A stretch of DNA of 64,000 nt from SAR202 cluster bacterium bin127 (GTDB lineage Bacteria; Chloroflexota; Dehalococcoidia; Lucifugimonadales; Lucifugimonadaceae): NCBI GenBank assembly GCA_002239045.1, contig MPNN01000003.1:62001-126000 (forward strand). Reading direction: 5' to 3'. Of the stretch, positions 1-64,000 are shown one piece after another. The translations under genes were made by a program, and so were the position numbers. The notes below the pieces were generated by a model. It searched no databases, was not told where the DNA came from, and was given only the letters and a program-made list of their open reading frames with translations. Position 1 is the first letter of the stretch; each line of letters begins with the position of its first letter.

Positions 1-152
1 CGGTCGGGAATTGTGACAGCGTCCCAGAGGTCGCCGATGTTGGTGTCGAAAGTACGGGAGAGGGTAACCGCGGATGCGGGTTGACCGTCGCGTTCGAAGA
101 GCGTTACGCGGCGGTCCAAGGGCGCTAAGTGGTCTTGAGGGTTGAATTTCAT
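1..152 (-). CDS. SRPBCC/AHSA1-type domain protein, N-terminal fragment
   Basis: A minus-strand frame opens with ATG at 152 and runs off the left edge, giving 50 residues. After about 27 residues it reads TLSRTFDTNIGDLWDAVTIP, the usual opening strand and helix of the SRPBCC (START/AHSA1, Activator of Hsp90 ATPase homologue) fold, which binds hydrophobic ligands. The ligand cannot be told from this fragment. The frame is too short to appear in a length-filtered ORF list, but the domain match is good. Family assignment is fairly safe; function is unknown. Confidence 0.7.
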   Translation of the reverse strand, partial: MKFNPQDHLAPLDRRVTLFERDGQPASAVTLSRTFDTNIGDLWDAVTIPD

Positions 153-221
153 GGTTCGTACTCGGTTGATAGTTTGGATTTTGGTAGGTTATTTTAGTTG
201 ACGGTGGGGATGGAATGACCT

Positions 222-300
222 GGGTGGGCATCCCCCGCTTTGTTGTCGATCCTTTGGGCTCCGCTGGCTCGCGCCCGTTTCGCTGTGCGAAGGGGTGTGG
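222..300. repeat. Intergenic palindrome-rich repeat copy
   Basis: This GC-rich stretch sits between the SRPBCC gene and the crotonase gene. It contains TTCGC-TGT-GCGAA followed by a G run, and the word gctccgctggctcgcgcc before it. The same arrangement (TTCGC-TTT-GCGAA flanked by C and G runs, with a nearby ctcgctgcgctcg word) is found at 14527-14588 inside an acetyltransferase gene, so the two are probably members of one small repeat family. The match is by eye only. Confidence 0.4.
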
Positions 301-391
301 TCCTTGTGCTACGATTCCCAATCGTAGCCATCTTGTCGAGAATTCGATCGTTTCACCTGATGGCACCAACTAGCGGCGAACGGAGCGGCGA

Positions 392-1156
392 TTGAGTTAC
401 GAGCACCTGCTTATTGACATCCACGAGCATGTCGGCGTCATCACGCTCAATCGGCCTGAGGTTCTCAACGCCATGAACCGGAAGCTGTCGAGCGAGATTA
501 ATGCGGCCGTCGGGCAGCTCGACGACGACGATGACGTTCATGCGATCATCTTCACCGGGTCGGGCGAACGGGCCTTTTCGGCGGGCGCGGATATCCACGA
601 GATGGCGGAGTTGGCGAAGATGGATAGTCCGCCACCGTCGGATCCGGCGAGGGCTGAATTTGCGTGGAACATTGCGGCGTCTAGGAAACCGACGATCGGC
701 GCGCTCAACGGCCTCGCCTACGGAGGCGGCGCGGTGCTCGCGTCGAGCTTGGACATGCGCGTCGGTTGCGAGGCGACTCGTTTCCGCTTCTTGGCGGTTC
801 AGTACGGTCGGGTCAACTCTACCTGGAGCCTGCCGCAGCAGGTCGGTTGGCCGATGGCTAAAGAACTGCTCTTCACGGCACGCGTGGTAGGAGCCGAGGA
901 TGCGTTGCGGATCGGGTTGTTGAATCACCTCGTGCCGCGCGAGCAACTGATGGAGAAGGCGATGGAGTTGGCGGGCTTGATCGCGGCGAACGACCCGCGT
1001 ATGGTTCAAGGTGTGAAGCAGCTGTTAATTCGAGATATCGGCGAGGGCTGGCGCTCGCACTACGAGAACGAGTTGGACGCTCAGAAAAATGAACTGGCAC
1101 CGACGCCGGTGCTGGAGGGATTCAAGCCGTTCTTGGACCGGAAGGGTAGGTCATAG
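392..1156 (+). CDS. Crotonase-superfamily (enoyl-CoA hydratase-like) protein lacking both hydratase glutamates
   Basis: A 254-residue crotonase fold, the usual length of the family. The oxyanion-hole segment AFSAGADIHEM (61-71) and the GGG of the second oxyanion loop (111-113) are clear. The positions that carry the two catalytic glutamates in rat enoyl-CoA hydratase (E144 and E164) align with V115 and A135, so simple hydration is unlikely; other crotonase reactions (isomerase, hydrolase, ligase-like) remain possible. The start is TTG at 392, the only start-like codon after an in-frame stop at 371. The CoA-transferase gene begins 2 bases downstream, so the two are almost certainly cotranscribed. 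Substrate unknown. Confidence 0.85.
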   Translation: MSYEHLLIDIHEHVGVITLNRPEVLNAMNRKLSSEINAAVGQLDDDDDVHAIIFTGSGERAFSAGADIHEMAELAKMDSPPPSDPARAEFAWNIAASRKPTIGALNGLAYGGGAVLASSLDMRVGCEATRFRFLAVQYGRVNSTWSLPQQVGWPMAKELLFTARVVGAEDALRIGLLNHLVPREQLMEKAMELAGLIAANDPRMVQGVKQLLIRDIGEGWRSHYENELDAQKNELAPTPVLEGFKPFLDRKGRS

Positions 1157-1158
1157 AT

Positions 1159-2376
1159 TTGAAGGATTTGAAGACACCGCTCGAGGGACTCAGACTCCTC
1201 GACTTGGGACGTTACCAGGCCGGGCCGCGTTGTGCGCTGATGTTTGCGCGACTGGGCGCCGAGGTCATCAAGATTGAGTCGCTCAGCGGCGACGAAAGTC
1301 GTCGCAACGGGCCGCGCGTCCGCGGCCAGAGTGCGTATTGGGTGCAGTACAACTCGGGCAAAAAGAGCCTGGCGATTAACCTGCGGACTGACGAGGGGAA
1401 GGATGTGCTCCGCGACCTCGTGAAGGAATCGGATTTCTTCCTGCAGAACTTCAGGCCCGGCACGATAGAGGTGATGGGTTTCGGATACGAAGAGCTGAAG
1501 AAGTTGAACCCGCGGATCATCATGATCAACGCGTCGGCGTATGGGCAGTACGGCCCTTATAAGGAGCGAGTGGGTTTCGATCCGATTGGCCAGGCGATGG
1601 GCGGACTGATGTCGCTCACCGGCTTTCCGGACGATCCGCCGATCCGCACATTCTTCCCGCTCATCGACCGCATCACGTCGCTTCACGCTACGATCGGTGC
1701 GCTGGCCGCGCTGCGGGAGCGTGAATTCTCGGGAATCGGGCAGGAGATCGAAGTCTGTCTCGCCGACACGGGATACACGGTGAATGAAATTCCGATTTCA
1801 GCTTATTTGGGCGATGGATACGAGCAGCCGCGCGAGGGCAACGGTCGAGGCACGGGCGGCACTTACCAGACCCAGGACGGTTGGATAGTTATCGCGGCGA
1901 CCAACGATGCCATGTGGGTGCGGCTGTGTGAGGCGACGGAGAAGCCTGAATGGCTGACGGATGCGCGCTTCGCCACCCGCGCGCTGCGCTCGGAGAACGC
2001 CGGGGCTCTTGAGGCTGGATTGAATGAGTGGTTTGCGCAACGAGAGGATATGCAGGAGACGGCAGATCATCTCGCCGCTCACGGTGTCCCCTGCTCTCCC
2101 GTGAACAGCACTGCGCAAGCGGCACGCGACCCGCACTTGACCGAACGCGAGATCATGATGGAGGTTCCTGACCCGGTCGCTGGCACCATGTGGGTGACTG
2201 GTAAGGCCATCAAGTTCAACCGCACGCCGATGGTGGTTGGTTCGACGCCGCTCGTAGGGGAACATACTCAGGAGGTACTGCGCGACATCCTCGGATATGG
2301 CGAAGACAAAATCCAAGCGCTGCACGACGCCGAGGTCGTAATTTCGGCTGAGAGTGCGCCTGTAGCCGCCGGGTAA
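1159..2376 (+). CDS. CaiB/BaiF family class III CoA-transferase
   Basis: Class III CoA-transferases move CoA between carboxylic acids through an aspartyl-CoA thioester. The N-terminal part (LLDLGRYQAGPRCALMFARL, 13-32, then GAEVIKIE) is typical, and D170 in LIDRITSLH aligns with the catalytic aspartate of formyl-CoA transferase. At 405 residues it has normal length. The start is TTG at 1159, 2 bases after the crotonase stop. With the crotonase it resembles the CaiB/CaiD arrangement, activating an acid to its CoA ester for a crotonase step. The acid is not identifiable from sequence. Confidence 0.9.
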   Translation: MKDLKTPLEGLRLLDLGRYQAGPRCALMFARLGAEVIKIESLSGDESRRNGPRVRGQSAYWVQYNSGKKSLAINLRTDEGKDVLRDLVKESDFFLQNFRPGTIEVMGFGYEELKKLNPRIIMINASAYGQYGPYKERVGFDPIGQAMGGLMSLTGFPDDPPIRTFFPLIDRITSLHATIGALAALREREFSGIGQEIEVCLADTGYTVNEIPISAYLGDGYEQPREGNGRGTGGTYQTQDGWIVIAATNDAMWVRLCEATEKPEWLTDARFATRALRSENAGALEAGLNEWFAQREDMQETADHLAAHGVPCSPVNSTAQAARDPHLTEREIMMEVPDPVAGTMWVTGKAIKFNRTPMVVGSTPLVGEHTQEVLRDILGYGEDKIQALHDAEVVISAESAPVAAG

Positions 2377-2477
2377 GCGTCTAAGTACCACCTCTTCGTA
2401 CTTGCGCCGCGTGCCTAGGTTGCTGCGGTCAAGGGAATCGCTTGGCGTATCATGTGATCCATCAGGAGGTGGCGAAA

Positions 2478-3413
2478 ATGACGTCGGGTAAAGGGTCGGA
2501 AACGTCTGCGATACACACCGTCGGATTGACGAAGTACTACGGCAGTCATTTGGGCATGGAGGACGTCAATCTTGATGTCCAGAAGGGTGAGGTCTTCGGT
2601 TTTCTAGGTCCGAACGGTGCAGGGAAGTCGACGACGATCAGGACGTTGTTGGATGAGATTCGGCCGACTTCGGGGAGTGCGACGATTCTTGGTATGGATA
2701 CGCACCGTGACGCGGTCACGATACGTCGGCACATCGGATACATTCCGGGAGACCTTGCGCTCTATCCGAACCTCACGGGCATGGATACGCTGACGTTTTT
2801 TGCGAATATGCGCGGTGGCGTGGACTGGTCGTATGTCGATGAACTGGCCGACCGTCTCGATTCGGATCTGTCGAGGAAGGTGGGCGACCTTTCGACGGGC
2901 AACAGGCAGAAGGTGGGAGTGATTCAGGCGTTTATGCATCGTCCGGACCTGCTGATCATGGACGAACCGACTTCGGGACTCGATCCGCTGGTGCAACGTG
3001 AGTTTCAGAAGATGGTTGGCGAGGTGTCGGCGGAGGGTAGGACGGTGTTCTTGTCGAGCCATACGCTGTCGGAAGTACAACGCGTTGCGGACCGCGTCGG
3101 AATCATTCGGAATGGTCGGCTGATAACTGTGGAATCGGTTGCAGAGTTGAGGTCAAAGGCGACGCGTCAGGTCGAGTTCGTGCTTGATGCGAAAGCTGAC
3201 GTCGCGGCATTTGAGGCGGTGGATGGTGTTCGGAACGTAATGGTTGAGGGGAACCATGTCGAGATGTCTTTTGGTGGTGACATGGGAGATTTACTGACGA
3301 TGGCGACTGAACGCTACGGGATCGATGACATCAAGACGAGCGAGGCGGATCTGGAGGAGATTTTCCTGACGTACTACCACGAGGGCGAGGAGGAAATGGA
3401 GGTTCGGGGATGA
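2478..3413 (+). CDS. ABC transporter ATP-binding protein (ABC-2 exporter type)
   Basis: A 311-residue CcmA/DRA-type ATPase. Walker A GPNGAGKST is at 44-52, the signature is the variant LSTGNRQK (138-145), Walker B is LLIMDEPTSGLDP, and the switch histidine lies in SSHTLSEV. A longer frame opens with TTG at 2442, but ATG 2478 is preceded by a strong AGGAGGT ribosome-binding site (2464-2470) at good spacing, so I chose it. The C-terminal extension of about 90 residues is the accessory domain usual in this group. Its stop overlaps the permease start by ATGA. Substrate unknown; antibiotic or lipid export is typical of the family. Confidence 0.93.
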   Translation: MTSGKGSETSAIHTVGLTKYYGSHLGMEDVNLDVQKGEVFGFLGPNGAGKSTTIRTLLDEIRPTSGSATILGMDTHRDAVTIRRHIGYIPGDLALYPNLTGMDTLTFFANMRGGVDWSYVDELADRLDSDLSRKVGDLSTGNRQKVGVIQAFMHRPDLLIMDEPTSGLDPLVQREFQKMVGEVSAEGRTVFLSSHTLSEVQRVADRVGIIRNGRLITVESVAELRSKATRQVEFVLDAKADVAAFEAVDGVRNVMVEGNHVEMSFGGDMGDLLTMATERYGIDDIKTSEADLEEIFLTYYHEGEEEMEVRG

Positions 3414-5071
3414 CGCTGGCGAACGTATTTTCGAAGACGATACGTGATCGTTGGATGGGATGGGCGATCACGGCAGTCTCGTTGACGCTGTTTCTGCTCT
3501 TTGGGATGTCGGTTTATCGCGAGATCGACTTGACGATTTATACCTCGTTGCCCGAGGCGTTTCGGTCGCTAGTGGGAATCGGGGACGATATCGACGTGGG
3601 TGGTTTGGCGATAAACGTGGTGTTTGGGACTTGGGGCGGGTTGGTCGTGGCGGCCATCGCGTTGGTGATGGGTGCCTCGGCGATCGCGGGTGAGGAGCGG
3701 GACGGGACGATGGGGATATTGCTGTCGAATCCGAAGAGTCGTACGTTCGTGTTGTTGTCGAAGACGGGTTCGCTGTTGATGCTGGTGGCGGTGGCGACGG
3801 TAGCGGTTTGGGCGACGGTTCATCCGATAGCCGCGGTTCTCGGGGTTGAGATCGCGGGATTAGATGTCGAGGCGTTGTCGCTGCACCTGTTCGTGAATGC
3901 GCTGTTTTATGGCATGTTGGCTACGGCCATAGGTGCGATGATCGGCAATCGTGGGATGGCTACGGGGGTGACGACGGCGATCATGGCGGTGTCGTTCTTT
4001 GCGGTTGGATTTTTGCCGTTGGTCGAAGGAGGTAACGGGCTGTTGAAGTTCCTGCCTTGGTACTATTTCGACGGCAGCGATCCGGTGACGAACGGCGTGG
4101 CTTGGGGTCACATTGCGTTGCTGGTTTCGGCTTCGGTGGTTTTGTTGGTGGCATCGATTATAGGGTTCAACCGTCGAGATTTGAAGGGGCAGTCGGTCGG
4201 GACGACGATGTTGGACCGGGTACGTGGCAATCCCCTATTGAACCGTTTAATTGGGCGGCTTGCGGGATCGGCGAGGGTATCGTCGATATGGGTGAAGACG
4301 ATCACGGATTACCAGACGCTGTTGTTGATCACGTGTGGTGTGGCGTTCCTAATGATGGGTGTGATGATGGGTCCGATGTACGCGTCAATCCCGACGGATA
4401 CGTTCGCTGCTTTCGAGCAGTTGCCGGAGCAGTTGATCGCGCTTTTTGGCGGCGGTGATTTGAGTACTCCGGAGGGTTGGTACACGCTTGAGACTTTTGG
4501 TTTGATGGCGCCGGTGGGTGTGATTCTCGTCACAGCGATTATGGGTGCGGGCGCGTTTGCGGGAGAGGAATCTCGGCGGACGATGGGGATGCTGCTCGCG
4601 AATCCGATAAGCCGGTCGAGGATCGTGTTTGAGAAGGCGTTACCGATGGTGCTTTTCGCTTTCGGCGTCGGGTTTGCGACTTTCGCGGGAGTTGCTTTGG
4701 GATCGTTGATTGCGGATCTCGGGATGTCTATCGGAAATATTGCGGCGACGGCGACCTTGCAGGTGCTGGTGGGCTTGGTGTTCGGTTCACTGGCGTTGGC
4801 TCTGAGCGCAGGGACGGGGCGAACTTCGATATCGATCTTTGGCGCCGCGGGAGCGGCAGTCTTTTTCCATTTGGTCAACTCTTTTGGAGTGCTCAACGAT
4901 GCGATCGCGGATTTGGCGTGGTTGACACCGTTCCACTATTACTTGGGGAACGATCCGCTCAACAACGGATTGGATTGGGTTGACGGGGTGGTGTTAGCGG
5001 TGCTGTCGGCGTTACTGATCGGGTTGTCATTCGTGCTGTTTGAGCGCCGGGATATCAGGCAACACGCGTAG
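3410..5071 (+). CDS. ABC-2 type permease, internally duplicated
   Basis: A 553-residue polytopic membrane protein, about 12 hydrophobic segments, translationally coupled to the ATPase by a 4-base overlap. It consists of two similar halves: AGEERDGTMGILLSNPKSR in the first and AGEESRRTMGMLLANPISR in the second are the same cytoplasmic motif, each followed by a further membrane block, and both halves end in a short basic ERRDI/NRRDL-like segment. One polypeptide therefore likely provides both permease halves for an ATPase dimer. The family exports drugs, lipids or polysaccharides; the cargo here cannot be named. Confidence 0.9.
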   Translation: MTLANVFSKTIRDRWMGWAITAVSLTLFLLFGMSVYREIDLTIYTSLPEAFRSLVGIGDDIDVGGLAINVVFGTWGGLVVAAIALVMGASAIAGEERDGTMGILLSNPKSRTFVLLSKTGSLLMLVAVATVAVWATVHPIAAVLGVEIAGLDVEALSLHLFVNALFYGMLATAIGAMIGNRGMATGVTTAIMAVSFFAVGFLPLVEGGNGLLKFLPWYYFDGSDPVTNGVAWGHIALLVSASVVLLVASIIGFNRRDLKGQSVGTTMLDRVRGNPLLNRLIGRLAGSARVSSIWVKTITDYQTLLLITCGVAFLMMGVMMGPMYASIPTDTFAAFEQLPEQLIALFGGGDLSTPEGWYTLETFGLMAPVGVILVTAIMGAGAFAGEESRRTMGMLLANPISRSRIVFEKALPMVLFAFGVGFATFAGVALGSLIADLGMSIGNIAATATLQVLVGLVFGSLALALSAGTGRTSISIFGAAGAAVFFHLVNSFGVLNDAIADLAWLTPFHYYLGNDPLNNGLDWVDGVVLAVLSALLIGLSFVLFERRDIRQHA

Positions 5072-5124
5072 GTTTGCGTTCGCCCGTATTCCTCAAGGGA
5101 GAGGGCGAGATCTTGCGGACTGTT

Positions 5125-5577
5125 TCATTTCCGTCGGCCCTCGCGAGAGCGTTTGTAAACCTCGACGAATTCATCAATCGGGGTTTTGGAGATGGCTTCG
5201 CCGATGAGTTCTAGGGGTAGGTCATCGAGTTTTCGGAAGCGGACGCAGGATTTGCCCATGTCGAGGCGTTTGCCGGTGGCGAGGTAGCGTTCACGGAACC
5301 AATTTTCGACCGATTCATCACCGTAGACATTCGTGAGATACACGGCCATGTGGCGTTTCTGAGAAGCCAGGGCGGCGTACATGAGGGGTTGTTTGTTGTA
5401 GGTGTCGGCCAACACGCTGAACGGTACGACGTGCGAGATCATGCCCCAACGCATTTCTTCCTCGTAACCTTCGGGCAGGTTTTCGAGGACGACGTTGCGG
5501 ACGATGGAGAGTTGATCTCGACGATCTTCGTCAAGCTCGGCTAGGTATTCTTCTGCGGTTTTTGCTTTGGATTGCAT
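5125..5577 (-). CDS. DUF1801 (YdhG-like) domain protein
   Basis: A 150-residue soluble protein matching DUF1801: an N-terminal helix AEEYLAELDEDRRDQLSIVR, then LPEGYEEEMRWGMISHVVPF, a segment with PLMYAALASQKRHMAVYL, and a C-terminal LDMGKSCVRFRKLDDLPLEL. This family is broadly distributed and has no settled biochemical role. I chose ATG at 5577; the frame also opens at GTG 5637, which would add 20 residues that do not look like the domain. The gene faces against both flanking ABC operons and appears monocistronic. Confidence 0.8.
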   Translation of the reverse strand: MQSKAKTAEEYLAELDEDRRDQLSIVRNVVLENLPEGYEEEMRWGMISHVVPFSVLADTYNKQPLMYAALASQKRHMAVYLTNVYGDESVENWFRERYLATGKRLDMGKSCVRFRKLDDLPLELIGEAISKTPIDEFVEVYKRSREGRRK

Positions 5578-5805
5578 TGTTTGTGTTGGTGATTTGGTGT
5601 GTGTTGATGGCAATTCTTTAACGCTGACCAGTATCACTCAGCGTTGCTAATTAGGTTTATCATAGGCTGGATGGTATTTATTGACTGTGCGTAGATATCC
5701 GTAGGCATTCAGCAAGGGACGGAACTTTGTTACGGTCATCTCAGCTTGTGGACGCACGCCAAGCAACTGAATCGCGGCGACACACGCGGCATCCCGGATC
5801 AATAC

Positions 5806-6720
5806 TTGACTGAGTACGTAATCAAGACCGATGGTCTGACTAAGACCTATGGGGACGTGTTGGCGGTGGACGATCTTTCTCTGACAATCCCGCGGGGCAG
5901 CATCTTCGGGTTGCTGGGGCCAAACGGGTCGGGTAAGACGACGACGATGGGGATGTTGCTTGGTTTGGTTAAACCCACCTCTGGAAGGTTCTCACTTTTC
6001 GATTCGGAAATGAGACAGGAAGACTCGTTGCATCGAGTGGGTGCCATAGTTGAGACGCCGTCGTTCTACCCATACCTTTCGGGTCGTTCCAATTTGGCAT
6101 ATTTTCAAGGCATCACGGGAAGAAACAATCAAAACGAGTTAGACGATCTGCTAATCAGAGTAGGTTTGGCAGAACGTGGCCACAGTCGGTTCCGCACGTA
6201 CTCATTGGGCATGAAGCAACGACTAGGTCTGGCGTATGCGCTCCTAGGCGACCCTGAACTGTTGATCCTTGACGAACCGACCAACGGTATGGATCCCGCA
6301 GGTATGGCCGAAATAAGAGACCTGATTCCTAACCTTGCAACGGGCGGTAGAACTGTCCTTTTGTCGAGCCACCTTTTGCACGAAGTTGAGCAGGTTTGCG
6401 ACAGCGTAGCGATACTTTCTCATGGTAAGTTGATCGCACAAGGCGAGGTTTCGGAACTGGTTAATTCACGCGGCGAAGACAAAATTCGCCTTGCGACTAC
6501 GGACAACGCCAAGGCCGTCAATGTGCTATCCGCAATGGATTGGGCTAGTGAAGTTTCGTTGGATGGGGATTCCGTCGTGGTGACAGCTCCAAACGAACGA
6601 TCATCGGACATTAGCGCCACGTTGGGCCGCTCTGAGATCTACGTTACCGAGATGGCAGTCGTGGAGATGTCATTGGAACAATATTTCCTCGATGTCACGG
6701 AGGACGAATCTGAAGACTGA
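5806..6720 (+). CDS. ABC transporter ATP-binding protein (bacitracin/lantibiotic-export type)
   Basis: Walker A GPNGSGKTT is at 38-46, the signature YSLGMKQRLGLA and Walker B LLILDEPTNGMDP follow, and the switch histidine is in SSHLLHEV. SLGMKQR and NGMDP are the forms seen in BcrA-like exporters. I placed the start at TTG 5806, which gives a 304-residue protein beginning just before the first ATPase strand; an in-frame TTG at 5746 would add 20 residues without family resemblance. Neither start has a good ribosome-binding site. The ABC-2 permease at 6828 is its obvious partner. Confidence 0.88.
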   Translation: MTEYVIKTDGLTKTYGDVLAVDDLSLTIPRGSIFGLLGPNGSGKTTTMGMLLGLVKPTSGRFSLFDSEMRQEDSLHRVGAIVETPSFYPYLSGRSNLAYFQGITGRNNQNELDDLLIRVGLAERGHSRFRTYSLGMKQRLGLAYALLGDPELLILDEPTNGMDPAGMAEIRDLIPNLATGGRTVLLSSHLLHEVEQVCDSVAILSHGKLIAQGEVSELVNSRGEDKIRLATTDNAKAVNVLSAMDWASEVSLDGDSVVVTAPNERSSDISATLGRSEIYVTEMAVVEMSLEQYFLDVTEDESED

Positions 6721-6827
6721 TGTCGATATTCGTTCTGCGTCTCGAGCAGATTCGCAACCGAGGTTGGCGTCTTTAATAGGACTAGCCGCGTCCAAGTGTT
6801 GCGGGCAGTAAACCAGGAGCCATCTGA

Positions 6828-7883
6828 GTGGTCATCAACATACTGAACCTGACGAGATGGGAGTGGTTCAAGTCACGCCGACGCCTGATGCCTTGGATTC
6901 TCTTGGCAGTCGCCGTGATTATTGGTCAGATTCCGATTTGGATAGCATACAGCGCTTTCCACAACGACGATCTGCAAGCATTATTTTCAGGTTCCATCAA
7001 CTCTTACTCGGCGTCAACCGAGGTAAACGGAGAACTCGTGACGGTGGAAATGACATGTGTCGAACTTGTCGAAGGGCGCATGCCACCTGAACTCGGCAAG
7101 TTTCCTGTTGATGAACGACGTGAGTTGGTCGAAGACCTCGAGCGGTTCCGTACTGAATCCTGCGGTGGTACCTTAGCGAAAGAAGAATACAGGACGGCCT
7201 TTGTGCTTCCAAGCGCTATCGAAGAGATATTTAAGAGTTCGATGGGTTTGTTGCCGATCCTGATTATGATCCTTGCTGCGTCGGTCGTTGGTTCCGAATA
7301 TGGCATGGGAACCCTTCGAACGGTTCTGACGAAAGGCACTGGTCGTTGGCCGTTGTTATCGTCGAAGCTTCTGTTGGTTTTGTTGACCGTCGCGGGGGTT
7401 TTGGTTGTGTTGGCTGTCACGGCCATCGCTGCTAGTTTGATAGCGGCTGTGATCCCTCCGTCGGAGGAAGGTGGATTCGCCGACTCTGGCAAATGGTCAG
7501 AAATGGTTGTAACGTTTGGCAAGGCGCTATATGGGCTCTCTCCATATATCGCGTTGAGCGCGCTGTTTGCCGTGCTTACGCAGTCATCCGCCATCAGCAT
7601 TGCCGCTTCCCTCAGCTATTACGTGTTGGAACTGATAATCACGCCATTATTCAGGATCAATGAAACACTCGAAAAACTGACCGGCTTCATCCTAGGTGGC
7701 AGTGTGAACAACTGGATGCAAGCCGCGTTCGTGGAAGTCGAGGTCAATAGCGAAGGCGGATTTAACGAACAGACTGACCTTTTCCAATCATTCCTTGTGA
7801 TTCTGGCGTACATCGTCGTCTTGAGCACGGTTGCGTTTTGGATCTTCCAACGCAGAGATATCGCTGGTGCCAAAGGGGAATGA
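6828..7883 (+). CDS. ABC-2 type permease subunit
   Basis: A 351-residue membrane protein opening with RWEWFKSRRRLMPW then a hydrophobic helix, a roughly 130-residue extracytoplasmic loop containing two cysteines, and five further membrane segments. The motif VVGSEYGMGTLRTVLTKG is the ABC-2 cytoplasmic coupling motif, and the last residues FQRRDI match other permeases in this window. It starts with GTG 6828 behind AGGAG (6815-6819). It forms a two-gene exporter with the ATPase at 5806. The two long loop cysteines might form a disulfide; substrate unknown. Confidence 0.88.
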   Translation: MVINILNLTRWEWFKSRRRLMPWILLAVAVIIGQIPIWIAYSAFHNDDLQALFSGSINSYSASTEVNGELVTVEMTCVELVEGRMPPELGKFPVDERRELVEDLERFRTESCGGTLAKEEYRTAFVLPSAIEEIFKSSMGLLPILIMILAASVVGSEYGMGTLRTVLTKGTGRWPLLSSKLLLVLLTVAGVLVVLAVTAIAASLIAAVIPPSEEGGFADSGKWSEMVVTFGKALYGLSPYIALSALFAVLTQSSAISIAASLSYYVLELIITPLFRINETLEKLTGFILGGSVNNWMQAAFVEVEVNSEGGFNEQTDLFQSFLVILAYIVVLSTVAFWIFQRRDIAGAKGE

Positions 7884-8446
7884 ATTCTTGCCGCGAGTTT
7901 CCCAATAGATCGAATGAATTGACGGATTGACCATCCACCCCTGATGGCCTCGGCTTCGTAGAACCCGCGAGCTCGCGGGTTCTTTATCGACGACAGTCGT
8001 ACGTAGGCGGACCACGGCAGTGGAAAGGCAGAAATAAGATCACTGGGGACCATCTCGTCGACGTTAATCTCCGATTCGCCAGACGGCGTCTGGCGAATCG
8101 GGGATCGCGAGGTCAGGGTGAAATCGCCAGACGGTGTCTGGTGAATCTGCTCTTGAGGATATGAGAGGTAGAACAGGCGCATATTTTGGATGTTTTGACG
8201 CGAGAAGCCGCGACCAAATCGACGGGTTAAATCCGTTGCCAGCCGTTCGATCAACGCAGTGCCGTACTCAGCCCGTTCATCCCCCAATTGCTCTAACTCA
8301 ACGATGCGGTGCCCTATCAACCAATACGCGGCCGTCATTGCGGCGTTCACCGAGCGAGCGGCTGAAGCTCTGGCACCGTCTACGATCTTCGCTAAATCGC
8401 CAACGATGGCTCGGTACTGAGCGCTATGTGGTTCAAGTTCGTTCAT
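7619..8446 (-). pseudogene. DUF1016 (YhcG-type, PDDEXK nuclease family) gene remnant
   Basis: From ATG 8446 the frame matches the N-terminal domain of DUF1016 proteins: helical start, RRFGRGFSRQNIQNMRLFYL, then LPWSAYVRLSSIKNPRARGF and FYEAEAIRGGWSIRQ. Homology stops near 7915; the remaining frame to 7619 runs antisense through the end of the ABC permease gene and looks random. The C-terminal PDDEXK nuclease domain, which makes up about half of intact members (around 340 residues), is absent. I therefore read it as a 3'-truncated gene. DUF1016 proteins often accompany restriction or mobile loci, which fits loss after transfer. Two palindromic QTPSG-encoding units lie inside it. Confidence 0.75.
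8072..8144. repeat. Two palindromic units inside the DUF1016 remnant
   Basis: Bases 8072-8100 form a perfect inverted repeat with 13-base arms (CGATTCGCCAGAC and its complement) around GGC. A second, shorter copy at 8124-8144 has arms TCGCCAGAC/GTCTGGTGA around GGT. Each unit encodes QTPSG on the minus strand, at the junction between the two halves of the DUF1016 N-terminal domain. They are close copies of one element. Confidence 0.7.
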
Positions 8447-8492
8447 AATGACCACGAGATTTTACACACATCAAGGTCGTAGCCGCGAGTGC

Positions 8493-9473
8493 TTATGTCT
8501 CGTTCACCGCTTGGATGATGGCGTGTATGTAGCCGTAGCAGTAGGCGAAACCGACTTGGTTCGCTTCATCGCCGGCGATGCCGGGGACGTGATCGGGCAT
8601 GAGCATGTAGGGGTAGCCGACTTCTTTGTAGGTACGGGCGGCTTTAAGCATGTCGACGTCGCCTTCGTCGGGGAAGACTTCTACGAAGTCGAGGACGCCG
8701 CCTTTGATGTTGCGGAAGTGGACGTTGAAGATCTTCTTGCGGCTTCCGAAGTATCGGATTACATCGTAGGTCTCTTCGCCCGGTTTCTCCAGCATCTCGG
8801 AGACGGTGCCTTGACAGAAGTTGAAGCCGTGGTAGGGGTTTGCGTGCATCGCCTCGAACTTCTTTAGACCCTCGACGGTACCCATGACGCGGGCGACACC
8901 GCGATACTCGTTGTCCTTGATGCCGGGGTCCTGCGGGTGACATGCCATTTGGACTTTGTATTCTTCGGCCACTGGCATGATGCGGGACAGGAAGTAATCG
9001 ATTCGCTCCCACATGGTGTCGGCGTCCGCTGCCCCGCCCTCGAACTGCGGCAACGATTGGTCGAGGTCGGCGTACTTGAACGATGAGAGCGTTGCGCCAC
9101 CTCGGCCGTATCGCGGCGGAGTTCGTAGGTGACCGAGGATGGTGATGTTGTAGAGCAGTCCTCTGAGTCCGGCTTCCGATGCCATGCGGATGATCTCGCA
9201 GAGGCTGTCAAGTTCGCGTTCTTTCTCGTCGCTGGGGCCGAGGAAGAGATAGGTCATGTCGTTGGTGAAGGCATCTCTGGAGCCGAGGGGCGAGTGTATG
9301 GTCTCGACGTTGATCCCATACTTGGCGTATTTCTCGCGGTACGACACAAGAAGGTCGACGGTCCACTCTTTCCAATGCTCCCTGAGCGGTACGTCAACGT
9401 GCTCGACGCCTAACTGCGCCAGCTGCCGGATATCCGTCTCGTGACGCGCTCCGAATTGCGTTCCCACGTACAT
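8493..9473 (-). CDS. UxuA-like (mannonate dehydratase family) TIM-barrel enzyme
   Basis: A 326-residue member of the UxuA family, which dehydrates D-mannonate to 2-keto-3-deoxygluconate. Family landmarks are CHPQDPGI, FNFCQGTVSEM, KKIFNVHFRNIKGG, EVFPDEGDVDM and a C-terminal MPDHVPG, holding the His, Cys and Asp residues that bind the metal. It is shorter than E. coli UxuA (394 residues), as many non-enteric members are. ATG 9473 is preceded directly by GTG; I chose ATG. The gene is divergent from the sugar kinase at 9551, suggesting a shared sugar-acid pathway and a shared control region at 9474-9550. The true substrate may be another sugar acid. Confidence 0.85.
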   Translation of the reverse strand: MYVGTQFGARHETDIRQLAQLGVEHVDVPLREHWKEWTVDLLVSYREKYAKYGINVETIHSPLGSRDAFTNDMTYLFLGPSDEKERELDSLCEIIRMASEAGLRGLLYNITILGHLRTPPRYGRGGATLSSFKYADLDQSLPQFEGGAADADTMWERIDYFLSRIMPVAEEYKVQMACHPQDPGIKDNEYRGVARVMGTVEGLKKFEAMHANPYHGFNFCQGTVSEMLEKPGEETYDVIRYFGSRKKIFNVHFRNIKGGVLDFVEVFPDEGDVDMLKAARTYKEVGYPYMLMPDHVPGIAGDEANQVGFAYCYGYIHAIIQAVNET

Positions 9474-9550
9474 CACGTAACTCCCTTGTTTGTTGTGCCT
9501 CTTCCGCGTGCGGTCTATGATATGCCGTAGCCTTCGGATAGGAGAGAATC

Positions 9551-11047
9551 ATGCCGCAGCACTACCTTGGAATAGATGTCGGCACCACCGCGATCAAAGC
9601 ATTGATCGTCGATGAGTCCGGTACGGTTATCGGAGACGCCGAAGCTCCGCAGGAGCTATCTGTCCCACAGCCTGGTTGGTCGGAACAGGATCCGTCGGAT
9701 TGGTGGCGTGGCACGGTCGATGCGGTCCGTGCGGCGTGCTCGCAGGCTGGCGTTCGAGATGTCAAGGCGATCGGGTTGTCGGGCCAGATGCATAGCTCAG
9801 TGTTGTTGGATGATGCGGACGAGGTTATTAGGCCGGCGATATTGTGGAATGACGTTCGCACGACCGATCAATGTCGTTTCATTGTTGACCGAGTGGGCAA
9901 GACGGGATTGCGCCGGTTCGTCGGGAATCCTGCTCTTGAGGGCTTTACGGCTCCAAAACTGCTGTGGGTGCGTGACGAGGAGCCCGATCTGTTCGACTCG
10001 GTGCGCACAGTGTTGTTGCCCAAGGATTATGTGCGGTTGTTGATGACTGGACTCCGGGCCACTGAGCCATCGGATGCTGCGGGGACGTTGCTGTTCGACG
10101 TCCGACGGAATCGCTGGTCGGAGGAGATGATGGACGCGCTGGAAATTGACTCGGCGATTCTTCCGCCAGTCAGAGGTTCAGCGAGCGTCACAGGTGGACT
10201 CACCGCAGACGCAGCGGATGTACTGGGTTTGCGAGCCGGCACGCCAGTGGTTGGTGGAGGTGCTGACAACGCCGCGGCCGCGGTCGGGTCTGGTGTCGTG
10301 GAACTAGGTACGATGCAGACCTCCATCGGCACATCCGGTGCGGTAGTTGCGCCGATCAAACGTCCGCGCGTCGATCCTGGAATGCGCATACATTCTTTCA
10401 ACCACGCCATTGACAACACTTGGTATCTGATGGGAGTGGTGTTGTCGGCCGGCGCGGCTCTAGCGTGGTTTAGTCGTTCGTTGGTTGGGCCGCAAAGCAG
10501 ACCACCCGCATATGACGAGTTGGTAGCCGAAGCTGCTGGCGTTGCGCCGGGGGCGGACGGCCTAACGTTTTTGCCGTACCTGACCGGCGAACGCACACCT
10601 CATGCAGACGCGAATGCGCGGGGAGTCTTTGTTGGTTTACACGCCGGGCATCAGCGTGGGCATCTAGTGCGCGCCGTGATGGAGGGAGTTACCTTTGCGT
10701 TGCGGGATTCGCTTGAGTTGATGCGGCGCTTGGGCATCGATGCTTCAGAGTCGGTGGCTGTCGGCGGAGGCGCGCGCAGTCAGGTCTGGCGTCAGATGCA
10801 GGCCGATGTACTTGGAGTTCCGGTTGTACGGGTAGGACCGTCGGGCGGAGCGCCGTATGGAGCGGCGATACTTGCAGCCGTCGGCGGTGACCAGTTTGGT
10901 TCGGTTGAGGAGGCGTGTCGGGCATGGATACGACCGCTTGACCACCTTGAACCCGATACCGAAGCGACCGACGCATACGCCGTAGCCTACGGGCGATACC
11001 GCAAGCTGTATCCGCGCTTGAAGCGTCACTTCGCGGAACAGGCCTAG
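9551..11047 (+). CDS. xylB: FGGY-family carbohydrate kinase, xylulokinase-like
   Basis: A 498-residue FGGY kinase. The N-terminal phosphate loop is YLGIDVGTTAIKALI, the substrate region GLSGQMHSSVLLDD and LWNDVRT, the catalytic base lies in GGGADNAAAAVG, and SIGTSGAVVAP forms the second nucleotide motif. GQMHS and WNDVRT are the xylulokinase versions. ATG 9551 follows AGGAGA at good spacing. Xylulokinase phosphorylates D-xylulose for the pentose phosphate pathway; paired with a mannonate dehydratase relative the real substrate could be a different ketose. Symbol given by similarity only. Confidence 0.85.
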   Translation: MPQHYLGIDVGTTAIKALIVDESGTVIGDAEAPQELSVPQPGWSEQDPSDWWRGTVDAVRAACSQAGVRDVKAIGLSGQMHSSVLLDDADEVIRPAILWNDVRTTDQCRFIVDRVGKTGLRRFVGNPALEGFTAPKLLWVRDEEPDLFDSVRTVLLPKDYVRLLMTGLRATEPSDAAGTLLFDVRRNRWSEEMMDALEIDSAILPPVRGSASVTGGLTADAADVLGLRAGTPVVGGGADNAAAAVGSGVVELGTMQTSIGTSGAVVAPIKRPRVDPGMRIHSFNHAIDNTWYLMGVVLSAGAALAWFSRSLVGPQSRPPAYDELVAEAAGVAPGADGLTFLPYLTGERTPHADANARGVFVGLHAGHQRGHLVRAVMEGVTFALRDSLELMRRLGIDASESVAVGGGARSQVWRQMQADVLGVPVVRVGPSGGAPYGAAILAAVGGDQFGSVEEACRAWIRPLDHLEPDTEATDAYAVAYGRYRKLYPRLKRHFAEQA

Positions 11048-11099
11048 AACGCGTGATCCTGAATGTCACTGATTGTCCTCAATGGGGTAGGAGGATTCG

Positions 11100-11879
11100 A
11101 TGGGTCTCTCGCATTTGCGAAATGACCATGATCTCGTAGCAGACGCGATCGGTGATTCGCCCGAGTCCGCGATTCCAACCCACCTCCTGAGGCGTGGTCT
11201 CGCGTCAGCGTACGTGGATGGTTCGTTGGCGCGGTTTGACGGCGTGATCGTCCAGTCACATTCTTTGCCGCAAGAACCTTGGTGCTTCGGACGCAGTCCT
11301 GATTCGGTTTGGGGATTGCTGCGCGAACTCGAGGAGTGGGGTCGGCAACCTATCTCTCCGAACGTATCTGCCGAACTGGCTGTTCCGCTCTCTGATCTCA
11401 TTGAAAAGGACGCAAACGTCCGAGTCACTCACTATGGCGATGTTTACCACACGTTGACCGGTCGAATAATCGGGTTTTCGACACCTGAGGTACGACAGCT
11501 TGTCCTAACAGATTCTGACCTACTTGCTGCGCACGAAAGCAATCCGCACAGGATGGGTTACTCGACTTTCGAGGACTTACTGACGGAAGGTGTGGTTGCC
11601 GGCGTCGTGGTGCAGAACGAGCTGGTTGCCGTTGCCCACACGAATGCCGTAACGACGGGATATGGCGATATCGGCGTGTTCACCGATGAAGCATGGCGTG
11701 GGAGAGGATTCGCCACCGCGGCAGCGAGCATCGTGGCGCACCGCATTCGAGAAATGGATCGGACTCCCGTGTGGAGCGCCGGGGAAGACAACGCCGCTTC
11801 GCTGCGCGTGGCCGCGAAGCTAGGTTTCGTCGAAGTATCACGGCGGGTCTACCTCAACGTTGGAGTTCTTGCAACATGA
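11100..11879 (+). CDS. GNAT acetyltransferase, C-terminal domain with unknown N-terminal half
   Basis: A 259-residue protein whose last 110 residues are a GNAT fold: GVFTDEAWRGRGFATAAA is the acetyl-CoA binding loop (Q/RxxGxG/A form) and ENDNAASLR-like EDNAASLRVAAKLGF the final motif. The first 130 residues match the N-terminal region of the GNAT_acetyltran (PF12746) type rather than a known enzyme. ATG 11100 follows a strong AGGAGG (11089-11094). The 3' end overlaps the converging hydrolase gene by 26 bases. Substrate unknown. Confidence 0.82.
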   Translation: MGLSHLRNDHDLVADAIGDSPESAIPTHLLRRGLASAYVDGSLARFDGVIVQSHSLPQEPWCFGRSPDSVWGLLRELEEWGRQPISPNVSAELAVPLSDLIEKDANVRVTHYGDVYHTLTGRIIGFSTPEVRQLVLTDSDLLAAHESNPHRMGYSTFEDLLTEGVVAGVVVQNELVAVAHTNAVTTGYGDIGVFTDEAWRGRGFATAAASIVAHRIREMDRTPVWSAGEDNAASLRVAAKLGFVEVSRRVYLNVGVLAT

Positions 11880-12888
11880 CTGGCCAGGCGTCGGCGGCGT
11901 AGAACCGGTGGCCGCCCTGCCCTACGATCAGGTGACAGTTATCGGGTGCGCCTGCCGCTCGGTAGATATTTTGCAGATCCGAGAAAGCCCTGCGCGTGGC
12001 ATCGACCGGGAATATCGGGTCCTCTGCGCCGCAAACGATAACGACAGGGCGCGGCGCGAAAAGTCCCATCACGTCGGCCATTTCGGCATATCGGAGTAGC
12101 CCGGGAACATAGTTGTCGGCGCAGTGATAGATCGACATGATGGAATCGCGGAATGTGTTGAAGTAGCAGGAAGGCATGGCGTGAGTGATCCGGGGCAGGA
12201 GAGCAGCCGAAAAGAGGCTGATGGTCCCACCGCCTGAATTGCCCATAACACCGATGCGAGACCAGTCGACGTCATCCCGCGTCTCGAGAAAATCGAGGCC
12301 GCGATCAACATCGAACACGCGCTCGCCGATCAATGTCCGCCCGAGCATGAAAGCATGCATCGCTGCGTCGTGGCATCCGTGCGTAGATACCTGCTCTTGA
12401 ACAAGCTCGCGGCGTTCACCGAACGAGCGCTGTTCAATGCAGAGCGCGCCGATGCCCCTCGCCATGCACTGCAATCCGAAGTCTCGGTCGCCGGCGACCT
12501 CCATCGGTACGCTGTTGTCGTCTCGCTCGACTGCGATCGAGTGGTGCATCCCCGTGGTGTGACCCTGAACGCAGATGAAGAAGGGATAAGGGGGAGTTGC
12601 ATTTGCCGGCAGGCAGAGGAAGGCAACAACATCTGAACCCGGTTCGCTGGCGAAAACGATCTTTTCGATCGAACCGTGGGCATGGTCTCGCTTCCAAATA
12701 GAGACCGGGTTGAGCGGTATTCGATCATCGTCAGGTAGTCCGACAAGTTCTCTCACCTTGGGTTGTAGGCGCGCCTGCCATTCCCCGACATCACCGCCGT
12801 CGAAGGCCATCGAGGGCTGCGTGGCATCCATGATTCGGCGATGGTAGAGCGATGGGGATAGGGCGGGTTCGGTACTGGACACAGTCAT
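11854..12888 (-). CDS. Alpha/beta hydrolase, acetylxylan-esterase/dienelactone-hydrolase-like
   Basis: A 344-residue alpha/beta hydrolase. The nucleophile elbow is GVMGNSGGGT, the acid lies in CGAEDPIFP and the base in GQGGHRFY, so the Ser-Asp-His triad is intact. A pre-domain of about 80 residues (RRIMDATQPSMAF, VREL) precedes the core, as in the Abhydrolase_7/acetylxylan esterase group. I chose ATG 12888; an upstream ATG at 12975 would add 29 basic residues and would collide with the divergent HAD gene. No signal peptide is seen, so it acts in the cytoplasm. Ester substrate unknown. Confidence 0.8.
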   Translation of the reverse strand: MTVSSTEPALSPSLYHRRIMDATQPSMAFDGGDVGEWQARLQPKVRELVGLPDDDRIPLNPVSIWKRDHAHGSIEKIVFASEPGSDVVAFLCLPANATPPYPFFICVQGHTTGMHHSIAVERDDNSVPMEVAGDRDFGLQCMARGIGALCIEQRSFGERRELVQEQVSTHGCHDAAMHAFMLGRTLIGERVFDVDRGLDFLETRDDVDWSRIGVMGNSGGGTISLFSAALLPRITHAMPSCYFNTFRDSIMSIYHCADNYVPGLLRYAEMADVMGLFAPRPVVIVCGAEDPIFPVDATRRAFSDLQNIYRAAGAPDNCHLIVGQGGHRFYAADAWPVMLQELQR

Positions 12889-12974
12889 GTTGACGGACTC
12901 TCGTTCAAAGGTCGTCCCCGAATTATGCCATTGGATGCGACGATTAATGGATACGCGAAAATCGGAGGAAAACA

Positions 12975-13670
12975 TTGGCTGAAACAGTCCAAGGCGTACT
13001 TTTCGACCTAGACAACACCCTCATAGACCGTGAAGCGGCCTTCATTCGCTTCGCTTCTCACTTCTACAACTCACGTCTTCGCAACGCAACATCGATGACA
13101 CGTGACGAAGCCGTCGCCAAGATGGTGTGTTGGGATCAAGACGGCTATGTCGACCGGCTTACGATGTTCTCACGGTGGGTCGACGAATGGCCTGAAGCGG
13201 GACTCGAACCGGAGCTGTTGCTACCTTGGTACCGCTCCGAGATGAAGCAACACGTGCAACCGGATACGGACAATAACCGTCTCCTCGCGGATCTCAATCA
13301 GCGAAGAGTGCCGTGGGGAATTGTCACCAACGGAACCACCGCCACTCAGCACATTACCTGTGAGGCGGCAGGTATCGATCAGCTAGCGCCGTTCATCATT
13401 GTTTCAGAAGCAGCCGGTTACAAGAAACCCGATCCGAGAATTTTCCGCGACGCATTGAACATGACAGGTCTCACGTCTCCCGGTCAAGTCCTGTTCGTCG
13501 GCGACAACCCCCGAGCCGACATTGACGGAGCCAAACGGTTTGGGATGCAAACTGCGTGGGTGCGGCGCGGCCTCCAATTCCCGGACGACCTCCAACCGCC
13601 GGATTACGTCATTAATCACGTGTCCGAATTGACCATCAGCCCATTTCGCGAAGCGAACGAGACGGGGTAA
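12975..13670 (+). CDS. HAD-superfamily hydrolase (phosphatase-like)
   Basis: 231 residues with all four HAD motifs: motif I FDLDNT with nucleophile D11, motif II IVTNGT, motif III lysine in GYKKPDPRIF and motif IV LFVGDNPRADI. The helical cap inserted after motif I makes it subclass I, like phosphoglycolate phosphatase or haloacid dehalogenase. It starts at TTG 12975 with GGAGGA (12964-12969) five bases upstream, which settles the start. It diverges from the esterase gene. Which phosphoester it hydrolyses is not predictable. Confidence 0.87.
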   Translation: MAETVQGVLFDLDNTLIDREAAFIRFASHFYNSRLRNATSMTRDEAVAKMVCWDQDGYVDRLTMFSRWVDEWPEAGLEPELLLPWYRSEMKQHVQPDTDNNRLLADLNQRRVPWGIVTNGTTATQHITCEAAGIDQLAPFIIVSEAAGYKKPDPRIFRDALNMTGLTSPGQVLFVGDNPRADIDGAKRFGMQTAWVRRGLQFPDDLQPPDYVINHVSELTISPFREANETG

Positions 13671-13704
13671 AGGCAAGGTTTCAAACCTGCCCTTCCACCG
13701 AGAG

Positions 13705-14214
13705 ATGCCTAAACAGCCCGGCATAGACGCGGACGAGCTAGAAATCCGAATCGCGGCGGAAAGCGACTTGGAATCATTGGCCGAGTCTTTTGCCCATGGG
13801 ACTTCCGCAGCACAGCTCCAACGGCGGCTGGAGGAAAGCAAATGCGGACTTCGCACCATGCTGTTGGCTGATTTAGAGGGCCGGGCAGTCGGTGCCGTCA
13901 GCATTGGAGGGTGGGGTCATCAAAGGGAGGGTTCATTGCGTCTTTTCGCTTTAGATGTCGGCCCAGCATTTCAATGCAAAGGTGTTGGCACCGCGTTAAT
14001 AAAGGCAGTCGAGGCCATCGCCGCCGATAGAGATTTGGACGAAGTCAACCTTGAAGTAGAGATCGACAACGACGACGCGATCCGGTTATATCGCAGACTG
14101 GGATACCGGATATGCGGCGACCCCGTAATGGACCGTTGGCAACTGATGAACGACGACGGATCAAGCGAGACGGTCGAGGTGCCAGTATTCGTGATGGTGA
14201 AGAGGCTAGTTTAG
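13705..14214 (+). CDS. GNAT-family N-acetyltransferase
   Basis: A 169-residue single-domain GNAT. LFALDVGPAFQCKGVGTALI is the acetyl-CoA loop, and LEVEIDNDDAIRLYRRLGY is the typical closing strand and helix, as in RimI-like enzymes. ATG 13705 lies 34 bases after the HAD stop, so cotranscription is likely. The last 9 bases overlap the end of the converging gene. The acceptor amine is unknown. Confidence 0.85.
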   Translation: MPKQPGIDADELEIRIAAESDLESLAESFAHGTSAAQLQRRLEESKCGLRTMLLADLEGRAVGAVSIGGWGHQREGSLRLFALDVGPAFQCKGVGTALIKAVEAIAADRDLDEVNLEVEIDNDDAIRLYRRLGYRICGDPVMDRWQLMNDDGSSETVEVPVFVMVKRLV

Positions 14215-15234
14215 AAGCATCGATTGCGCCGGCACGTCGCGGTCGCCAATCGAGAATTTCCCATCTTCTCCACCCGGTCTGAACCCAAAACTCTCGAAAT
14301 AAACCTGTTTCTCTTCATCTTCAACCGAAAGCCTCGCGGTGAACCGAACGGTATTTTGTCGTTCGCCCCACTTGATGGCAGCACCCATCAGGGGTTCATA
14401 AGAGTCGTTGAACCGCGTGTGTACGAACCCATCGACATGGCATACGTTTTCGGCGTCAACGTACGCGGTGGCGATACCGACGAGCCGTCCATCATCGGTT
14501 TTCGCCGCGAACCACTGGGCGAGCATCCCCCTGTGCTCTCGCTGCGCTCGTTCGCGTCCCCCTTCGCTTTGCGAAGAGGGGGAGAGTAGGTATTGGTACT
14601 TGCGGTAAAGTCCCATGCAGGAGTTCTGCTCCGCGTACCGAGTGGAAATCATCGGCGTGGGCAGATTGCCGTCAAGAACTTGCCAGTGATGCGGCGTCAA
14701 CAGCAGAGGGATCATGGGCACTCTGAGAGAGGCGTCACCGGGCGCGATGTTGACGGTTGACGGTGTGCGGAAGTAGTCCGCCAAGTATTCTTCGGGCGAA
14801 TCGTCTTTCGTCACGTTGGCATAGACGGTCGAGTTTGCGATTCGTCGCCAACCGAGGCGATGGTAGATCCGCGCCGCAGCCGGATTCTCGGTGCCGAGAA
14901 AAACCACATCGCCGCCTTGTTCGGCGAACTCGCCAAGGGCTTGCTCACAAAGACGGTTCGCGATGCCCTGCCCTCGGTACTCTGGACGTGTAGCGACTTC
15001 ACCAATGCCTGCGAACTCCCGGTTGGCGCGCGGCGTCATGATGCCGCATGTGCCCGCGAGTACGCCTTCATCGCGATCTAACAAAACGACGTGGCGGTTA
15101 TGCGCGGCTTCTTCCCCAAGGAAGACGCCGACCGGGATATCAGGATCTTCAGGCCCGAAAACCTCCTCCCAGAAATCGAAGAGTTCCTTGGCCAGTTCTT
15201 CTTGTATGGGGGTCTCGAATCGGTGCCGTGTCAA
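14206..15234 (-). CDS. GNAT acetyltransferase with an in-frame repeat insertion
   Basis: 342 residues. The N-terminal half is a GNAT domain (GIGEVATRPEYRGQGIANRL, then TENPAAARIYHRLGWRRI). The second half is a less conserved GNAT-like or lipid-binding-like domain. Around residues 216-236 the protein reads SPSSQSEGGRERAQREHRG, low-complexity sequence encoded by a palindromic DNA element (14527-14588), so a repeat seems to have inserted without breaking the frame. Start is TTG 15234 with AGGGGG a few bases upstream. Substrate unknown. Confidence 0.78.
   Translation of the reverse strand: MTRHRFETPIQEELAKELFDFWEEVFGPEDPDIPVGVFLGEEAAHNRHVVLLDRDEGVLAGTCGIMTPRANREFAGIGEVATRPEYRGQGIANRLCEQALGEFAEQGGDVVFLGTENPAAARIYHRLGWRRIANSTVYANVTKDDSPEEYLADYFRTPSTVNIAPGDASLRVPMIPLLLTPHHWQVLDGNLPTPMISTRYAEQNSCMGLYRKYQYLLSPSSQSEGGRERAQREHRGMLAQWFAAKTDDGRLVGIATAYVDAENVCHVDGFVHTRFNDSYEPLMGAAIKWGERQNTVRFTARLSVEDEEKQVYFESFGFRPGGEDGKFSIGDRDVPAQSMLLN
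14527..14588. repeat. Palindromic repeat inserted in a coding sequence
   Basis: Within the acetyltransferase gene this stretch is made of nested inverted repeats: CCCCC-TTCGC-TTT-GCGAA-GA-GGGGG at its right end and ctctcgctgcgctcg at its left. The encoded peptide is low-complexity and unlike the flanking domain. A related copy is at 222-300. In frame length is kept a multiple of three relative to the domain on either side, since both sides still read as acetyltransferase. Confidence 0.55.
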
Positions 15235-15253
15235 TGGTCTAAACCCCCTTTAA

Positions 15254-15278
15254 TTCCCCCTTGGATCATCAAGGGGAA
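15254..15278 (-). terminator. Hairpin after the amidase gene
   Basis: An inverted repeat TTCCCCTTG/CAAGGGGAA with one bulged base lies 11 bases downstream of the amidase stop on the minus strand, before the acetyltransferase start at 15234. No clear T run follows on the minus strand, so it may be an attenuating or RNA-stabilising hairpin rather than a strong terminator. Confidence 0.4.
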
Positions 15279-15288
15279 GGGATTTGTT

Positions 15289-16713
15289 TCACGAAACCGG
15301 CGGTCGGAGGTGCGCCCATGGCCGCGCTTTTTCGAATGCCGCAGAGGCTGCCAGGACCGTCTCCTCATCGCCGGGTTTGCCGACGATGTGGAGACCGACT
15401 GGCATCCCGTCGGAGTCGAAGCCACACGGGACGCTGGCGGCGGTGAAGCCGATGGTGTTGATCGGATGCGTGTGCGGTAGGTAGCCCCACCACGGAATAC
15501 ATGTCGCAGGTTCCCCGCCGATCTCTTCAGGATATTTTTCGTGCTCGAATGCGGTCGTCGCCATAGTTGGCGAGAGAAGGAGGTCGAATTTGTCGAACTG
15601 GTCCCAGAACTGCTGGATCATCCGATCTCTTTCGCCAAGAGCACGTCCGAAATCGACGACGCTCAGCTTGCGTCCGTACTCCAATCCGTAGTTGACATAC
15701 CAAGTTAACTGATCCTCGGGCAGATGGCCGTTCACGGCGATGGCGCTCGATGTCGACAGTACGTACCAGGTGTCGAAAGGTGCATTGAGGACGATGTCGG
15801 ACTCGTCAACCGTGCATCCGAGTTCTTCGAAGACCTTGGCACCAGCTTCCGCGGCGACAGCTACGTCTGGATCGACGGGCGCGTAGCCCCATCCGAGGCT
15901 CCATCCGAGTTTCAGCCCTTGGATATCCCGACCAACAGCGGCTTCAAAGTCAGGCACTGGTGCGCGCATCGAACTTGCGTCACGAGGATCGTATCCCGCC
16001 ATAACTTGGAGGAGCATCGCGGAGTCGGCGACGGTACGAGACATCGGCCCCTGCTGGCTGAAGAGGTTCGCCGCTGGCACACCGTCGGTTCCCGCATAGC
16101 TAGAGACACGTCCTTGCGTTGGTTTGATCCCGTAGATGCCGTTGAAGCTCGCGGGTATACGAATGGATCCGCCGCCATCTCCGCCAGTAGCAAGCGCGCA
16201 GAGTCCCGCGGCTAAGGACGAACCGGCCCCTCCGCTTGAGCCACCGGAGGTTCGGTCTGGATTCCACGGATTGCCACATGGCGGTCCAAGCCGGTTATCA
16301 CTTGTGCCGAGATGCCCGAACTCCGGAGTGTTCGTCTTGCCGAGCATCACCGCACCGGCATCGAAGATTTTGTCGATGTAGGCCGCGTTCGCATCCGGCA
16401 CCCGGTCTTTGTAAGCCAACGAACCGCCTGTCGTGCGAACCCCCTTCGTCATTTGAAGGTCCTTGATCGATATCGGAAGACCGTGCAGGGGGCCGAGGCT
16501 TTCGCCGCGTGCGGTCGCCGCATCGGCCTTTGCGGCCTGATCGAGTGCGATCTCGGGCGTCACGGTCAAAAACGCATGGAGTTGGTCGTCTAGCTTTTCG
16601 ATCCGTGACAGATACAGCTCGGTGAGTTCAGTGGAAGTAATCTCTCCATCGGCGATCAGTGCTCGCAGCTCCGTCGCGGAAGCGAAGGCGAGATTTTCAT
16701 CTAGATTTGGCAT
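15289..16713 (-). CDS. Amidase-signature family hydrolase
   Basis: 474 residues with the Ser-cisSer-Lys triad of the amidase signature family: K84 in ISIKD, the cis-serine in SGGSSGG (156-162) and nucleophile S183 in GGDGGGSIRIPA. The family includes amidases that hydrolyse small carboxamides and GatA; no GatB/GatC is nearby and the C-terminal half is not GatA-like, so a catabolic amidase is the better call. ATG 16713 lies 11 bases after the gamma-glutamyltransferase stop, so the two form an operon. Together they suggest use of amides and gamma-glutamyl compounds. Confidence 0.9.
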   Translation of the reverse strand: MPNLDENLAFASATELRALIADGEITSTELTELYLSRIEKLDDQLHAFLTVTPEIALDQAAKADAATARGESLGPLHGLPISIKDLQMTKGVRTTGGSLAYKDRVPDANAAYIDKIFDAGAVMLGKTNTPEFGHLGTSDNRLGPPCGNPWNPDRTSGGSSGGAGSSLAAGLCALATGGDGGGSIRIPASFNGIYGIKPTQGRVSSYAGTDGVPAANLFSQQGPMSRTVADSAMLLQVMAGYDPRDASSMRAPVPDFEAAVGRDIQGLKLGWSLGWGYAPVDPDVAVAAEAGAKVFEELGCTVDESDIVLNAPFDTWYVLSTSSAIAVNGHLPEDQLTWYVNYGLEYGRKLSVVDFGRALGERDRMIQQFWDQFDKFDLLLSPTMATTAFEHEKYPEEIGGEPATCIPWWGYLPHTHPINTIGFTAASVPCGFDSDGMPVGLHIVGKPGDEETVLAASAAFEKARPWAHLRPPVS

Positions 16714-16724
16714 TTTTGGTTTCG

Positions 16725-18473
16725 TTACCTTCCTATGGCGTAGCTGTCTCGGCGCGGGTCTGCACCGCCTGACAATACGCCCGATTCTTGATCAACTCTG
16801 ATTGCGGTCATCGCTCCGCCAGTCGGTGTCCAGTCGTCCAGCACATGAACATCATGCCCGATGCCGACCAACTCTGCGGCCGTGCCTGCATCGATCCGTC
16901 CCTCGAGATCCAACCGACCAGGAAAATAGGTGTGGGGCCAGAATGAGTTTGGGAAGTTCCACGTCGCAAAACGTGGCTCTTCGATGGCTTGCTGCGGATC
17001 CATACCGTGAACCGCGACATTGAGGAATAGCTGCACCATCGACGTGCATTGGGTGTCGCCGCCTGGTGTACCGAATGGCATAAACAGTTTGCCGTCTTTG
17101 AATGCGATTGCCGGGTTCGGGGTTAGCCGCGGCCGCTTCCAAGGCTGGAGAGCTGATGGATGTTCGGGATCGAGCCAGGTCTGCGAACCTCGCGACGACA
17201 TCTGAATGCCGAGCCCCGGAACGATTGGACTTGGCGCAATCGGATCGCTCGGCGTCGCCGAAAACGCATTGCCCCACCGATCCACCGCGCACACGTAGCT
17301 CGTGTCCTGCATCCTTCCCCCTGAAGCCGTCGCCATCGCCACAGGAGCACTACCGTTTCTAGATGCACCCTGATACGGCCAAGGGTTGCCCGGCTCCGGC
17401 ATCGCGGGATATGCGTTCGTCATATCTACATCCGCCCGCCTCGACCGCGTGTATCCCTTGGACAATAGACCTTCGATTGGCACTTCGACGAGATCGGGGT
17501 CTCCGTAGTAGGCGTGACGATCCGCATAAGCAAGGTCCAGAGCCTGCGTCACCAGATGGATGTACTCCGTCGAGTTATGCCCCATTGCGGCGAGATCATC
17601 GTCTTCGAGCATCTGGAGCGTCTGGGCGACTACCGGACCTTGGCACCACGCGTTGCATGTATACACGGTGTAGTCGCGAAACTCGCCCGACACCGGAGGT
17701 TCAACCTTCACCGAGAACTCAGCCAAGTCCTCCATCGTGATCCATCCACCCTCGCTATCGGAAAAGGCAATCATCTCCTCGGCGATATCACCACGATAGA
17801 ACCGATCGCGCGCCGCCCGCAACGCTGCTTCTCTGCCAAGATGCGACGCCCCTTGTTCGGCCTCAATCAACCGCCTGAACGTCCGCGCTAAATCCTTTTG
17901 CACCAAAATCTCACCGGCACGCGGTGTCCGCCCATTCGGCAAATAGATTTCGCGGGTCGATGGCCACATCGCCACTCCGCCCTCGTGATCGTCCTCCGTA
18001 GTCTGCAACCCCTCGCTCAAATAAGCCGATACCGGAAAACCGTTCTCGACCAGATCCAACGCTGGTGCGACAACTTGCTCGAAAGTCATCGTCCCGTATT
18101 CCTCGATCGCCGTCAGCCACGCATCAGGCGCGGCCGGCACCACCGTCCTCAACACACCCGGAGGAATCTGACCGCCGTAATGCTCGTTGAAGTGCTCGAT
18201 GTTCGCCGCGCGAGGCCAGCGACCAAGTCCGCTGATGGTCACGACCTCGTCGGATGCGGCATCGTAGATTGCGATGGGTGCCACACCCCCGAAATTCGTG
18301 GCGTTCGGCAGCGTTACGTTTATGGTTATGCCCGCAGCCACACCGGCATCGATCGCGTTGCCCCCCTCCTCCAATATCCGATACCCGGCGGATGCCGCTA
18401 GGTAGTGACCCGCGGAGACCATGTGAGTAGTACCCATGATCGGTGGCCGGTATGAAGTCATTCGTTGTGGCAT
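16725..18473 (-). CDS. Gamma-glutamyltransferase/gamma-glutamyl hydrolase family (Ntn hydrolase)
   Basis: 582 residues, the normal size of the precursor. N-terminal MVSAGHYLAASAGYRILEEG and GGNAIDAGVAAG are the family start; the self-processing nucleophile is T391 in MQDTSYVCAVDRWGNAFSAT, giving large and small subunits after autocleavage; FGTPGGDTQCTSMVQ is the late conserved loop. There is no signal peptide, unlike E. coli periplasmic GGT, so a cytoplasmic acyltransferase or hydrolase (possibly acylase-like) is likely. Located just upstream of the amidase and divergent from an FAD oxidoreductase. Confidence 0.9.
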   Translation of the reverse strand: MPQRMTSYRPPIMGTTHMVSAGHYLAASAGYRILEEGGNAIDAGVAAGITINVTLPNATNFGGVAPIAIYDAASDEVVTISGLGRWPRAANIEHFNEHYGGQIPPGVLRTVVPAAPDAWLTAIEEYGTMTFEQVVAPALDLVENGFPVSAYLSEGLQTTEDDHEGGVAMWPSTREIYLPNGRTPRAGEILVQKDLARTFRRLIEAEQGASHLGREAALRAARDRFYRGDIAEEMIAFSDSEGGWITMEDLAEFSVKVEPPVSGEFRDYTVYTCNAWCQGPVVAQTLQMLEDDDLAAMGHNSTEYIHLVTQALDLAYADRHAYYGDPDLVEVPIEGLLSKGYTRSRRADVDMTNAYPAMPEPGNPWPYQGASRNGSAPVAMATASGGRMQDTSYVCAVDRWGNAFSATPSDPIAPSPIVPGLGIQMSSRGSQTWLDPEHPSALQPWKRPRLTPNPAIAFKDGKLFMPFGTPGGDTQCTSMVQLFLNVAVHGMDPQQAIEEPRFATWNFPNSFWPHTYFPGRLDLEGRIDAGTAAELVGIGHDVHVLDDWTPTGGAMTAIRVDQESGVLSGGADPRRDSYAIGR

Positions 18474-18602
18474 CCCAAATCCCCCACACGTTTAGTAAAT
18501 CGCGAAACGCACGCCAACGTTGGTGGCTACGGCGCGAATTATACGCCGCAGTCGTCGATTTCTGAGGGCCGCGCGCAGAAGCGTGAATAGAATGGTTACG
18601 CC

Positions 18603-19805
18603 ATGCGAACCAATAAACCGCAATCTGTCGTCGTTATCGGGGCCGGAGTTACCGGTCTGAGCACCGCCTTCCATCTGGTCGAAAAGGGTGTTGACCGAGT
18701 CACTGTTATAGACAAAGGTCGCGTGGGCGGTGGGTCGAGTCTCCAGTCCGGTGGGATAATCACGATGCTGATGGCGACGACAACAGAAGTGCGCGCTCGT
18801 GCCATCAGTCTGGACATTTTCGAACGGTTCAGCCGAATCTTGGATGGCTATCACTTCCACCAAGTCGGTTGCTTGAACCTCTTCACCCCGGAAGCGTTCG
18901 ACCAAAGCGCGGACGTGCGTGACATGTGGCAACGCAATGGCGGTCAGTTCGACATCCTGCGAGGCGCGGAGATCAGCGAGCGATTCCCGGACCTTGAAGC
19001 AAAAGACTCAGATATTGGTGTGTTGGATCATCGGTCCGGTTTCTCGGAACCACACCATTACATCTCGGCGCTTAAGGCCAAGCTGGAAGGCATGGGCATA
19101 GATATCCTAGAGAACGAACAGGTGACTGGTTTCGAGTTGCAAAATGGTGAGGTCCGCGGGGTGCAAACGGTCGCGGGATCCATCAATGCCGACGCGGTTG
19201 TTTGTGCCGTGAACGCTTGGACGAACCACCTGTTGTCTTTCGTCGGCGTTCGTATCCCCTATAAGAACTTCGTGCACGAACGGTTCGTCACCAAGCCTTT
19301 TGACGAACGGCCACGACTGCCGGCGGTAAACGATCACATCCTCAACGGTTATGTGCGTCCCACAGACGACAACCGCTTACTGGTAGGAACCTCCGTTGAC
19401 CACAAAGCCTACGAGATGCGCGGACGCGACTTTGAAGTCTCAGAACTGGATCCGCATCCTGAGGCGCTTCCATTCATCAAAGGGAATTTAATAAACCGAA
19501 CCGCCCTATTGGAAGGCGCTGAATGGGACTACCACACGGTGGGACTGATCAGCTTGGCGCACGACGTCAAGCCGGTAATTGGTCCGGTACCGGGCGTGAA
19601 AGGTCTCTACTTAGGGGCACATTTCCACTCCGGTGGATTTGCCTATAATCCGGTGTCCGGGTTGCTGCTTGCCGAGCACGTGGTTGACGGTGGAACTAGG
19701 ATCGACACCGAAATGTACAGTCCGGCTCGGTTTGGGAGCGTCGACACGGACGCGTTTTTGTCGTCGCCGATAATGCACAGCGAGATGGGCGTGACGCGGC
19801 ATTAG
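18603..19805 (+). CDS. FAD-dependent amine/amino-acid oxidoreductase (DAO family, SoxB-like)
   Basis: 400 residues with an N-terminal dinucleotide fold (VVVIGAGVTGLSTAFHLVEK, 9-28) and the second FAD contact GGGSSLQSGGI. The C-terminal block LYLGAHFHSGGFAYNPVSGLL closes the FAD site as in sarcosine oxidase beta subunit, dimethylglycine dehydrogenase and glycine oxidase relatives. It should oxidise an N-substituted or free amino acid. Single gene: no alpha, gamma or delta sarcosine oxidase subunits are nearby. Divergent from the gamma-glutamyltransferase operon, which hints at a shared nitrogen-scavenging role. Confidence 0.85.
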   Translation: MRTNKPQSVVVIGAGVTGLSTAFHLVEKGVDRVTVIDKGRVGGGSSLQSGGIITMLMATTTEVRARAISLDIFERFSRILDGYHFHQVGCLNLFTPEAFDQSADVRDMWQRNGGQFDILRGAEISERFPDLEAKDSDIGVLDHRSGFSEPHHYISALKAKLEGMGIDILENEQVTGFELQNGEVRGVQTVAGSINADAVVCAVNAWTNHLLSFVGVRIPYKNFVHERFVTKPFDERPRLPAVNDHILNGYVRPTDDNRLLVGTSVDHKAYEMRGRDFEVSELDPHPEALPFIKGNLINRTALLEGAEWDYHTVGLISLAHDVKPVIGPVPGVKGLYLGAHFHSGGFAYNPVSGLLLAEHVVDGGTRIDTEMYSPARFGSVDTDAFLSSPIMHSEMGVTRH

Positions 19806-19842
19806 GTTGCGGATTCGTGGGGTCGGTGCGTGATTTTCGCGG

Positions 19843-20217
19843 TTAGAAAACCTTACCGATTCGGAATCCCACAAACACCGCGGCCAGCGCAGCTGCGTTG
19901 CTGATGAGCAGGTTGGCGAGGAATATCGCCCAACTGCCGCTGCGGAAGAACATTGCTTCGTCGAACGCGAATGTCGAAAACGTCGTGAAAGACCCCAAGA
20001 ATCCCGTCAACACCAGCAGTCGCATGTTCTCAGACACCCAATCACGGTCTTCAGCGTATGCCCAAACCAAGCCGAAGAGTAACGAACCAAGCACGTTCAC
20101 CGTGAGGATCGCCATTGGAAACGTTGTCGGCGAGTATCTTTGGTAGATGACGACCGTGCCGTAACGGGCCAATGCACCTGCGGCACCACCGATCGCGACG
20201 CTGAGCAGCTTCTCCAT
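19843..20217 (-). CDS. crcB: Fluoride exporter CrcB/Fluc
   Basis: A 124-residue, four-helix membrane protein. The opening GGAAGALARYG, the NVLGSLLFG segment in helix 2 and GFLGSFTTFSTFAFD in helix 3 are diagnostic for the fluoride channel, including the asparagine and the phenylalanines that line the pore. Fluc works as an antiparallel dual-topology dimer; only one gene is present here, so a homodimer is expected. I see no fluoride riboswitch upstream. Confidence 0.95.
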   Translation of the reverse strand: MEKLLSVAIGGAAGALARYGTVVIYQRYSPTTFPMAILTVNVLGSLLFGLVWAYAEDRDWVSENMRLLVLTGFLGSFTTFSTFAFDEAMFFRSGSWAIFLANLLISNAAALAAVFVGFRIGKVF

Positions 20218-20290
20218 GTGCTAAACCTTATTCCATGAGAATTCGGAAGAGCGTCGGCAGATTGCGCCCGACCTGAGGAGGAATAACACG

Positions 20291-20962
20291 ATGGCAGGTT
20301 CGATGATCACATATCCGAGCAACGGCGGCGAAACTAAGGGTTATCTAGCGTTGCCTGAGTCCGGCTCTGGACCCGGTTTGCTTGTAATCCAAGAGTGGTG
20401 GGGACTTGTCCAGCACATCAAGAATATGGCTGACCGCTACGCCGCCCGAGGATTCGTCACGCTAGCCCCTGACCTCTATCACGGCGAGGCTGCCACGGAA
20501 CCTGATCATGCGATGACGCTCATGCATGAGCTCGAGATACCGCAAGCGTCCAAAGACCTTGTTGGCGCCGCGGAGTATCTCCGATCCCACGAATCGAACT
20601 CCACTGGCAAGGTCGGATGCCTCGGATACTGCATGGGTGGTGGGATGACGCTTCTTCTGGCATCTCTCGGTGCAATCCAAGCCGGCGCTCCGTTCTACGG
20701 CGTTCTGCCGACGGGTCTCCCTGATGCCGCATCGATCCAGTGCCCTATCCAAGGCCATTTCGCCGAGCACGATGACGCCACCGATGCCGTACCCAGCCTC
20801 GAGTCCGGATTGACCGCCGCCGGAGTCGAAAACGAATTCTTCATCTACGACGGTACTCAGCACGCGTTCTGCAACGATGATCGCCCCGAGGTTTACGACG
20901 AAGGCGCGGCGACAATCTCGATGGATCGAACCGTTGATTTCATGATGGCTCACCTGTCGTGA
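20291..20962 (+). CDS. Dienelactone hydrolase family protein
   Basis: 223 residues with the dienelactone hydrolase triad: nucleophile C114 in GYCMGGG, acid in AEHDDAT (about D161) and H191 in TQHAFCND; E35 in QEWWG is the residue that activates the cysteine. The family hydrolyses dienelactone to maleylacetate in chlorocatechol breakdown, but most genomic members have unknown substrates and no catechol genes are close by. ATG 20291 follows AGGAGGAA. The methyltransferase start overlaps its stop. Confidence 0.9.
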   Translation: MAGSMITYPSNGGETKGYLALPESGSGPGLLVIQEWWGLVQHIKNMADRYAARGFVTLAPDLYHGEAATEPDHAMTLMHELEIPQASKDLVGAAEYLRSHESNSTGKVGCLGYCMGGGMTLLLASLGAIQAGAPFYGVLPTGLPDAASIQCPIQGHFAEHDDATDAVPSLESGLTAAGVENEFFIYDGTQHAFCNDDRPEVYDEGAATISMDRTVDFMMAHLS

Positions 20963-21732
20963 GTGCGGAACCCGCAGACGCTCAAGAGCAGTTCAACCGC
21001 CAGGCGGCGAATTACGCCGTCAGCGTCCCGCACGCGACGAGCGATAGCTTGGGCATCATATCCGAGTTGGCGGCCGTGGGCCGGTACCATTTGGCGCTCG
21101 ACATCGCAACCGGGCCCGGTTTTACGGCGTTTGCCATCGCCGAGTTCTGCAACACGGTCGTCGCCTCCGACTTCGCCGAAGGAATGCTCGACCAAGCCCG
21201 TAAGATCGCCGATGAGCGCGACATTCACAACGTACGCTTCGAAATCATCGAAGCCCACGACATCCCCTACCCCGACAAATCGATCGATCTAGTAACCTGC
21301 CGAACTGCTGCGCATCATTTCCACGACATCCCTCAATTTCTGTCGGAAGTCCATCGCGTCCTGAAACCCGCCGGCATCTTCCTCCTTTGCGACACCACTA
21401 CTTCCGAAGACCACGAACTCGCCCAATGGCACCAACGAGTGGAAGCCGAGCGCGACCCTTCCCATGTTGCCGCGCCGTCACCGTCCCAATGGTCAACACT
21501 GATCGCGGACGCCAGATTCAAAATAACTCACAACCAAGCAACTCAAGTCAACATGACCTTCAACCACTGGGTGAAACGGTCCGGCACCTCCGAACAAACC
21601 TCTCAATCCCTCCGCGGAGATTTCATCACCGCATCCAACAAACTAAAGCGAGAATACGGCATCCAAGAAATATCCGACGACGACATCGCCTTCCACTGGC
21701 CTGTCTTAGTCTGCCGCGCCGTCAAGGTTTAG
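20959..21732 (+). CDS. SAM-dependent class I methyltransferase (UbiE-like)
   Basis: 257 residues with a Methyltransf_11 core: motif I LALDIATGPGFTAFAIA, motif II ASDFAEGMLDQARK, then DIPYPDKSIDLVTCRTAAHH and RVLKPAGIFLLCD. It starts with GTG 20959 overlapping the hydrolase stop by GTGA, so translation is coupled. The substrate is unknown; similar proteins methylate quinones or small metabolites. A quinone role is not supported by neighbours. Confidence 0.87.
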   Translation: MSAEPADAQEQFNRQAANYAVSVPHATSDSLGIISELAAVGRYHLALDIATGPGFTAFAIAEFCNTVVASDFAEGMLDQARKIADERDIHNVRFEIIEAHDIPYPDKSIDLVTCRTAAHHFHDIPQFLSEVHRVLKPAGIFLLCDTTTSEDHELAQWHQRVEAERDPSHVAAPSPSQWSTLIADARFKITHNQATQVNMTFNHWVKRSGTSEQTSQSLRGDFITASNKLKREYGIQEISDDDIAFHWPVLVCRAVKV

Positions 21733-21927
21733 TATCCGTCTGCCTCGTTGCCTTGAAGCCGAGACGGACGTTGAGCGAAAATACCCCGGTTTATACTTTC
21801 GTGTAGTCGTCAGCCGAGTTTGAAGCGAGCAAACTGAACCGGATTCTTGTGCGTATCTGGTAGGGTCACCTGCCGCCAAACATTGCACATTTAACGTTCT
21901 TGAGCAGGTATTTCGAGGAGCCCTTCC

Positions 21928-22671
21928 ATGGAAACGCAACCCATCATTGAGGCGCATGGCGTCACGAAGGTCTACCGCACTCGAGATGTCGAAGTGCGGG
22001 CGTTGGACGGGGTTGACATAAAAGTCGACAAGGGTGAAATGGTTTCGGTAATGGGGCCGAGCGGTTCCGGCAAGACCACTCTGTTGAACTGCCTCTCTGG
22101 TCTTGATACCGTCGAAAGCGGAGACGTTTCCGTTGCGGGCAATGTGATCGCCGAAATGTCCGACAATGACTTGAGCGAATACCGCGCCCGAATGATGGGT
22201 TTTATCTTCCAGTCTTACAACCTCCTCCCCGTTCTTACTGCTCAAGAAAATGTTGAACTTCCCCTCGTACTGACCGGTGTCAAGCAGGCAAAGGCATCAA
22301 AAAAGGCGATGGAAAAGCTCGACCTCGTCGGATTGGCAGACCGCGCCGATCACACTCCATCAGAACTTTCCGGTGGGCAGCAGCAACGCGTAACGATTGC
22401 GCGGGCTTTGGCAAACGATCCCGCTCTCGTCTGGGCCGACGAGCCGACCGGCAACCTTGATTCTTCTAACGAAGACGAGATCATGGAGCTGCTTAGAAAG
22501 CTGAATTTGGAGCAGAGTCAGACGTTCGTCATCGTCACGCACTCCCAGCACGTCGGCTTGCTTACGGATCGAACGATTCGGATGTTTGACGGCAAGATAA
22601 CCGACCACGGTTTCCAAGACGCGATCCGACAATCCGAAATGCCGTCGAACGCGTCCGTCGCCAACGGATGA
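21928..22671 (+). CDS. ABC transporter ATPase, MacB/LolD type
   Basis: 247 residues. Walker A GPSGSGKTTL, Q-loop FIFQSYNLLPVLTAQEN, signature LSGGQQQRVTIARAL, Walker B ALVWADEPTGNLDS and switch histidine VTHSQHVG are all intact. NLDS and the YNLLP segment place it with MacB, LolD and FtsE, ATPases that drive mechanotransmission rather than transmembrane passage. ATG 21928 follows GAGGAG. It forms an operon with the FtsX-type permease 49 bases downstream. Confidence 0.93.
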   Translation: METQPIIEAHGVTKVYRTRDVEVRALDGVDIKVDKGEMVSVMGPSGSGKTTLLNCLSGLDTVESGDVSVAGNVIAEMSDNDLSEYRARMMGFIFQSYNLLPVLTAQENVELPLVLTGVKQAKASKKAMEKLDLVGLADRADHTPSELSGGQQQRVTIARALANDPALVWADEPTGNLDSSNEDEIMELLRKLNLEQSQTFVIVTHSQHVGLLTDRTIRMFDGKITDHGFQDAIRQSEMPSNASVANG

Positions 22672-22720
22672 TGACGATTCTTCTTTCGTTGCATTTTCGG
22701 GAAGACATCTAAGGAAAATC

Positions 22721-25700
22721 ATGGAAACGCTATTTGGTCTGGAAATGCAGTACCTCGCTGCCGGGTTGTCGGCGACGCTGTTGATACTGGTATTGGTGAT
22801 CGCGATAATCGCGGTTCGAAATCGCTTCCTGATCAAGCTTTCGCTGCGGAACATTCCTCGTCGTCGGACCCAAAGCATTCTGATCATCGTCGGGTTGATG
22901 TTGTCTTCGACTATCGTTGCTGCCTCCCTCGCTATTGGGGATACGATCACGGCCAGCATCCGCAATGCGGTGTTGGAAGGCGTCGGCGACACCGACTTGA
23001 GGATCACCAAACCGGTTTTCGGCGATCTTGGCGACCCAACGATCTCGCCCGAAGAGATCGAAGAGATCGCGGTCAATCTCTATTCCGATCCACGCGTTGA
23101 CGGCATCATGCCAATCAACTCTGAAGTAGCGCCGGTTCTTAACCAACGAACTCGGTTAACCGAAGCGCGAGCGGAGGTAAGAGGTTTCGACGTCGATGGC
23201 GCCATCGGCAACTTCAAACCACAAGCAGACGGCGGGCCTAGCGCCGACAGCAGACTTTCGCCGTTTTTGCTCAATCCTTCGATCGATGGACAGGAGATCG
23301 ACTTCGAGTCGCTAGCCGACGATGAGGTGTTGATAAACGAGGTTCTCGCCAACCAACTTGATGCCCAGGTTGGCGACATACTGACCATCGTTTCACCATT
23401 GGGACGTTTCGATTTCAAACTACGAGCAGTCATGCAGCGAGGCGGTATGGCTGCAAACGACAGGCGCGTCCTCATGTCAATCGCCACGATCAACCGCATC
23501 TACGACAAACCCGCCGGCTCCGCGGACCGGGTCGATGTGTCATTGGATCTTGAAAACTACGACTTGGAAACCGAATCGGAAGAGATCGTCGATGATCTGA
23601 CGTTGGTTTTCACCGACGCCGAATTGGCGGCTGAACTGCACGCCGGAATGAAGCCGTTCAGAGACACGATAATTGCCGAAATCCAAAATTACATCGATGA
23701 AAAGAGCGGAACCAACGAACTCAGCTCCGACAACGAAGATGATCTCAAGGAATTCATCACAGAACTTGAGCGGGACGAACCGACTGAGCGTTTCCGAGTT
23801 CTTCTTGGCGGTGACACGTTCCTAGGTCTTTTCTTCGGAGTATTGAGTGGCGCTGATCTGGGAGCGCTTTCCGAGGGATTACCGCAATTGGCATTTGCCA
23901 TCGGTCAGTTGGAACGCCTTTCCACTTCTCCTTACAAGGTCTTCCTAACCAACATCGCGGAGCAAGTCGGAAATCTGTTCTTCACCTTTTTCACGTTCTT
24001 CGGTTCCTTCTCGGTGATCGTTGGTCTGCTCCTCATATTCCTGATATTCGTGCTGCTGGCGTCGGAACGACAACAAGAGATGGGCATTGCGCGCGCGGTT
24101 GGTACCAAACGTGGGCACCTCGTTCAGATGTTTACGATTGAAGGACTCGCTTATGCGATCGGGGCCGCAGCGGTCGGAACCGCGGTTGGCATTTTGGTCA
24201 GTCGTGCGCTCGTTGTCGTTATGGCCAATGCTTTTGGTACGGCAGACGACGAAACTTTCTCGATTGACTTCACCGTCACGATTTACTCGATATTGGTTGC
24301 ATTCTCGATCGGTCTCATACTCACGTTGCTGACGGTGATCTTTTCTGCGTACCGCGTCAGCAAGTTGAACATCGTCGTTGCAATTCGCAACCTACCCGAG
24401 GAGTTCGTCGCGTCGACGACAAAACCGATACTTCGGCGGCTGCTCGAATTCGTGCTCTGGGTATTTGGGCCGATCTACGTGATTATTGGTCTCGTCCAGT
24501 CTGTGCGCCGTCATGAGGATGTCAGGGTCGCAATTCTCAAACTTGTCTTCACATTCCTCGTCGTCGGTTGGGCTATCGGTTTGCTCGCTGCCTTCTTCCG
24601 CATATTTGCCCCCTACTTCAGGCAGGGCTGGCCGTACGCGATTGTTGGCATCGCGCTCACCGCGCTCGGTTTTGTCAATGAAAGTGCTTGGCAGGCTTAC
24701 ATCGGAGCAAGTCTGGCGATTTACGGTTTGGCGATGCTGTCGCTCGCCATCATGGTTCGGGTCCGCATTCGAGAAGCGATCGCTTCCCGGGTCGCATACA
24801 CCACCGCCGGAGTGTTGATCCTCGTTATTTGGGCGTTACCGCAACGGTTCACCAAGTTCATTACCGAAGACTTGGAAGCCAGTATCGAAATGTTCATATT
24901 TGCAGGTTTCTTCATGGTCGCGTCCTCGGTATGGATCATCATGTTCAACTCGGACATCATCGTGAAAGGTCTCCAGACAACATTTGGCCGGTTTACGGTT
25001 GTTCGCCCAATCATGAAACCGGCGGTTGCATACGCAGTGGCTAATCGATTCCGAACCGGGTTGACGGTCTCGATGTTTGCGCTCGTGATCTTCGTGTTGA
25101 TGTCGTTCTCGATCCTCAATCAAAGTTTCAGCGCGCTCTTGCAGACTCCCGAAAACGTGACGGGCGGTTTCGATGTCCGTGCGGAGATCAGCGACGATCT
25201 GCCAATTGAAGACATAGATGCGGCGATCGCCGCATCGCCCGACTTGAACATTGGCGATTTCACATTTATCGGTGGTCAAGCCAACATAACGGCAGCCGCA
25301 CGCGAAATCGATGGCGAGGAAGCGCGATTCTTGGAGTTGAATGTACGCGGTACGGAGCCTGAATACTTCGAAGAAACCGCGCTGAAGATTACCGCCGCGG
25401 ATAAGTCGTTTTTGCCCGACGGAATCGACACCGAGGATGCGGATGCTTTGGCCCGCGCGGTATGGGACGCGCTTGCGCAGGACCCAACGCTGGCCGTGAT
25501 TGCGAGCGAACACGTGATCGATATCCAGGGGCCCGGTGTGCCTTCGAACGACCATTTGTTGAAGTTGGAGGATCCGGGAGCCATCACCTCCGGCGAATTC
25601 AATGCGACAGAGATCGAGATAATTAGCGGCGGCGAGGCCGATACATCCAGACGGGCCAAGCGAACAGTGATCGCGGTAATTGACGATATCGCGGAGAGCA

Positions 25701-26338
25701 TCGAAGGTCAATCAGATGGCGGTCCGGCTCCGGGCTTTGAGGGGATATACGCGGACTACCAGATTTTCGGTGAGTTGACTGATGAGCCGGTGCCCTTCAC
25801 CATCTATCGCATCAACGTCGCTGAGGGAGTTGATCCGACGCGAATCGCAGCGACGCTACAGACGGCGTTCCTAGATCACAGCATGTTGGCGGTTGACACT
25901 GATCAGGAACTTCGGACAAGCGTCGCGCAGAACGAACAGTTCAGTTTGCTGTTCCAGGGTTTCATGGGACTCGGGCTGGTTGTCGGAGTTGCGGCGCTTG
26001 GTGTGCTCTCGCTGCGGGCTGTGAACGAACGGCGGATGCAGATCGCGATCATGCGTTGCATCGGTTATCGTGCGCGGATGATCCGTATCCAGTTCATGAT
26101 GGAATCGATCTTCATCACGGTGATTGGGACTGGGCTCGGGTTGGCTCTAGGCGCGCTGATTTCGTGGTCGTTCTTGGACGACATATCTGGGAGCAACCAA
26201 GGATTGGCGTTCAACATACCCTGGATGTCGATTCTGGTAGTCGTGGGCATTACGGTGGCGGCCGCATTAATCACCACATACGTACCGGCCCGACAAGCCT
26301 CGCAGGTGTACCCTGCCGAAGCTCTGCGGTACGAGTAG
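22721..26338 (+). CDS. Large FtsX/ABC3-type permease, fused double unit
   Basis: A 1205-residue membrane protein. An N-terminal helix and amphipathic RNIPRRRTQSILIIVGLML open it; a large extracytoplasmic domain follows to about residue 410; a first three-helix FtsX core (ERQQEMGIARAVGTKRGHL) is at about 410-560; four or more extra helices occupy about 565-760; a second helix/extracytoplasmic/FtsX set ends the protein (NERRMQIAIMRCIGYRARM). Such 8-10 helix permeases occur in actinobacteria and Chloroflexota and are thought to act on lipids, lipoproteins or cell-wall enzymes. ATG 22721 follows AAGGAAA. Confidence 0.88.
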   Translation: METLFGLEMQYLAAGLSATLLILVLVIAIIAVRNRFLIKLSLRNIPRRRTQSILIIVGLMLSSTIVAASLAIGDTITASIRNAVLEGVGDTDLRITKPVFGDLGDPTISPEEIEEIAVNLYSDPRVDGIMPINSEVAPVLNQRTRLTEARAEVRGFDVDGAIGNFKPQADGGPSADSRLSPFLLNPSIDGQEIDFESLADDEVLINEVLANQLDAQVGDILTIVSPLGRFDFKLRAVMQRGGMAANDRRVLMSIATINRIYDKPAGSADRVDVSLDLENYDLETESEEIVDDLTLVFTDAELAAELHAGMKPFRDTIIAEIQNYIDEKSGTNELSSDNEDDLKEFITELERDEPTERFRVLLGGDTFLGLFFGVLSGADLGALSEGLPQLAFAIGQLERLSTSPYKVFLTNIAEQVGNLFFTFFTFFGSFSVIVGLLLIFLIFVLLASERQQEMGIARAVGTKRGHLVQMFTIEGLAYAIGAAAVGTAVGILVSRALVVVMANAFGTADDETFSIDFTVTIYSILVAFSIGLILTLLTVIFSAYRVSKLNIVVAIRNLPEEFVASTTKPILRRLLEFVLWVFGPIYVIIGLVQSVRRHEDVRVAILKLVFTFLVVGWAIGLLAAFFRIFAPYFRQGWPYAIVGIALTALGFVNESAWQAYIGASLAIYGLAMLSLAIMVRVRIREAIASRVAYTTAGVLILVIWALPQRFTKFITEDLEASIEMFIFAGFFMVASSVWIIMFNSDIIVKGLQTTFGRFTVVRPIMKPAVAYAVANRFRTGLTVSMFALVIFVLMSFSILNQSFSALLQTPENVTGGFDVRAEISDDLPIEDIDAAIAASPDLNIGDFTFIGGQANITAAAREIDGEEARFLELNVRGTEPEYFEETALKITAADKSFLPDGIDTEDADALARAVWDALAQDPTLAVIASEHVIDIQGPGVPSNDHLLKLEDPGAITSGEFNATEIEIISGGEADTSRRAKRTVIAVIDDIAESIEGQSDGGPAPGFEGIYADYQIFGELTDEPVPFTIYRINVAEGVDPTRIAATLQTAFLDHSMLAVDTDQELRTSVAQNEQFSLLFQGFMGLGLVVGVAALGVLSLRAVNERRMQIAIMRCIGYRARMIRIQFMMESIFITVIGTGLGLALGALISWSFLDDISGSNQGLAFNIPWMSILVVVGITVAAALITTYVPARQASQVYPAEALRYE

Positions 26339-26355
26339 AGTGCGATCGCGGGCGA

Positions 26356-26742
26356 TTATTGCGGGCGGTTTTGGGCCCGTTCGATACGAATCTCCCCACC
26401 GTATGGCGCATTACCCAACGCGGTCGGATCGCCCTCGATCATGCCGCACACATTGACCGCGCTCGCCGGCCGAATTTCGTCGCCGCGGCTAGCCGGTGTT
26501 GGACCCCAGAAAAGGCATAGAGCGTTGCCGGGCGGCCAATAGGCTACTGCGCCTTTATCCACTACCTCGGCCGCGGTATCATCGTTCGATGCCGAGACCG
26601 GTATCGGGAAGTAGATCTCGTCGCCCCAGGTTTGGACGGTGCCGACAATTGGGAGCGCGTCCCAGATCAGTTCAGCGGTATGAGAGTCGTTGAGGGATGC
26701 GGTCAGCGAAACATCGCCGGATGTGATTCGGATTTTGTGCAT
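26356..26742 (-). CDS. TM1367-like cyclophilin-fold protein (DUF369)
   Basis: A 128-residue protein that reads MHKIRITSGDVSLTASLNDS, ALPIVGTVQTWGDEIYFPIP, AYWPPGNALCLFWGPTPAS, and ends with MIEGDP; this is the cyclophilin-like beta-barrel family of Thermotoga TM1367. The fold is known but no enzymatic role is settled. I chose ATG 26742; a longer frame adds 52 lysine-rich residues overlapping the RraA-like gene. It lies 19 bases downstream of that gene and is probably cotranscribed. Confidence 0.85.
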   Translation of the reverse strand: MHKIRITSGDVSLTASLNDSHTAELIWDALPIVGTVQTWGDEIYFPIPVSASNDDTAAEVVDKGAVAYWPPGNALCLFWGPTPASRGDEIRPASAVNVCGMIEGDPTALGNAPYGGEIRIERAQNRPQ

Positions 26743-26761
26743 CGTTGGTGTCAGGATCGCG

Positions 26762-27505
26762 TTACTTGGTTTGTCGTGATTTCCATTCTTGGTGAATGCG
26801 CTCGGTTTCTTCGTTGAAGGGATAGAAGTGTTTGGGCGAGATGCGTTCTCTTTGGGTGTATTCGAGGACCGCTTCTTCGACTTCGTCGTGGTGTTCACAC
26901 TCGCCGATGATCTCGGCAGCCAATGCCGACGGAAGAACGACGATGCCGTCGTCGTCGCCGAGAATGATGTCGCCGGGCCAGACTAGAACGCCGCCGCATT
27001 GGATTGGTTCGTTGACCTGGTACGGGAGGATGTTTGGTTCGCCGACGGTTGGTGTGCTGCCTCCGGCGAAAACTGGGTAGCCGTAGCGAATGACTTTGTG
27101 ACCGTCGCGGACGGCGCCGTCAGTGACGAGGCCTTCGGCGTCTTGGGTGAGGATGCGGGAGAAGACGACGTCACCGCCGGTGGAGGTCTTGGCCATTCCC
27201 ATGGCGTCGGCAACGAGAACGTCGCCTTTTGTTAGTGCTTCAAGCGCTTGCCAGCGGGGCGTCTCGTTGAATCCTTCGCCGTGTTCGCCGGTAGCGATGA
27301 TCTCGGCGAGGTCTGGACGGGATGGGAGATATTGGAGTGTAACGGCCCGACCGACTAATCGACGACCATTGGCTAGACTTTCGACGCCGTGCATGTAGAC
27401 CTTTTCGTAACCGCGTCGGAGCAATTGTCCGAGGACGGTAGCGTTGGATACAGCGCGATAACGATCTAAGAGTTCATCGGACACGGTTGCTAGTGGAGAG
27501 GCCAT
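26762..27505 (-). CDS. RraA-like / 4-hydroxy-4-methyl-2-oxoglutarate aldolase family protein
   Basis: 247 residues of the RraA/DlpA fold: LGQLLRRGYEKVYMHGVES, GDVLVADAMG, the diagnostic GLVTDGAVRDG with Arg-Asp of the metal/pyruvate site, YPVFAGGSTPTVG and PGDIILGDDDGIVVLP. Members with this RD pair are usually divalent-metal class II aldolases cleaving 4-carboxy-4-hydroxy-2-oxoadipate-type substrates, not RNase E inhibitors. ATG 27505 follows AAGGATC; an upstream frame opening at 27610 is less likely. Divergent from the DUF3179 gene. Confidence 0.88.
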   Translation of the reverse strand: MASPLATVSDELLDRYRAVSNATVLGQLLRRGYEKVYMHGVESLANGRRLVGRAVTLQYLPSRPDLAEIIATGEHGEGFNETPRWQALEALTKGDVLVADAMGMAKTSTGGDVVFSRILTQDAEGLVTDGAVRDGHKVIRYGYPVFAGGSTPTVGEPNILPYQVNEPIQCGGVLVWPGDIILGDDDGIVVLPSALAAEIIGECEHHDEVEEAVLEYTQRERISPKHFYPFNEETERIHQEWKSRQTK

Positions 27506-27600
27506 AAAGGGATCCTTGAATTTGGGACCGGGGTGAATCGGTTTGGAAGTATATCCGACTAGAATCTTGTTAGTCCTGTCCTTCATCGATCCGAGCAAGC

Positions 27601-28914
27601 ATGTCTGCAACGGTAAGTCTCATCAAGCAAGTTTTAGAGTGGTTCAATCTGCGTTTGGTCAGGTTGGAGCCGAAGGTGCGCGCGGCGACGGTGTTTTTCG
27701 GTGTGGCGCTGGTGCTTTACCCGATCGTGATTCAGGTTTATGGGATGTTGTGGGGAATCTTGTGGTCGGCTTGGTTGGCCGCGTTTGCTTTGTATTTCGC
27801 GTTTCGGTCGGGATACTTCGCGAGGCGGGTGACTTTGCAGTTGCCCGGGAGGACGCACCCATATCCGGAGAAGATTCGCTCGATCCAAGGTGGGGTGCGT
27901 TTCAAGACTTGGGATGATGTTGCGTATTTGGATGCCGACGAAGCTGATGATGCGGTACCGAAGGATGACCGGGTGATTGGGTTGGAGATTGGTGAGGATG
28001 CGATTGCGTATCCGTTGTCGGCGATGGCGTTGCGGGAGGTGGCGAATGAGGAGTTTGGCGAGTTGCCGGTTTCGGTTACGTGGTCGCCGATCACATACGC
28101 GGCGCGGGTGTATGTGAGCGTGGGTCCGGATGGTGAGGCCTTTACGTTGGCGCCGACGGACCAGATGGTGTTGAACAGTCCGTTGCTCGAGGCCGAGAAC
28201 GGGAGTCTGTATTTGCAGTTCACGGGTGAGGCGATTATGGGTCCGGACGCTGGGCATCAATTGAAGCGGATACCTTGTTTGAATACGACTTGGGGAGCGT
28301 GGTCGAGCGCGTGGCCGAACTCGGAGATGCTTTCGCCTGCCGAGACGCCGGAGACGGATGTTTTCGAGGGATACTACGCATCGACGAGGGCGGGTTTGTT
28401 TACGCAACCGGTTAGGGACAAGCGTTTGCCGGATAAGGATGTGGTTATGGGGGTTGCGGATCTGGAAGCAGGTGGTGGCGGTTCGGGGGAAGTCAAGGTG
28501 TTTTCGGCGCACATGATGCAGCGGGAACCGTTGTTGAACACCGAGCTGGGTCGCGTGCCGGTTGTCGTTTTGAACGAACGATCTTCGGCCTCGTATGTGG
28601 CGTTTGAGCGCGTTGTGGACGGGCAACGGTTGACGTTTGAAGGCGAGACCAAGAACTCATTCCGGCCTAATCGGGTGGTTGAGAAGAAGACGTTGGAGGA
28701 AGGTGGAGAGGAAGTTGGCGATGACGCGGTGCCGCATTCGGAGTATGAGCCATGGCTGGTGAGGGATGAGCAGACGGGGAGTCTTTGGCATGCGGTGAAG
28801 GGGGAGTGTGTTGAGGGTGAGCTTGCGGGGACTCGGTTGCGGATGTTGGATGGGCAGCTGGCGTTTTGGTTTGCGTGGTCGAAGTTCCACGGTGATGTGG
28901 AGCTGGTACTGTGA
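27601..28914 (+). CDS. DUF3179 domain protein with two N-terminal membrane segments
   Basis: 437 residues. Two hydrophobic helices at about 28-70 anchor a large soluble part. The DUF3179 landmarks are IAYPLSAMALREVANEEFG, LPVSVTWSPITYAARVY, a region with QFTGEAIMG and CLNTTWGAWSSAWPNSEML, then late SHMMQREP-like and FERVVDGQRLTFE segments. The family is common in marine and halophilic prokaryotes and has no established function. ATG 27601; ribosome-binding site weak. The Cys in WSP position of many members is replaced here by TWSP. Confidence 0.82.
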   Translation: MSATVSLIKQVLEWFNLRLVRLEPKVRAATVFFGVALVLYPIVIQVYGMLWGILWSAWLAAFALYFAFRSGYFARRVTLQLPGRTHPYPEKIRSIQGGVRFKTWDDVAYLDADEADDAVPKDDRVIGLEIGEDAIAYPLSAMALREVANEEFGELPVSVTWSPITYAARVYVSVGPDGEAFTLAPTDQMVLNSPLLEAENGSLYLQFTGEAIMGPDAGHQLKRIPCLNTTWGAWSSAWPNSEMLSPAETPETDVFEGYYASTRAGLFTQPVRDKRLPDKDVVMGVADLEAGGGGSGEVKVFSAHMMQREPLLNTELGRVPVVVLNERSSASYVAFERVVDGQRLTFEGETKNSFRPNRVVEKKTLEEGGEEVGDDAVPHSEYEPWLVRDEQTGSLWHAVKGECVEGELAGTRLRMLDGQLAFWFAWSKFHGDVELVL

Positions 28915-28949
28915 GGCGCTCGGGCGTTTGCGTGGGCGGCAGTTGAGGG

Positions 28950-29654
28950 ATGTTTAATCCGGCATCGCTGACGGGCATCGTGCTCGCGGGAGGGCATTCG
29001 GAGCGGCTGGGGATGGCGTTGCCTAAACCGCTGATTGGTCTGGGCGGTAAGCTGTTGCTGGCGCGGGTGGCGGATACGTTGAAGTCTTTGTGCAAGGAGT
29101 TGATCGTGGTGGTGCGTCGGGGTCAGGGCGATGACGTGCCGGATTTGGGGATTGCGTTGGGGATGCATGTGGTGACGGATGTTGAGGGATCGGAGGGGCC
29201 GTTGTCGGCGATATCGGCTGGGTTGGCGCAGGCAACGACGCCGTTGGCGTTCGTGGTGGGTGCTGATTATCCGTTTCTTTCGCGGGCGTTGATTATCGAG
29301 ATGATGAGGATGGCGCAGGTTGAGCGGCATGGTCGCGATTCTGCGGTTTTCGTTCGGTATGGAAACCGGTTGAATCCGCTTCATGCGGTGTATCCGGTGG
29401 ACAGTTGGCGGGGGTTGACTGCGGATGCATTGGGCGAGGGTCTGCGCTCCCCTACTGCGCTGATGCATCGGGTGTTGGAGGAGGGGATTCATCCGATTCA
29501 GATCATGACGGAGGATGAGGTGGAGCGGGTTGATCCGCGGTTGTTGAGTCTGTTCGATGTCGACACTTTGGATGATCTTGGGGTTGCGAAGCGGATCATT
29601 GATACTCGGAATTACCATCGGGTTCGGCCCGATTTGAAACGCGGAGGGATTTAG
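28950..29654 (+). CDS. mobA: MobA-like molybdenum cofactor guanylyltransferase
   Basis: 234 residues of the MobA nucleotidyltransferase fold. The GTP site is GIVLAGGHSERLGMALPKPL (signature LAGG-S-R-G-K), the Mg site lies in VVGADYPFLS, and the end has FDVDTLDDLG, the MobA closing motif. MobA attaches GMP to molybdopterin to give the bis-MGD cofactor of DMSO reductase-family enzymes. No other moa or mog gene is near, so the assignment to molybdenum rests on family resemblance; a related sugar nucleotidyltransferase cannot be excluded. Confidence 0.78.
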   Translation: MFNPASLTGIVLAGGHSERLGMALPKPLIGLGGKLLLARVADTLKSLCKELIVVVRRGQGDDVPDLGIALGMHVVTDVEGSEGPLSAISAGLAQATTPLAFVVGADYPFLSRALIIEMMRMAQVERHGRDSAVFVRYGNRLNPLHAVYPVDSWRGLTADALGEGLRSPTALMHRVLEEGIHPIQIMTEDEVERVDPRLLSLFDVDTLDDLGVAKRIIDTRNYHRVRPDLKRGGI

Positions 29655-29684
29655 ATGGAGGTGAGTGGCCCATTTGCCCCACCC

Positions 29685-29755
29685 CTGGATTCCGGCTTTC
29701 GCCGGAATGACGTAGGGGTTGGAATGACGAAGGAACCGGCATGACGAAGGAGTTG
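29685..29755. repeat. Dispersed palindromic repeat (GGAATGACG family), copy 1
   Basis: Core CCGGCTTTCGCCGG followed by AATGACG lies between mobA and the phosphatase gene, with two decayed AATGACG or CATGACG tails immediately after it. The same core recurs at 36651, 36991, 37042, 37845 and 38806. These are intergenic REP-type elements: short hairpins with a GAATGACG tail. Confidence 0.7.
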
Positions 29756-29757
29756 CG

Positions 29758-30375
29758 ATGAGCAGGATAGTTATGATTCGGCATGGTGAGACGCAGTGGA
29801 ATGCGGATCGGCGGTCGCAGGGTTGGATGGATCCGCCGTTGAATGAAACGGGGATGCGGCAGGCGGAGTTGGTTGGTGCGCATGTTCGGGCACATTATGA
29901 TTTTGCGCGGGTGATTTCGAGCGATCTGGCGCGGTGCACGATGACGGCTGATGCTTTGGGTCGTGAGTATTCGAAGGATCCGTTGCTGCGGGAGATCAAC
30001 ACGGGTAAGTTTGGGGGGTTGAAGATTGTGGAGATTCGGGAGCGGTTTCCGGATGTTGTCGACGCTTGGGATCGGGAATACGGAAGGGCTCCGGAGGGCG
30101 AGTCTTGGCTTGATCTGGTGGCGCGGGTTGGACGGTTCGTTGCGGAGTCGGGGATTTTGGAGATAGAGGGAGATGTTTGTTTGGTTGCGCATGGGGGGAC
30201 GATTCGGGCTTTGCTGTCGGTTTTCCTGGAGCTGCATATCGGAGCGGTGAGGTATTTTGCGCAGAGCAATACGGGGATTACGGTGGTTTCGCGGGAGACG
30301 GTTGGGGGTGCGCCGAGTTTCGGGTTGGATTTGATGAACAGCACGGAGCATTTGCGGGGTCGAATGGATGGTTGA
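29758..30375 (+). CDS. Histidine phosphatase (phosphoglycerate mutase-like)
   Basis: 205 residues of the histidine phosphatase superfamily, branch 1. The phospho-acceptor is H9 in IRHGETQWN, the acid is within LREINTGKFGGL and the second histidine in CLVAHGGTIRALL. SSDLARCTMTADAL is the typical second arginine region. Members include cobalamin phosphatase CobC, fructose-2,6-bisphosphatase-like and broad phosphatases; a cofactor-dependent mutase is less likely at this length. ATG 29758 lies close after a palindromic repeat. Confidence 0.88.
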   Translation: MSRIVMIRHGETQWNADRRSQGWMDPPLNETGMRQAELVGAHVRAHYDFARVISSDLARCTMTADALGREYSKDPLLREINTGKFGGLKIVEIRERFPDVVDAWDREYGRAPEGESWLDLVARVGRFVAESGILEIEGDVCLVAHGGTIRALLSVFLELHIGAVRYFAQSNTGITVVSRETVGGAPSFGLDLMNSTEHLRGRMDG

Positions 30376-30429
30376 AATTAAGATAGTTTCAGCATCATCG
30401 TTAACGCACAACGGAAAGGAAGGTTGGAT

Positions 30430-31170
30430 ATGGGTATCAATCGCCGGGGGGAGCAGGATGTTAGTTCGCCGTGTTCGGATGTTGAGATTCGGGTGATGTC
30501 GGATAGTTCGACGGGTTCGAAGATGATGACGGTGTTGGAGATTGGGTTGCGGCCTGGGGGTTCGACGCCGTATCAGGCGAATGTTTCGCATGAGGAGTCT
30601 TGGTTCATTTATTCGGGTGATGTGACTTTTATCGAGGGGTCGGTGCGTTATGCGTTGACGTCTGGGGATTGTGTGTTGGTGGCGAAGGGGGTTGGGATGT
30701 CGGTGGAGAACACGGGTTCGGCGCCGGCGCGGATTGTGACGATGAGTCCGGATCCGTCGGTGGTTCGGGAGGAGGTTGAGATGGGGGAGGTGGTTGATGG
30801 ATTGCCGGGGGAGAACGTTTTGATTCGATCGGAGTATGAGGCGTTTGAGTTTGCGCCGGGGGTGATGCGGGTGGATATGGTTGACGACAGCCGGGGGGCA
30901 CGGAGTTCGTATTTTTCGGAGTTGAGTTTTTCGCCGGGGACGCTTACGCCGAACCATTATCATCCGGCGCATGAGGAGACGATGTTTTGCATCGAGGGAT
31001 CGATGACGGCGGTATACGGGGAGGACGATGGGGTTCCGTTGCCGGCGGGCGACGTGTTTTTGTGCGAGCCGTTGGTGCGCCATGCTACGAATAATCCGTC
31101 ATCGGAGCCGAGCAAGTTGTTGGCGATTCACCCGGTGTTGAACCCGCCGCCGCGCGTGATGTGCGATTGA
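30430..31170 (+). CDS. Bicupin-domain protein
   Basis: 246 residues with two cupin barrels. The first carries [18 protein letters not shown] (about 55-75) and a weak metal motif; the second has [18 protein letters not shown] and [19 protein letters not shown], a full two-histidine, glutamate, histidine metal site. Such bicupins are dioxygenases, isomerases or regulators; which is not clear. ATG 30430 is preceded by AAGGAAGG (30416-30423), better than TTG 30424. The last 86 bases are also the antisense end of the giant gene at 31085. Confidence 0.82.
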
Positions 31171-34100
31171 GTAATTTGGAACCGACCAAGATTAACACAG
31201 GTCCGGCCAAAAATAGGAATAGAGCTGACGCGAATGCGAATCTCGGACGTCGATTGGCGTTAGCGACCTTCCCATGAATATCACTTGGCGATTTCATCAC
31301 GGCAACAAACGGGTTGATTTCGTTTATCGCTAGTTCAGACACGTTTGCGCATGTCTTAGTTAGGCCATTTTCGTCATATTGAGTGCTGTCGAAAATCGCG
31401 TCCATCGAGTACTGTTCACCGTTCACTGCTAACTTAGCTACGGAATTTTGCGTGTGCGGATCCGATAATTCATCTGCAGGTGAAATGCAGATACGAATTG
31501 ATTCTGAGAAAACATAATTCGTGGCTTCATTGTCAAATCGTTTGCGACGTGATTCTATTCTAGGAGTGATTTCGAATACATCGGAAACAATTTCGAAGCC
31601 GTTACCAATCTTATAGTTTTTAGAACGATCGGGCATTGAAATCCGTCGAACCGCTAAGAACATTTGGTCGCCCCAAAACATTGAGTGCGAGTCAGCATGT
31701 ATTTCGAATCCCGGAAGCTCGGTTTCATTCTGCAAGACCGTAGAGCGACCGTTGGCGATCGAACTGGTGAAGGGATCGTAGCTGCGAAATCTGACCAACG
31801 TATCGTGCAACTCGATCCTTTGTGCTGCTGGCATGCTGTCGTTCCGTCGATTGAATGCTCGCACGCGCACGCGGTAATTGATGCCGGATTTCATACCCGG
31901 GATCAGTGTGGATTGTTCGGTTGGTGGAATGAACATTGCAAACGTTGGAGGTTCAGGGTACCAATCCACGGAGTAGGCGAGAATGTCCGTGCCACCGTCC
32001 CATCGTGGGTTGTCCCAGTAAGCGACAATGCCTTGACGTCCGTGGACGGCATCAAATTCTTCAGGTGGATCGGGGTCGGTGTCGCGCCTACTCCGGGATG
32101 TAGACCTTGAAGCAGTCGTTGATTGAGGATTTGGCTGAACGGTTGGATTGGGAATGGGAACAGGAGTCGAGGTTGGTGTCGGAGTCGATGGAATCGGACT
32201 TTGATCGGTTCTGACGTACAAGATCAACGGTTCGCTTTGCCAAGGCGGGTTTAGAGCGCGCAACGCTATTTCGTACATGGTCTCTGGTTCCAAGTTTTCA
32301 ATCGTGCGCGAACGAGTGTCGTTAGACAACTGTTCCGTTTTGTCGGTTCCGGGTTGGTCGATGCGTAGCCAAGATAATCGGTATGACGAGAATGGCCGCC
32401 GGATCGTTACTGCATCAACGGCCAGAGCTTTCCATCGCAGTGTGATGCTAGTCTCAGTCGTCTCGGTCGATTCGATTTTCGGTTGTATGGGAATATCGAA
32501 CTTCAATGCAATCTGACCATCGAGTCCCCGCACACCGTCGTAGATCGCGACGACACGGATCTCGTACCTCGCTTTTGCCATGATGCCAGTAATCGTGTAC
32601 TGGTTAGTGGGCGGTTCTAGTGTCACGATTGTCTCTGGGCTCTCGCATTTGTCGGGATCCTCGGGTATGCATTTCCAAACGAGTTCGTAGCTAGTCGGTG
32701 CGGACGGTATCGGCGGTTCTAAATCCCATTTGACCGTTGCTCCGCCATCCGTCAAACTAACGAATTGGACGTCGATTGAGCCGGGTATTGGCGTCGGCGT
32801 GGGACTTGGAGTAGGCGTCGGAGTCGGCGTGAATGTCGCGGTCGGTGTAGGTGTTGGTGTCGCGGTCGGTGCGACGCCGTCGGTCTTTACCAACGGCTTG
32901 GTGCTAGCACGGTTGCCAAATCCATTGCGTGCTAGCAACGTTACTGTGTACGTGGTTCCGGGAGTTAGTCCTTCGATGAGACGCTCTCGTACGGCTTTGT
33001 CCAACGGAACTTTGATGGCAGGAGAGTCGTCATCACTTTTCTTCCACGAAAGTTCGTAGCCACTGACGGGTCGCTGGATCGTTCCTGTATCAACACCCGG
33101 AGCTTGCCATCGCACTGTGATGCTCGTCTCGGTCGTTTCGGTCGTTTCGATTGTCGGTGGTCTGGGAACATCGAACTTCAATGCGATCTGACCATCGGCT
33201 CTCCGCACGCCGTCGTAGATCGCGGCGACGCGAATCTCATACCTCGCTTTTGCCATGATGCCAGTAATTGTGTACTGGTTAGTGGACGCTTCTAGGGTCA
33301 AAATCGTCTCTGGGCTCTCCATCTCGTCGGGATCATCGGGTATGTATTTCCAAACGAGCTCGTAGCCAGTTGGTTCAGGAACACCCATTCCATTCAACGT
33401 CCAACTTATAGTCAGGTCTTTACCTACCAACCGTTCAAACATGACGCTCAACATGGGCGTGGGCGTCGGAGTGGGGGTGGGTGTCGGGGTGGGGGTTGGC
33501 GACGGAGTCGGCGTGAATGTCGCGGTTGGCGTAGGTGTTGGTGTCGCGGTCGGCGCGACGCCGTCGGTCTTTATCTTCCAGCTGACAGCATAGAAGCCCA
33601 ATCCGTTGCGTGCTAACAACGTTACTGTGTACTCGGTTCCGGGAGTTAATCCTTCGATGCGATACTCTCGGGCATCTTCACCCAAGGCAACTGGAATTCC
33701 CACTTCACTCTCGCCCCACGACAACTCGTATCCATCAACTGGCCAATGTCTAAATCCTGTATTTAGGATCGGATCTTTCCAGCGCAACCTGATGCTTGTC
33801 TCTGTTGTCTCGATCGATTCGTCTTTTGGCTTTCTGGGAACACTCAACCACAATATCGTCTGTCCAACGTATCGTTCTTCACCGTCATAGATGGCGACGA
33901 CACTAATCTCATACTCTACTTCTGCCTCAATGTCATTAATCGTGTACTCGCCAGAGGTCGGTTGCAATGTCACAACCGTTTCGGAAGTGTCGTTCGTCTT
34001 ATCTCTCCAACCGAGCTCGTAACCTGTTGGTTCAGGAATATCCGTTTCCTCAAACATCCAACTCACTATTAGATCATCACCCACCAACCGTTTAAACGTG

Positions 34101-35827
34101 ACCTTCAGGGTCGCGGGGATTTGGGTCGGGGTTGGACTTGCCGTTGGGGTGTGAGTCGGCGTGGATGTCGGGGAGGGCGTCGGGGACGGAGTCGATGTCG
34201 GAGTTGGCGTCGGAGTCGGTGTCGGTGTGGGCGTCGGAGTAGCCGTCGGGGTCGGTGTGGAAGTCGGCGTGGCGGTCGGTGTTGGTGTGGGTGTCGGCGT
34301 AGCCGTGGGGGTTGGTGTAGCGGTCGGCGTGGGCGTCGGTGTTGGCGTAGCTGTGGAAGTTGGTGTAGCGGTCGGTGTTGGCGTCGGAGTCGATGTCGGT
34401 GTGGGCGTCGGTGTTGGCGTAGCTGTTGGCGTAGCCGTTGGGGTTGGTGTAGCGGTCGGCGTGGGCGTCGGTGTTGGCGTAGCCGTGGGAGTTGGTGTAG
34501 CGGTCGGCGTGGGCGTGGGCGTTGGGGTTGGCGTAGCCGTGGGGGCTGGTGTAGCCGTGGGCGTAGCGGTCGGAGTCGGTGTGGGCGTGGGCGTGGGAGT
34601 ATTCTGCGGTTCGGTTACCTCGACGGCCGCGGTTGCGGTGTACCGATTACCTGCGTAATGCAAGTCTGCGGTAATTTGATCGACGCCTTGACCCGCCGAT
34701 GTAGGTGCGGTGTAGTTGGCGATCGCGCCAGTCTCTGCGGTAATGGTGCCGTGAGTAGCCGTCCATGTGAGTTCGGCGTTGTCGGGGAGTTGATCCATTT
34801 CGTTGTTGTCGCCGTCGTATACCGTTAACTCGACTTGAGTTGTGGATCCTGTAACCGCTGAGATTTCGACCGGTTCGATCTCGACGCTGGTGATGCATGG
34901 ATCGATGCCGCGCACTCTTAACTTGAGGCCGTCGAACGGCATGACGGGTACATTCGCGTGATCATCATTGAATCTGGCGGTGACGACGGTGGTTTGTTCT
35001 CTGTAGTCGCAATATCGGCCCAGAATTTGGTTTGCAGTAAAGGTCTCTGATTTATTTTCAAAGGTGGAGACATGGCAAGTTACCACGGAGTTTGATGCGG
35101 AACATCCCGTCGGCAGATTGGTGAAGCTTGTGCCAGGATCGAATGAAATGTCGATGCCGGGATCGTCGATCAGTGGCCGACGTTCAACCGTTACGGACCA
35201 GGATGCGATTGCGGATTCGGTGTCGTATCGAGGATCGGCGATGCGGATTTCCGGGCAGTTCAATTGCCGATGTGTGAGGAGCAGGCTCGGATTCGAGGCG
35301 ATGACCGATTGGCCATCGACAGTGGCATCGACTCTCATCCGAACTTTGTTGCCTTCGCAGATATGTTCGAGCGAAGTTGCAAATGTGATGGTGAGGTCGC
35401 TGTCGGCGGCGACTTCGCAGTGCCAACCATCCTTCGTGGCGTCGCAGGCCCCGGTCGTCTCGGTAACGATGGTGCCAATGTGGGATTCTGCGACCACCGA
35501 TAATGTGGCGTCGGACGGACTTCCGTTTTTGAGGACAACATCCCAGTAACCGATTTGGTTGTCGATGTCTTTGCGGGCTGCGCTCACGTTTACATCAAAA
35601 TCGGCTGGGTCGCTCGAACGTTGGAATAGAGATCTGTCGCGCGGCGATGCGGACAGCAACGCAGGAGTGACTATCAGTTGTTGTTCATCATCCTTAGCGT
35701 GGATCAATGATGATTGTTCGTCGTTGACTGGTGATCCGTATGTGACTCCGTATATCGACGCGATCACACAGCTAAACAGAGCTAGTGCAGTTAAGGCAGT
35801 GATTCCGGTGTTTCGTCGAATTCTCAC
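31085..35827 (-). CDS. Very large fibronectin-type/Thr-Pro-linker surface protein
   Basis: 1580 residues from GTG 35827. A signal or anchor helix is at about 10-30. Residues 70-400 hold three beta-sandwich-like domains with paired cysteines, the last resembling a bacterial Ig-like (Big) domain. A Thr-Pro/Thr-Ala-Pro linker of about 160 residues follows (409-570). Then come three modules of two fibronectin-like domains (about 570-757, 791-983, 1014-1210), separated by shorter Thr-Pro linkers, a fourth fibronectin-like domain near 1255-1340, a unique cysteine-containing domain, and a C-terminal helix near 1535-1555 with a short tail. It is most likely a cell-surface, stalked adhesive or structural protein. 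The 3' end overlaps the bicupin gene antisense. Confidence 0.85.
32205..34119 (-). repeat. Three copies of a roughly 570-base fibronectin-module repeat
   Basis: Inside the giant gene, segments near 33556-34119, 32881-33455 and 32205-32785 encode the same two-domain fibronectin module. The last two are very alike at DNA level: both contain cctcgcttttgccatgatgc and the stretch encoding [18 protein letters not shown]. The first is more diverged ([14 protein letters not shown]). This indicates successive internal duplications, with the second and third copies the most recent. Confidence 0.8.
34122..34602 (-). repeat. Thr-Pro linker minisatellite in the giant gene
   Basis: About 480 bases made of a degenerate 6-base unit (GTnGGn on the plus strand, read ACn-CCn on the minus strand) encoding Thr-Pro with interspersed Ala and Ser. 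Higher-order words such as gtcggcgtgggcgtcggtg recur many times. Because the unit is a multiple of three, copy number can change without loss of frame. Shorter tracts of the same type lie at 33455-33560 and 32786-32880. Confidence 0.85.
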
Positions 35828-36370
35828 TACATGATTGCATCAGAGCACGCTTTATTGGCGACCTCCCAGGTGCGTGTTTACGAGAACCACACTCAAACCA
35901 ACGACACTCGACAGGTCGCAACTATAGAAGTTATGTTAATTTACATCTATGCCGCAATTGATTATTAATACGTAGTATCAGTAATTGCAGTTGCAGGGTG
36001 TTTTATCCACTATAGGATGTACAGCCGTTTGAATTGAGTCATCGTCAGCTGATATGGTGGGCAGGATATTCGTCTTGCATCAGATATGTTCACTCATATC
36101 GACGCAGGAGCGCATTTGAGACGGCGCGCATGCGATGGCATGCAATGAGGTTTAATGCGAGGCAACGAAGCAGCGCAGACGATCCGACCGCGAGGCGTGG
36201 AGAGAGATGGCGACCGAGTGCCTTGGCCGACAACGAAGGAGGTTCGTTATCGATTGATGGCTGCAATCAGGATTTGGCGAGCGAATTCGACGCGGGTGTA
36301 CGTGATAAAGGTCACCCTAGATGATTGGTGCGCCGACGAGGGATTGGGAGCGGGTCGGAGAGAAAAGTGA
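35828..36370. other. 543-base stretch without a supported gene
   Basis: AT-rich for this genome between about 35920 and 36020. A TATAGT -10-like hexamer for the minus strand is at 35921-35926, some 95 bases before the giant gene, without a convincing -35. Plus-strand frames at 36034-36324 (96 codons) and 36155-36370 (71 codons) have no recognisable motif, ribosome-binding site or typical codon use. I see nothing else. Confidence 0.5.
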
Positions 36371-36637
36371 CTAGCTGGTCTTGCGTGGTCGTCCGCGTCC
36401 GCGTCCTCCGGCGGCTTTTGCGCCGTACCATGATGAGTATTCGAACGAGTTTCTGAATTGTCGTTTGGTGCCGCATTTACGGCAAACGCCAGTGGATTCG
36501 GGTCCGTTGGGGGATTCGATTCTCCAGTGGCAATTTCCGCCTTCGAGCTGGCAGGGGGTGGGCGGCTCCTCGACGATTTCTTCTTCTTCGATTTTCGCCT
36601 TGGGAGACTTGCGGGCGGTGGTTTTTTTGGTGGTCAT
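36371..36637 (-). CDS. Small Cys/His protein with a Lys-rich start and Gly-Arg tail
   Basis: 88 residues from ATG 36637. The first 22 are Lys/Glu-rich. The centre (about 27-72) reads CQLEGGNCHWRIESPNG, then STGVCRKCGTKRQFRNSFEY with SSWYG after it; the Cys-x6-Cys-His and Cys-x2-Cys spacing resembles a zinc ribbon. The end is GGRGRGRPRKTS, an AT-hook-like basic tail. Small proteins of the C-HW-I-PNGP-S-G-C-CG-F-N pattern are familiar to me from Chloroflexota genomes, but I know of no function. The AT-hook-like tail would fit nucleic-acid binding; that is inference. Confidence 0.75.
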   Translation of the reverse strand: MTTKKTTARKSPKAKIEEEEIVEEPPTPCQLEGGNCHWRIESPNGPESTGVCRKCGTKRQFRNSFEYSSWYGAKAAGGRGRGRPRKTS

Positions 36638-36650
36638 GGATTTTGTGTGC

Positions 36651-36748
36651 CCTGGTTCCCGGCTTTCGCCGGGATGACGTGAGGGGTGGCGGGATGACGT
36701 ATGGGGTTGGCGGTGGTGGCTTATGGCGGTTAGGCGGGATGACGTATG
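36651..36748. repeat. GGAATGACG palindromic repeat, copy 2 with tails
   Basis: Core CCCGGCTTTCGCCGGG then ATGACG, followed by two or three degenerate GGCGGGATGACG tails spaced about 20-45 bases apart, immediately upstream of the small Cys/His gene on its 5' side. Confidence 0.65.
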
Positions 36749-36990
36749 GGTTAACCGTTATGGGTGTGCGTGCCGGGATCGGGATGGCTAGTGGCGGGTC
36801 CGAGGGTGCTGTTGAGTTTGTGCGCCAGCGGGAGCGACGGCGGGGACGTTGGGGGACCTGCTAGTTTCAAGTGTAGCGTAGTGTGGGGTATCTCGTCGCG
36901 GGGAGGTTTTGTAGCTCTTTGGAGTGTTGTCCGGAACCGCTGGCGGGACGGCATTGAGCGGAGATCTGTGGCGCTTCCCCGTTGCCCGTC

Positions 36991-37093
36991 CCCTCTGGAT
37001 CCCGGCTTTCGCCGGAATGACGGACGTTGTGCATACCTCCCTCTCTGGGTGGTCGTTCCGTCCTCTGAAGCGCCGGCTTTCGTCGGAATGACG
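36991..37093. repeat. GGAATGACG palindromic repeats, copies 3 and 4
   Basis: Two copies side by side: CCCGGCTTTCGCCGGAATGA (36999-37018 region) and, at 37042-37093, a longer subtype with cgttccgtc, gaagcgccggctttcg and TCGGAATGACGG. The longer subtype recurs at 37845-37895. Confidence 0.65.
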
Positions 37094-37210
37094 GTGGTTG
37101 TGCACAGACTCGCTTGGCGAGCGGTCCGGGTGTCTCAGGTTGTGGAGAGGGTCCGGACGGGCGGTGTTCGCTGTGTTTTGGGGCAGACTTCGGTTGAGGG
37201 TCCCGTGGTG

Positions 37211-37239
37211 CCGGCGTTCGTTGTTTTGACGAACGCCGG
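37211..37239 (-). terminator. Hairpin downstream of rplL
   Basis: Perfect 11-base stem CCGGCGTTCGT/ACGAACGCCGG around a 7-base loop, 32 bases beyond the rplL stop. No T run follows on the minus strand, so it may need Rho or serve to protect the transcript end, but its position suits the end of the rpl operon. Confidence 0.55.
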
Positions 37240-37270
37240 TGTTATGCGGGGTCTTTCCAGACGGTGTTGG

Positions 37271-37651
37271 TTAGACGAGGTCTACGGCGGCGCCGGCGGC
37301 TTCGAGTTTCTCTTTGGCTTCGTCGGCGGATTCTTTGCTGATCTGCTCGAGGACGACGACGGGGGCGGACTCGACGAGGTCTTTGGCTTCTTTGAGTCCG
37401 AGGGGGGTGACTTCGCGAACGGCTTTGATGACGTTGATCTTCTTGGCTCCGATGTCGGTGATTTTGACGTCGAATTCGGTCTGCTCTTCTTCGACGGCGG
37501 CTTCGGCGACGGCGACGCCTGGGGCCATAGCGACGGCTGCGGGAGCGGCGCTGACGCCGAACTCTTCTTCGATGGCCTTTACGATGTCGGCGAGGTCGAG
37601 AACGGACATCGATTTGATTTCGTCGATGAATTGTTCTTTGGTGAGGGTCAT
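37271..37651 (-). CDS. rplL: Ribosomal protein L7/L12
   Basis: 126 residues: the N-terminal dimerisation helices ([20 protein letters not shown]), an Ala-rich hinge ([20 protein letters not shown]) and the C-terminal factor-binding domain ([20 protein letters not shown], then [13 protein letters not shown]). It forms the flexible stalk that recruits EF-Tu and EF-G. ATG 37651 follows AGGAGA; a longer frame through the upstream repeats is an artefact. It is separated from rplJ by 312 bases instead of the usual few dozen. Confidence 0.97.
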
Positions 37652-37963
37652 TTTGTTTCTCCTGGCCCTTTCGGGCTTTTCTTTTGTGCCCTCACCCTGG
37701 CCCTCTCCCGCCGAGCGGGAGAGGGGAATTGGGGGTTTGGGCTGTCTTTGGTTGCTGGGTTGTGCCCTCACCCTGGCCCTCTCCCACCGAGCGAGAGAGG
37801 GGAATTGAGGATTTGAGCTGTCTTTGGTTGCTGGTTTGTGCCCCCTCTGGATGGACGTTCCGTCCGCTGAAGCGCCGGCATTCGCCGGAATGACGGCGTT
37901 TCACAAAGTCCTCAATGGGAGAGGGGAATTAAGGGCTTTGGGCTGTTGTTGGTTGGTGTTGGT
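37652..37963. repeat. Nested repeats filling the rplJ-rplL spacer
   Basis: Two tandem units of about 76 bases (37685-37760 and 37761-37835) share tgccctcaccctggccctct, a CTCCCGC-cga-GCGGGAG hairpin (perfect in the first unit) and ggctgtctttggttgctgg. A third unit begins at 37836 and ends near 37963 but is interrupted at about 37845-37895 by a copy of the GGAATGACG palindrome family. So one repeat family has inserted into another. No coding frame is expected here. Confidence 0.75.
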
Positions 37964-38503
37964 TTATGCGGCCTCGGATTCGGCGGATTGTCTTTGTTGT
38001 GCGATTTGTTCGAGCATGCTGGCGAGGTTTTGCACGGGTGCGTTGAGGACGCGTGCGAAGGACATTAGGGGTCCGTTGAGGTTTGATGCGAGCATGGCGA
38101 TGAGTTGTTCGCGTGAAGGTAGGTCGGCGATTTGTTTGACTCGGTTGGCGTCGATGAGTTGTTGCTCCATGATGCCGCCGAGGATTTCGACGTTGATGTT
38201 TTGGTCTTTGATGGTGTTGTTGAGGGCTTTCACCATGCTGGCGATGTCGTCATCGGCGACGACGTATGCGGTGGGGCCGTCGATGATTTCGTCGATGTCG
38301 TCGAATCCGAGTTCGGAGGCGGCGATTTTGACGAGAGTGTTTTTGGCGACGAAGACTTTTCCGCCGCCGTTGGTGACGTTGCGCCGGAGTTCGTCCATCT
38401 GGGAAGCGTTGACGTTGGAGTAGCGTGCGGTGACGATGAGTGGTTTGTCACGCATCCGGTCGACGAGGGTGTCCTTCATCTTTGTGTTGCGTTGTGATGG
38501 CAT
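37964..38503 (-). CDS. rplJ: Ribosomal protein L10
   Basis: 179 residues. The N-terminal globular part (LIVTARYSNVNASQMDELRR, then GGGKVFVAKNTLVKIAA) contacts 23S rRNA and the C-terminal helix (VLNAPVQNLASMLEQIAQQR) binds the L7/L12 dimers. Position after rplA and before rplL is the standard order. The 361-base upstream gap contains an L10-type leader, so L10 is expected to control its own synthesis. Confidence 0.97.
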   Translation of the reverse strand: MPSQRNTKMKDTLVDRMRDKPLIVTARYSNVNASQMDELRRNVTNGGGKVFVAKNTLVKIAASELGFDDIDEIIDGPTAYVVADDDIASMVKALNNTIKDQNINVEILGGIMEQQLIDANRVKQIADLPSREQLIAMLASNLNGPLMSFARVLNAPVQNLASMLEQIAQQRQSAESEAA

Positions 38504-38566
38504 GGGTTTATCTTTGCTCTTTCGGGGGTGTATGTTTGGTTTGTAGTTCGGTTTTGGAGGGGGGAA

Positions 38567-38735
38567 TCAAAAGGCCTCGGGCTGGCTGCTGTTTTCGAGA
38601 TTTTGCAGACTGCCGCGAGGCGGAGTGATTGAGTTGGCCTTGGAATTGTTTATGGCCGTATTTCGATCAGCCTCGGCGGGCGACATCGTCTGTCTTTGGT
38701 CTCTGTGGAAGAGCTCCCGCGGTCTGCAGCTAGCG
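38567..38735 (-). promoter_or_regulatory. Ribosomal protein L10 leader with attenuator-like hairpin
   Basis: On the minus strand this region, between rplA and rplJ, reads gcagaccgcgggag, then cagagaccaaagacag and cccgccgagg (38671-38735). These words match the conserved L10-leader RNA, in which L10(L12)4 binds a kink-turn around AGACCAAAGACAG. It is followed at 38567-38620 by a stem CCTCG...CGAGG and a short T run, consistent with an attenuator. The assignment rests on the conserved words; the fold should be checked with the Rfam RF00557 model. Confidence 0.7.
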
Positions 38736-38805
38736 ATTGCGTTTTTTTGCGTGGTTTGGTTTGGTCGGTTTGACTCCGTGGTTTTGCGTGCCCGTTGTTT
38801 TTGTG

Positions 38806-38850
38806 GGTTCCCGCGTCCGCGGGAATGACGGTGTGGTCGCGGGAATGACG
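38806..38850. repeat. GGAATGACG palindromic repeat, copy 6
   Basis: Core TTCCCGCGTCCGCGGGAATG with a second GCGGGAATGACGG tail, just after the rplA stop on the minus strand. The palindrome differs from copies 1-5 in sequence but keeps the GGGAATGACGG tail. Confidence 0.6.
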
Positions 38851-38864
38851 GGATTTTATCTATT

Positions 38865-39584
38865 TTAATCGGAAACTGTGAGGCTGTCCAAGCTGGGCAG
38901 GTTGACTTTGAATCCGGGGCCCATGGCTGAGCATAGGGTTGCGTTTTTGACGAACTGTCCTTTTACGCCTTCGGGTTTGGCTCTGGAGATGGTTTCGTAG
39001 ACGGCGGCGAGGTTGTTGAGGAGTTGATCGTCGGTGAACGACTTTCGTCCAATTCGTGCGTGGAGATTTGCGTGGCGGTCCATGCGGATCTCTTGTCGTC
39101 CTTGCCTTGCGCTGTTGATTGCGCTTTCAAGCTGGTTTGGCTGGACGACGGTGTTGTTGCGTGGGTTTGGCATGAGGCCACGGGGTCCGAGGACGCGTCC
39201 GAGTCGTCCGACTTTGGGCATCTGGTCAGGCGTGGCGAGTGAGACTTCCCAATCGGTCCATCCTCCTTGGATGCGGTCGAGCATGTCGTCGTCGACGATG
39301 AAGTCGGCACCGGCTTCGGCTGCGAGTCTTGCGGGTTCACCTTCGGCGAATACAAGCACTCTGACGACGTCGCCGAGGGAGTGCGGAAGGGTTACGACTT
39401 CTCGCAGTTGCTGGTCGGCGTGGCGCGGGTCGGCGAGTGTAGCGAGGTGTATTTCGATGCTTTCGTCGAACTTCGCGGTGGCGGATTCGCGTGTCAGCTT
39501 AACGGCGACGTTGGCGTCGACCGGTTCGGCCGGGAGGTCGGTGGTGATTTGGCGATAGCGTTTGCTTTTTTTCGACCGGGGCAT
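38865..39584 (-). CDS. rplA: Ribosomal protein L1
   Basis: 239 residues, normal length. The RNA-binding part shows FDESIEIHLATLADPRHADQ, the second domain GRLGRVLGPRGLMPNPRNNT, and the C-terminal block GVKGQFVKNATLCSAMGPGF. L1 forms the mobile stalk at the ribosomal E site and in many bacteria represses its own operon. Gap to rplK is 38 bases, to rplJ 361 bases. Confidence 0.97.
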   Translation of the reverse strand: MPRSKKSKRYRQITTDLPAEPVDANVAVKLTRESATAKFDESIEIHLATLADPRHADQQLREVVTLPHSLGDVVRVLVFAEGEPARLAAEAGADFIVDDDMLDRIQGGWTDWEVSLATPDQMPKVGRLGRVLGPRGLMPNPRNNTVVQPNQLESAINSARQGRQEIRMDRHANLHARIGRKSFTDDQLLNNLAAVYETISRAKPEGVKGQFVKNATLCSAMGPGFKVNLPSLDSLTVSD

Positions 39585-39622
39585 GTTGAGATACTTTCGT
39601 GGGCGTTTCGATTGATTCGCGG

Positions 39623-40048
39623 TTAGTCGGCGACTAGGATGCCCATGCTGCGGGCGGAGCCTTCGATCACTTTCATTGCGGCTTCGATGTCGTTGGCGTT
39701 GAGTTCTTCGATTTTGGTTTCGGCGATCTGTTTGAGTTGGTCACGTGAGATAGTGCCGGCGACCAGTGTGCTGGGAGTTGGTGAGCCACCTTCGACGCCG
39801 GCCGCTTGTTTGAGCAGGGCGGAGGCTGGAGGCGATTTAACGACGAATGTGAAGGAGCGATCGGCGTACACATCGATGGCGGCCCGGACGATCATGCCTC
39901 GGTTGGACTGAGACCGCTCGTTGAACTCTTTGATGAAGAGCGGGATGTTGATGCCGTGTTGGCCTAGTGCGGGTCCGACCGGCGGAGCTGGGGTTGCCTC
40001 TCCGGCGGCGAGTTGGAGGTTTACCTTTGCGACTACTTTCCTTGCCAC
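39623..40048 (-). CDS. rplK: Ribosomal protein L11
   Basis: 141 residues starting with GTG 40048. [20 protein letters not shown] is the N-terminal domain with its proline helix that contacts the GTPase centre; [20 protein letters not shown] and [10 protein letters not shown] end it. It lies 60 bases after nusG. L11 is required for the stringent-response activation of RelA on the ribosome in bacteria that have it. Confidence 0.97.
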
Positions 40049-40108
40049 GTGAAACTACTTCCGATGAGATTGTGAATTTGATTGTCGTTTGTGGTGTTTT
40101 TGGGGGGA

Positions 40109-40687
40109 TCAGGCTTTTTCGACGGAGAGGAACGGAAGTTCGACGGGTGTGTCTTGACCGAAGAAAGAGACGGTGACGCGGAGGGTGCCGCGTTGGCCGA
40201 GGACTTCGTCGACGGTGCCGCTGAATTCTGCGAATGGGCCGTCTTTGATCATCACGACATCGCCGCGTTCGAAACCGAAGTTGACCTGTGGGCTATCGCT
40301 CGACGGTCCTTGGATCATTCGCTGCGCTTCGTCGTCGGTGAGCGGAGTTGGTTTCGCCCTGCCCTCTACGCCTTCTTCGACGGAGATGAAGTTGGTGACG
40401 CCGGGGGTGTTTCGAACTACGTACCAGCTGTCGTCGTTCATGACCATGTGGACGAGGAGATAACCGGGGTACATGGTTTTCTCGACGTGTTTGGTCTCAC
40501 CGTCGGTCATTTGGACGACGGTTTGCTTCGGCACGACGGCGTCGAAGATCTGGTCTTCGAAGTCCATCGTGATGATGCGCTGTTTGAGGTTTTGGCAGGT
40601 GCGGTCTTCTCGGCCAGAGTAGGTGTGTACCACGTACCAGTGAGCCGTGTTGGGGATCACACTTGTTGATTGTGGAGCGGTAGTCAA
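40109..40687 (-). CDS. nusG: Transcription elongation/antitermination factor NusG
   Basis: 192 residues. The NGN domain spans about 14-125 (WYVVHTYSGREDRTCQNLKQ, YPGYLLVHM, NTPGVTNFI) and the KOW domain the last 55 (FERGDVVMIKDGPFAEFSGT). NusG binds RNA polymerase and couples it to Rho or to ribosomal S10. Start TTG 40687 is only 3 bases after the secE stop. Standard secE-nusG-rplKA order. Confidence 0.96.
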   Translation of the reverse strand: MTTAPQSTSVIPNTAHWYVVHTYSGREDRTCQNLKQRIITMDFEDQIFDAVVPKQTVVQMTDGETKHVEKTMYPGYLLVHMVMNDDSWYVVRNTPGVTNFISVEEGVEGRAKPTPLTDDEAQRMIQGPSSDSPQVNFGFERGDVVMIKDGPFAEFSGTVDEVLGQRGTLRVTVSFFGQDTPVELPFLSVEKA

Positions 40688-40690
40688 GGT

Positions 40691-40924
40691 TTAAGTCCCT
40701 GCGAGGAGTGCAAAGAGGCGGGCGAATAGCCAGTCGAAGGATCCGAGGAAGACTCCCATCACGGCTGCGAGAGCGATGACGAGGAGCCAAAGTCGGGTGG
40801 CTTCTTCGCGGGATGGCCAGGTGACTTTTCGGATTTCGCCGATGACGTCACCGAAGAATCCAATGATGGAAAAGCGCCGTGATGGCGCCAATCGCAATTC
40901 GGGTCTGGCTCGATTCTGTGCCAT
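40691..40924 (-). CDS. secE: Preprotein translocase subunit SecE
   Basis: 77 residues, the short single-helix form of SecE. The conserved amphipathic segment IGEIRKVTWPSREEATRLW (about 29-47) precedes one membrane helix (LLVIALAAVMGVFLGSFDWL). It clamps SecY in the Sec translocon. It sits between rpmG and nusG, its usual place. Confidence 0.95.
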   Translation of the reverse strand: MAQNRARPELRLAPSRRFSIIGFFGDVIGEIRKVTWPSREEATRLWLLVIALAAVMGVFLGSFDWLFARLFALLAGT

Positions 40925-40948
40925 GTCGGATCCTGGTTTGTCTGAAGG

Positions 40949-41116
40949 TTAGCGACGTTGTTCGCGGAACGGTTTGGGCGCGCGGCAGGCTGGGCAGTAC
41001 TTGCGGAGGGTGATGCGATCCGGTGTGTTCCGGCGGTTTTTCTCGGTGTGATACGTGTGGGAACCACATTCGCAAGTGAGTTGAACCAAGGTTCTGACGG
41101 CGTTTTTTCTTGCCAT
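40949..41116 (-). CDS. rpmG: Ribosomal protein L33, zinc-binding form
   Basis: A 55-residue gene read directly from the sequence: ATG 41116 to TAA 40949. It reads MARKNAVRTLVQLTCECGSH and later LRKYCPACRAPKPFREQRR. Two CxxC pairs make this the zinc-containing (C+) L33. rpmG before secE and nusG is the common arrangement in many phyla. Confidence 0.95.
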   Translation of the reverse strand: MARKNAVRTLVQLTCECGSHTYHTEKNRRNTPDRITLRKYCPACRAPKPFREQRR

Positions 41117-41171
41117 ATCAATTGCTCCGATGTGGGTTTACGTATCTGGGGAGTTGCGATGTGTCGCTAAT

Positions 41172-41222
41172 CCCAAAAATCGCCTGTGGTGTTCGCGATT
41201 GTATCGCGGTCACCACAGGCGA
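41172..41222 (-). terminator. Rho-independent terminator after tuf
   Basis: A 13-base perfect stem ATCGCCTGTGGTG/CACCACAGGCGAT (41178-41190 with 41210-41222) with a 19-base loop, followed on the minus strand by TTTTT and GGG. It sits in the tuf-rpmG gap, so tuf transcription ends or is attenuated here and rpmG-secE-nusG probably has its own promoter. Confidence 0.8.
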
Positions 41223-41238
41223 TGGGTTTCGGGTTCGG

Positions 41239-42441
41239 TTATGCGGTGACCTCGGTGAAGACTCCGGAGCCGACGGTTCGGCCACCTTCGCGGATGGCGA
41301 ATCGGAGGTTCTCTTCGAGAGCGACCGGGTAGATCAGCTGGATCTCCATCTCGGTGTTGTCGCCGGGCATAACCATCTCGATGCCGTCCGGCAACTTGAT
41401 TTCGCCGGTGACGTCGGTGGTTCGAATGTAGAACTGCGGCTTGTATCCGGAGAAGAACGGGGTTCGTCGGCCGCCTTCTTCTGCGGTCAGGACGTAGACC
41501 TGTGCCTTGCCTTTGGTGTACGGGGTGATTGTTCCGGGTTTGGCAAGCACTGCACCGCGGGACACCTCTTCGCGGTCAACACCGCGGAGAAGACATCCGA
41601 CGGCGTCGCCGGTAATGCCTTCGGTGAGGGTCTTTTGGAACATCTCGACGCCGGTTACGACGGTGGATTGCGTCTGACCGAAGCCGACGATTTCCACGGA
41701 CTCGCCGGTCTGAACTTTGCCACGTTCGATTCTGCCGGTGACGACGGTGCCGCGGCCTTTGATGCCGAAGACGTCTTCGATCGGCATGATGAAGGGCAGG
41801 TCGACGGGACGGTCTGGGATCGGGATGTAGTCATCGACCGATTCCATGAGCTGGTAGATCTGCTGGACCCATTTGTTGGAAGGGTCTTCGGCGTTCTCAA
41901 GAGCGTCGAGAGCGCTGACTTGGATAACCGGAAGATCGTCGCCCGGGAAGTCGTAGGACGAGAGGAGTTCTCGGACTTCGAGTTCGACGAGTTCGAGCAG
42001 TTCTTCGTCGTCCATCATGTCGCACTTGTTGAGGGCGACGACGAGTGCCGGGACGTTTACCTGTCGTGCGAGCAGGATGTGCTCGCGCGTCTGGGGCATT
42101 GGTCCGTCGGCAGCGGAGACGACGAGAATTGCGCCGTCCATCTGGGCGGCACCGGTGATCATGTTTTTGATGTAGTCCGCGTGGCCTGGGCAGTCAACGT
42201 GAGCGTAGTGCCGGTTAGCGGTCTCATATTCGGTGTGGGTAGTTGCGATCGTGACGCCGCGTTCGCGCTCTTCGGGCGCGTTGTCGATGTCTTCGAAGTT
42301 TTTGGCGGTAACGTTCAACTCGGGGTTGTTCGCCAAAACTTGCGTAATCGCCGCTGTGAGGGTCGTCTTCCCATGGTCGACGTGCCCAATCGTGCCGACG
42401 TTAACGTGCGGCTTGGTCCTGTCAAAGACTTGCTTCGCCAT
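41239..42441 (-). CDS. tuf: Translation elongation factor Tu
   Basis: 400 residues with the full GTPase signature: [10 protein letters not shown] (G1), switch I with [17 protein letters not shown] (G3), NKCDMMDD (G4) and SALDA (G5); domains II and III follow ([40 protein letters not shown]). EF-Tu delivers aminoacyl-tRNA to the ribosome. ATG 42441; the tRNA-Thr gene ends about 100 bases upstream, so tuf is likely cotranscribed with the tRNA cluster. Confidence 0.98.
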
Positions 42442-42538
42442 TTTCCTCTATGCCTACCCTTTCCTCAAGGGATTTAATTTAATCCGATTTGCCGATATCC
42501 GGCTTTGCAGGTTGTCTCAACGGTGGCTCCACAGTGAA

Positions 42539-42613
<75 letters not shown>

Positions 42614-42654
42614 TCGGCTTCTCTTGGCTCGAGTTTCGTCCTATCGCCCTGCTC

Positions 42655-42739
42655 TGGTGCAGGGAGTAGGATTCGAACCTACGAAGCACAAGGCGGCAGA
42701 TTTACAGTCTGCTGGGTTTGACCGCTCCCCAATCCCTGC
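42655..42739 (-). tRNA. tRNA-Tyr (anticodon GTA)
   Basis: 85 bases with an encoded CCA and the long variable arm typical of bacterial tRNA-Tyr. Acceptor GCAGGGA/TCCCTGC, anticodon loop CTGTAAA, T loop GTTCGAATC. Confidence 0.95.
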
Positions 42740-42840
42740 ACAACCCTTCATATTAACACAATTGGGTTTTCACTCTTGTCAAGTTACGAATTTCGTAAAC
42801 GCTGAATCGGGTCGATTCAGGTGCGATCAATGATGTCGTT

Positions 42841-42916
42841 TGGAGCCCCAGGGGGGATTCGAACCCACCAACCTGCCAATTACAAATCGGCTGCGCTGCC
42901 ATTGCGCCACTGGGGC
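42841..42916 (-). tRNA. tRNA-Thr (anticodon TGT)
   Basis: 76 bases with encoded CCA. Acceptor GCCCCAG/CTGGGGC, anticodon loop TTTGTAA, T loop GTTCGAATC. The first gene of the Thr-Tyr-Thr-tuf set. Confidence 0.95.
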
Positions 42917-42952
42917 AAAAACTGAAAGAGATCGGACGTGACCTCTTATCCG

Positions 42953-42981
42953 ATGTTAAATCGATTGTTACATCGGTTCAA
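42953..42981 (-). promoter_or_regulatory. Candidate sigma-70 promoter for the tRNA-tuf operon
   Basis: On the minus strand TTGAAC (42976-42981) and TAACAT (42953-42958) are separated by exactly 17 bases and lie about 36 bases before the first tRNA gene. Matches to TTGACA and TATAAT are four of six each, with near-ideal spacing. Location supports it; no experimental support. Confidence 0.5.
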
Positions 42982-43014
42982 TGCCATCGAGTTCTTGCCA
43001 AGTATCTCGTTTAC

Positions 43015-43605
43015 TCAAGTCAGGTACGCGTTCCTGTCGACGTTGAGGTCCCGGTAGAGATCGCGTAGTTCGCGGTACGACTTGATTTCGCAGACGTCGG
43101 CATCGAATTCCAAAGACAGCAGCGCCTCCGCTACCTTCTGTTGGGATCGTTTGCCGCCAAAAGCGTTGAACCAAATCACGGAGTTGGGCGCGATCGCGTT
43201 CAACGGATTTTCGTAATTTTCGCCGCAGATTCGTTTGCGCCGCAATATGTTGAAAATTGTTCGTTTGGCGATGCGGATGGTGACGTTCCAAGTTGGGAGG
43301 TTGAGCCAGATCACGGTGTCGGCCATCGGCAAGATGTGCGGGCGTATCTTGCTGTAGTTGCCGTCGATGATCCAACCGTCCGGCGACTCGTCGATCCGTT
43401 CACGGACGATCTGAAGCATCTCTTCGCTGTCTCGTTCGACCCAATTCGGCAACCAGAAAACGGCGTCCAATTCGATGACGGGCAATCCGGTGAGATCACC
43501 GAGGGCTCGGCTGAGCGACGTCTTTCCGCCGCGCCCGTAGATGCAGATGCGACGACCTAATTTGAACCGTTGGGAAGATTTTTCGAACTCGGTTGCTTTG
43601 TTCAT
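43015..43605 (-). CDS. FlaR-like P-loop kinase/ATPase with shortened P-loop
   Basis: 196 residues of the adenylate-kinase-like FlaR (topology modulation protein) type: a start CIYGRGGKTSLSRALGDLTG, GLPVIELDAVFWLPNWVERD, WIIDGNYSK and DTVIWLNLP. The P-loop GRGGKTS seems two residues shorter than the usual GxxGxGKS/T of this group. The end has a region similar to other members (FLWNAF-like VIWFNAFGGK, then SYRELRDLY). Biochemical role unknown. ATG 43605 lies 20 bases after the larC stop; an upstream in-frame start is less likely. Confidence 0.78.
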   Translation of the reverse strand: MNKATEFEKSSQRFKLGRRICIYGRGGKTSLSRALGDLTGLPVIELDAVFWLPNWVERDSEEMLQIVRERIDESPDGWIIDGNYSKIRPHILPMADTVIWLNLPTWNVTIRIAKRTIFNILRRKRICGENYENPLNAIAPNSVIWFNAFGGKRSQQKVAEALLSLEFDADVCEIKSYRELRDLYRDLNVDRNAYLT

Positions 43606-43625
43606 GGCGCGGAAAGGTTGAATCT

Positions 43626-44852
43626 TCAATTGCGGACACTGGATGCAGCTTGTTTTGCGGCATCCATGACCTCTTGGATCGGGATGCCCAGTTCCGATGC
43701 GATGCGTGCGCAATCGTCATATTCGGGTGCAATTTGCGTGATAATCCCGTCGATTTTGCGACGCTTCACTCGGACGGTCCCGTATCGGGTTTCGGCGGTC
43801 ACGAAATCTCGGTGGGCAATCATCCGGTCTAACTGTTTGACGCGAATCCCTAACGTTGATGTGTGCTTGAAGAAGGTGGCGGCTATCTGGGTTAGCTTGG
43901 ATTGGTTGACGATGGCGGAGAATATCACGGCTGGGCGCGATTTCTTCATTTGGATCGGGGTTGTCCAGACATCGACGGCGCCGTTTTCAAAGAGCATTTC
44001 CGTTGCGTAGCCCAATTGTTCCCCAGTCATGTCATCGATGTTTGTCTCGATGAGTACGACGTCGGATTGATGGACCAAGCCGAGGTCGTCGGCGGTCTTG
44101 TTAAATGGTTCGAGTTGCTTTTGGGATTTTCCGAGCCAGAGGCCGACGACATTAGGCGGGGTGTCTGTGTTGCGTGTGCCTGCGCCGTATCCGATATTTT
44201 CGATGAGGATATTGGCGGGGGAGAATCTTGCAAGTGTTGCGACGATTGCGGCACCGGTCGGGGTGATGCTCTCCCCTACCGGCAGATTTGCACCCGATAT
44301 GCGGACTGGAAGTTGGTAGCTTTTGATGATCGACATCGTCGCGGGCGCGATCGAAGCGCCTTTGCCGTGGCTGCTCGATGACATTCCGTATGATGCCGGT
44401 AACGCCGAAGCGTAGAGAGTTTCGATCTCGAGGATACGAATGCCGATTACAGCGGCGGCGATATCGATGAGCGTGTCTAGTGTTCCGAGTTCGTGGAGGT
44501 GCGATTCGCCTTCTGGAGTATTGTGAGCGTCGGCTTCGGCGACTCTTAGGCAGTCGAAGATGGCACGGATTTTGGCGCGGTCAGTTTCGGATAATGCGCT
44601 ATTGTCGATGCAGGTGTCGAAGTCTTGCCATCCCAATTTGGGATCGGCTTCGTTCGTAAGGGCGACATCGGTATGGGTTGCCGAAATTGCGCCTCGGTTG
44701 GTTCGGGACTCATTTAACGTGAATGGATCCGGGACGATCTTGGCGAGTTCGGTTTCGAGTTTTTGGCGCGATAATCCAGCATCCAACATCGCGGAAATGA
44801 GCATGTCTCCGCTGATGCCGCCGATGATGTCGAGGTATGCGATACGGGTCAT
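43626..44852 (-). CDS. larC: LarC nickel-insertion enzyme for the nickel-pincer cofactor
   Basis: 408 residues, one uninterrupted frame. LarC inserts nickel into the pyridinium bisthiocarboxylate nucleotide made by LarB and LarE. Landmarks are AYLDIIGGISGDM at the start, HLHELGTLDTLIDIAAAVIG, ITPTGAAIVATLARF, and ETNIDDMTGEQLGYATEMLF with MKKSRPAVIFSA. In Lactiplantibacillus larC is read through a frameshift; here it is continuous. Gap of 67 bases to larE. No larA or larB in the window. Confidence 0.92.
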   Translation of the reverse strand: MTRIAYLDIIGGISGDMLISAMLDAGLSRQKLETELAKIVPDPFTLNESRTNRGAISATHTDVALTNEADPKLGWQDFDTCIDNSALSETDRAKIRAIFDCLRVAEADAHNTPEGESHLHELGTLDTLIDIAAAVIGIRILEIETLYASALPASYGMSSSSHGKGASIAPATMSIIKSYQLPVRISGANLPVGESITPTGAAIVATLARFSPANILIENIGYGAGTRNTDTPPNVVGLWLGKSQKQLEPFNKTADDLGLVHQSDVVLIETNIDDMTGEQLGYATEMLFENGAVDVWTTPIQMKKSRPAVIFSAIVNQSKLTQIAATFFKHTSTLGIRVKQLDRMIAHRDFVTAETRYGTVRVKRRKIDGIITQIAPEYDDCARIASELGIPIQEVMDAAKQAASSVRN

Positions 44853-44919
44853 GAACTAGTGGCGCTGTGTGGCAGCAGTCAACGGACTCGCTAGGCGCTA
44901 GGTGCGCATAGGTCGTCTG

Positions 44920-45744
44920 TCATTTGGATTTTAGAGCTTCGTTGAGATTGCCGGACCGGAGGCCTTTAGGATCGAGTTCGACCTTCCGGTAACCGGCGGC
45001 GATGATGCCGGCTTCGGCCTTCATCTTGGTCGCTGGTTCAGAATAGACCGTGACCATGTTTAATGGAAGTTCAACGCGTGCGGTTTCACCGTAGTGGCGG
45101 ACTCGATTTTCGGGGAAACCGAGTTGACGCAGGTGTTTTTCGGCGCTCGAGATCATCTTCAATGCTTCGGAGGTGACATGGGTTCCGTACGGAATGCGGG
45201 ATGACAGGCAGGGTTGAGCGGGTTTATCCCAGTTGGGAAGACCGACTTCTTGGGCCAATGCACGGACCTCATCTTTTCCGATGTCGGCTTCCAACAGAGG
45301 TGACCTGACGGAGAAATCCTTGGCAGCTTTCATGCCCGGTCGGTAGTCACCAAGGTCGTCGCGATTTGCACCGTTGGCGATCACTCGGAAACCTTCGATT
45401 GATGCCAGTCGTTCAAGGTGGTTGTAGAGTTCGGATTTGCAGAAAAAGCAGCGTCGGCCATCGTTTCGCAGATATCGTTCGTCTTCCATCTCCGATGTTG
45501 CGATGGTGTGGAGGTTCCACCCACGTTGTTCGGCGATTGCCCGGGCGTCTGCTAATTCGTAATCGGCTAGGCTGTCGGATACGGCGGTGACGATGAGCGC
45601 GTTGGATGGGCCAAGGAGGTCGTGGGTCAGCTGCGCGACGAGCGCAGAGTCGACGCCACCGGAGTAAGCGACGATTGCTGACTCGAAAGAAGTGATCGCG
45701 GCGAACAGTCGCTCGGATTTTTGGTCAAGTGTCGTGTCGCGCAT
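44920..45744 (-). CDS. larE: LarE sulfur transferase (PP-loop)
   Basis: 274 residues. The PP-loop YSGGVDSALVAQ binds ATP, NGANRDDLGDYRPGM forms the adenylation site, and QPCLSSRIPYG holds the cysteine that is the sacrificial sulfur donor in the Lactiplantibacillus enzyme (C176 there). A CFFC pair is present too. LarE adds sulfur to the nickel-pincer precursor. I chose ATG 45744 over TTG 45762. Cotranscribed with larC. Confidence 0.92.
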   Translation of the reverse strand: MRDTTLDQKSERLFAAITSFESAIVAYSGGVDSALVAQLTHDLLGPSNALIVTAVSDSLADYELADARAIAEQRGWNLHTIATSEMEDERYLRNDGRRCFFCKSELYNHLERLASIEGFRVIANGANRDDLGDYRPGMKAAKDFSVRSPLLEADIGKDEVRALAQEVGLPNWDKPAQPCLSSRIPYGTHVTSEALKMISSAEKHLRQLGFPENRVRHYGETARVELPLNMVTVYSEPATKMKAEAGIIAAGYRKVELDPKGLRSGNLNEALKSK

Positions 45745-45765
45745 GATTTTGAAGAACCGCAATTA

Positions 45766-45803
45766 TGTAAAAGGGGGATTCGTGGTTAACGAATCCCCCT
45801 TTA
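45766..45803 (-). terminator. Rho-independent terminator after clpC
   Basis: Stem AAAGGGGGATTCG/CGAATCCCCCTTT with a 7-base loop; on the minus strand the downstream arm is followed by TTTTAC, 25 bases after the clpC stop and before larE. Confidence 0.85.
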
Positions 45804-45827
45804 TCGTTACACCTCTATTAGCAGGTT

Positions 45828-48392
45828 TTACCCGGCGGGCAACGCCACGGGTTCGTCGTCGACTTGTGCGGCCAACGCGGTCTCTTCGAGGATTTTGCGA
45901 TGCTCCTCGTCGGGCGTTATCACGATCGATCGGTCGGCCGACTTCTCGGCTTCGGACGCGTCGATCAATACGATGTCGCCTTCCAAAATCGATTTGGTTA
46001 GGAACATCTCAGAGATGACGTCTTCGACCTCGTCTTGGATCTTGCGGCGCAGTGGCCGGGCACCCATTTTGGGATCGAAACCGACTTCAGCGAGGTATTC
46101 CTTGGCGGCATCGGAGACGCGCAGCGACATCTCGTGCTCCTCGGCGCGTTCGGCGACCTCACTCATCATCAGGTCGACGATGTTGAGGACGTCACCCCGG
46201 CCCAAGGCCCGGAAGACCACAACGCCGTCGATACGGTTCAAGAACTCGGGTTTGAAACCGTTCCTCGGATTCTTGAGTTCCTCGAGCACACGATCCCTCA
46301 TTCGGAGGTAGTCGTCTTCCGAGGTACCGTCTGAGATTTCGCCGGTGCCGAAACCGATCCTGTAACCGCTGGAGATGAGGTTCGAGCCGAGGTTCGACGT
46401 CATCACGATGATCGTGTTCTTGAAGTCGATCTTGCGACCTTGTCCATCGGTTAGATGACCATCTTCAAACACTTGCAAAAGTGTGTTGAACACGTCGGGG
46501 TGGGCTTTTTCGATTTCGTCGAGCAGGATGACGCTGTAAGGGTGCTTCCTAACTTCCTCGGTGAGTTGTCCGCCATCTCCGTAGCCGACGTATCCCGGCG
46601 GGGATCCGATCAGGCGGGAGACGGTGTGCTTCTCCATGTACTCGGACATGTCGAGGCGAATCATCAAACGCTCGTCACCGAACAAGTATTCGGCGAGTTG
46701 TTTGACGAGATGCGTCTTGCCGACGCCGGTGGGACCCAAGAACAGGAATGCGCCGATTGGTCGTTTGGGATCTTTGAACCCGGCCCGTGCACGTCGCACG
46801 GCTTTCGACACGATGCCGATGGGCTCTTCCTGACCAAGAACGCGTTTCTGGAGTTCGCCCTCCATATTGCGTAGTCGCTCGACCTCAACAACATCGAGAC
46901 GAGTCACCGGGATGCTTGTCCACATCGAGACGACCTCGGTGACGTCGTCCGGTCCTACTTCGGTCTTGATGTTGTCTTTGTTGAATTCGGCGAATTTCTT
47001 TTCGACCTTGGCGATTACGGCCTTCTGCTTGGTCTCTCGTTCAAAGAGGTCAGAAGCGGCGTCGTAATCTTGGCGTGTGACCGCTTCGTTCTTCTCGCGC
47101 AGAATGTCGTTGAGAACTCGAATGGAATCGCGCACCTCGGGCGGCGGCATCGTGTTCTTGACGCGGACGCGGGAGACTGCTTCATCGACCAGATCGATTG
47201 CCTTGTCAGGCAGATGGCGATCGACGATGTATCGGTCGGCCAGCTGTGCGGCGATCTCGATAGCTTCGTCGGCGATGGAGAGTTGGTGGTGGTCCTCGTA
47301 CTGCTTCTTAACGCCATGGAGGATCTTGACCGTCTCTTCGACGTCAGGTGGTTCTACTTTGACGGGTCGGAATCTTCGATCGAGAGCGGCATCGCGTTCG
47401 ATGTGCTTCCGGTAGTCGTCGTGGGTTGTGGCCCCGACGACCTGGAGTTCTCCTCTGACCAAAGATGGCTTGAGGATGTTGGCGGCATCGACGGCTCCTT
47501 CGGCGGCGCCAGCGCCAACGAGGGTGTGGATTTCTTCGATGAAGAGAATGCACTCTTGGTTGGCTTTGAGTTCGGCGATGATCTTCGTCATGCGCTCTTC
47601 AAATTCGCCGCGGTATTTGGTGCCGGCGATCAACGATCCCATGTCAAGGGCGACGACACGCCGTCCCTTGAGCATGTCTGGCACTGCGCCATCAACGATG
47701 GTGGTGGCCAGCTTCTCGACGATGGCAGTCTTGCCAACGCCAGGGTCTCCGACGAGTACGGGATTGTTTTTAGTTCTGCGGCTGAGGATCTGAATAACGC
47801 GTTCGAGTTCGGTGTCGCGTCCGATAACCGGGTCGAGTTTTCCGTCTGAAGCCAACTCGGTGAGGTCAACGCCCATGCTGTCGAGCATGGGTGTGCGGCG
47901 TTTTTTGTCGTCCGCACCTTTACGCCTCGAACGTTTGGTGCCGGTTTCCAGCTTCTGTGTTTCGTCACGAACGCGATCGAGTGTGACCTCGTTCTGAACG
48001 AGCAGATCGGCGGCGGCACCCTCGCCGTCACGCAGTAGTCCGATAAGGAGATGTTCGGTACCGACGCGGTTCAGCTCGCCGAGGCGCGCTTCATCCACTG
48101 CCAATCGAATGGCTTTCTTGGCGCGTGGTCCGAGACTGGGCGGTCGCTCGCCTGGTGTTGCTTCGCGGTTGATGGAAAACTCAAGTGCGGTGCGCAGTTC
48201 GCGCACGTCGACCTTGAGGTTAGTGAAAACCTGAGCGACAATGCCTTCCTTTTCGCCGAGCAGAGCAAGCAAGAGATGCTCAGCGGTGATGTACCGCTGG
48301 TTGTATCGCTTGGCCTCCTCTTGGGCGGTCTCAAACACCCGTCGTGCGGGTGCTGAGAACATGTTAAATCCACGTTCACTGCTGTCGGGCAT
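45828..48392 (-). CDS. clpC: ATP-dependent protease/unfoldase ATPase ClpC
   Basis: 854 residues: two N-terminal Clp repeats (TAEHLLLALLGEKEGIV, TEHLLIGLLRDGEGAAA), AAA domain 1 with GDPGVGKTA, a middle region with UVR-like EKNEAVTRQDYDAASDL, and AAA domain 2 with GPTGVGKTH and SEYMEKHTVSRLIGSPPGYV. ClpC unfolds substrates for ClpP. ATG 48392 follows GGGAG. No ctsR, mcsA or mcsB genes lie beside it, unlike Firmicutes, and the tail lacks their kinase context. Confidence 0.96.
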   Translation of the reverse strand: MPDSSERGFNMFSAPARRVFETAQEEAKRYNQRYITAEHLLLALLGEKEGIVAQVFTNLKVDVRELRTALEFSINREATPGERPPSLGPRAKKAIRLAVDEARLGELNRVGTEHLLIGLLRDGEGAAADLLVQNEVTLDRVRDETQKLETGTKRSRRKGADDKKRRTPMLDSMGVDLTELASDGKLDPVIGRDTELERVIQILSRRTKNNPVLVGDPGVGKTAIVEKLATTIVDGAVPDMLKGRRVVALDMGSLIAGTKYRGEFEERMTKIIAELKANQECILFIEEIHTLVGAGAAEGAVDAANILKPSLVRGELQVVGATTHDDYRKHIERDAALDRRFRPVKVEPPDVEETVKILHGVKKQYEDHHQLSIADEAIEIAAQLADRYIVDRHLPDKAIDLVDEAVSRVRVKNTMPPPEVRDSIRVLNDILREKNEAVTRQDYDAASDLFERETKQKAVIAKVEKKFAEFNKDNIKTEVGPDDVTEVVSMWTSIPVTRLDVVEVERLRNMEGELQKRVLGQEEPIGIVSKAVRRARAGFKDPKRPIGAFLFLGPTGVGKTHLVKQLAEYLFGDERLMIRLDMSEYMEKHTVSRLIGSPPGYVGYGDGGQLTEEVRKHPYSVILLDEIEKAHPDVFNTLLQVFEDGHLTDGQGRKIDFKNTIIVMTSNLGSNLISSGYRIGFGTGEISDGTSEDDYLRMRDRVLEELKNPRNGFKPEFLNRIDGVVVFRALGRGDVLNIVDLMMSEVAERAEEHEMSLRVSDAAKEYLAEVGFDPKMGARPLRRKIQDEVEDVISEMFLTKSILEGDIVLIDASEAEKSADRSIVITPDEEHRKILEETALAAQVDDEPVALPAG

Positions 48393-48448
48393 TGCTCAAC
48401 GCTCCCTTCAGTCAGGTTGTCACGGACACCCTACGCGCCCGTTCGAAA

Positions 48449-49765
48449 TCAATCGTCAAATAGGTCTTCGAACCCGCCGTCGGCGAAGCTCGACCCGTCA
48501 CCGTCCGAACCACCTCGTGCGTCCGGACTTCCCTGGGAACCTTCAACCTGTTTCAGGCTGAGTCCAAGTCGCCGACGCTCTGGTTCAATTCGTATCACAC
48601 GGAAGTTATGCACGTCACCCTCTTTTACCACTTCTGAGGGGCTCTTTATGTGGCGGTTTGTCAACTCGGAGATGTGGACGAGGCCTTCGATTCCTTCGCC
48701 AACCCGAGCAAAAGCACCGAAATGCGCCAGTTTGGTGACTTTACCTTCAACAACTTGGCCAACGCTAAGTTGGTTCTCGATGTTTTCCCAGGGTTCAGGC
48801 AACAATCGCTTCATGCTCAATGCGATCTTCAGGGACTCGCGATCGACCTTCAAAACCAGTACATCGAGGTCTTGACCGAGTTTTACCACGTCATCTGGTC
48901 GATTTACCGATGACCAAGACATCTCAGAGATGTGGACGAGGCCGTCGGCACCGCCAAGGTCGATGAATGCACCGAAACTCGATATCCCAGCGACGCGTCC
49001 ACGTCGAATGTCGCCTTCTTCGAGTTCTTGGACAAGGCGCATCTTCTGCATGTGGTTTATGGCTTCCAAAGCGGCCCTCTCGGAGAAGATAGCGCGGTTG
49101 CGACGTCGATTGAGTTCAAGTATTTTGCAATCGATCTCCATGCCGATGAAGCCCGGTTTTGGAGGTGCGCCATCTCCAACGTAGAGATCTCGTGCGGGAC
49201 CAACGAGCTGGGAAAGCGGGACAAAGCCCTGGACGCCTTTGACTTGTATGACCGCTCCGCCACGGTTTGATCCGATGATCCTGCCTTTTACAGTTTCTTC
49301 GGCTTCGCGCGCCTTTTCCAGATCGCGCCACCCATGTTCGCCGCGTGCGCGGTCGATGGAAAGCAACGGGTATCCGTCGGGGCCTTCGGGTCTTGAAACA
49401 TAAAGGATGACTTCGTCGCCAATATCCGGCAACGACTCATCGCCCTCTTCTTCGGTGAGTAAACGGGTTTCCCGGATCGGGACCCAACCTTCGGATTTCT
49501 GTTGGATATCTACAAGAAGACCATCGCGTGCTGCGTCAAGCACAATGCCATCGATGATGTCGCCGCGCCTCAACCTTTCCTTTGGCAAGTAACTGAATAC
49601 GAGATCCAGCTCTTCCACTTCGCCGTTTACGTCATCGCCGTTTTCCGAGCTCTGTTCAGGTTCAGTCGGAATTGGTTGTTCAGCATCTTGTTGCTGATCA
49701 GTGTCGTCGGTCAATACGGCGACGTTTCCAGGGCCCGCCGGCTGATCCGTCTCTGTGGTGGTCAA
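48449..49765 (-). CDS. rpsA: Ribosomal protein S1
   Basis: 438 residues. After an acidic start, four S1 RNA-binding domains are seen: about 66-135 (GDIIDGIVLDAARDGLLVDI), 150-220, 245-315 (FGAFIDLGGADGLVHISEMS) and 330-400 (FGAFARVGEGIEGLVHISEL). The tail is Gly/Asp/Ser-rich. It is shorter than the six-domain E. coli protein, as in many phyla. Start TTG 49765 with AAGGA before it. The clpC gene follows after 56 bases. Confidence 0.93.
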   Translation of the reverse strand: MTTTETDQPAGPGNVAVLTDDTDQQQDAEQPIPTEPEQSSENGDDVNGEVEELDLVFSYLPKERLRRGDIIDGIVLDAARDGLLVDIQQKSEGWVPIRETRLLTEEEGDESLPDIGDEVILYVSRPEGPDGYPLLSIDRARGEHGWRDLEKAREAEETVKGRIIGSNRGGAVIQVKGVQGFVPLSQLVGPARDLYVGDGAPPKPGFIGMEIDCKILELNRRRNRAIFSERAALEAINHMQKMRLVQELEEGDIRRGRVAGISSFGAFIDLGGADGLVHISEMSWSSVNRPDDVVKLGQDLDVLVLKVDRESLKIALSMKRLLPEPWENIENQLSVGQVVEGKVTKLAHFGAFARVGEGIEGLVHISELTNRHIKSPSEVVKEGDVHNFRVIRIEPERRRLGLSLKQVEGSQGSPDARGGSDGDGSSFADGGFEDLFDD

Positions 49766-50081
49766 TTAGAAATCCTTGAGGTATCACCGCGCAGTCCCGT
49801 TTGACTGCACGCCCTAATTATAAGCATGGTGTTTTTTCGATTCTGTTTCGTAATCGCGCAACGGCGAGTAATGACAGCGTTCTCCACCACGGCTCGTGCT
49901 TAACGATTTTACCCACAAATGCATTCCGCGCGCCGATCATGGAACGGCTTGTTGCATCTTAGTTTTCGGGTTATCTGGTACCAACGGGTGCGGTATTCTA
50001 GATTCCAATGGAAACACGCTAGATTCGACGACGATTCTGGGTTGACATCAGAGTTGAGGCGTCGTTGGGAGAATACCGAGA
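49766..50081. other. Divergent rpsA/SDR intergenic region (316 bases)
   Basis: Contains the TATAAT box for rpsA, and nothing else I can name. A plus-strand frame at 49919-50170 has no motif. Confidence 0.5.
49817..49822 (-). promoter_or_regulatory. Candidate -10 box for rpsA
   Basis: A perfect minus-strand TATAAT lies 52 bases upstream of the rpsA start. No good -35 hexamer is seen at 16-18 bases further up. Confidence 0.4.
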
Positions 50082-50858
50082 ATGGACCTGGGAATCAAAG
50101 GCAAGCGCGCACTGATCACTGGCGGCAGCAGAGGTCTTGGGCGACAATCCGCGCTCGCTTTGGCGAATGAAGGAGTGGATGTCGCGATCTGCGCCCGCGG
50201 AAAAGAGACTCTCGATGCGACGGTTGGCGAAATTTCCGATATCGGAGTTAATGCGGTCGGCTACGTGGTCGACATGGCCAATGCCGACGCACCGGAGCAG
50301 GTTGTCGAGCGGATGAAGGCCGATCTGGGGGAGCCCGACATCGTAGTCAACAACGTGGGCGGGAGCATGGGCACTAGCGACGTAGTAAATTCATCCGTCG
50401 AGGATTTCGCTATGGTGACCGACCTGAACTTATTTTCTGCGATTCGATTGATAAAGGCGACATTGCCGGGGATGCAGAAACGCGGTTGGGGTCGGATCAT
50501 CAACATATCCAGCATCTACGGTCGCGAAGCCGGGGGAACAGCCCCGTACATGGTGGCAAAAGCTGGGATGATCGCGCTCTCGAAACATGCTGCGCTCTCA
50601 AGCGCGCCGACGGGCGTGACGGTCAACTCTGTAGCGCCGGGATCGATTCTGTTCCCGGGCGGCACTTGGGAGAGATTCCAAGAGATCAATACTCCAGAGT
50701 TCGTCGATGAGTTTGTGGCACGCAACCTGCCGATGGGCAAGTTCGGATGGCCAGAGCCGATCGGCGCAACTGTCGCTTTCCTAGCTTCCAAACATGCTGA
50801 CCTAATTACTGGTGCGTGCATCAATGTAGATGGCGGACAGTCTCACAACTTGTTCTAG
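50082..50858 (+). CDS. Short-chain dehydrogenase/reductase (FabG-like)
   Basis: 258 residues, classical SDR. NAD(P) motif TGGSRGLG (13-20), NNVGG (90-94) and the catalytic Ser143, Tyr156, Lys160 are in place (ISSIYGREAGGTAPYMVAKA). GxSRG with an Arg favours NADPH. It could be 3-oxoacyl-ACP reductase or a reductase for another ketone or alcohol; no acyl-carrier genes lie near. ATG 50082. The thiG gene starts 42 bases later. Confidence 0.87.
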   Translation: MDLGIKGKRALITGGSRGLGRQSALALANEGVDVAICARGKETLDATVGEISDIGVNAVGYVVDMANADAPEQVVERMKADLGEPDIVVNNVGGSMGTSDVVNSSVEDFAMVTDLNLFSAIRLIKATLPGMQKRGWGRIINISSIYGREAGGTAPYMVAKAGMIALSKHAALSSAPTGVTVNSVAPGSILFPGGTWERFQEINTPEFVDEFVARNLPMGKFGWPEPIGATVAFLASKHADLITGACINVDGGQSHNLF

Positions 50859-50900
50859 CGCTTTTCGTCACGATCAGACAAACAATCGAGTTCTTTCAAC

Positions 50901-51680
50901 ATGACAGACGACCCACTGGTAATTGCGGGCAAACCCTTTAGTTCGCGCCTGATGACTGGTACCGGTAAGCACCGCTCTTCTCAGCAGTTGCTCGATTCCG
51001 TAGTTGCTTCGGGCACCGAGATAATCACCGTGGCGATCGGTCGGCTTAATCTCGATGATCCCGATGAAGAGACGCTGTTGGATGTGTTGGATTGGGATCG
51101 GTACCAGATACTCCCGAACACCGCAGGTGCGCGGACCGCAGAGCAGGCGGTAGGCATTGCTCGATTGGCGCGCGAAGTTACGGGTTCGGATTGGATCAAG
51201 CTAGAGGTGATTCCGGAGCCGGCTCATCTTCTGCCCGATCCGGTCGGTTCGTATGAGGCGGCGAAGATGCTGCTACACGAAGGATTCACGGTGTTGCCAT
51301 ATATCCATGCGGATCCGGTGCTCGCGATGAAGTTAGAGGATTTGGGATGCTCGACCGTGATGCCGCTTGGTTCGCCGATTGGTTCGGGCCGAGGCGTTCA
51401 CACGGCGGAGGAGATTGCGATAATCATCGATCAATCGAGCGTCCCGGTGGTTGTCGATGCTGGATTGGGTGTTCCCTCGGACGCGTCGATGGTGTTGGAG
51501 ATGGGGGCGGACGCGGTGTTGGTCAACACGGCGATAGCGCAGTCTGAGAATCCGGGATTGATGGGTGAAGCGTTCAAATTGGGCGTTGAAGCGGGTCGGA
51601 AGGCTTACTTGGCGGGTCGGATACCGGTTTCTGATGCGTCGCCGAGCAGCCCGCAAGAGGCGTTGGCCGTAACTGCGTAG
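50901..51680 (+). CDS. thiG: Thiazole synthase ThiG
   Basis: 259 residues, a TIM barrel. [20 protein letters not shown] starts it, the Schiff-base lysine is K100 in [11 protein letters not shown], the phosphate loop includes [20 protein letters not shown] and the end is [10 protein letters not shown]. ThiG forms the thiazole of thiamine from DXP, ThiS thiocarboxylate and dehydroglycine. No thiS, thiF, thiO or thiH gene is in the window. Confidence 0.95.
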
Positions 51681-51700
51681 TTTAGGACGGGCGGAGAGGT

Positions 51701-52363
51701 ATGTCGGACCCTAAGCGCCTGCGTCTTCCGACTCCAACGTTGTGTTTGGTTACCGATCTTGGCGTTGTGGGGAACGATGTTGCGCGGTTAGTTGATGCTG
51801 TGTCGAGCGCGGTCGACAACGGCGTGAATATGGTTCAGGTCCGTGCACCAGAGGCGAGTACGGACGAGTTTGATGCTTTGGTCAACGGTGTCGTTGGGGC
51901 GGTCGGAGATAAAGCATTCGCGATTGTGAATCCGTCGAGTCGACCAATCAAGCTGTTTCAGGGCGTTGCCGGATTGCAACTTTCTGAGAGTGCGGGGGCG
52001 AGTATCGAGGATGCTCGGCGGACTTATGGAACTGGTTCGCTTGTTGGGCGCTCAGTTCATAGTGCGGATGGAGCGCGGCGAGCGAAGGAGATGGGAGCTG
52101 ATTTTTTGGTGCTTGGCACGATTTTCCCGTCTGGATCGCATCCTGGCGGCGCGGCGTACGGCGTGGGCATCATCCCGCGCGTGGTTCGAGAGACTGGGCT
52201 TCCGGTGATTGGAATCGGCGGGATCTCGACGGAGAACGTTGGGGAAGTCCTCAGGAGCGGTGCCGTGGGCGTCGCGGTGGTGCGTTCGATACTTGGTGCG
52301 GCGGACCCGGGTGCTGCGACGCGGGAATTGATGGTGGCGATGTTGGACGAGTCGTCGAGTTAG
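51701..52363 (+). CDS. ThiE/TenI-like protein, probably TenI-type tautomerase
   Basis: 220 residues of the ThiE/TenI TIM-barrel family. VNMVQVRAPEAS replaces the usual QxREK, so the synthase lysine is absent; the DxH motif is LQLSESAG; GRSVHSAD keeps the histidine; GTIFPSGSHPGG and GIGGIS follow. TenI converts ThiG's product into the aromatic thiazole, and placement 20 bases after thiG supports that, although thiamine phosphate synthase activity is not excluded. Its stop overlaps the converging gene by 4 bases. Confidence 0.8.
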   Translation: MSDPKRLRLPTPTLCLVTDLGVVGNDVARLVDAVSSAVDNGVNMVQVRAPEASTDEFDALVNGVVGAVGDKAFAIVNPSSRPIKLFQGVAGLQLSESAGASIEDARRTYGTGSLVGRSVHSADGARRAKEMGADFLVLGTIFPSGSHPGGAAYGVGIIPRVVRETGLPVIGIGGISTENVGEVLRSGAVGVAVVRSILGAADPGAATRELMVAMLDESSS

Positions 52364-53184
52364 TGCTGGTTCCTTGCTACGGCGGCTTCGACTTGCTCGG
52401 TCATATCTACCGGGTTTGATTGACTATCTTGACCGATCGCGGTCAGATCGATATTCCCGTCTGCAATCGCTTTAAGAGTCTCGACCACTAGCGGTTGTTC
52501 ACGTCTGACGCCTGCTTCGCGGATTGCGGCGAAGAGTGGCAGATTTTCATCAGCTGCTTTTCGCAAGTGAGCTATGTTGCGGTGGCTTGCGTCTTGCCAT
52601 AGGTGGTCGTAATTCGGACCGCGGATGGTGAAGCCGCATGTGGTCACGACAGGACCGCGGTCGAGTTCGGGTGTTGCGATGTGGATCATTGATCCGTGCG
52701 CGTCGGCATCCTGTTCGATGACGTCCCAGATTGCGTCTTGCCATTTTCCGATCGTTCCGCCGGGCAATGCTGGGTGTTGATTGAGGCATAACATGTGGCG
52801 ACTTATTTCCGGGGCAAAGAGCATGTAGCCGGCCATTACGGAGACATCGGGGGCGAACGGCGCCAAGTGCTCCAACACGGTTTGGTCGAATTCAATTCGC
52901 AGTTCCGACCACGTAGAGGGTTTACGTTGCTGGCGGAATTTTGCTGACGAGATGGTTACGGTGGGGATTCTGTTGGATTCAGCGAGGTCGATGAAACTGT
53001 CGGTGGGTCCGGTTTGGCCGCGTTCGCGGTTGACGAATATGAACTCGAACTGCGCGTTCAGATGTCCGCATTGGATCGCGTTTAGGACGGCGGTGAACAT
53101 GCCGCGTGACCCGGGTCCGTTTGCGGTGGTGAACCAACCGATGCGCAATGGGCGACGATCCGTGGGTTGTGTGGCCCTGACCAC
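52360..53184 (-). CDS. Formyltransferase-fold protein (PurN/Fmt-like)
   Basis: 274 residues. The formyltransferase core shows MLCLNQHPALPGGTIGKWQD (Asn and His of the catalytic set) and, near the end of the core, IATPELDRGPVV with the catalytic Asp. Active-site identity fits 10-formyl-THF transfer, but the loop after NQHPALP differs from PurN and Fmt, and there is no Fmt C-terminal domain. GTG 53184 lies 2 bases after the xseB stop. It is not close to any purine gene, so the substrate is open. Confidence 0.78.
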   Translation of the reverse strand: MVRATQPTDRRPLRIGWFTTANGPGSRGMFTAVLNAIQCGHLNAQFEFIFVNRERGQTGPTDSFIDLAESNRIPTVTISSAKFRQQRKPSTWSELRIEFDQTVLEHLAPFAPDVSVMAGYMLFAPEISRHMLCLNQHPALPGGTIGKWQDAIWDVIEQDADAHGSMIHIATPELDRGPVVTTCGFTIRGPNYDHLWQDASHRNIAHLRKAADENLPLFAAIREAGVRREQPLVVETLKAIADGNIDLTAIGQDSQSNPVDMTEQVEAAVARNQH

Positions 53185-53186
53185 GA

Positions 53187-53453
53187 TTAGTCGTCCGCGA
53201 CCAAATTCAACTGCTCGACTAAACCTTTTTGCAGTCGCTGGATTTTGAGTTCGGCGCCGTTGAGCATTTCGGTGCAGGTTTTGGCGAGTTGCATGCCCTC
53301 TTCGAAGAGCGCGGTTGACTGATCGAGCGACATTTGGCCGCTTTCCAATCGTCGGACTACAGTTTCGAGTCTGGTGAAGGCGTCTTCGAACGATGTCGGT
53401 TGTTCGTTTTGCGATTGGTCTTCGTCGGTCATTTTTGTGTACCTGGTCGTCAT
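53187..53453 (-). CDS. xseB: Exodeoxyribonuclease VII small subunit
   Basis: 88 residues, matching XseB: SFEDAFTRLETVVRRLESGQ and SLDQSTALFEEGMQLAKTC make its two helices. The ATG at 53453 overlaps the xseA stop by 3 bases (coupled translation); an ATG at 53432 gives the more usual 81 residues, so the start is uncertain. XseB with XseA degrades single-stranded DNA to acid-soluble oligonucleotides. Confidence 0.92.
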   Translation of the reverse strand: MTTRYTKMTDEDQSQNEQPTSFEDAFTRLETVVRRLESGQMSLDQSTALFEEGMQLAKTCTEMLNGAELKIQRLQKGLVEQLNLVADD

Positions 53454-54688
53454 TTAGGGGTTACAGATTGGACCTTAGTTTCGGCAGTGCCGTCGGCGAA
53501 GGTTAATTCCAACGATGTCTTGGGTTGGACGTTGGCGGCTCGAGTAATGACGCTGCCATCGGTGCCGCGAACCATGACGTAGCCGCGTTCGAGAATGTTG
53601 TCGGGACCTAAGGCTCGGAGTTCTGCTTCGACGCGCTTCATTGCTTCGCGTTTCATTGCGGCATATCGCGTCCACGAAATTCGGGCGCGCGACCTCAGTT
53701 CTTCAACGCGATCTCGGAATCTTTGGGTTTCGGGTGCGTTCTCGGATAGCCGATCTTGGGTCAGGTCTAGCCGCTGTCGAGCGAGTGTTACACGTCCGGA
53801 CAGTCCTCGCATCAGTCTTTGGATGAAGTCTGCGGTTTCGAGGGAGAGTCCTCCGATGTCTGGTGAAACTAGCTCTGCAGCGGCGGAGGGGGTTGGCGCT
53901 CGGAGGTCGGCGACGTCGTCTGCGATGGTGAAGTCGGTTTCGTGGCCGACGGCGCTGATGACTGGGATGCGGCTTGCGAAGATGGTCCGTGCGACCATCT
54001 CGTCGTTGTAGGGCATGAGGTCTTCTGCTGAACCGCCGCCGCGGCCGACGATTACGGCGTCGACGTAATCGGTTTCGGCGTAGTGGTGGAGTTCGGCGAA
54101 TGCTTCGACGATGGTTTCTGGTGCGAGTTCGCCTTGGACGGCGGAGGGGACGAGCAAGAGTTCCATCAACGGGTAGCGGCGCCGGACGATATTTTGGATG
54201 TCGTGCCAGACTGCGCCTTGTTCGGATGTGATGACTGCGATGCGTTGGGGGAACTGAGAAATCGGTCTCTTGCGTGAAGGGTCGAAGAGGCCTTCGGCGC
54301 GCAGCTTGCGTTTCAGCTCTTCGAGTTGAGCTTGTTGATCGCCGACGCCGACGGGTTCGACGGAGGTGACAACGATTTGGAGGTCGCCGCGAGGAGCGTA
54401 GACTCCTGCGCTGCCTTGGCATAGGACCAATGCGCCGTCTTCGAGGAATTGATGTCCGCGGCCGTAGCGGAACATCACGCAACGGAGTCCGGCTTCTCGG
54501 TCTCGCACGGAGAAGTAACTATGTCCCGAAGCTGGTTGCGAATGACCGGATACTTCTCCGATCATCGTGATGTTCGCTAGTTTCGGGTCGTTTTTTAACA
54601 ACCCTTGGATGAGTTGCGAAACTTCGGAGACCGAACGCGGTTGAGATTGGTTGGCAGGCGTTTGCGGCGAAGGTGCGGTGTTCATCAT
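53450..54688 (-). CDS. xseA: Exodeoxyribonuclease VII large subunit
   Basis: 412 residues. The N-terminal OB domain has ITMIGEVSGHSQPASGHSYF, the central region FPQRIAVITSEQGAVWHDIQ and DAVIVGRGGGSAEDLMPYND, and the catalytic core HETDFTIADDVADLRAPTPS. A coiled-coil tail and the terminal LERGYVMVRG segment close it. I chose ATG 54688; the open frame extends upstream to 54802 without family resemblance. Confidence 0.93.
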   Translation of the reverse strand: MMNTAPSPQTPANQSQPRSVSEVSQLIQGLLKNDPKLANITMIGEVSGHSQPASGHSYFSVRDREAGLRCVMFRYGRGHQFLEDGALVLCQGSAGVYAPRGDLQIVVTSVEPVGVGDQQAQLEELKRKLRAEGLFDPSRKRPISQFPQRIAVITSEQGAVWHDIQNIVRRRYPLMELLLVPSAVQGELAPETIVEAFAELHHYAETDYVDAVIVGRGGGSAEDLMPYNDEMVARTIFASRIPVISAVGHETDFTIADDVADLRAPTPSAAAELVSPDIGGLSLETADFIQRLMRGLSGRVTLARQRLDLTQDRLSENAPETQRFRDRVEELRSRARISWTRYAAMKREAMKRVEAELRALGPDNILERGYVMVRGTDGSVITRAANVQPKTSLELTFADGTAETKVQSVTPK

Positions 54689-54734
54689 CAGGCTGCCACC
54701 ATTATCTGCAAAGGGAATTGCGTTGTGGAGGCGA

Positions 54735-55298
54735 TCAGACGGCCCTGCCGATGTACTCCTTAGAAGTGGTGTTGACGCTGATGTTGTCGCCTTCGGAGAC
54801 AAATAGTGGGACTTGGAGGGTGAGGCCGGTGTCGGTGGTGGCCGGTTTGGTGGCGCCGCTTTGCGTATCGCCCCTCAGGCCGACTTCGGTTTGGGCAATA
54901 GTGAGGTTCACCGCGGAGGGCAATTCGACTAGTATTGGTTTCTCCTCGTGCATCAGCAATACCAATTCGCCGCCTTCGGGTAGGAAATAAACGGCGTCGC
55001 CGAGGAGCGCGTCGCCGATGAGGTGTTGTTCGTAGGTTTCCATGTCCATGAAGACGTAGAAATCGCCTTCTTTGTACAGGTACTGGGCGTTCCGTCGCTC
55101 GGTCGGGGCGGCTGTAAGTTTCTGGTTTCCGGCGAGTTTGCGTTCGAAGACGTTGCCGGTGCTTAGTTGCCTGACTTTAAGGGTCAATGTCGGCGGTGCT
55201 TTGGGGGCTTGGCGATGCTGCCACTCCATGATCTGGTAGATCTCGCCATCCAACATGATGGTCATATTGCGGCGGATTTCGGAGGATGAAATCGTCAT
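54735..55298 (-). CDS. efp: Translation elongation factor P with divergent loop
   Basis: 187 residues with three beta barrels. The start SSSEIRRNMTIMLDGEIYQI and the end NISVNTTSKEYIGRAV are typical. The loop that carries the modified residue is RQAPKAPPTLTLKV rather than the KPGKGQAF type; the only lysine at the tip is K33 (in APK). EF-P relieves stalling at proline runs, which is notable next to a gene with long Thr-Pro tracts in the same genome. Its own transcription unit may include pepQ and aroQ upstream. Confidence 0.92.
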   Translation of the reverse strand: MTISSSEIRRNMTIMLDGEIYQIMEWQHRQAPKAPPTLTLKVRQLSTGNVFERKLAGNQKLTAAPTERRNAQYLYKEGDFYVFMDMETYEQHLIGDALLGDAVYFLPEGGELVLLMHEEKPILVELPSAVNLTIAQTEVGLRGDTQSGATKPATTDTGLTLQVPLFVSEGDNISVNTTSKEYIGRAV

Positions 55299-55356
55299 TG
55301 GTAGGAGCTTTCTTTGCTAACTGGGTTTCGGTTGGTTTCGAGAGATTGGGTTGGTA

Positions 55357-56451
55357 TCAAAACCGCATCTTGGCGGCGTGGCTCAAGACGCGTGCGCGTC
55401 CGTTTTCCAAGACGACCACGTCTTCAATTCTGACGCCGCCCCAACCGGGTATGTAGATGCCGGGCTCGATAGTGAATGGCATCCCGTTTTCGAGCGGTGT
55501 GGTGCCGCGGGGTCCGACGTTGGGTTCCTCGTGGACTTGCAGACCTAGGCCATGGCCTAGGCTGTGGCCGAAGTTGTCGGCATAGCCGGCGCCTTCGATG
55601 ATCTTGCGGGCGATGGCGTCGGCTTCCCCTCCGGTGATGCCGGCTTCGACTTTTTCGATCGCGGATTCTTGGGCTTCGAGGACGATGCTGTAGATTCGTA
55701 CGACTTCGTCGTCGGCTTCACCGAGTACCACGGTGCGTGTGAGGTCTGAACAGTAACCTTGGTAAGTTGCGCCGCAGTCGAAGACGATGGTTTCGCCTTC
55801 TCTGAGTTCGGAATCGCCGGTTTGGTGGTGTGGTCGGGCTGCATTGGGGCCAATGGCGACGATGGTGTCAAAGGACAGAGATTCTGCGCCGCGTTCACGG
55901 ATGGCTTTCTCGAATTCCCATGCAGCTTCGTTCTCGGTCATGCCAGGCATCAGCTTTCCAGCGGTCTCCTCGAACGCGGCATCGCCGATGTCGATTGCTT
56001 TTTGTAGTAGCTTGACTTCGCCTGGATCTTTGATCGCGCGCAGTTTGGCGGCGTCGCCGGATTTTGGCACGAGGTTGACCTCGATCTCGCTCTCCGCTAT
56101 GGCGTCTTCGTACGTCTGGAGGGCGGAAACGGTGAGATTGTCGGCCTCGAAGCCGATGTTGTCGACGCCTAATTCACCGAGCAATTTCGGGAACCATTCG
56201 CCGATGCGGCCTTGGATTTTCGTGATTTCGAAGCCGGTGGCCTGATCGGCTCCTTGTTCGGTGTACCGAAAATCGGTTGCCAGTATGGCGTCGGATTCGG
56301 TGATGAAGAGGAGCCCGGCGGTGCCGATGAAGCCTGAGAAGTAGCGTCGATTGTGCGGATCAGAGATCAACATGCCGCCGAGTTCTTGCTCTTTGATCAA
56401 CGAGCGCAGTGCGGCGACACGGTTAGGGTAGCGAAACTTGGTTGCGCTCAT
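55357..56451 (-). CDS. M24-family Xaa-Pro aminopeptidase/dipeptidase
   Basis: 364 residues: N-terminal creatinase domain (MLISDPHNRRYFSGFIGTAG) and a pita-bread catalytic domain with five metal ligands: Asp in FDCGATY, Asp in CSDLTRT, His in GHGLGLQVHE, Glu in FTIEPGIY and Glu in VRIEDVVV. It cleaves Xaa-Pro peptides; similar in Bacillus (YqhT) and Dehalococcoidia. ATG 56451 overlaps the aroQ stop by ATGA, so translation is coupled. Followed by efp. Confidence 0.92.
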   Translation of the reverse strand: MSATKFRYPNRVAALRSLIKEQELGGMLISDPHNRRYFSGFIGTAGLLFITESDAILATDFRYTEQGADQATGFEITKIQGRIGEWFPKLLGELGVDNIGFEADNLTVSALQTYEDAIAESEIEVNLVPKSGDAAKLRAIKDPGEVKLLQKAIDIGDAAFEETAGKLMPGMTENEAAWEFEKAIRERGAESLSFDTIVAIGPNAARPHHQTGDSELREGETIVFDCGATYQGYCSDLTRTVVLGEADDEVVRIYSIVLEAQESAIEKVEAGITGGEADAIARKIIEGAGYADNFGHSLGHGLGLQVHEEPNVGPRGTTPLENGMPFTIEPGIYIPGWGGVRIEDVVVLENGRARVLSHAAKMRF

Positions 56452-56894
56452 CCGGAGTTTTCCTCAATATGTGCAACGAGGCTTTCTAGGGCGTGTAGGT
56501 ATCCGCGCCAGCCGAGGCCGGCTATCTGGCCCAAGGCAAAGGGTGCGATGACGGAGTGGCGTCGGAACTCTTCGCGGGCGTGGATATTAGACATGTGTAC
56601 TTCGATTGTTGGTAGTTTGCTGTCCAAAATAGCGTCGAGCAGCGAGTATCCGACTTGCGTCAATGCACCAGCGTTGATGATGATGCCGTCTGCGTCCGCA
56701 GTTTCGGATTGGATCCAATCGACGATGGAACCCTCGTGATTGGACTGGAAGAATGCGGTGTTAACTCCGAGTTGATTGGCGCGCTCGGAGACGCGTTGCT
56801 CAATGTCAGCGAGCGTTACGGATCCGTACTGCGTGGCGTCGCGTTTACCCAAGTTATTTAGGTTGGGGCCATTTATGACCAATATGCGTCTCAT
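56448..56894 (-). CDS. aroQ: 3-dehydroquinate dehydratase, type II
   Basis: 148 residues from ATG 56894 (an ATG at 56915 adds seven residues). Family signature: VINGPNLNNLGKRD with the catalytic region and Tyr in YGSVT, FFQSNHEGSIVDWIQ, INAGALTQVGYSLLDAI and the catalytic histidine in EVHMSNIHAREEFR. It catalyses step three of the shikimate pathway. Position before pepQ-like and efp mirrors Bacillus aroQ-yqhT-efp. Confidence 0.95.
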   Translation of the reverse strand: MRRILVINGPNLNNLGKRDATQYGSVTLADIEQRVSERANQLGVNTAFFQSNHEGSIVDWIQSETADADGIIINAGALTQVGYSLLDAILDSKLPTIEVHMSNIHAREEFRRHSVIAPFALGQIAGLGWRGYLHALESLVAHIEENSG

Positions 56895-56934
56895 CGTGAA
56901 TCCCGGATTCGACATTGGAGGTGTTCACACCGCC

Positions 56935-56953
56935 CGCGAGACGATGTCTCGCG
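56935..56953 (-). terminator. Small hairpin between xerC and aroQ
   Basis: Stem CGCGAGAC/GTCTCGCG with a 3-base loop, directly after the xerC stop on the minus strand. No T run. Possibly a Rho-type end or a mere RNA hairpin. Confidence 0.4.
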
Positions 56954-56967
56954 TGCCAGATTCAAGG

Positions 56968-57975
56968 CTATAACGTGTTGTGGTCTTTTCGCCTTGGGGC
57001 ACGCCGCTGGAGGTTTGTACCGGGGTGGGCTCGGAGATAGACTTTGCGTGCTTGCTCTGCCGAAACGTGGGTGTAGATTTGCGTGGTGGACGGCGATTCG
57101 TGGCCGAGCAAGTCTTGCACGACTCGGAGATCGGCACCGCCGTTTAGTAGGTGGGTGGCGAAGCTATGGCGGAGGATGTGAGTGTGGAAGTTGGCGTCGA
57201 GTCCTGATTTGAGGGCGTTGCGTTTGACGGTTTCCTGGATGCTTCGGGTACTCAATCGGCCACCGAGTTTGTTGAGGAAGAGTGCCTCTTGGGATCGTCG
57301 GGTTGCGAGTTTAGGGCGCGATGCGTTTAGGTATTTTTCGGCCCATTGCGCGGCTGTCTCGCCGAGCAGAACGATGCGTTGCTTTGCTCCCTTGCCGAAT
57401 ACACGGCATTCTCGAGACTTGAGGTCGACATCCGCGATGTTCAGCGAATTGATTTCGGAGACGCGCATTCCTGAGGCGTAGATCAACTCGAGTAATGCGC
57501 GGTCGCGCAGACCCAACGTTGTGGAGGTATCGGGTGCCATCAGCAGCCGTTCGATTTCCGCTTCAGACACGACGTATGGAAGTCTCTTGGCTTGACGCGG
57601 TGCGGCGACCATGTCGGTGTCGTTCCGGTCCACTTTGCCGGTCTCCTGCATCCATCTGAAAAATGTACGTAAGGCGGTTAATTTGCGGCTGATTGATGCT
57701 TTTTCGTATCCATTGCTGGCGAGGAATGCGAGGTAGCTTCTAAGTTGACGGCGATCAGGAGATTTGATCTTGTCGAGGGATCCGGTTTCGGCTTGGAATC
57801 TCATGAACGCAGCGAGGTCATTCATGTAGTTGCGAATTGTTGGAGTTGCTAGCTGACGAATCGAAGTCAAGTGTTTCTGGTACTCGTCAAGGATCGGTGC
57901 CCATGCGGTGTTGCCGACGACGTCCCAAAGGCCGGGGACGTTTAGACCTCGCAGATCTCGACGTTCGGTTGTCAT
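56968..57975 (-). CDS. Tyrosine recombinase (XerC/XerD type)
   Basis: 335 residues. The N-terminal SAM-like domain (YQKHLTSIRQLATPTIRNY) precedes the catalytic set: R171 in SGMRVSE, K195 or K198, H266 and R269 in HTHILRHSF, H292 in LLGHES and nucleophile Y301 in TQIYTHV. Xer recombinases resolve chromosome dimers at dif. It lies 54 bases after topA in the same orientation, as in the Bacillus topA-xerC region. The 30-residue extension at the start is slightly longer than usual. ATG 57975 follows AAGGAGC. Confidence 0.92.
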   Translation of the reverse strand: MTTERRDLRGLNVPGLWDVVGNTAWAPILDEYQKHLTSIRQLATPTIRNYMNDLAAFMRFQAETGSLDKIKSPDRRQLRSYLAFLASNGYEKASISRKLTALRTFFRWMQETGKVDRNDTDMVAAPRQAKRLPYVVSEAEIERLLMAPDTSTTLGLRDRALLELIYASGMRVSEINSLNIADVDLKSRECRVFGKGAKQRIVLLGETAAQWAEKYLNASRPKLATRRSQEALFLNKLGGRLSTRSIQETVKRNALKSGLDANFHTHILRHSFATHLLNGGADLRVVQDLLGHESPSTTQIYTHVSAEQARKVYLRAHPGTNLQRRAPRRKDHNTL

Positions 57976-58029
57976 GAGATGCTCCTTCCGATTCCGGGTT
58001 GGAGCATCGTGGTTGAAGGTCGGGTTGAG

Positions 58030-60342
58030 TTAGCTAGAGGTGCGCGCCCGGCTATTGCTCGAGCGGCTACGTGACCTGGTTGAACGCGTGGTGCGCGTGC
58101 TTCGTTTCTTGGCGGCTTCGGGATGCTCTTTGAAGCACCGTTGCATGCGCTGAATTCGTTTCTCGTCCCATTCGGCGAGTTCGGCTTCGTCTTCCGGCTT
58201 GAGATCGAGTGCGACGCGGCATTTGGGGAACTCCGGGCAGGCAATGAATTCGCCGCGCCGCCCGTTGCGGACCACGAGTTCGACGCCGCCGTCACAGATG
58301 ACGCCCGAGCCGAGCTCGACACGTTTTTCAAGTTCGGGTACGCCGTCGGGGTGTGCGACGTGGCATTGCGACATGCGACGAGTGAACTCGCCTTGCCACT
58401 CTTCGATTTTTTCGCCGTCAGCATCATCGCCGGGGTACAGGTCCATCGCAAATTTGCACGTCGGAAACTCGGGACACGCCAAGAAATCTCCTCGTCGCCC
58501 GTTGCGGACCACGAGATCGGTGCCACCGTCACATTTGATGCCACTGGCGACGTCGAATTCGGATCGGCGGACGCGCTGGGCGTTTTGGAAGGCATGATCG
58601 AGTGCGGCGTCGAACGGCGAGTAGAACTCGCGCAGCATTTCGACGCGTTCCAAGTCACCGCTCGCGATGTCGTCGAGCTTGGTCTCCATGCCGGCGGTGA
58701 ACCCGACATCGACGATGTCAGGGAAGAACTGCTTGAGCATGGCGCACACGGCGATACCACTCTTGGTGGGATGGAACCGGTTCCGTTCGCGTGTTACGTA
58801 GTTCCTATCAACAATTCTGCCGACAATGGTGGCGTAAGTGCTAGGCCTTCCGATGCCAAGTTCTTCCAATGTTCGGATCAAGTTGGCTTCGGTGAATCGA
58901 GGAGGTGGCTGCGTAAATTTCTGATCGCTGTTGACCTTCAGTAGGTTGAGTGACTCATCATCGAAGAGCGGCGGCAGGCGCCTCGCGTCGTCAGACTCGG
59001 AATCTTCGTCGCGGGTTTCGATGTAGAGCTTGCGGAAACCGTCGAAGACCGTGACCGATCCGGTCGCTCGCAATTTGTGGGTTTTGCCATTTGTCGTGAC
59101 GGCGTCGATGTCTGCGCGGGTGCGTTCGTCGATGCCGTCGGCCATTTGGCTAGCGACCATCCGTTGCCATATGAGTTCGTACAACCTACGTTGATCCTGG
59201 CTGAGGAATCGGGATACGCGGTCAGGGGTGTTGGAGATTGAGGTTGGGCGAATGGCTTCGTGCGCTTCTTGAGCGTTACGAGAACTGGTTTGGTAAACCC
59301 GATGCCCGGCATGGTAACTGTCGCCGAATTCGCCTTGGATGAAGGCCTGCGCTTGCTGGAGAGCCGATGCAGCAAGATTGGTCGAGTCGGTTCTCATGTA
59401 GGTGATGAGTCCTACCGGCTCGCCATCGCCGAGGACGACTCCCTCGTAAAGACTTTGGGCGGTGCTCATCGTGCGTTGCGCGTTGAACCGAAGGCTACGT
59501 GCGGCTTGCTGTTGAAGAGTGCTGGTGATGAACGGCGGACGGGGACGGACTTTTACCTGGCGTTTGGTGACGCTGGTAACCGTGTAGTCGGCAGATTTGA
59601 GTTCATCGGCGATTGCCGTCGCCGAGGTTTCGTTGGGTAGCAGTTCGTTCTCTGGTTTGTTCGGGTCCTTTTTCTCTCCGTGAATCCGGTAGAGACGCGC
59701 GCCAACGGAGATGTCCGAGGATTGCTTTGCGAGGTCAACCGAGATCAGCCAATACTCTTTGGGTTTGAAGGCGTTGATCTCTTCTTCACGATCGACGACT
59801 AATCGCAGTGCAACAGACTGGACTCGGCCGGCGGACTGGGCACCGGCGACTTTGTTACGAATAAAGGGGCTGAGCTTGAAACCGACTAAACGATCGAGAA
59901 TGCGGCGCGCTTGTTGCGCTTCAACGAGTTGGTGGTCGATTTGGCGCGGGTCATTGAACGCCTCCATCACCGCGTCTCTGGTTATCTCGTGGAACACTAC
60001 CCTCCGGGCATCATCTTGTGAGATGCCGAGGATTTCGCTGAGGTGCCACGATATCGCTTCGCCCTCGCGATCGGGGTCGGTGGCGAGATACACGTTGCCC
60101 GCACGTTTGGCGGCGGTTTTGAGTTCGTTGACGACCTTTCGGCGGTCGGAAACGATGCTGTACTTCGGCTCGAAGTCGTTATCGACGTCGACGCCCATGT
60201 TTGACTTCTGCAGGTCACGAACGTGTCCAACAGACGCTTTTACCGCGAAACCATCACCCAAGTAGCGTTCGATGGTGCGCGCTTTGGCAGCCGATTCGAC
60301 GATCACAAGGTCGTCGCCAGATGCCTTTGTTCGCTTTGCCAA
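58030..60342 (-). CDS. topA: DNA topoisomerase I
   Basis: 770 residues, type IA. The Toprim domain (VIVESAAKARTIERYLGDGF, ATDPDREGEAISWHL) and the catalytic tyrosine in GLITYMRTDSTNLA are intact. The C-terminal region has two zinc-ribbon-like repeats, IKCDGGTDLVVRNGRRGDFL with CPEFPTC and VICDGGVELVVRNGRRGEFI with CPEFPKC. Each carries three rather than four cysteines. The last 30 residues are Ser/Arg/Thr-rich and basic. Start TTG 60342. Relaxes negative supercoils. Confidence 0.95.
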   Translation of the reverse strand: MAKRTKASGDDLVIVESAAKARTIERYLGDGFAVKASVGHVRDLQKSNMGVDVDNDFEPKYSIVSDRRKVVNELKTAAKRAGNVYLATDPDREGEAISWHLSEILGISQDDARRVVFHEITRDAVMEAFNDPRQIDHQLVEAQQARRILDRLVGFKLSPFIRNKVAGAQSAGRVQSVALRLVVDREEEINAFKPKEYWLISVDLAKQSSDISVGARLYRIHGEKKDPNKPENELLPNETSATAIADELKSADYTVTSVTKRQVKVRPRPPFITSTLQQQAARSLRFNAQRTMSTAQSLYEGVVLGDGEPVGLITYMRTDSTNLAASALQQAQAFIQGEFGDSYHAGHRVYQTSSRNAQEAHEAIRPTSISNTPDRVSRFLSQDQRRLYELIWQRMVASQMADGIDERTRADIDAVTTNGKTHKLRATGSVTVFDGFRKLYIETRDEDSESDDARRLPPLFDDESLNLLKVNSDQKFTQPPPRFTEANLIRTLEELGIGRPSTYATIVGRIVDRNYVTRERNRFHPTKSGIAVCAMLKQFFPDIVDVGFTAGMETKLDDIASGDLERVEMLREFYSPFDAALDHAFQNAQRVRRSEFDVASGIKCDGGTDLVVRNGRRGDFLACPEFPTCKFAMDLYPGDDADGEKIEEWQGEFTRRMSQCHVAHPDGVPELEKRVELGSGVICDGGVELVVRNGRRGEFIACPEFPKCRVALDLKPEDEAELAEWDEKRIQRMQRCFKEHPEAAKKRSTRTTRSTRSRSRSSNSRARTSS

Positions 60343-60412
60343 TTCGTCACACTTCCACTAGTTTTCAAAGCCCGTTGTCGAAGTCCGAAATCGACTCCGA
60401 GGGAATCAGTAA

Positions 60413-61735
60413 TTATGCAGGTTGTCCGTCATCTAACAATCTTGGCGCGCCGATTTCAGCGCGTCGGTTCGACAGATCGTATAGAGCGCCCTCGGTGCAC
60501 CGAACGATGCCCCGCACTTCCATCATGGTAAGCGTTGACATTGTTTCGGTTACTGACAATGATAGCGTTCGGGCGATTTCATCGATGTGAACAGGGCCTT
60601 CAGAGTCGCGCAACGAATTGGCGATGGTGTGTTCTAGTTCGTTGAAAGTCTCGATCTCTTCGACACGAGGCCGGGGGGCGTCGACGTTCCCATTGTTGGA
60701 CCGACCATTGGGCTTTGTCACCGTTGCGCGGATGTGCGCGGCCGATGTCCGACGGTTCGCATCGGGGTCCGGCTTGAGGTCGCCGAAGAATGCGCTGAGC
60801 TCTTGTACGACATCGTCGGCGCGGGTGGTAAGTTTAGCGCCTTGTTGAATAAGCCAGTTGGTCCCTTCGCTCTGTGGTGAATTGGCATTGCCGGGGACGG
60901 CAAAGACCTCTCGATTCTGGTCCAACGCCCATTTCACCGTCCAAGTTGCTCCGCTCTTTTTGGCTGCTTCGACGACGATTACGCCACGACTCAGGCCGCT
61001 GATGATGCGATTGCGACGCGGGAAGTGGTCGCGTTTCGAGCGGACGCCGAGTTGGTATTCGGATACCAGACTTCCGCTCTCGACGATCTGCCTAGCGAGG
61101 CCGCGATTGCGTTGCGGATATATAGAGTCCAACCCGCCGGCAAGAACGGCAATGGTCCTTCCGCCGGCCTTCAAGGCGCCGCGATGCGCGGCGGTATCGA
61201 TTCCAATTGCTAGACCGCTGATGATGGTGATGCCCAAACTGGCCAGATCGTGAGCGAGCTCGGTTGCCATTTCGATGCCGTACTCGGTGGCTTTCCTGGT
61301 TCCGACGATGGCGACGCCGTTGTTGTCGCGCGGTTTTAAATCGCCCGCGACGTAAATGACCGCTGGCGCATCTGGCGATTCGGCAAGATGATCGGGATAC
61401 TCATCCGAGCGTAGATGGATCGGGCGGATTCCGCTCCGCACCAATCGATCTAGTTCGGCATCGGGATCAATGCGTTCGCGCGTCGAACCGATATCTTCGA
61501 TCAGCGCAGCACCGATTCCGGCGTCTCGCAATTCGCCCTTATCGGCGTTCCAAGCGTCTTCAAGATTGCCGAAGTGCATCTCCATACGATTGAATCTCTT
61601 CGGTCCCATACCTTGGATGCGGTGAAATGCCACCCAGTATTTCAAATCTTCATTAACGTTCACAGTACTCAGATCCGTATCGTCAAATTTCTGTCGACCC
61701 TGTTCGCCAAACGACGGAAAACTCCGTTTCGCCAT
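60413..61735 (-). CDS. dprA: DNA-processing protein DprA (Smf)
   Basis: 440 residues. An N-terminal SAM/HhH-like part (RIQGMGPKRFNRMEMHFGNL) is followed by the Rossmann-like DprA core: AIVGTRKATEYGIEMATELA, SGLAIGIDTAAHRGALKAGG, HFPRRNRIISGLSRGVIVVE, and QSEGTNWLIQQGAKL. The C-terminal 65 residues (VHIDEIARTLSLSVTETM) are the winged-helix domain. DprA loads RecA on incoming single-stranded DNA in transformation. ATG 61735; topA starts 71 bases downstream. Confidence 0.94.
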   Translation of the reverse strand: MAKRSFPSFGEQGRQKFDDTDLSTVNVNEDLKYWVAFHRIQGMGPKRFNRMEMHFGNLEDAWNADKGELRDAGIGAALIEDIGSTRERIDPDAELDRLVRSGIRPIHLRSDEYPDHLAESPDAPAVIYVAGDLKPRDNNGVAIVGTRKATEYGIEMATELAHDLASLGITIISGLAIGIDTAAHRGALKAGGRTIAVLAGGLDSIYPQRNRGLARQIVESGSLVSEYQLGVRSKRDHFPRRNRIISGLSRGVIVVEAAKKSGATWTVKWALDQNREVFAVPGNANSPQSEGTNWLIQQGAKLTTRADDVVQELSAFFGDLKPDPDANRRTSAAHIRATVTKPNGRSNNGNVDAPRPRVEEIETFNELEHTIANSLRDSEGPVHIDEIARTLSLSVTETMSTLTMMEVRGIVRCTEGALYDLSNRRAEIGAPRLLDDGQPA

Positions 61736-61832
61736 TCGATTGCTTCAGAACACAGTAACACACAACATTACATTCGTTCGAATCTAGGTGGCGAAGATCG
61801 TAACGATTCGCATTCAAGGATTGGGAGTGCGA

Positions 61833-61922
61833 TGGCGGAGAGGACAGGATTCGAACCTGCGGTGGGTTTGAGCCCACACACGCTTTCCAGGCGTGCCCGT
61901 TAAGCCGCTCCGGCACCTCTCC
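61833..61922 (-). tRNA. tRNA-Ser (anticodon GGA)
   Basis: 90 bases with encoded CCA and the long variable arm of tRNA-Ser. Acceptor GGAGAGG/CCTCTCC, anticodon loop CTGGAAA, T loop GTTCGAATC. Confidence 0.95.
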
Positions 61923-61988
61923 GCGGCGGCATCGGGTCTGCGATCATCACGAAGCGAATCTGTTGTGGGACACGCTTGGAATGAGGTA

Positions 61989-62080
61989 TGGCGGAGAGGG
62001 CGGGATTCGAACCCGCGATCCCGGTTGCCCGAGATACCGGTTTTCGAAACCGGCGCTTTCAACCACTCAGCCACCTCTCC
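61989..62080 (-). tRNA. tRNA-Ser (anticodon CGA)
   Basis: 92 bases with encoded CCA and long variable arm. Acceptor GGAGAGG/CCTCTCC, anticodon loop TTCGAAA, T loop GTTCGAATC. Second serine tRNA directly after the 5S gene. Confidence 0.95.
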
Positions 62081-62123
62081 CGGATTTTGATACAGAACAA
62101 GATGCATCAACAATTGTAAAAGC

Positions 62124-62240
62124 CCCCTGGCAACGACCTATTTTCCCACACCTCGCGGTGCAGTATCGTCAGCGCTACGACGTTTCACTTCCGTGTTCGG
62201 GATGGGAACGGGTGGTTCCATCGCGCTCTTATCACCAAGG
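62124..62240 (-). rRNA. rrf: 5S ribosomal RNA
   Basis: About 117 bases on the minus strand, starting CCTTGGTG and carrying the conserved CCCGTTCCCATCCCGAACACG and GAAGTGAAACG segments and the 3' ccaggg arm. Ends are approximate by a few bases. Confidence 0.9.
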
Positions 62241-62287
62241 AGCTTCTGCGATATTTTTTACGCTATCCAGCTGTCTTGCCGGCGCGT

Positions 62288-62362
<75 letters not shown>

Positions 62363-62469
62363 CCGAGCAATTCAATGCGCGACACGCTAGTCGAGCATGT
62401 GATTGAAACCGATTCCGCAATCTCGCTATTGATCGGAGCAAACCGATACATGAAGCATTCTTAATGGTC

Positions 62470-64000
<1,531 letters not shown>

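Follow-up and report, generated by a model that had tools for sequence, protein, structure and literature searches.

The 312-nt spacer between rplJ and rplL in the source genome (G000, a 3.0-Mb metagenome-assembled genome) contains an array of three repeat units, built from two families of palindromes that are both dispersed in the genome. In all likelihood, this array is a BIME-like REP mosaic that is tolerated in a permissive rplJ-rplL gap and has grown by tandem duplication, rather than a device dedicated to the control of rplL. The surrounding gene set (nusG, rplK, rplA, rplJ, rplL) lies on the minus strand, and the products of the two genes that flank the array, L10 and L12, are needed at a ratio of 1:4 to 1:6.

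Anatomy of the array

The spacer extends from the end of rplJ at 37964 to the start of rplL at 37651, and in the direction of transcription its three units follow each other in the order B-A-A. The features are given below in the same direction, with positions referring to the window, i.e., the whole 64-kb stretch of DNA that was analysed.

37964..38503, minus strand: rplJ (ribosomal protein L10), the upstream gene (PF00466, E 2e-19)
37836..37963, minus strand: unit 1, made up of local CA-rich spacer, AATTCCCCTCTCCC, a family-B palindrome replacing the A centre, and GGGCACAA
37842..37897, minus strand: family-B element, an extended derivative of a CGTC-tagged REP
37760..37835, minus strand: unit 2, 76 nt, local linker plus family-A core
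37764..37804, minus strand: family-A core copy 1, sharing 39/41 bases with copy 2
37684..37759, minus strand: unit 3, 76 nt, local linker plus family-A core
37688..37728, minus strand: family-A core copy 2, with an 11-bp stem (-22.9 kcal/mol)
37659..37676, minus strand: small hairpin GCCCGAAAGGGC, followed by the rplL Shine-Dalgarno sequence AGGAG
37271..37651, minus strand: rplL (ribosomal protein L7/L12), the downstream gene, with its start codon at 37651 and its end at 37271 (PF00542 and PF16320)
37002-37094, minus strand: two further copies of family B, beyond the end of rplL

The initial annotation had described two 76-base tandem units and a third one split by a palindrome of a different family, and we found exactly this arrangement. 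Units 2 and 3 are tandem direct repeats at a spacing of 76 with 92% identity, and the family-B palindrome lies inside 37836-37963. Unit 1 (37963-37836) has the same start and end as units 2 and 3 (AATTCCCCTCTCCC ... GGGCACAA, minus strand), a different palindrome with CGTCATTCCGGCGAATGCCGG at its centre, and the unit end GGGGCACAA. Unit 3 is followed by the small hairpin, AGGAG and the ATG of rplL; this hairpin is kept in the nearest relative, G004, and other members of the genus have CTCC...GGAGGAG.

The repeat pattern of the spacer is far beyond chance. TRF detected it as the sole array with a period >60 in the window, a coding repeat at 34153-34600 apart, and the A hairpin core at <=3 mismatches had 2 matches in the window and 0 in 100 shuffles. 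Most tandem-repeat hits in the window came from the coding repeats of a predicted 1580-aa protein with long Thr/Pro-rich stretches (31085-35827, minus strand). The strong hairpins that had been noted earlier were recovered as well, the spacer RNA folding at a predicted -129 kcal/mol (z = -5.2).

A whole-genome search of G000 with one unit as the query pointed to a composite origin of the 76-nt unit. Nearly all matches elsewhere hit unit positions 33-73 (TTCCCCTCTCCCGCTCGGCGGGAGAGGGCCAGGGTGAGGGC), which constitute the 41-nt REP-like core of family A. The remaining 32 nt or so form a CA-rich linker that had good matches only inside the rplJ-rplL spacer and that resembles the start of the gap itself. 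As the core is dispersed and the linker is local only, the unit consists of local spacer and one dispersed repeat that were multiplied together.

Tandem copy number can be misjudged in short-read assemblies, which raises the question of whether the units of this metagenome bin are an assembly artefact. We find this hardly credible, since the two A units of G000 differ at 6/76 positions, and since G004, whose assembly consists of one 2.6-Mb contig (OX638325.1), contains a comparable array in which the units are more numerous and the copies have diverged.

The two repeat families and known REP systems

REPs are defined as short extragenic palindromes, 14-40 nt long in E. coli, that are present in many highly similar copies (PMC12306157). 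The core of family A is palindromic and short (41 nt, 11-bp stem, -22.9 kcal/mol), families A and B both have many highly similar copies, and most copies of either family were located between predicted genes, as judged from rough gene calls. 'Intragenic' labels at the rplJ-rplL locus are artefacts, because a false plus-strand antisense ORF covers rplL. Family A had 29 matches in G000, 3 of them in the rplJ-rplL spacer and about 26 elsewhere, and was present in 7/7 genomes of the genus; family B was found at 40 places in G000 among the matches listed. No orientation bias of family A was seen among the copies between co-directional genes (n = 16), nine of which had one orientation and seven the other.

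Canonical copies of family B read CGTC-ATTCCGGC-GAAA-GCCGGAAT-CCA. The pattern without the tail, CGTCATTCCSGCGNANGCSGGAATC, had 132 exact matches in G000, and the canonical CGTC form was found 79 times in G004 and 4-45 times in each other genome of the genus; a reversed-pattern control for this form gave 0 matches. The CCA tail was found in most aligned canonical copies. With their CGTC tag, 8-bp stem starting with AT, 4-nt loop and CCA tail, the canonical G000 copies fit, by sequence, the published CGTC-1 REP family, which they also resemble in having no associated transposase: CGTC-1 was reported without a dedicated one (PMC3733652). In contrast, the copy in the rplJ-rplL spacer (CGTCATTCCGGCGAATGCCGGCGCTTCAGCGG...) carries an extra segment that interrupts and replaces the regular 3' arm and displaces the tail. 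It does not have the continuous 8-bp stem of CGTC-1, directly followed by the CCA tail, and is thus only a derivative of that family. The five phyla for which a survey from 2013 described CGTC repeats do not include Chloroflexi (PMC3733652). The copies described here extend CGTC-type REPs to Dehalococcoidia, for which our literature search found no description of these repeats.

The array shares with the REP/BIME mosaics of E. coli and others the combination of short dispersed extragenic palindromes and linkers in mosaic or tandem spacer arrays, and the copy number of its linker-joined units is likewise variable (B-A-A in G000 versus B-A-A-B-A in G004). However, the likeness has limits. The A units are direct repeats, arranged head-to-tail and not as inverted pairs with alternating REP orientation, the linker is a copy of local spacer, and family A is without a recognisable GTAG or CGTC tag. 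Furthermore, no RAYT gene was found: the Y1 transposase (RAYT/IS200-type, PF01797) that would mark REPs mobilised in the REPIN/REPtron manner was detected in 0/9 genomes, the MAGs being incomplete, and in 5/14 controls by the same search. As no enzyme moving the repeats was found, we infer their mobility from the distribution of the copies.

Neighbouring spacers have been invaded too. A CGTC-type repeat pair is located just after rplA in the rplA-rplJ gap of G000 (about 38805-38850, minus strand) and is absent in G004, as would be expected for a recent insertion or loss, and the same gap contains family A in G006. Downstream of rplL, both G000 and G004 have family-B copies, and G002 has a repeat resembling family A. 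No repeat insertions were seen in the tight rplK-rplA gap (24-46 nt). Elsewhere in G001, family A and a different linker make up a tandem array of three units of 75-85 nt, and in G004 a 260-nt mosaic unit with several REP types is repeated 2.5 times with 96% match (L175:8740-9384). Since similar insertions and arrays occur elsewhere, the rplJ-rplL array is one case of a general habit of the genus.

The rplJ-rplL gap in relatives

In G004, whose L12 is identical to that of G000 at 126/126 positions, the rplJ-rplL gap is 457 nt long and contains five units. The other species of the genus have gaps of 55 nt (G005), 103 nt (G006), 107 nt (G003), and 110 and 112 nt (G001/G002). The gap of G005 has no repeat, that of G002 has an unrelated dispersed repeat (family C, 24 matches in the G002 genome), and that of G001 has a sequence closely similar to family C. 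Thus, between the same two genes, a single genus spans 55 to 457 nt, and the two array-bearing species have the same L12. In an order-wide set of 72 operons most rplJ-rplL gaps are short, with repeat-like inserts seen by eye in a few other members, e.g., G017, G026, G037 and G048.

As to whether relatives have repeats at the same place, which the initial annotation had proposed as a check, the outcome was mixed: G004 does, and G005 and the G001/G002 pair do not have these repeats. Its suggestion of a tolerated insertion site agrees well with gaps of 55-112 nt that have no or other repeats, with a longer array beside an identical L12, and with similar repeats in neighbouring spacers and elsewhere. 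Indeed, short-spacer relatives together with scattered repeats, the sequence side of what had been named as evidence against an altered rplL expression, are what we observed.

We propose that the two REP-like families entered the gap before G000 and G004 diverged. A segment consisting of one repeat and about 35 nt of the CA-rich spacer originally present would then have been amplified by tandem duplication in the manner of BIMEs, possibly by slippage or unequal recombination, which would have led to B-A-A in G000 and B-A-A-B-A in G004. The array would be transcribed with the operon and would form hairpins, and the gap may tolerate it because the rplL start signals beside the ATG stay intact. 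We infer this order of insertion and duplication, as well as the near-neutrality of the array, from sequence comparison. That a short gap or different repeats suffice in relatives points to ordinary tolerated repeat clutter rather than to a dedicated control device. If so, growing repeat arrays are tolerated even between the genes of a core ribosomal-protein operon.

Structured inserts in the same gap of several lineages (G000/G004, G001/G002, G006 and G003) could hint at more than tolerance. This hint is weakened because the hairpin of G006 is not dispersed and that of G003 has only one weak second match. Another explanation for the occurrence of families A and B in G000 and G004, of family C in G001/G002, and of the inserts seen by eye in the wider order would be if the sequence or DNA structure of the gap made it an insertion hotspot, in which lineages gained different repeats independently. 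We regard this as very unlikely: insertions are found in the rplA-rplJ gap and downstream of rplL as well, longer gaps simply have more space for repeats, and it is not clear that the inserts of G006 and G003 are dispersed repeats.

Possible effects on rplL expression

If the array were regulatory, its hairpins could define or protect a processed 5' end of rplL, or halt decay between the cistrons, and in this way raise L12 over L10. Such a function would be in line with the strong hairpins (-22.9 kcal/mol for the A core, z = -5.2 for the spacer) between genes with unequal product needs, and with the other structured inserts in the same gap of several sister species. However, strong folding is expected of any REP array, the same repeats occur at many unrelated sites in both orientations, G005 copes with 55 nt and no repeat, and the many members of the order with short gaps must over-produce L12 too. 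Together with the unchanged accessibility predicted for the rplL start region, these observations make a regulatory array improbable. We give still less weight to a co-opted REP array, in which processing or stabilising hairpins would act through the number of units to tune L12 versus L10, and for which sister species would have recruited unrelated repeats.

The idea that the RNA structures change rplL translation found no support in the predictions. Averaged over the rplL start region, accessibility was 0.69-0.70 with the repeats and 0.70 after their removal in silico. For the four bases GGAG alone, the values predicted with and without repeats were 0.71 versus 0.34 in G000 and 0.52 versus 0.44 in G004, so that no masking of the ribosome-binding site by the array is predicted. 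No terminator-like or promoter-like site serving rplL was found on the mRNA strand of the spacer. Rfam 15 gave no covariance-model match to the spacer at the gathering score, and at E values up to 1 the only hit was a chance match to isrG (E 0.15), located in rplJ on the other strand.

In E. coli, REPs located between cistrons stabilise mRNA or influence its translation, with translational effects reported at a range of under 16 nt from the stop codon (reviewed in PMC12306157). The array resembles these elements in consisting of hairpin-forming repeats within an operon. Unlike them, it has its first hairpin arm about 37 nt past the stop codon of rplJ, which is beyond the E. coli range for translational effects, and relatives with short gaps do without it. 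A small effect of the array on mRNA stability is possible; as far as the sequences tell, the array is most likely not dedicated to setting the L10:L12 ratio. If it did affect this ratio, the genus would provide a natural series for testing.

In the rplA-rplJ spacer, we also noticed a leader of rplJ (38560-38745, minus strand) that is strongly conserved in 7/7 genomes of the genus. Its layout is CTGCAGACNGCGGG ... ATGTCGCCCGCCGAGGCTGAT ... CCGCCTCG ... CCCGAGGC followed by a T-run; its end resembles a terminator, and GCCGAGGC may form a competing pairing. This leader, to which Rfam gave no match, is probably an L10-type autoregulatory leader or attenuator. Covariation in it is weak because most pairs are invariant.

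Lastly, we considered a conserved hairpin beside the rplL Shine-Dalgarno sequence as a special control element. This candidate was rejected, as hairpins close upstream of the start codon were in excess over shuffles at rplL and equally at rplK. The covariation of this hairpin is weak because the genus has only two stem types. In genus g11 (L097, L105, L111, L140 and L143), a GGCC-loop-GGCC-like hairpin is located a few bases before the rplL Shine-Dalgarno sequence, and both of its arms change between species.
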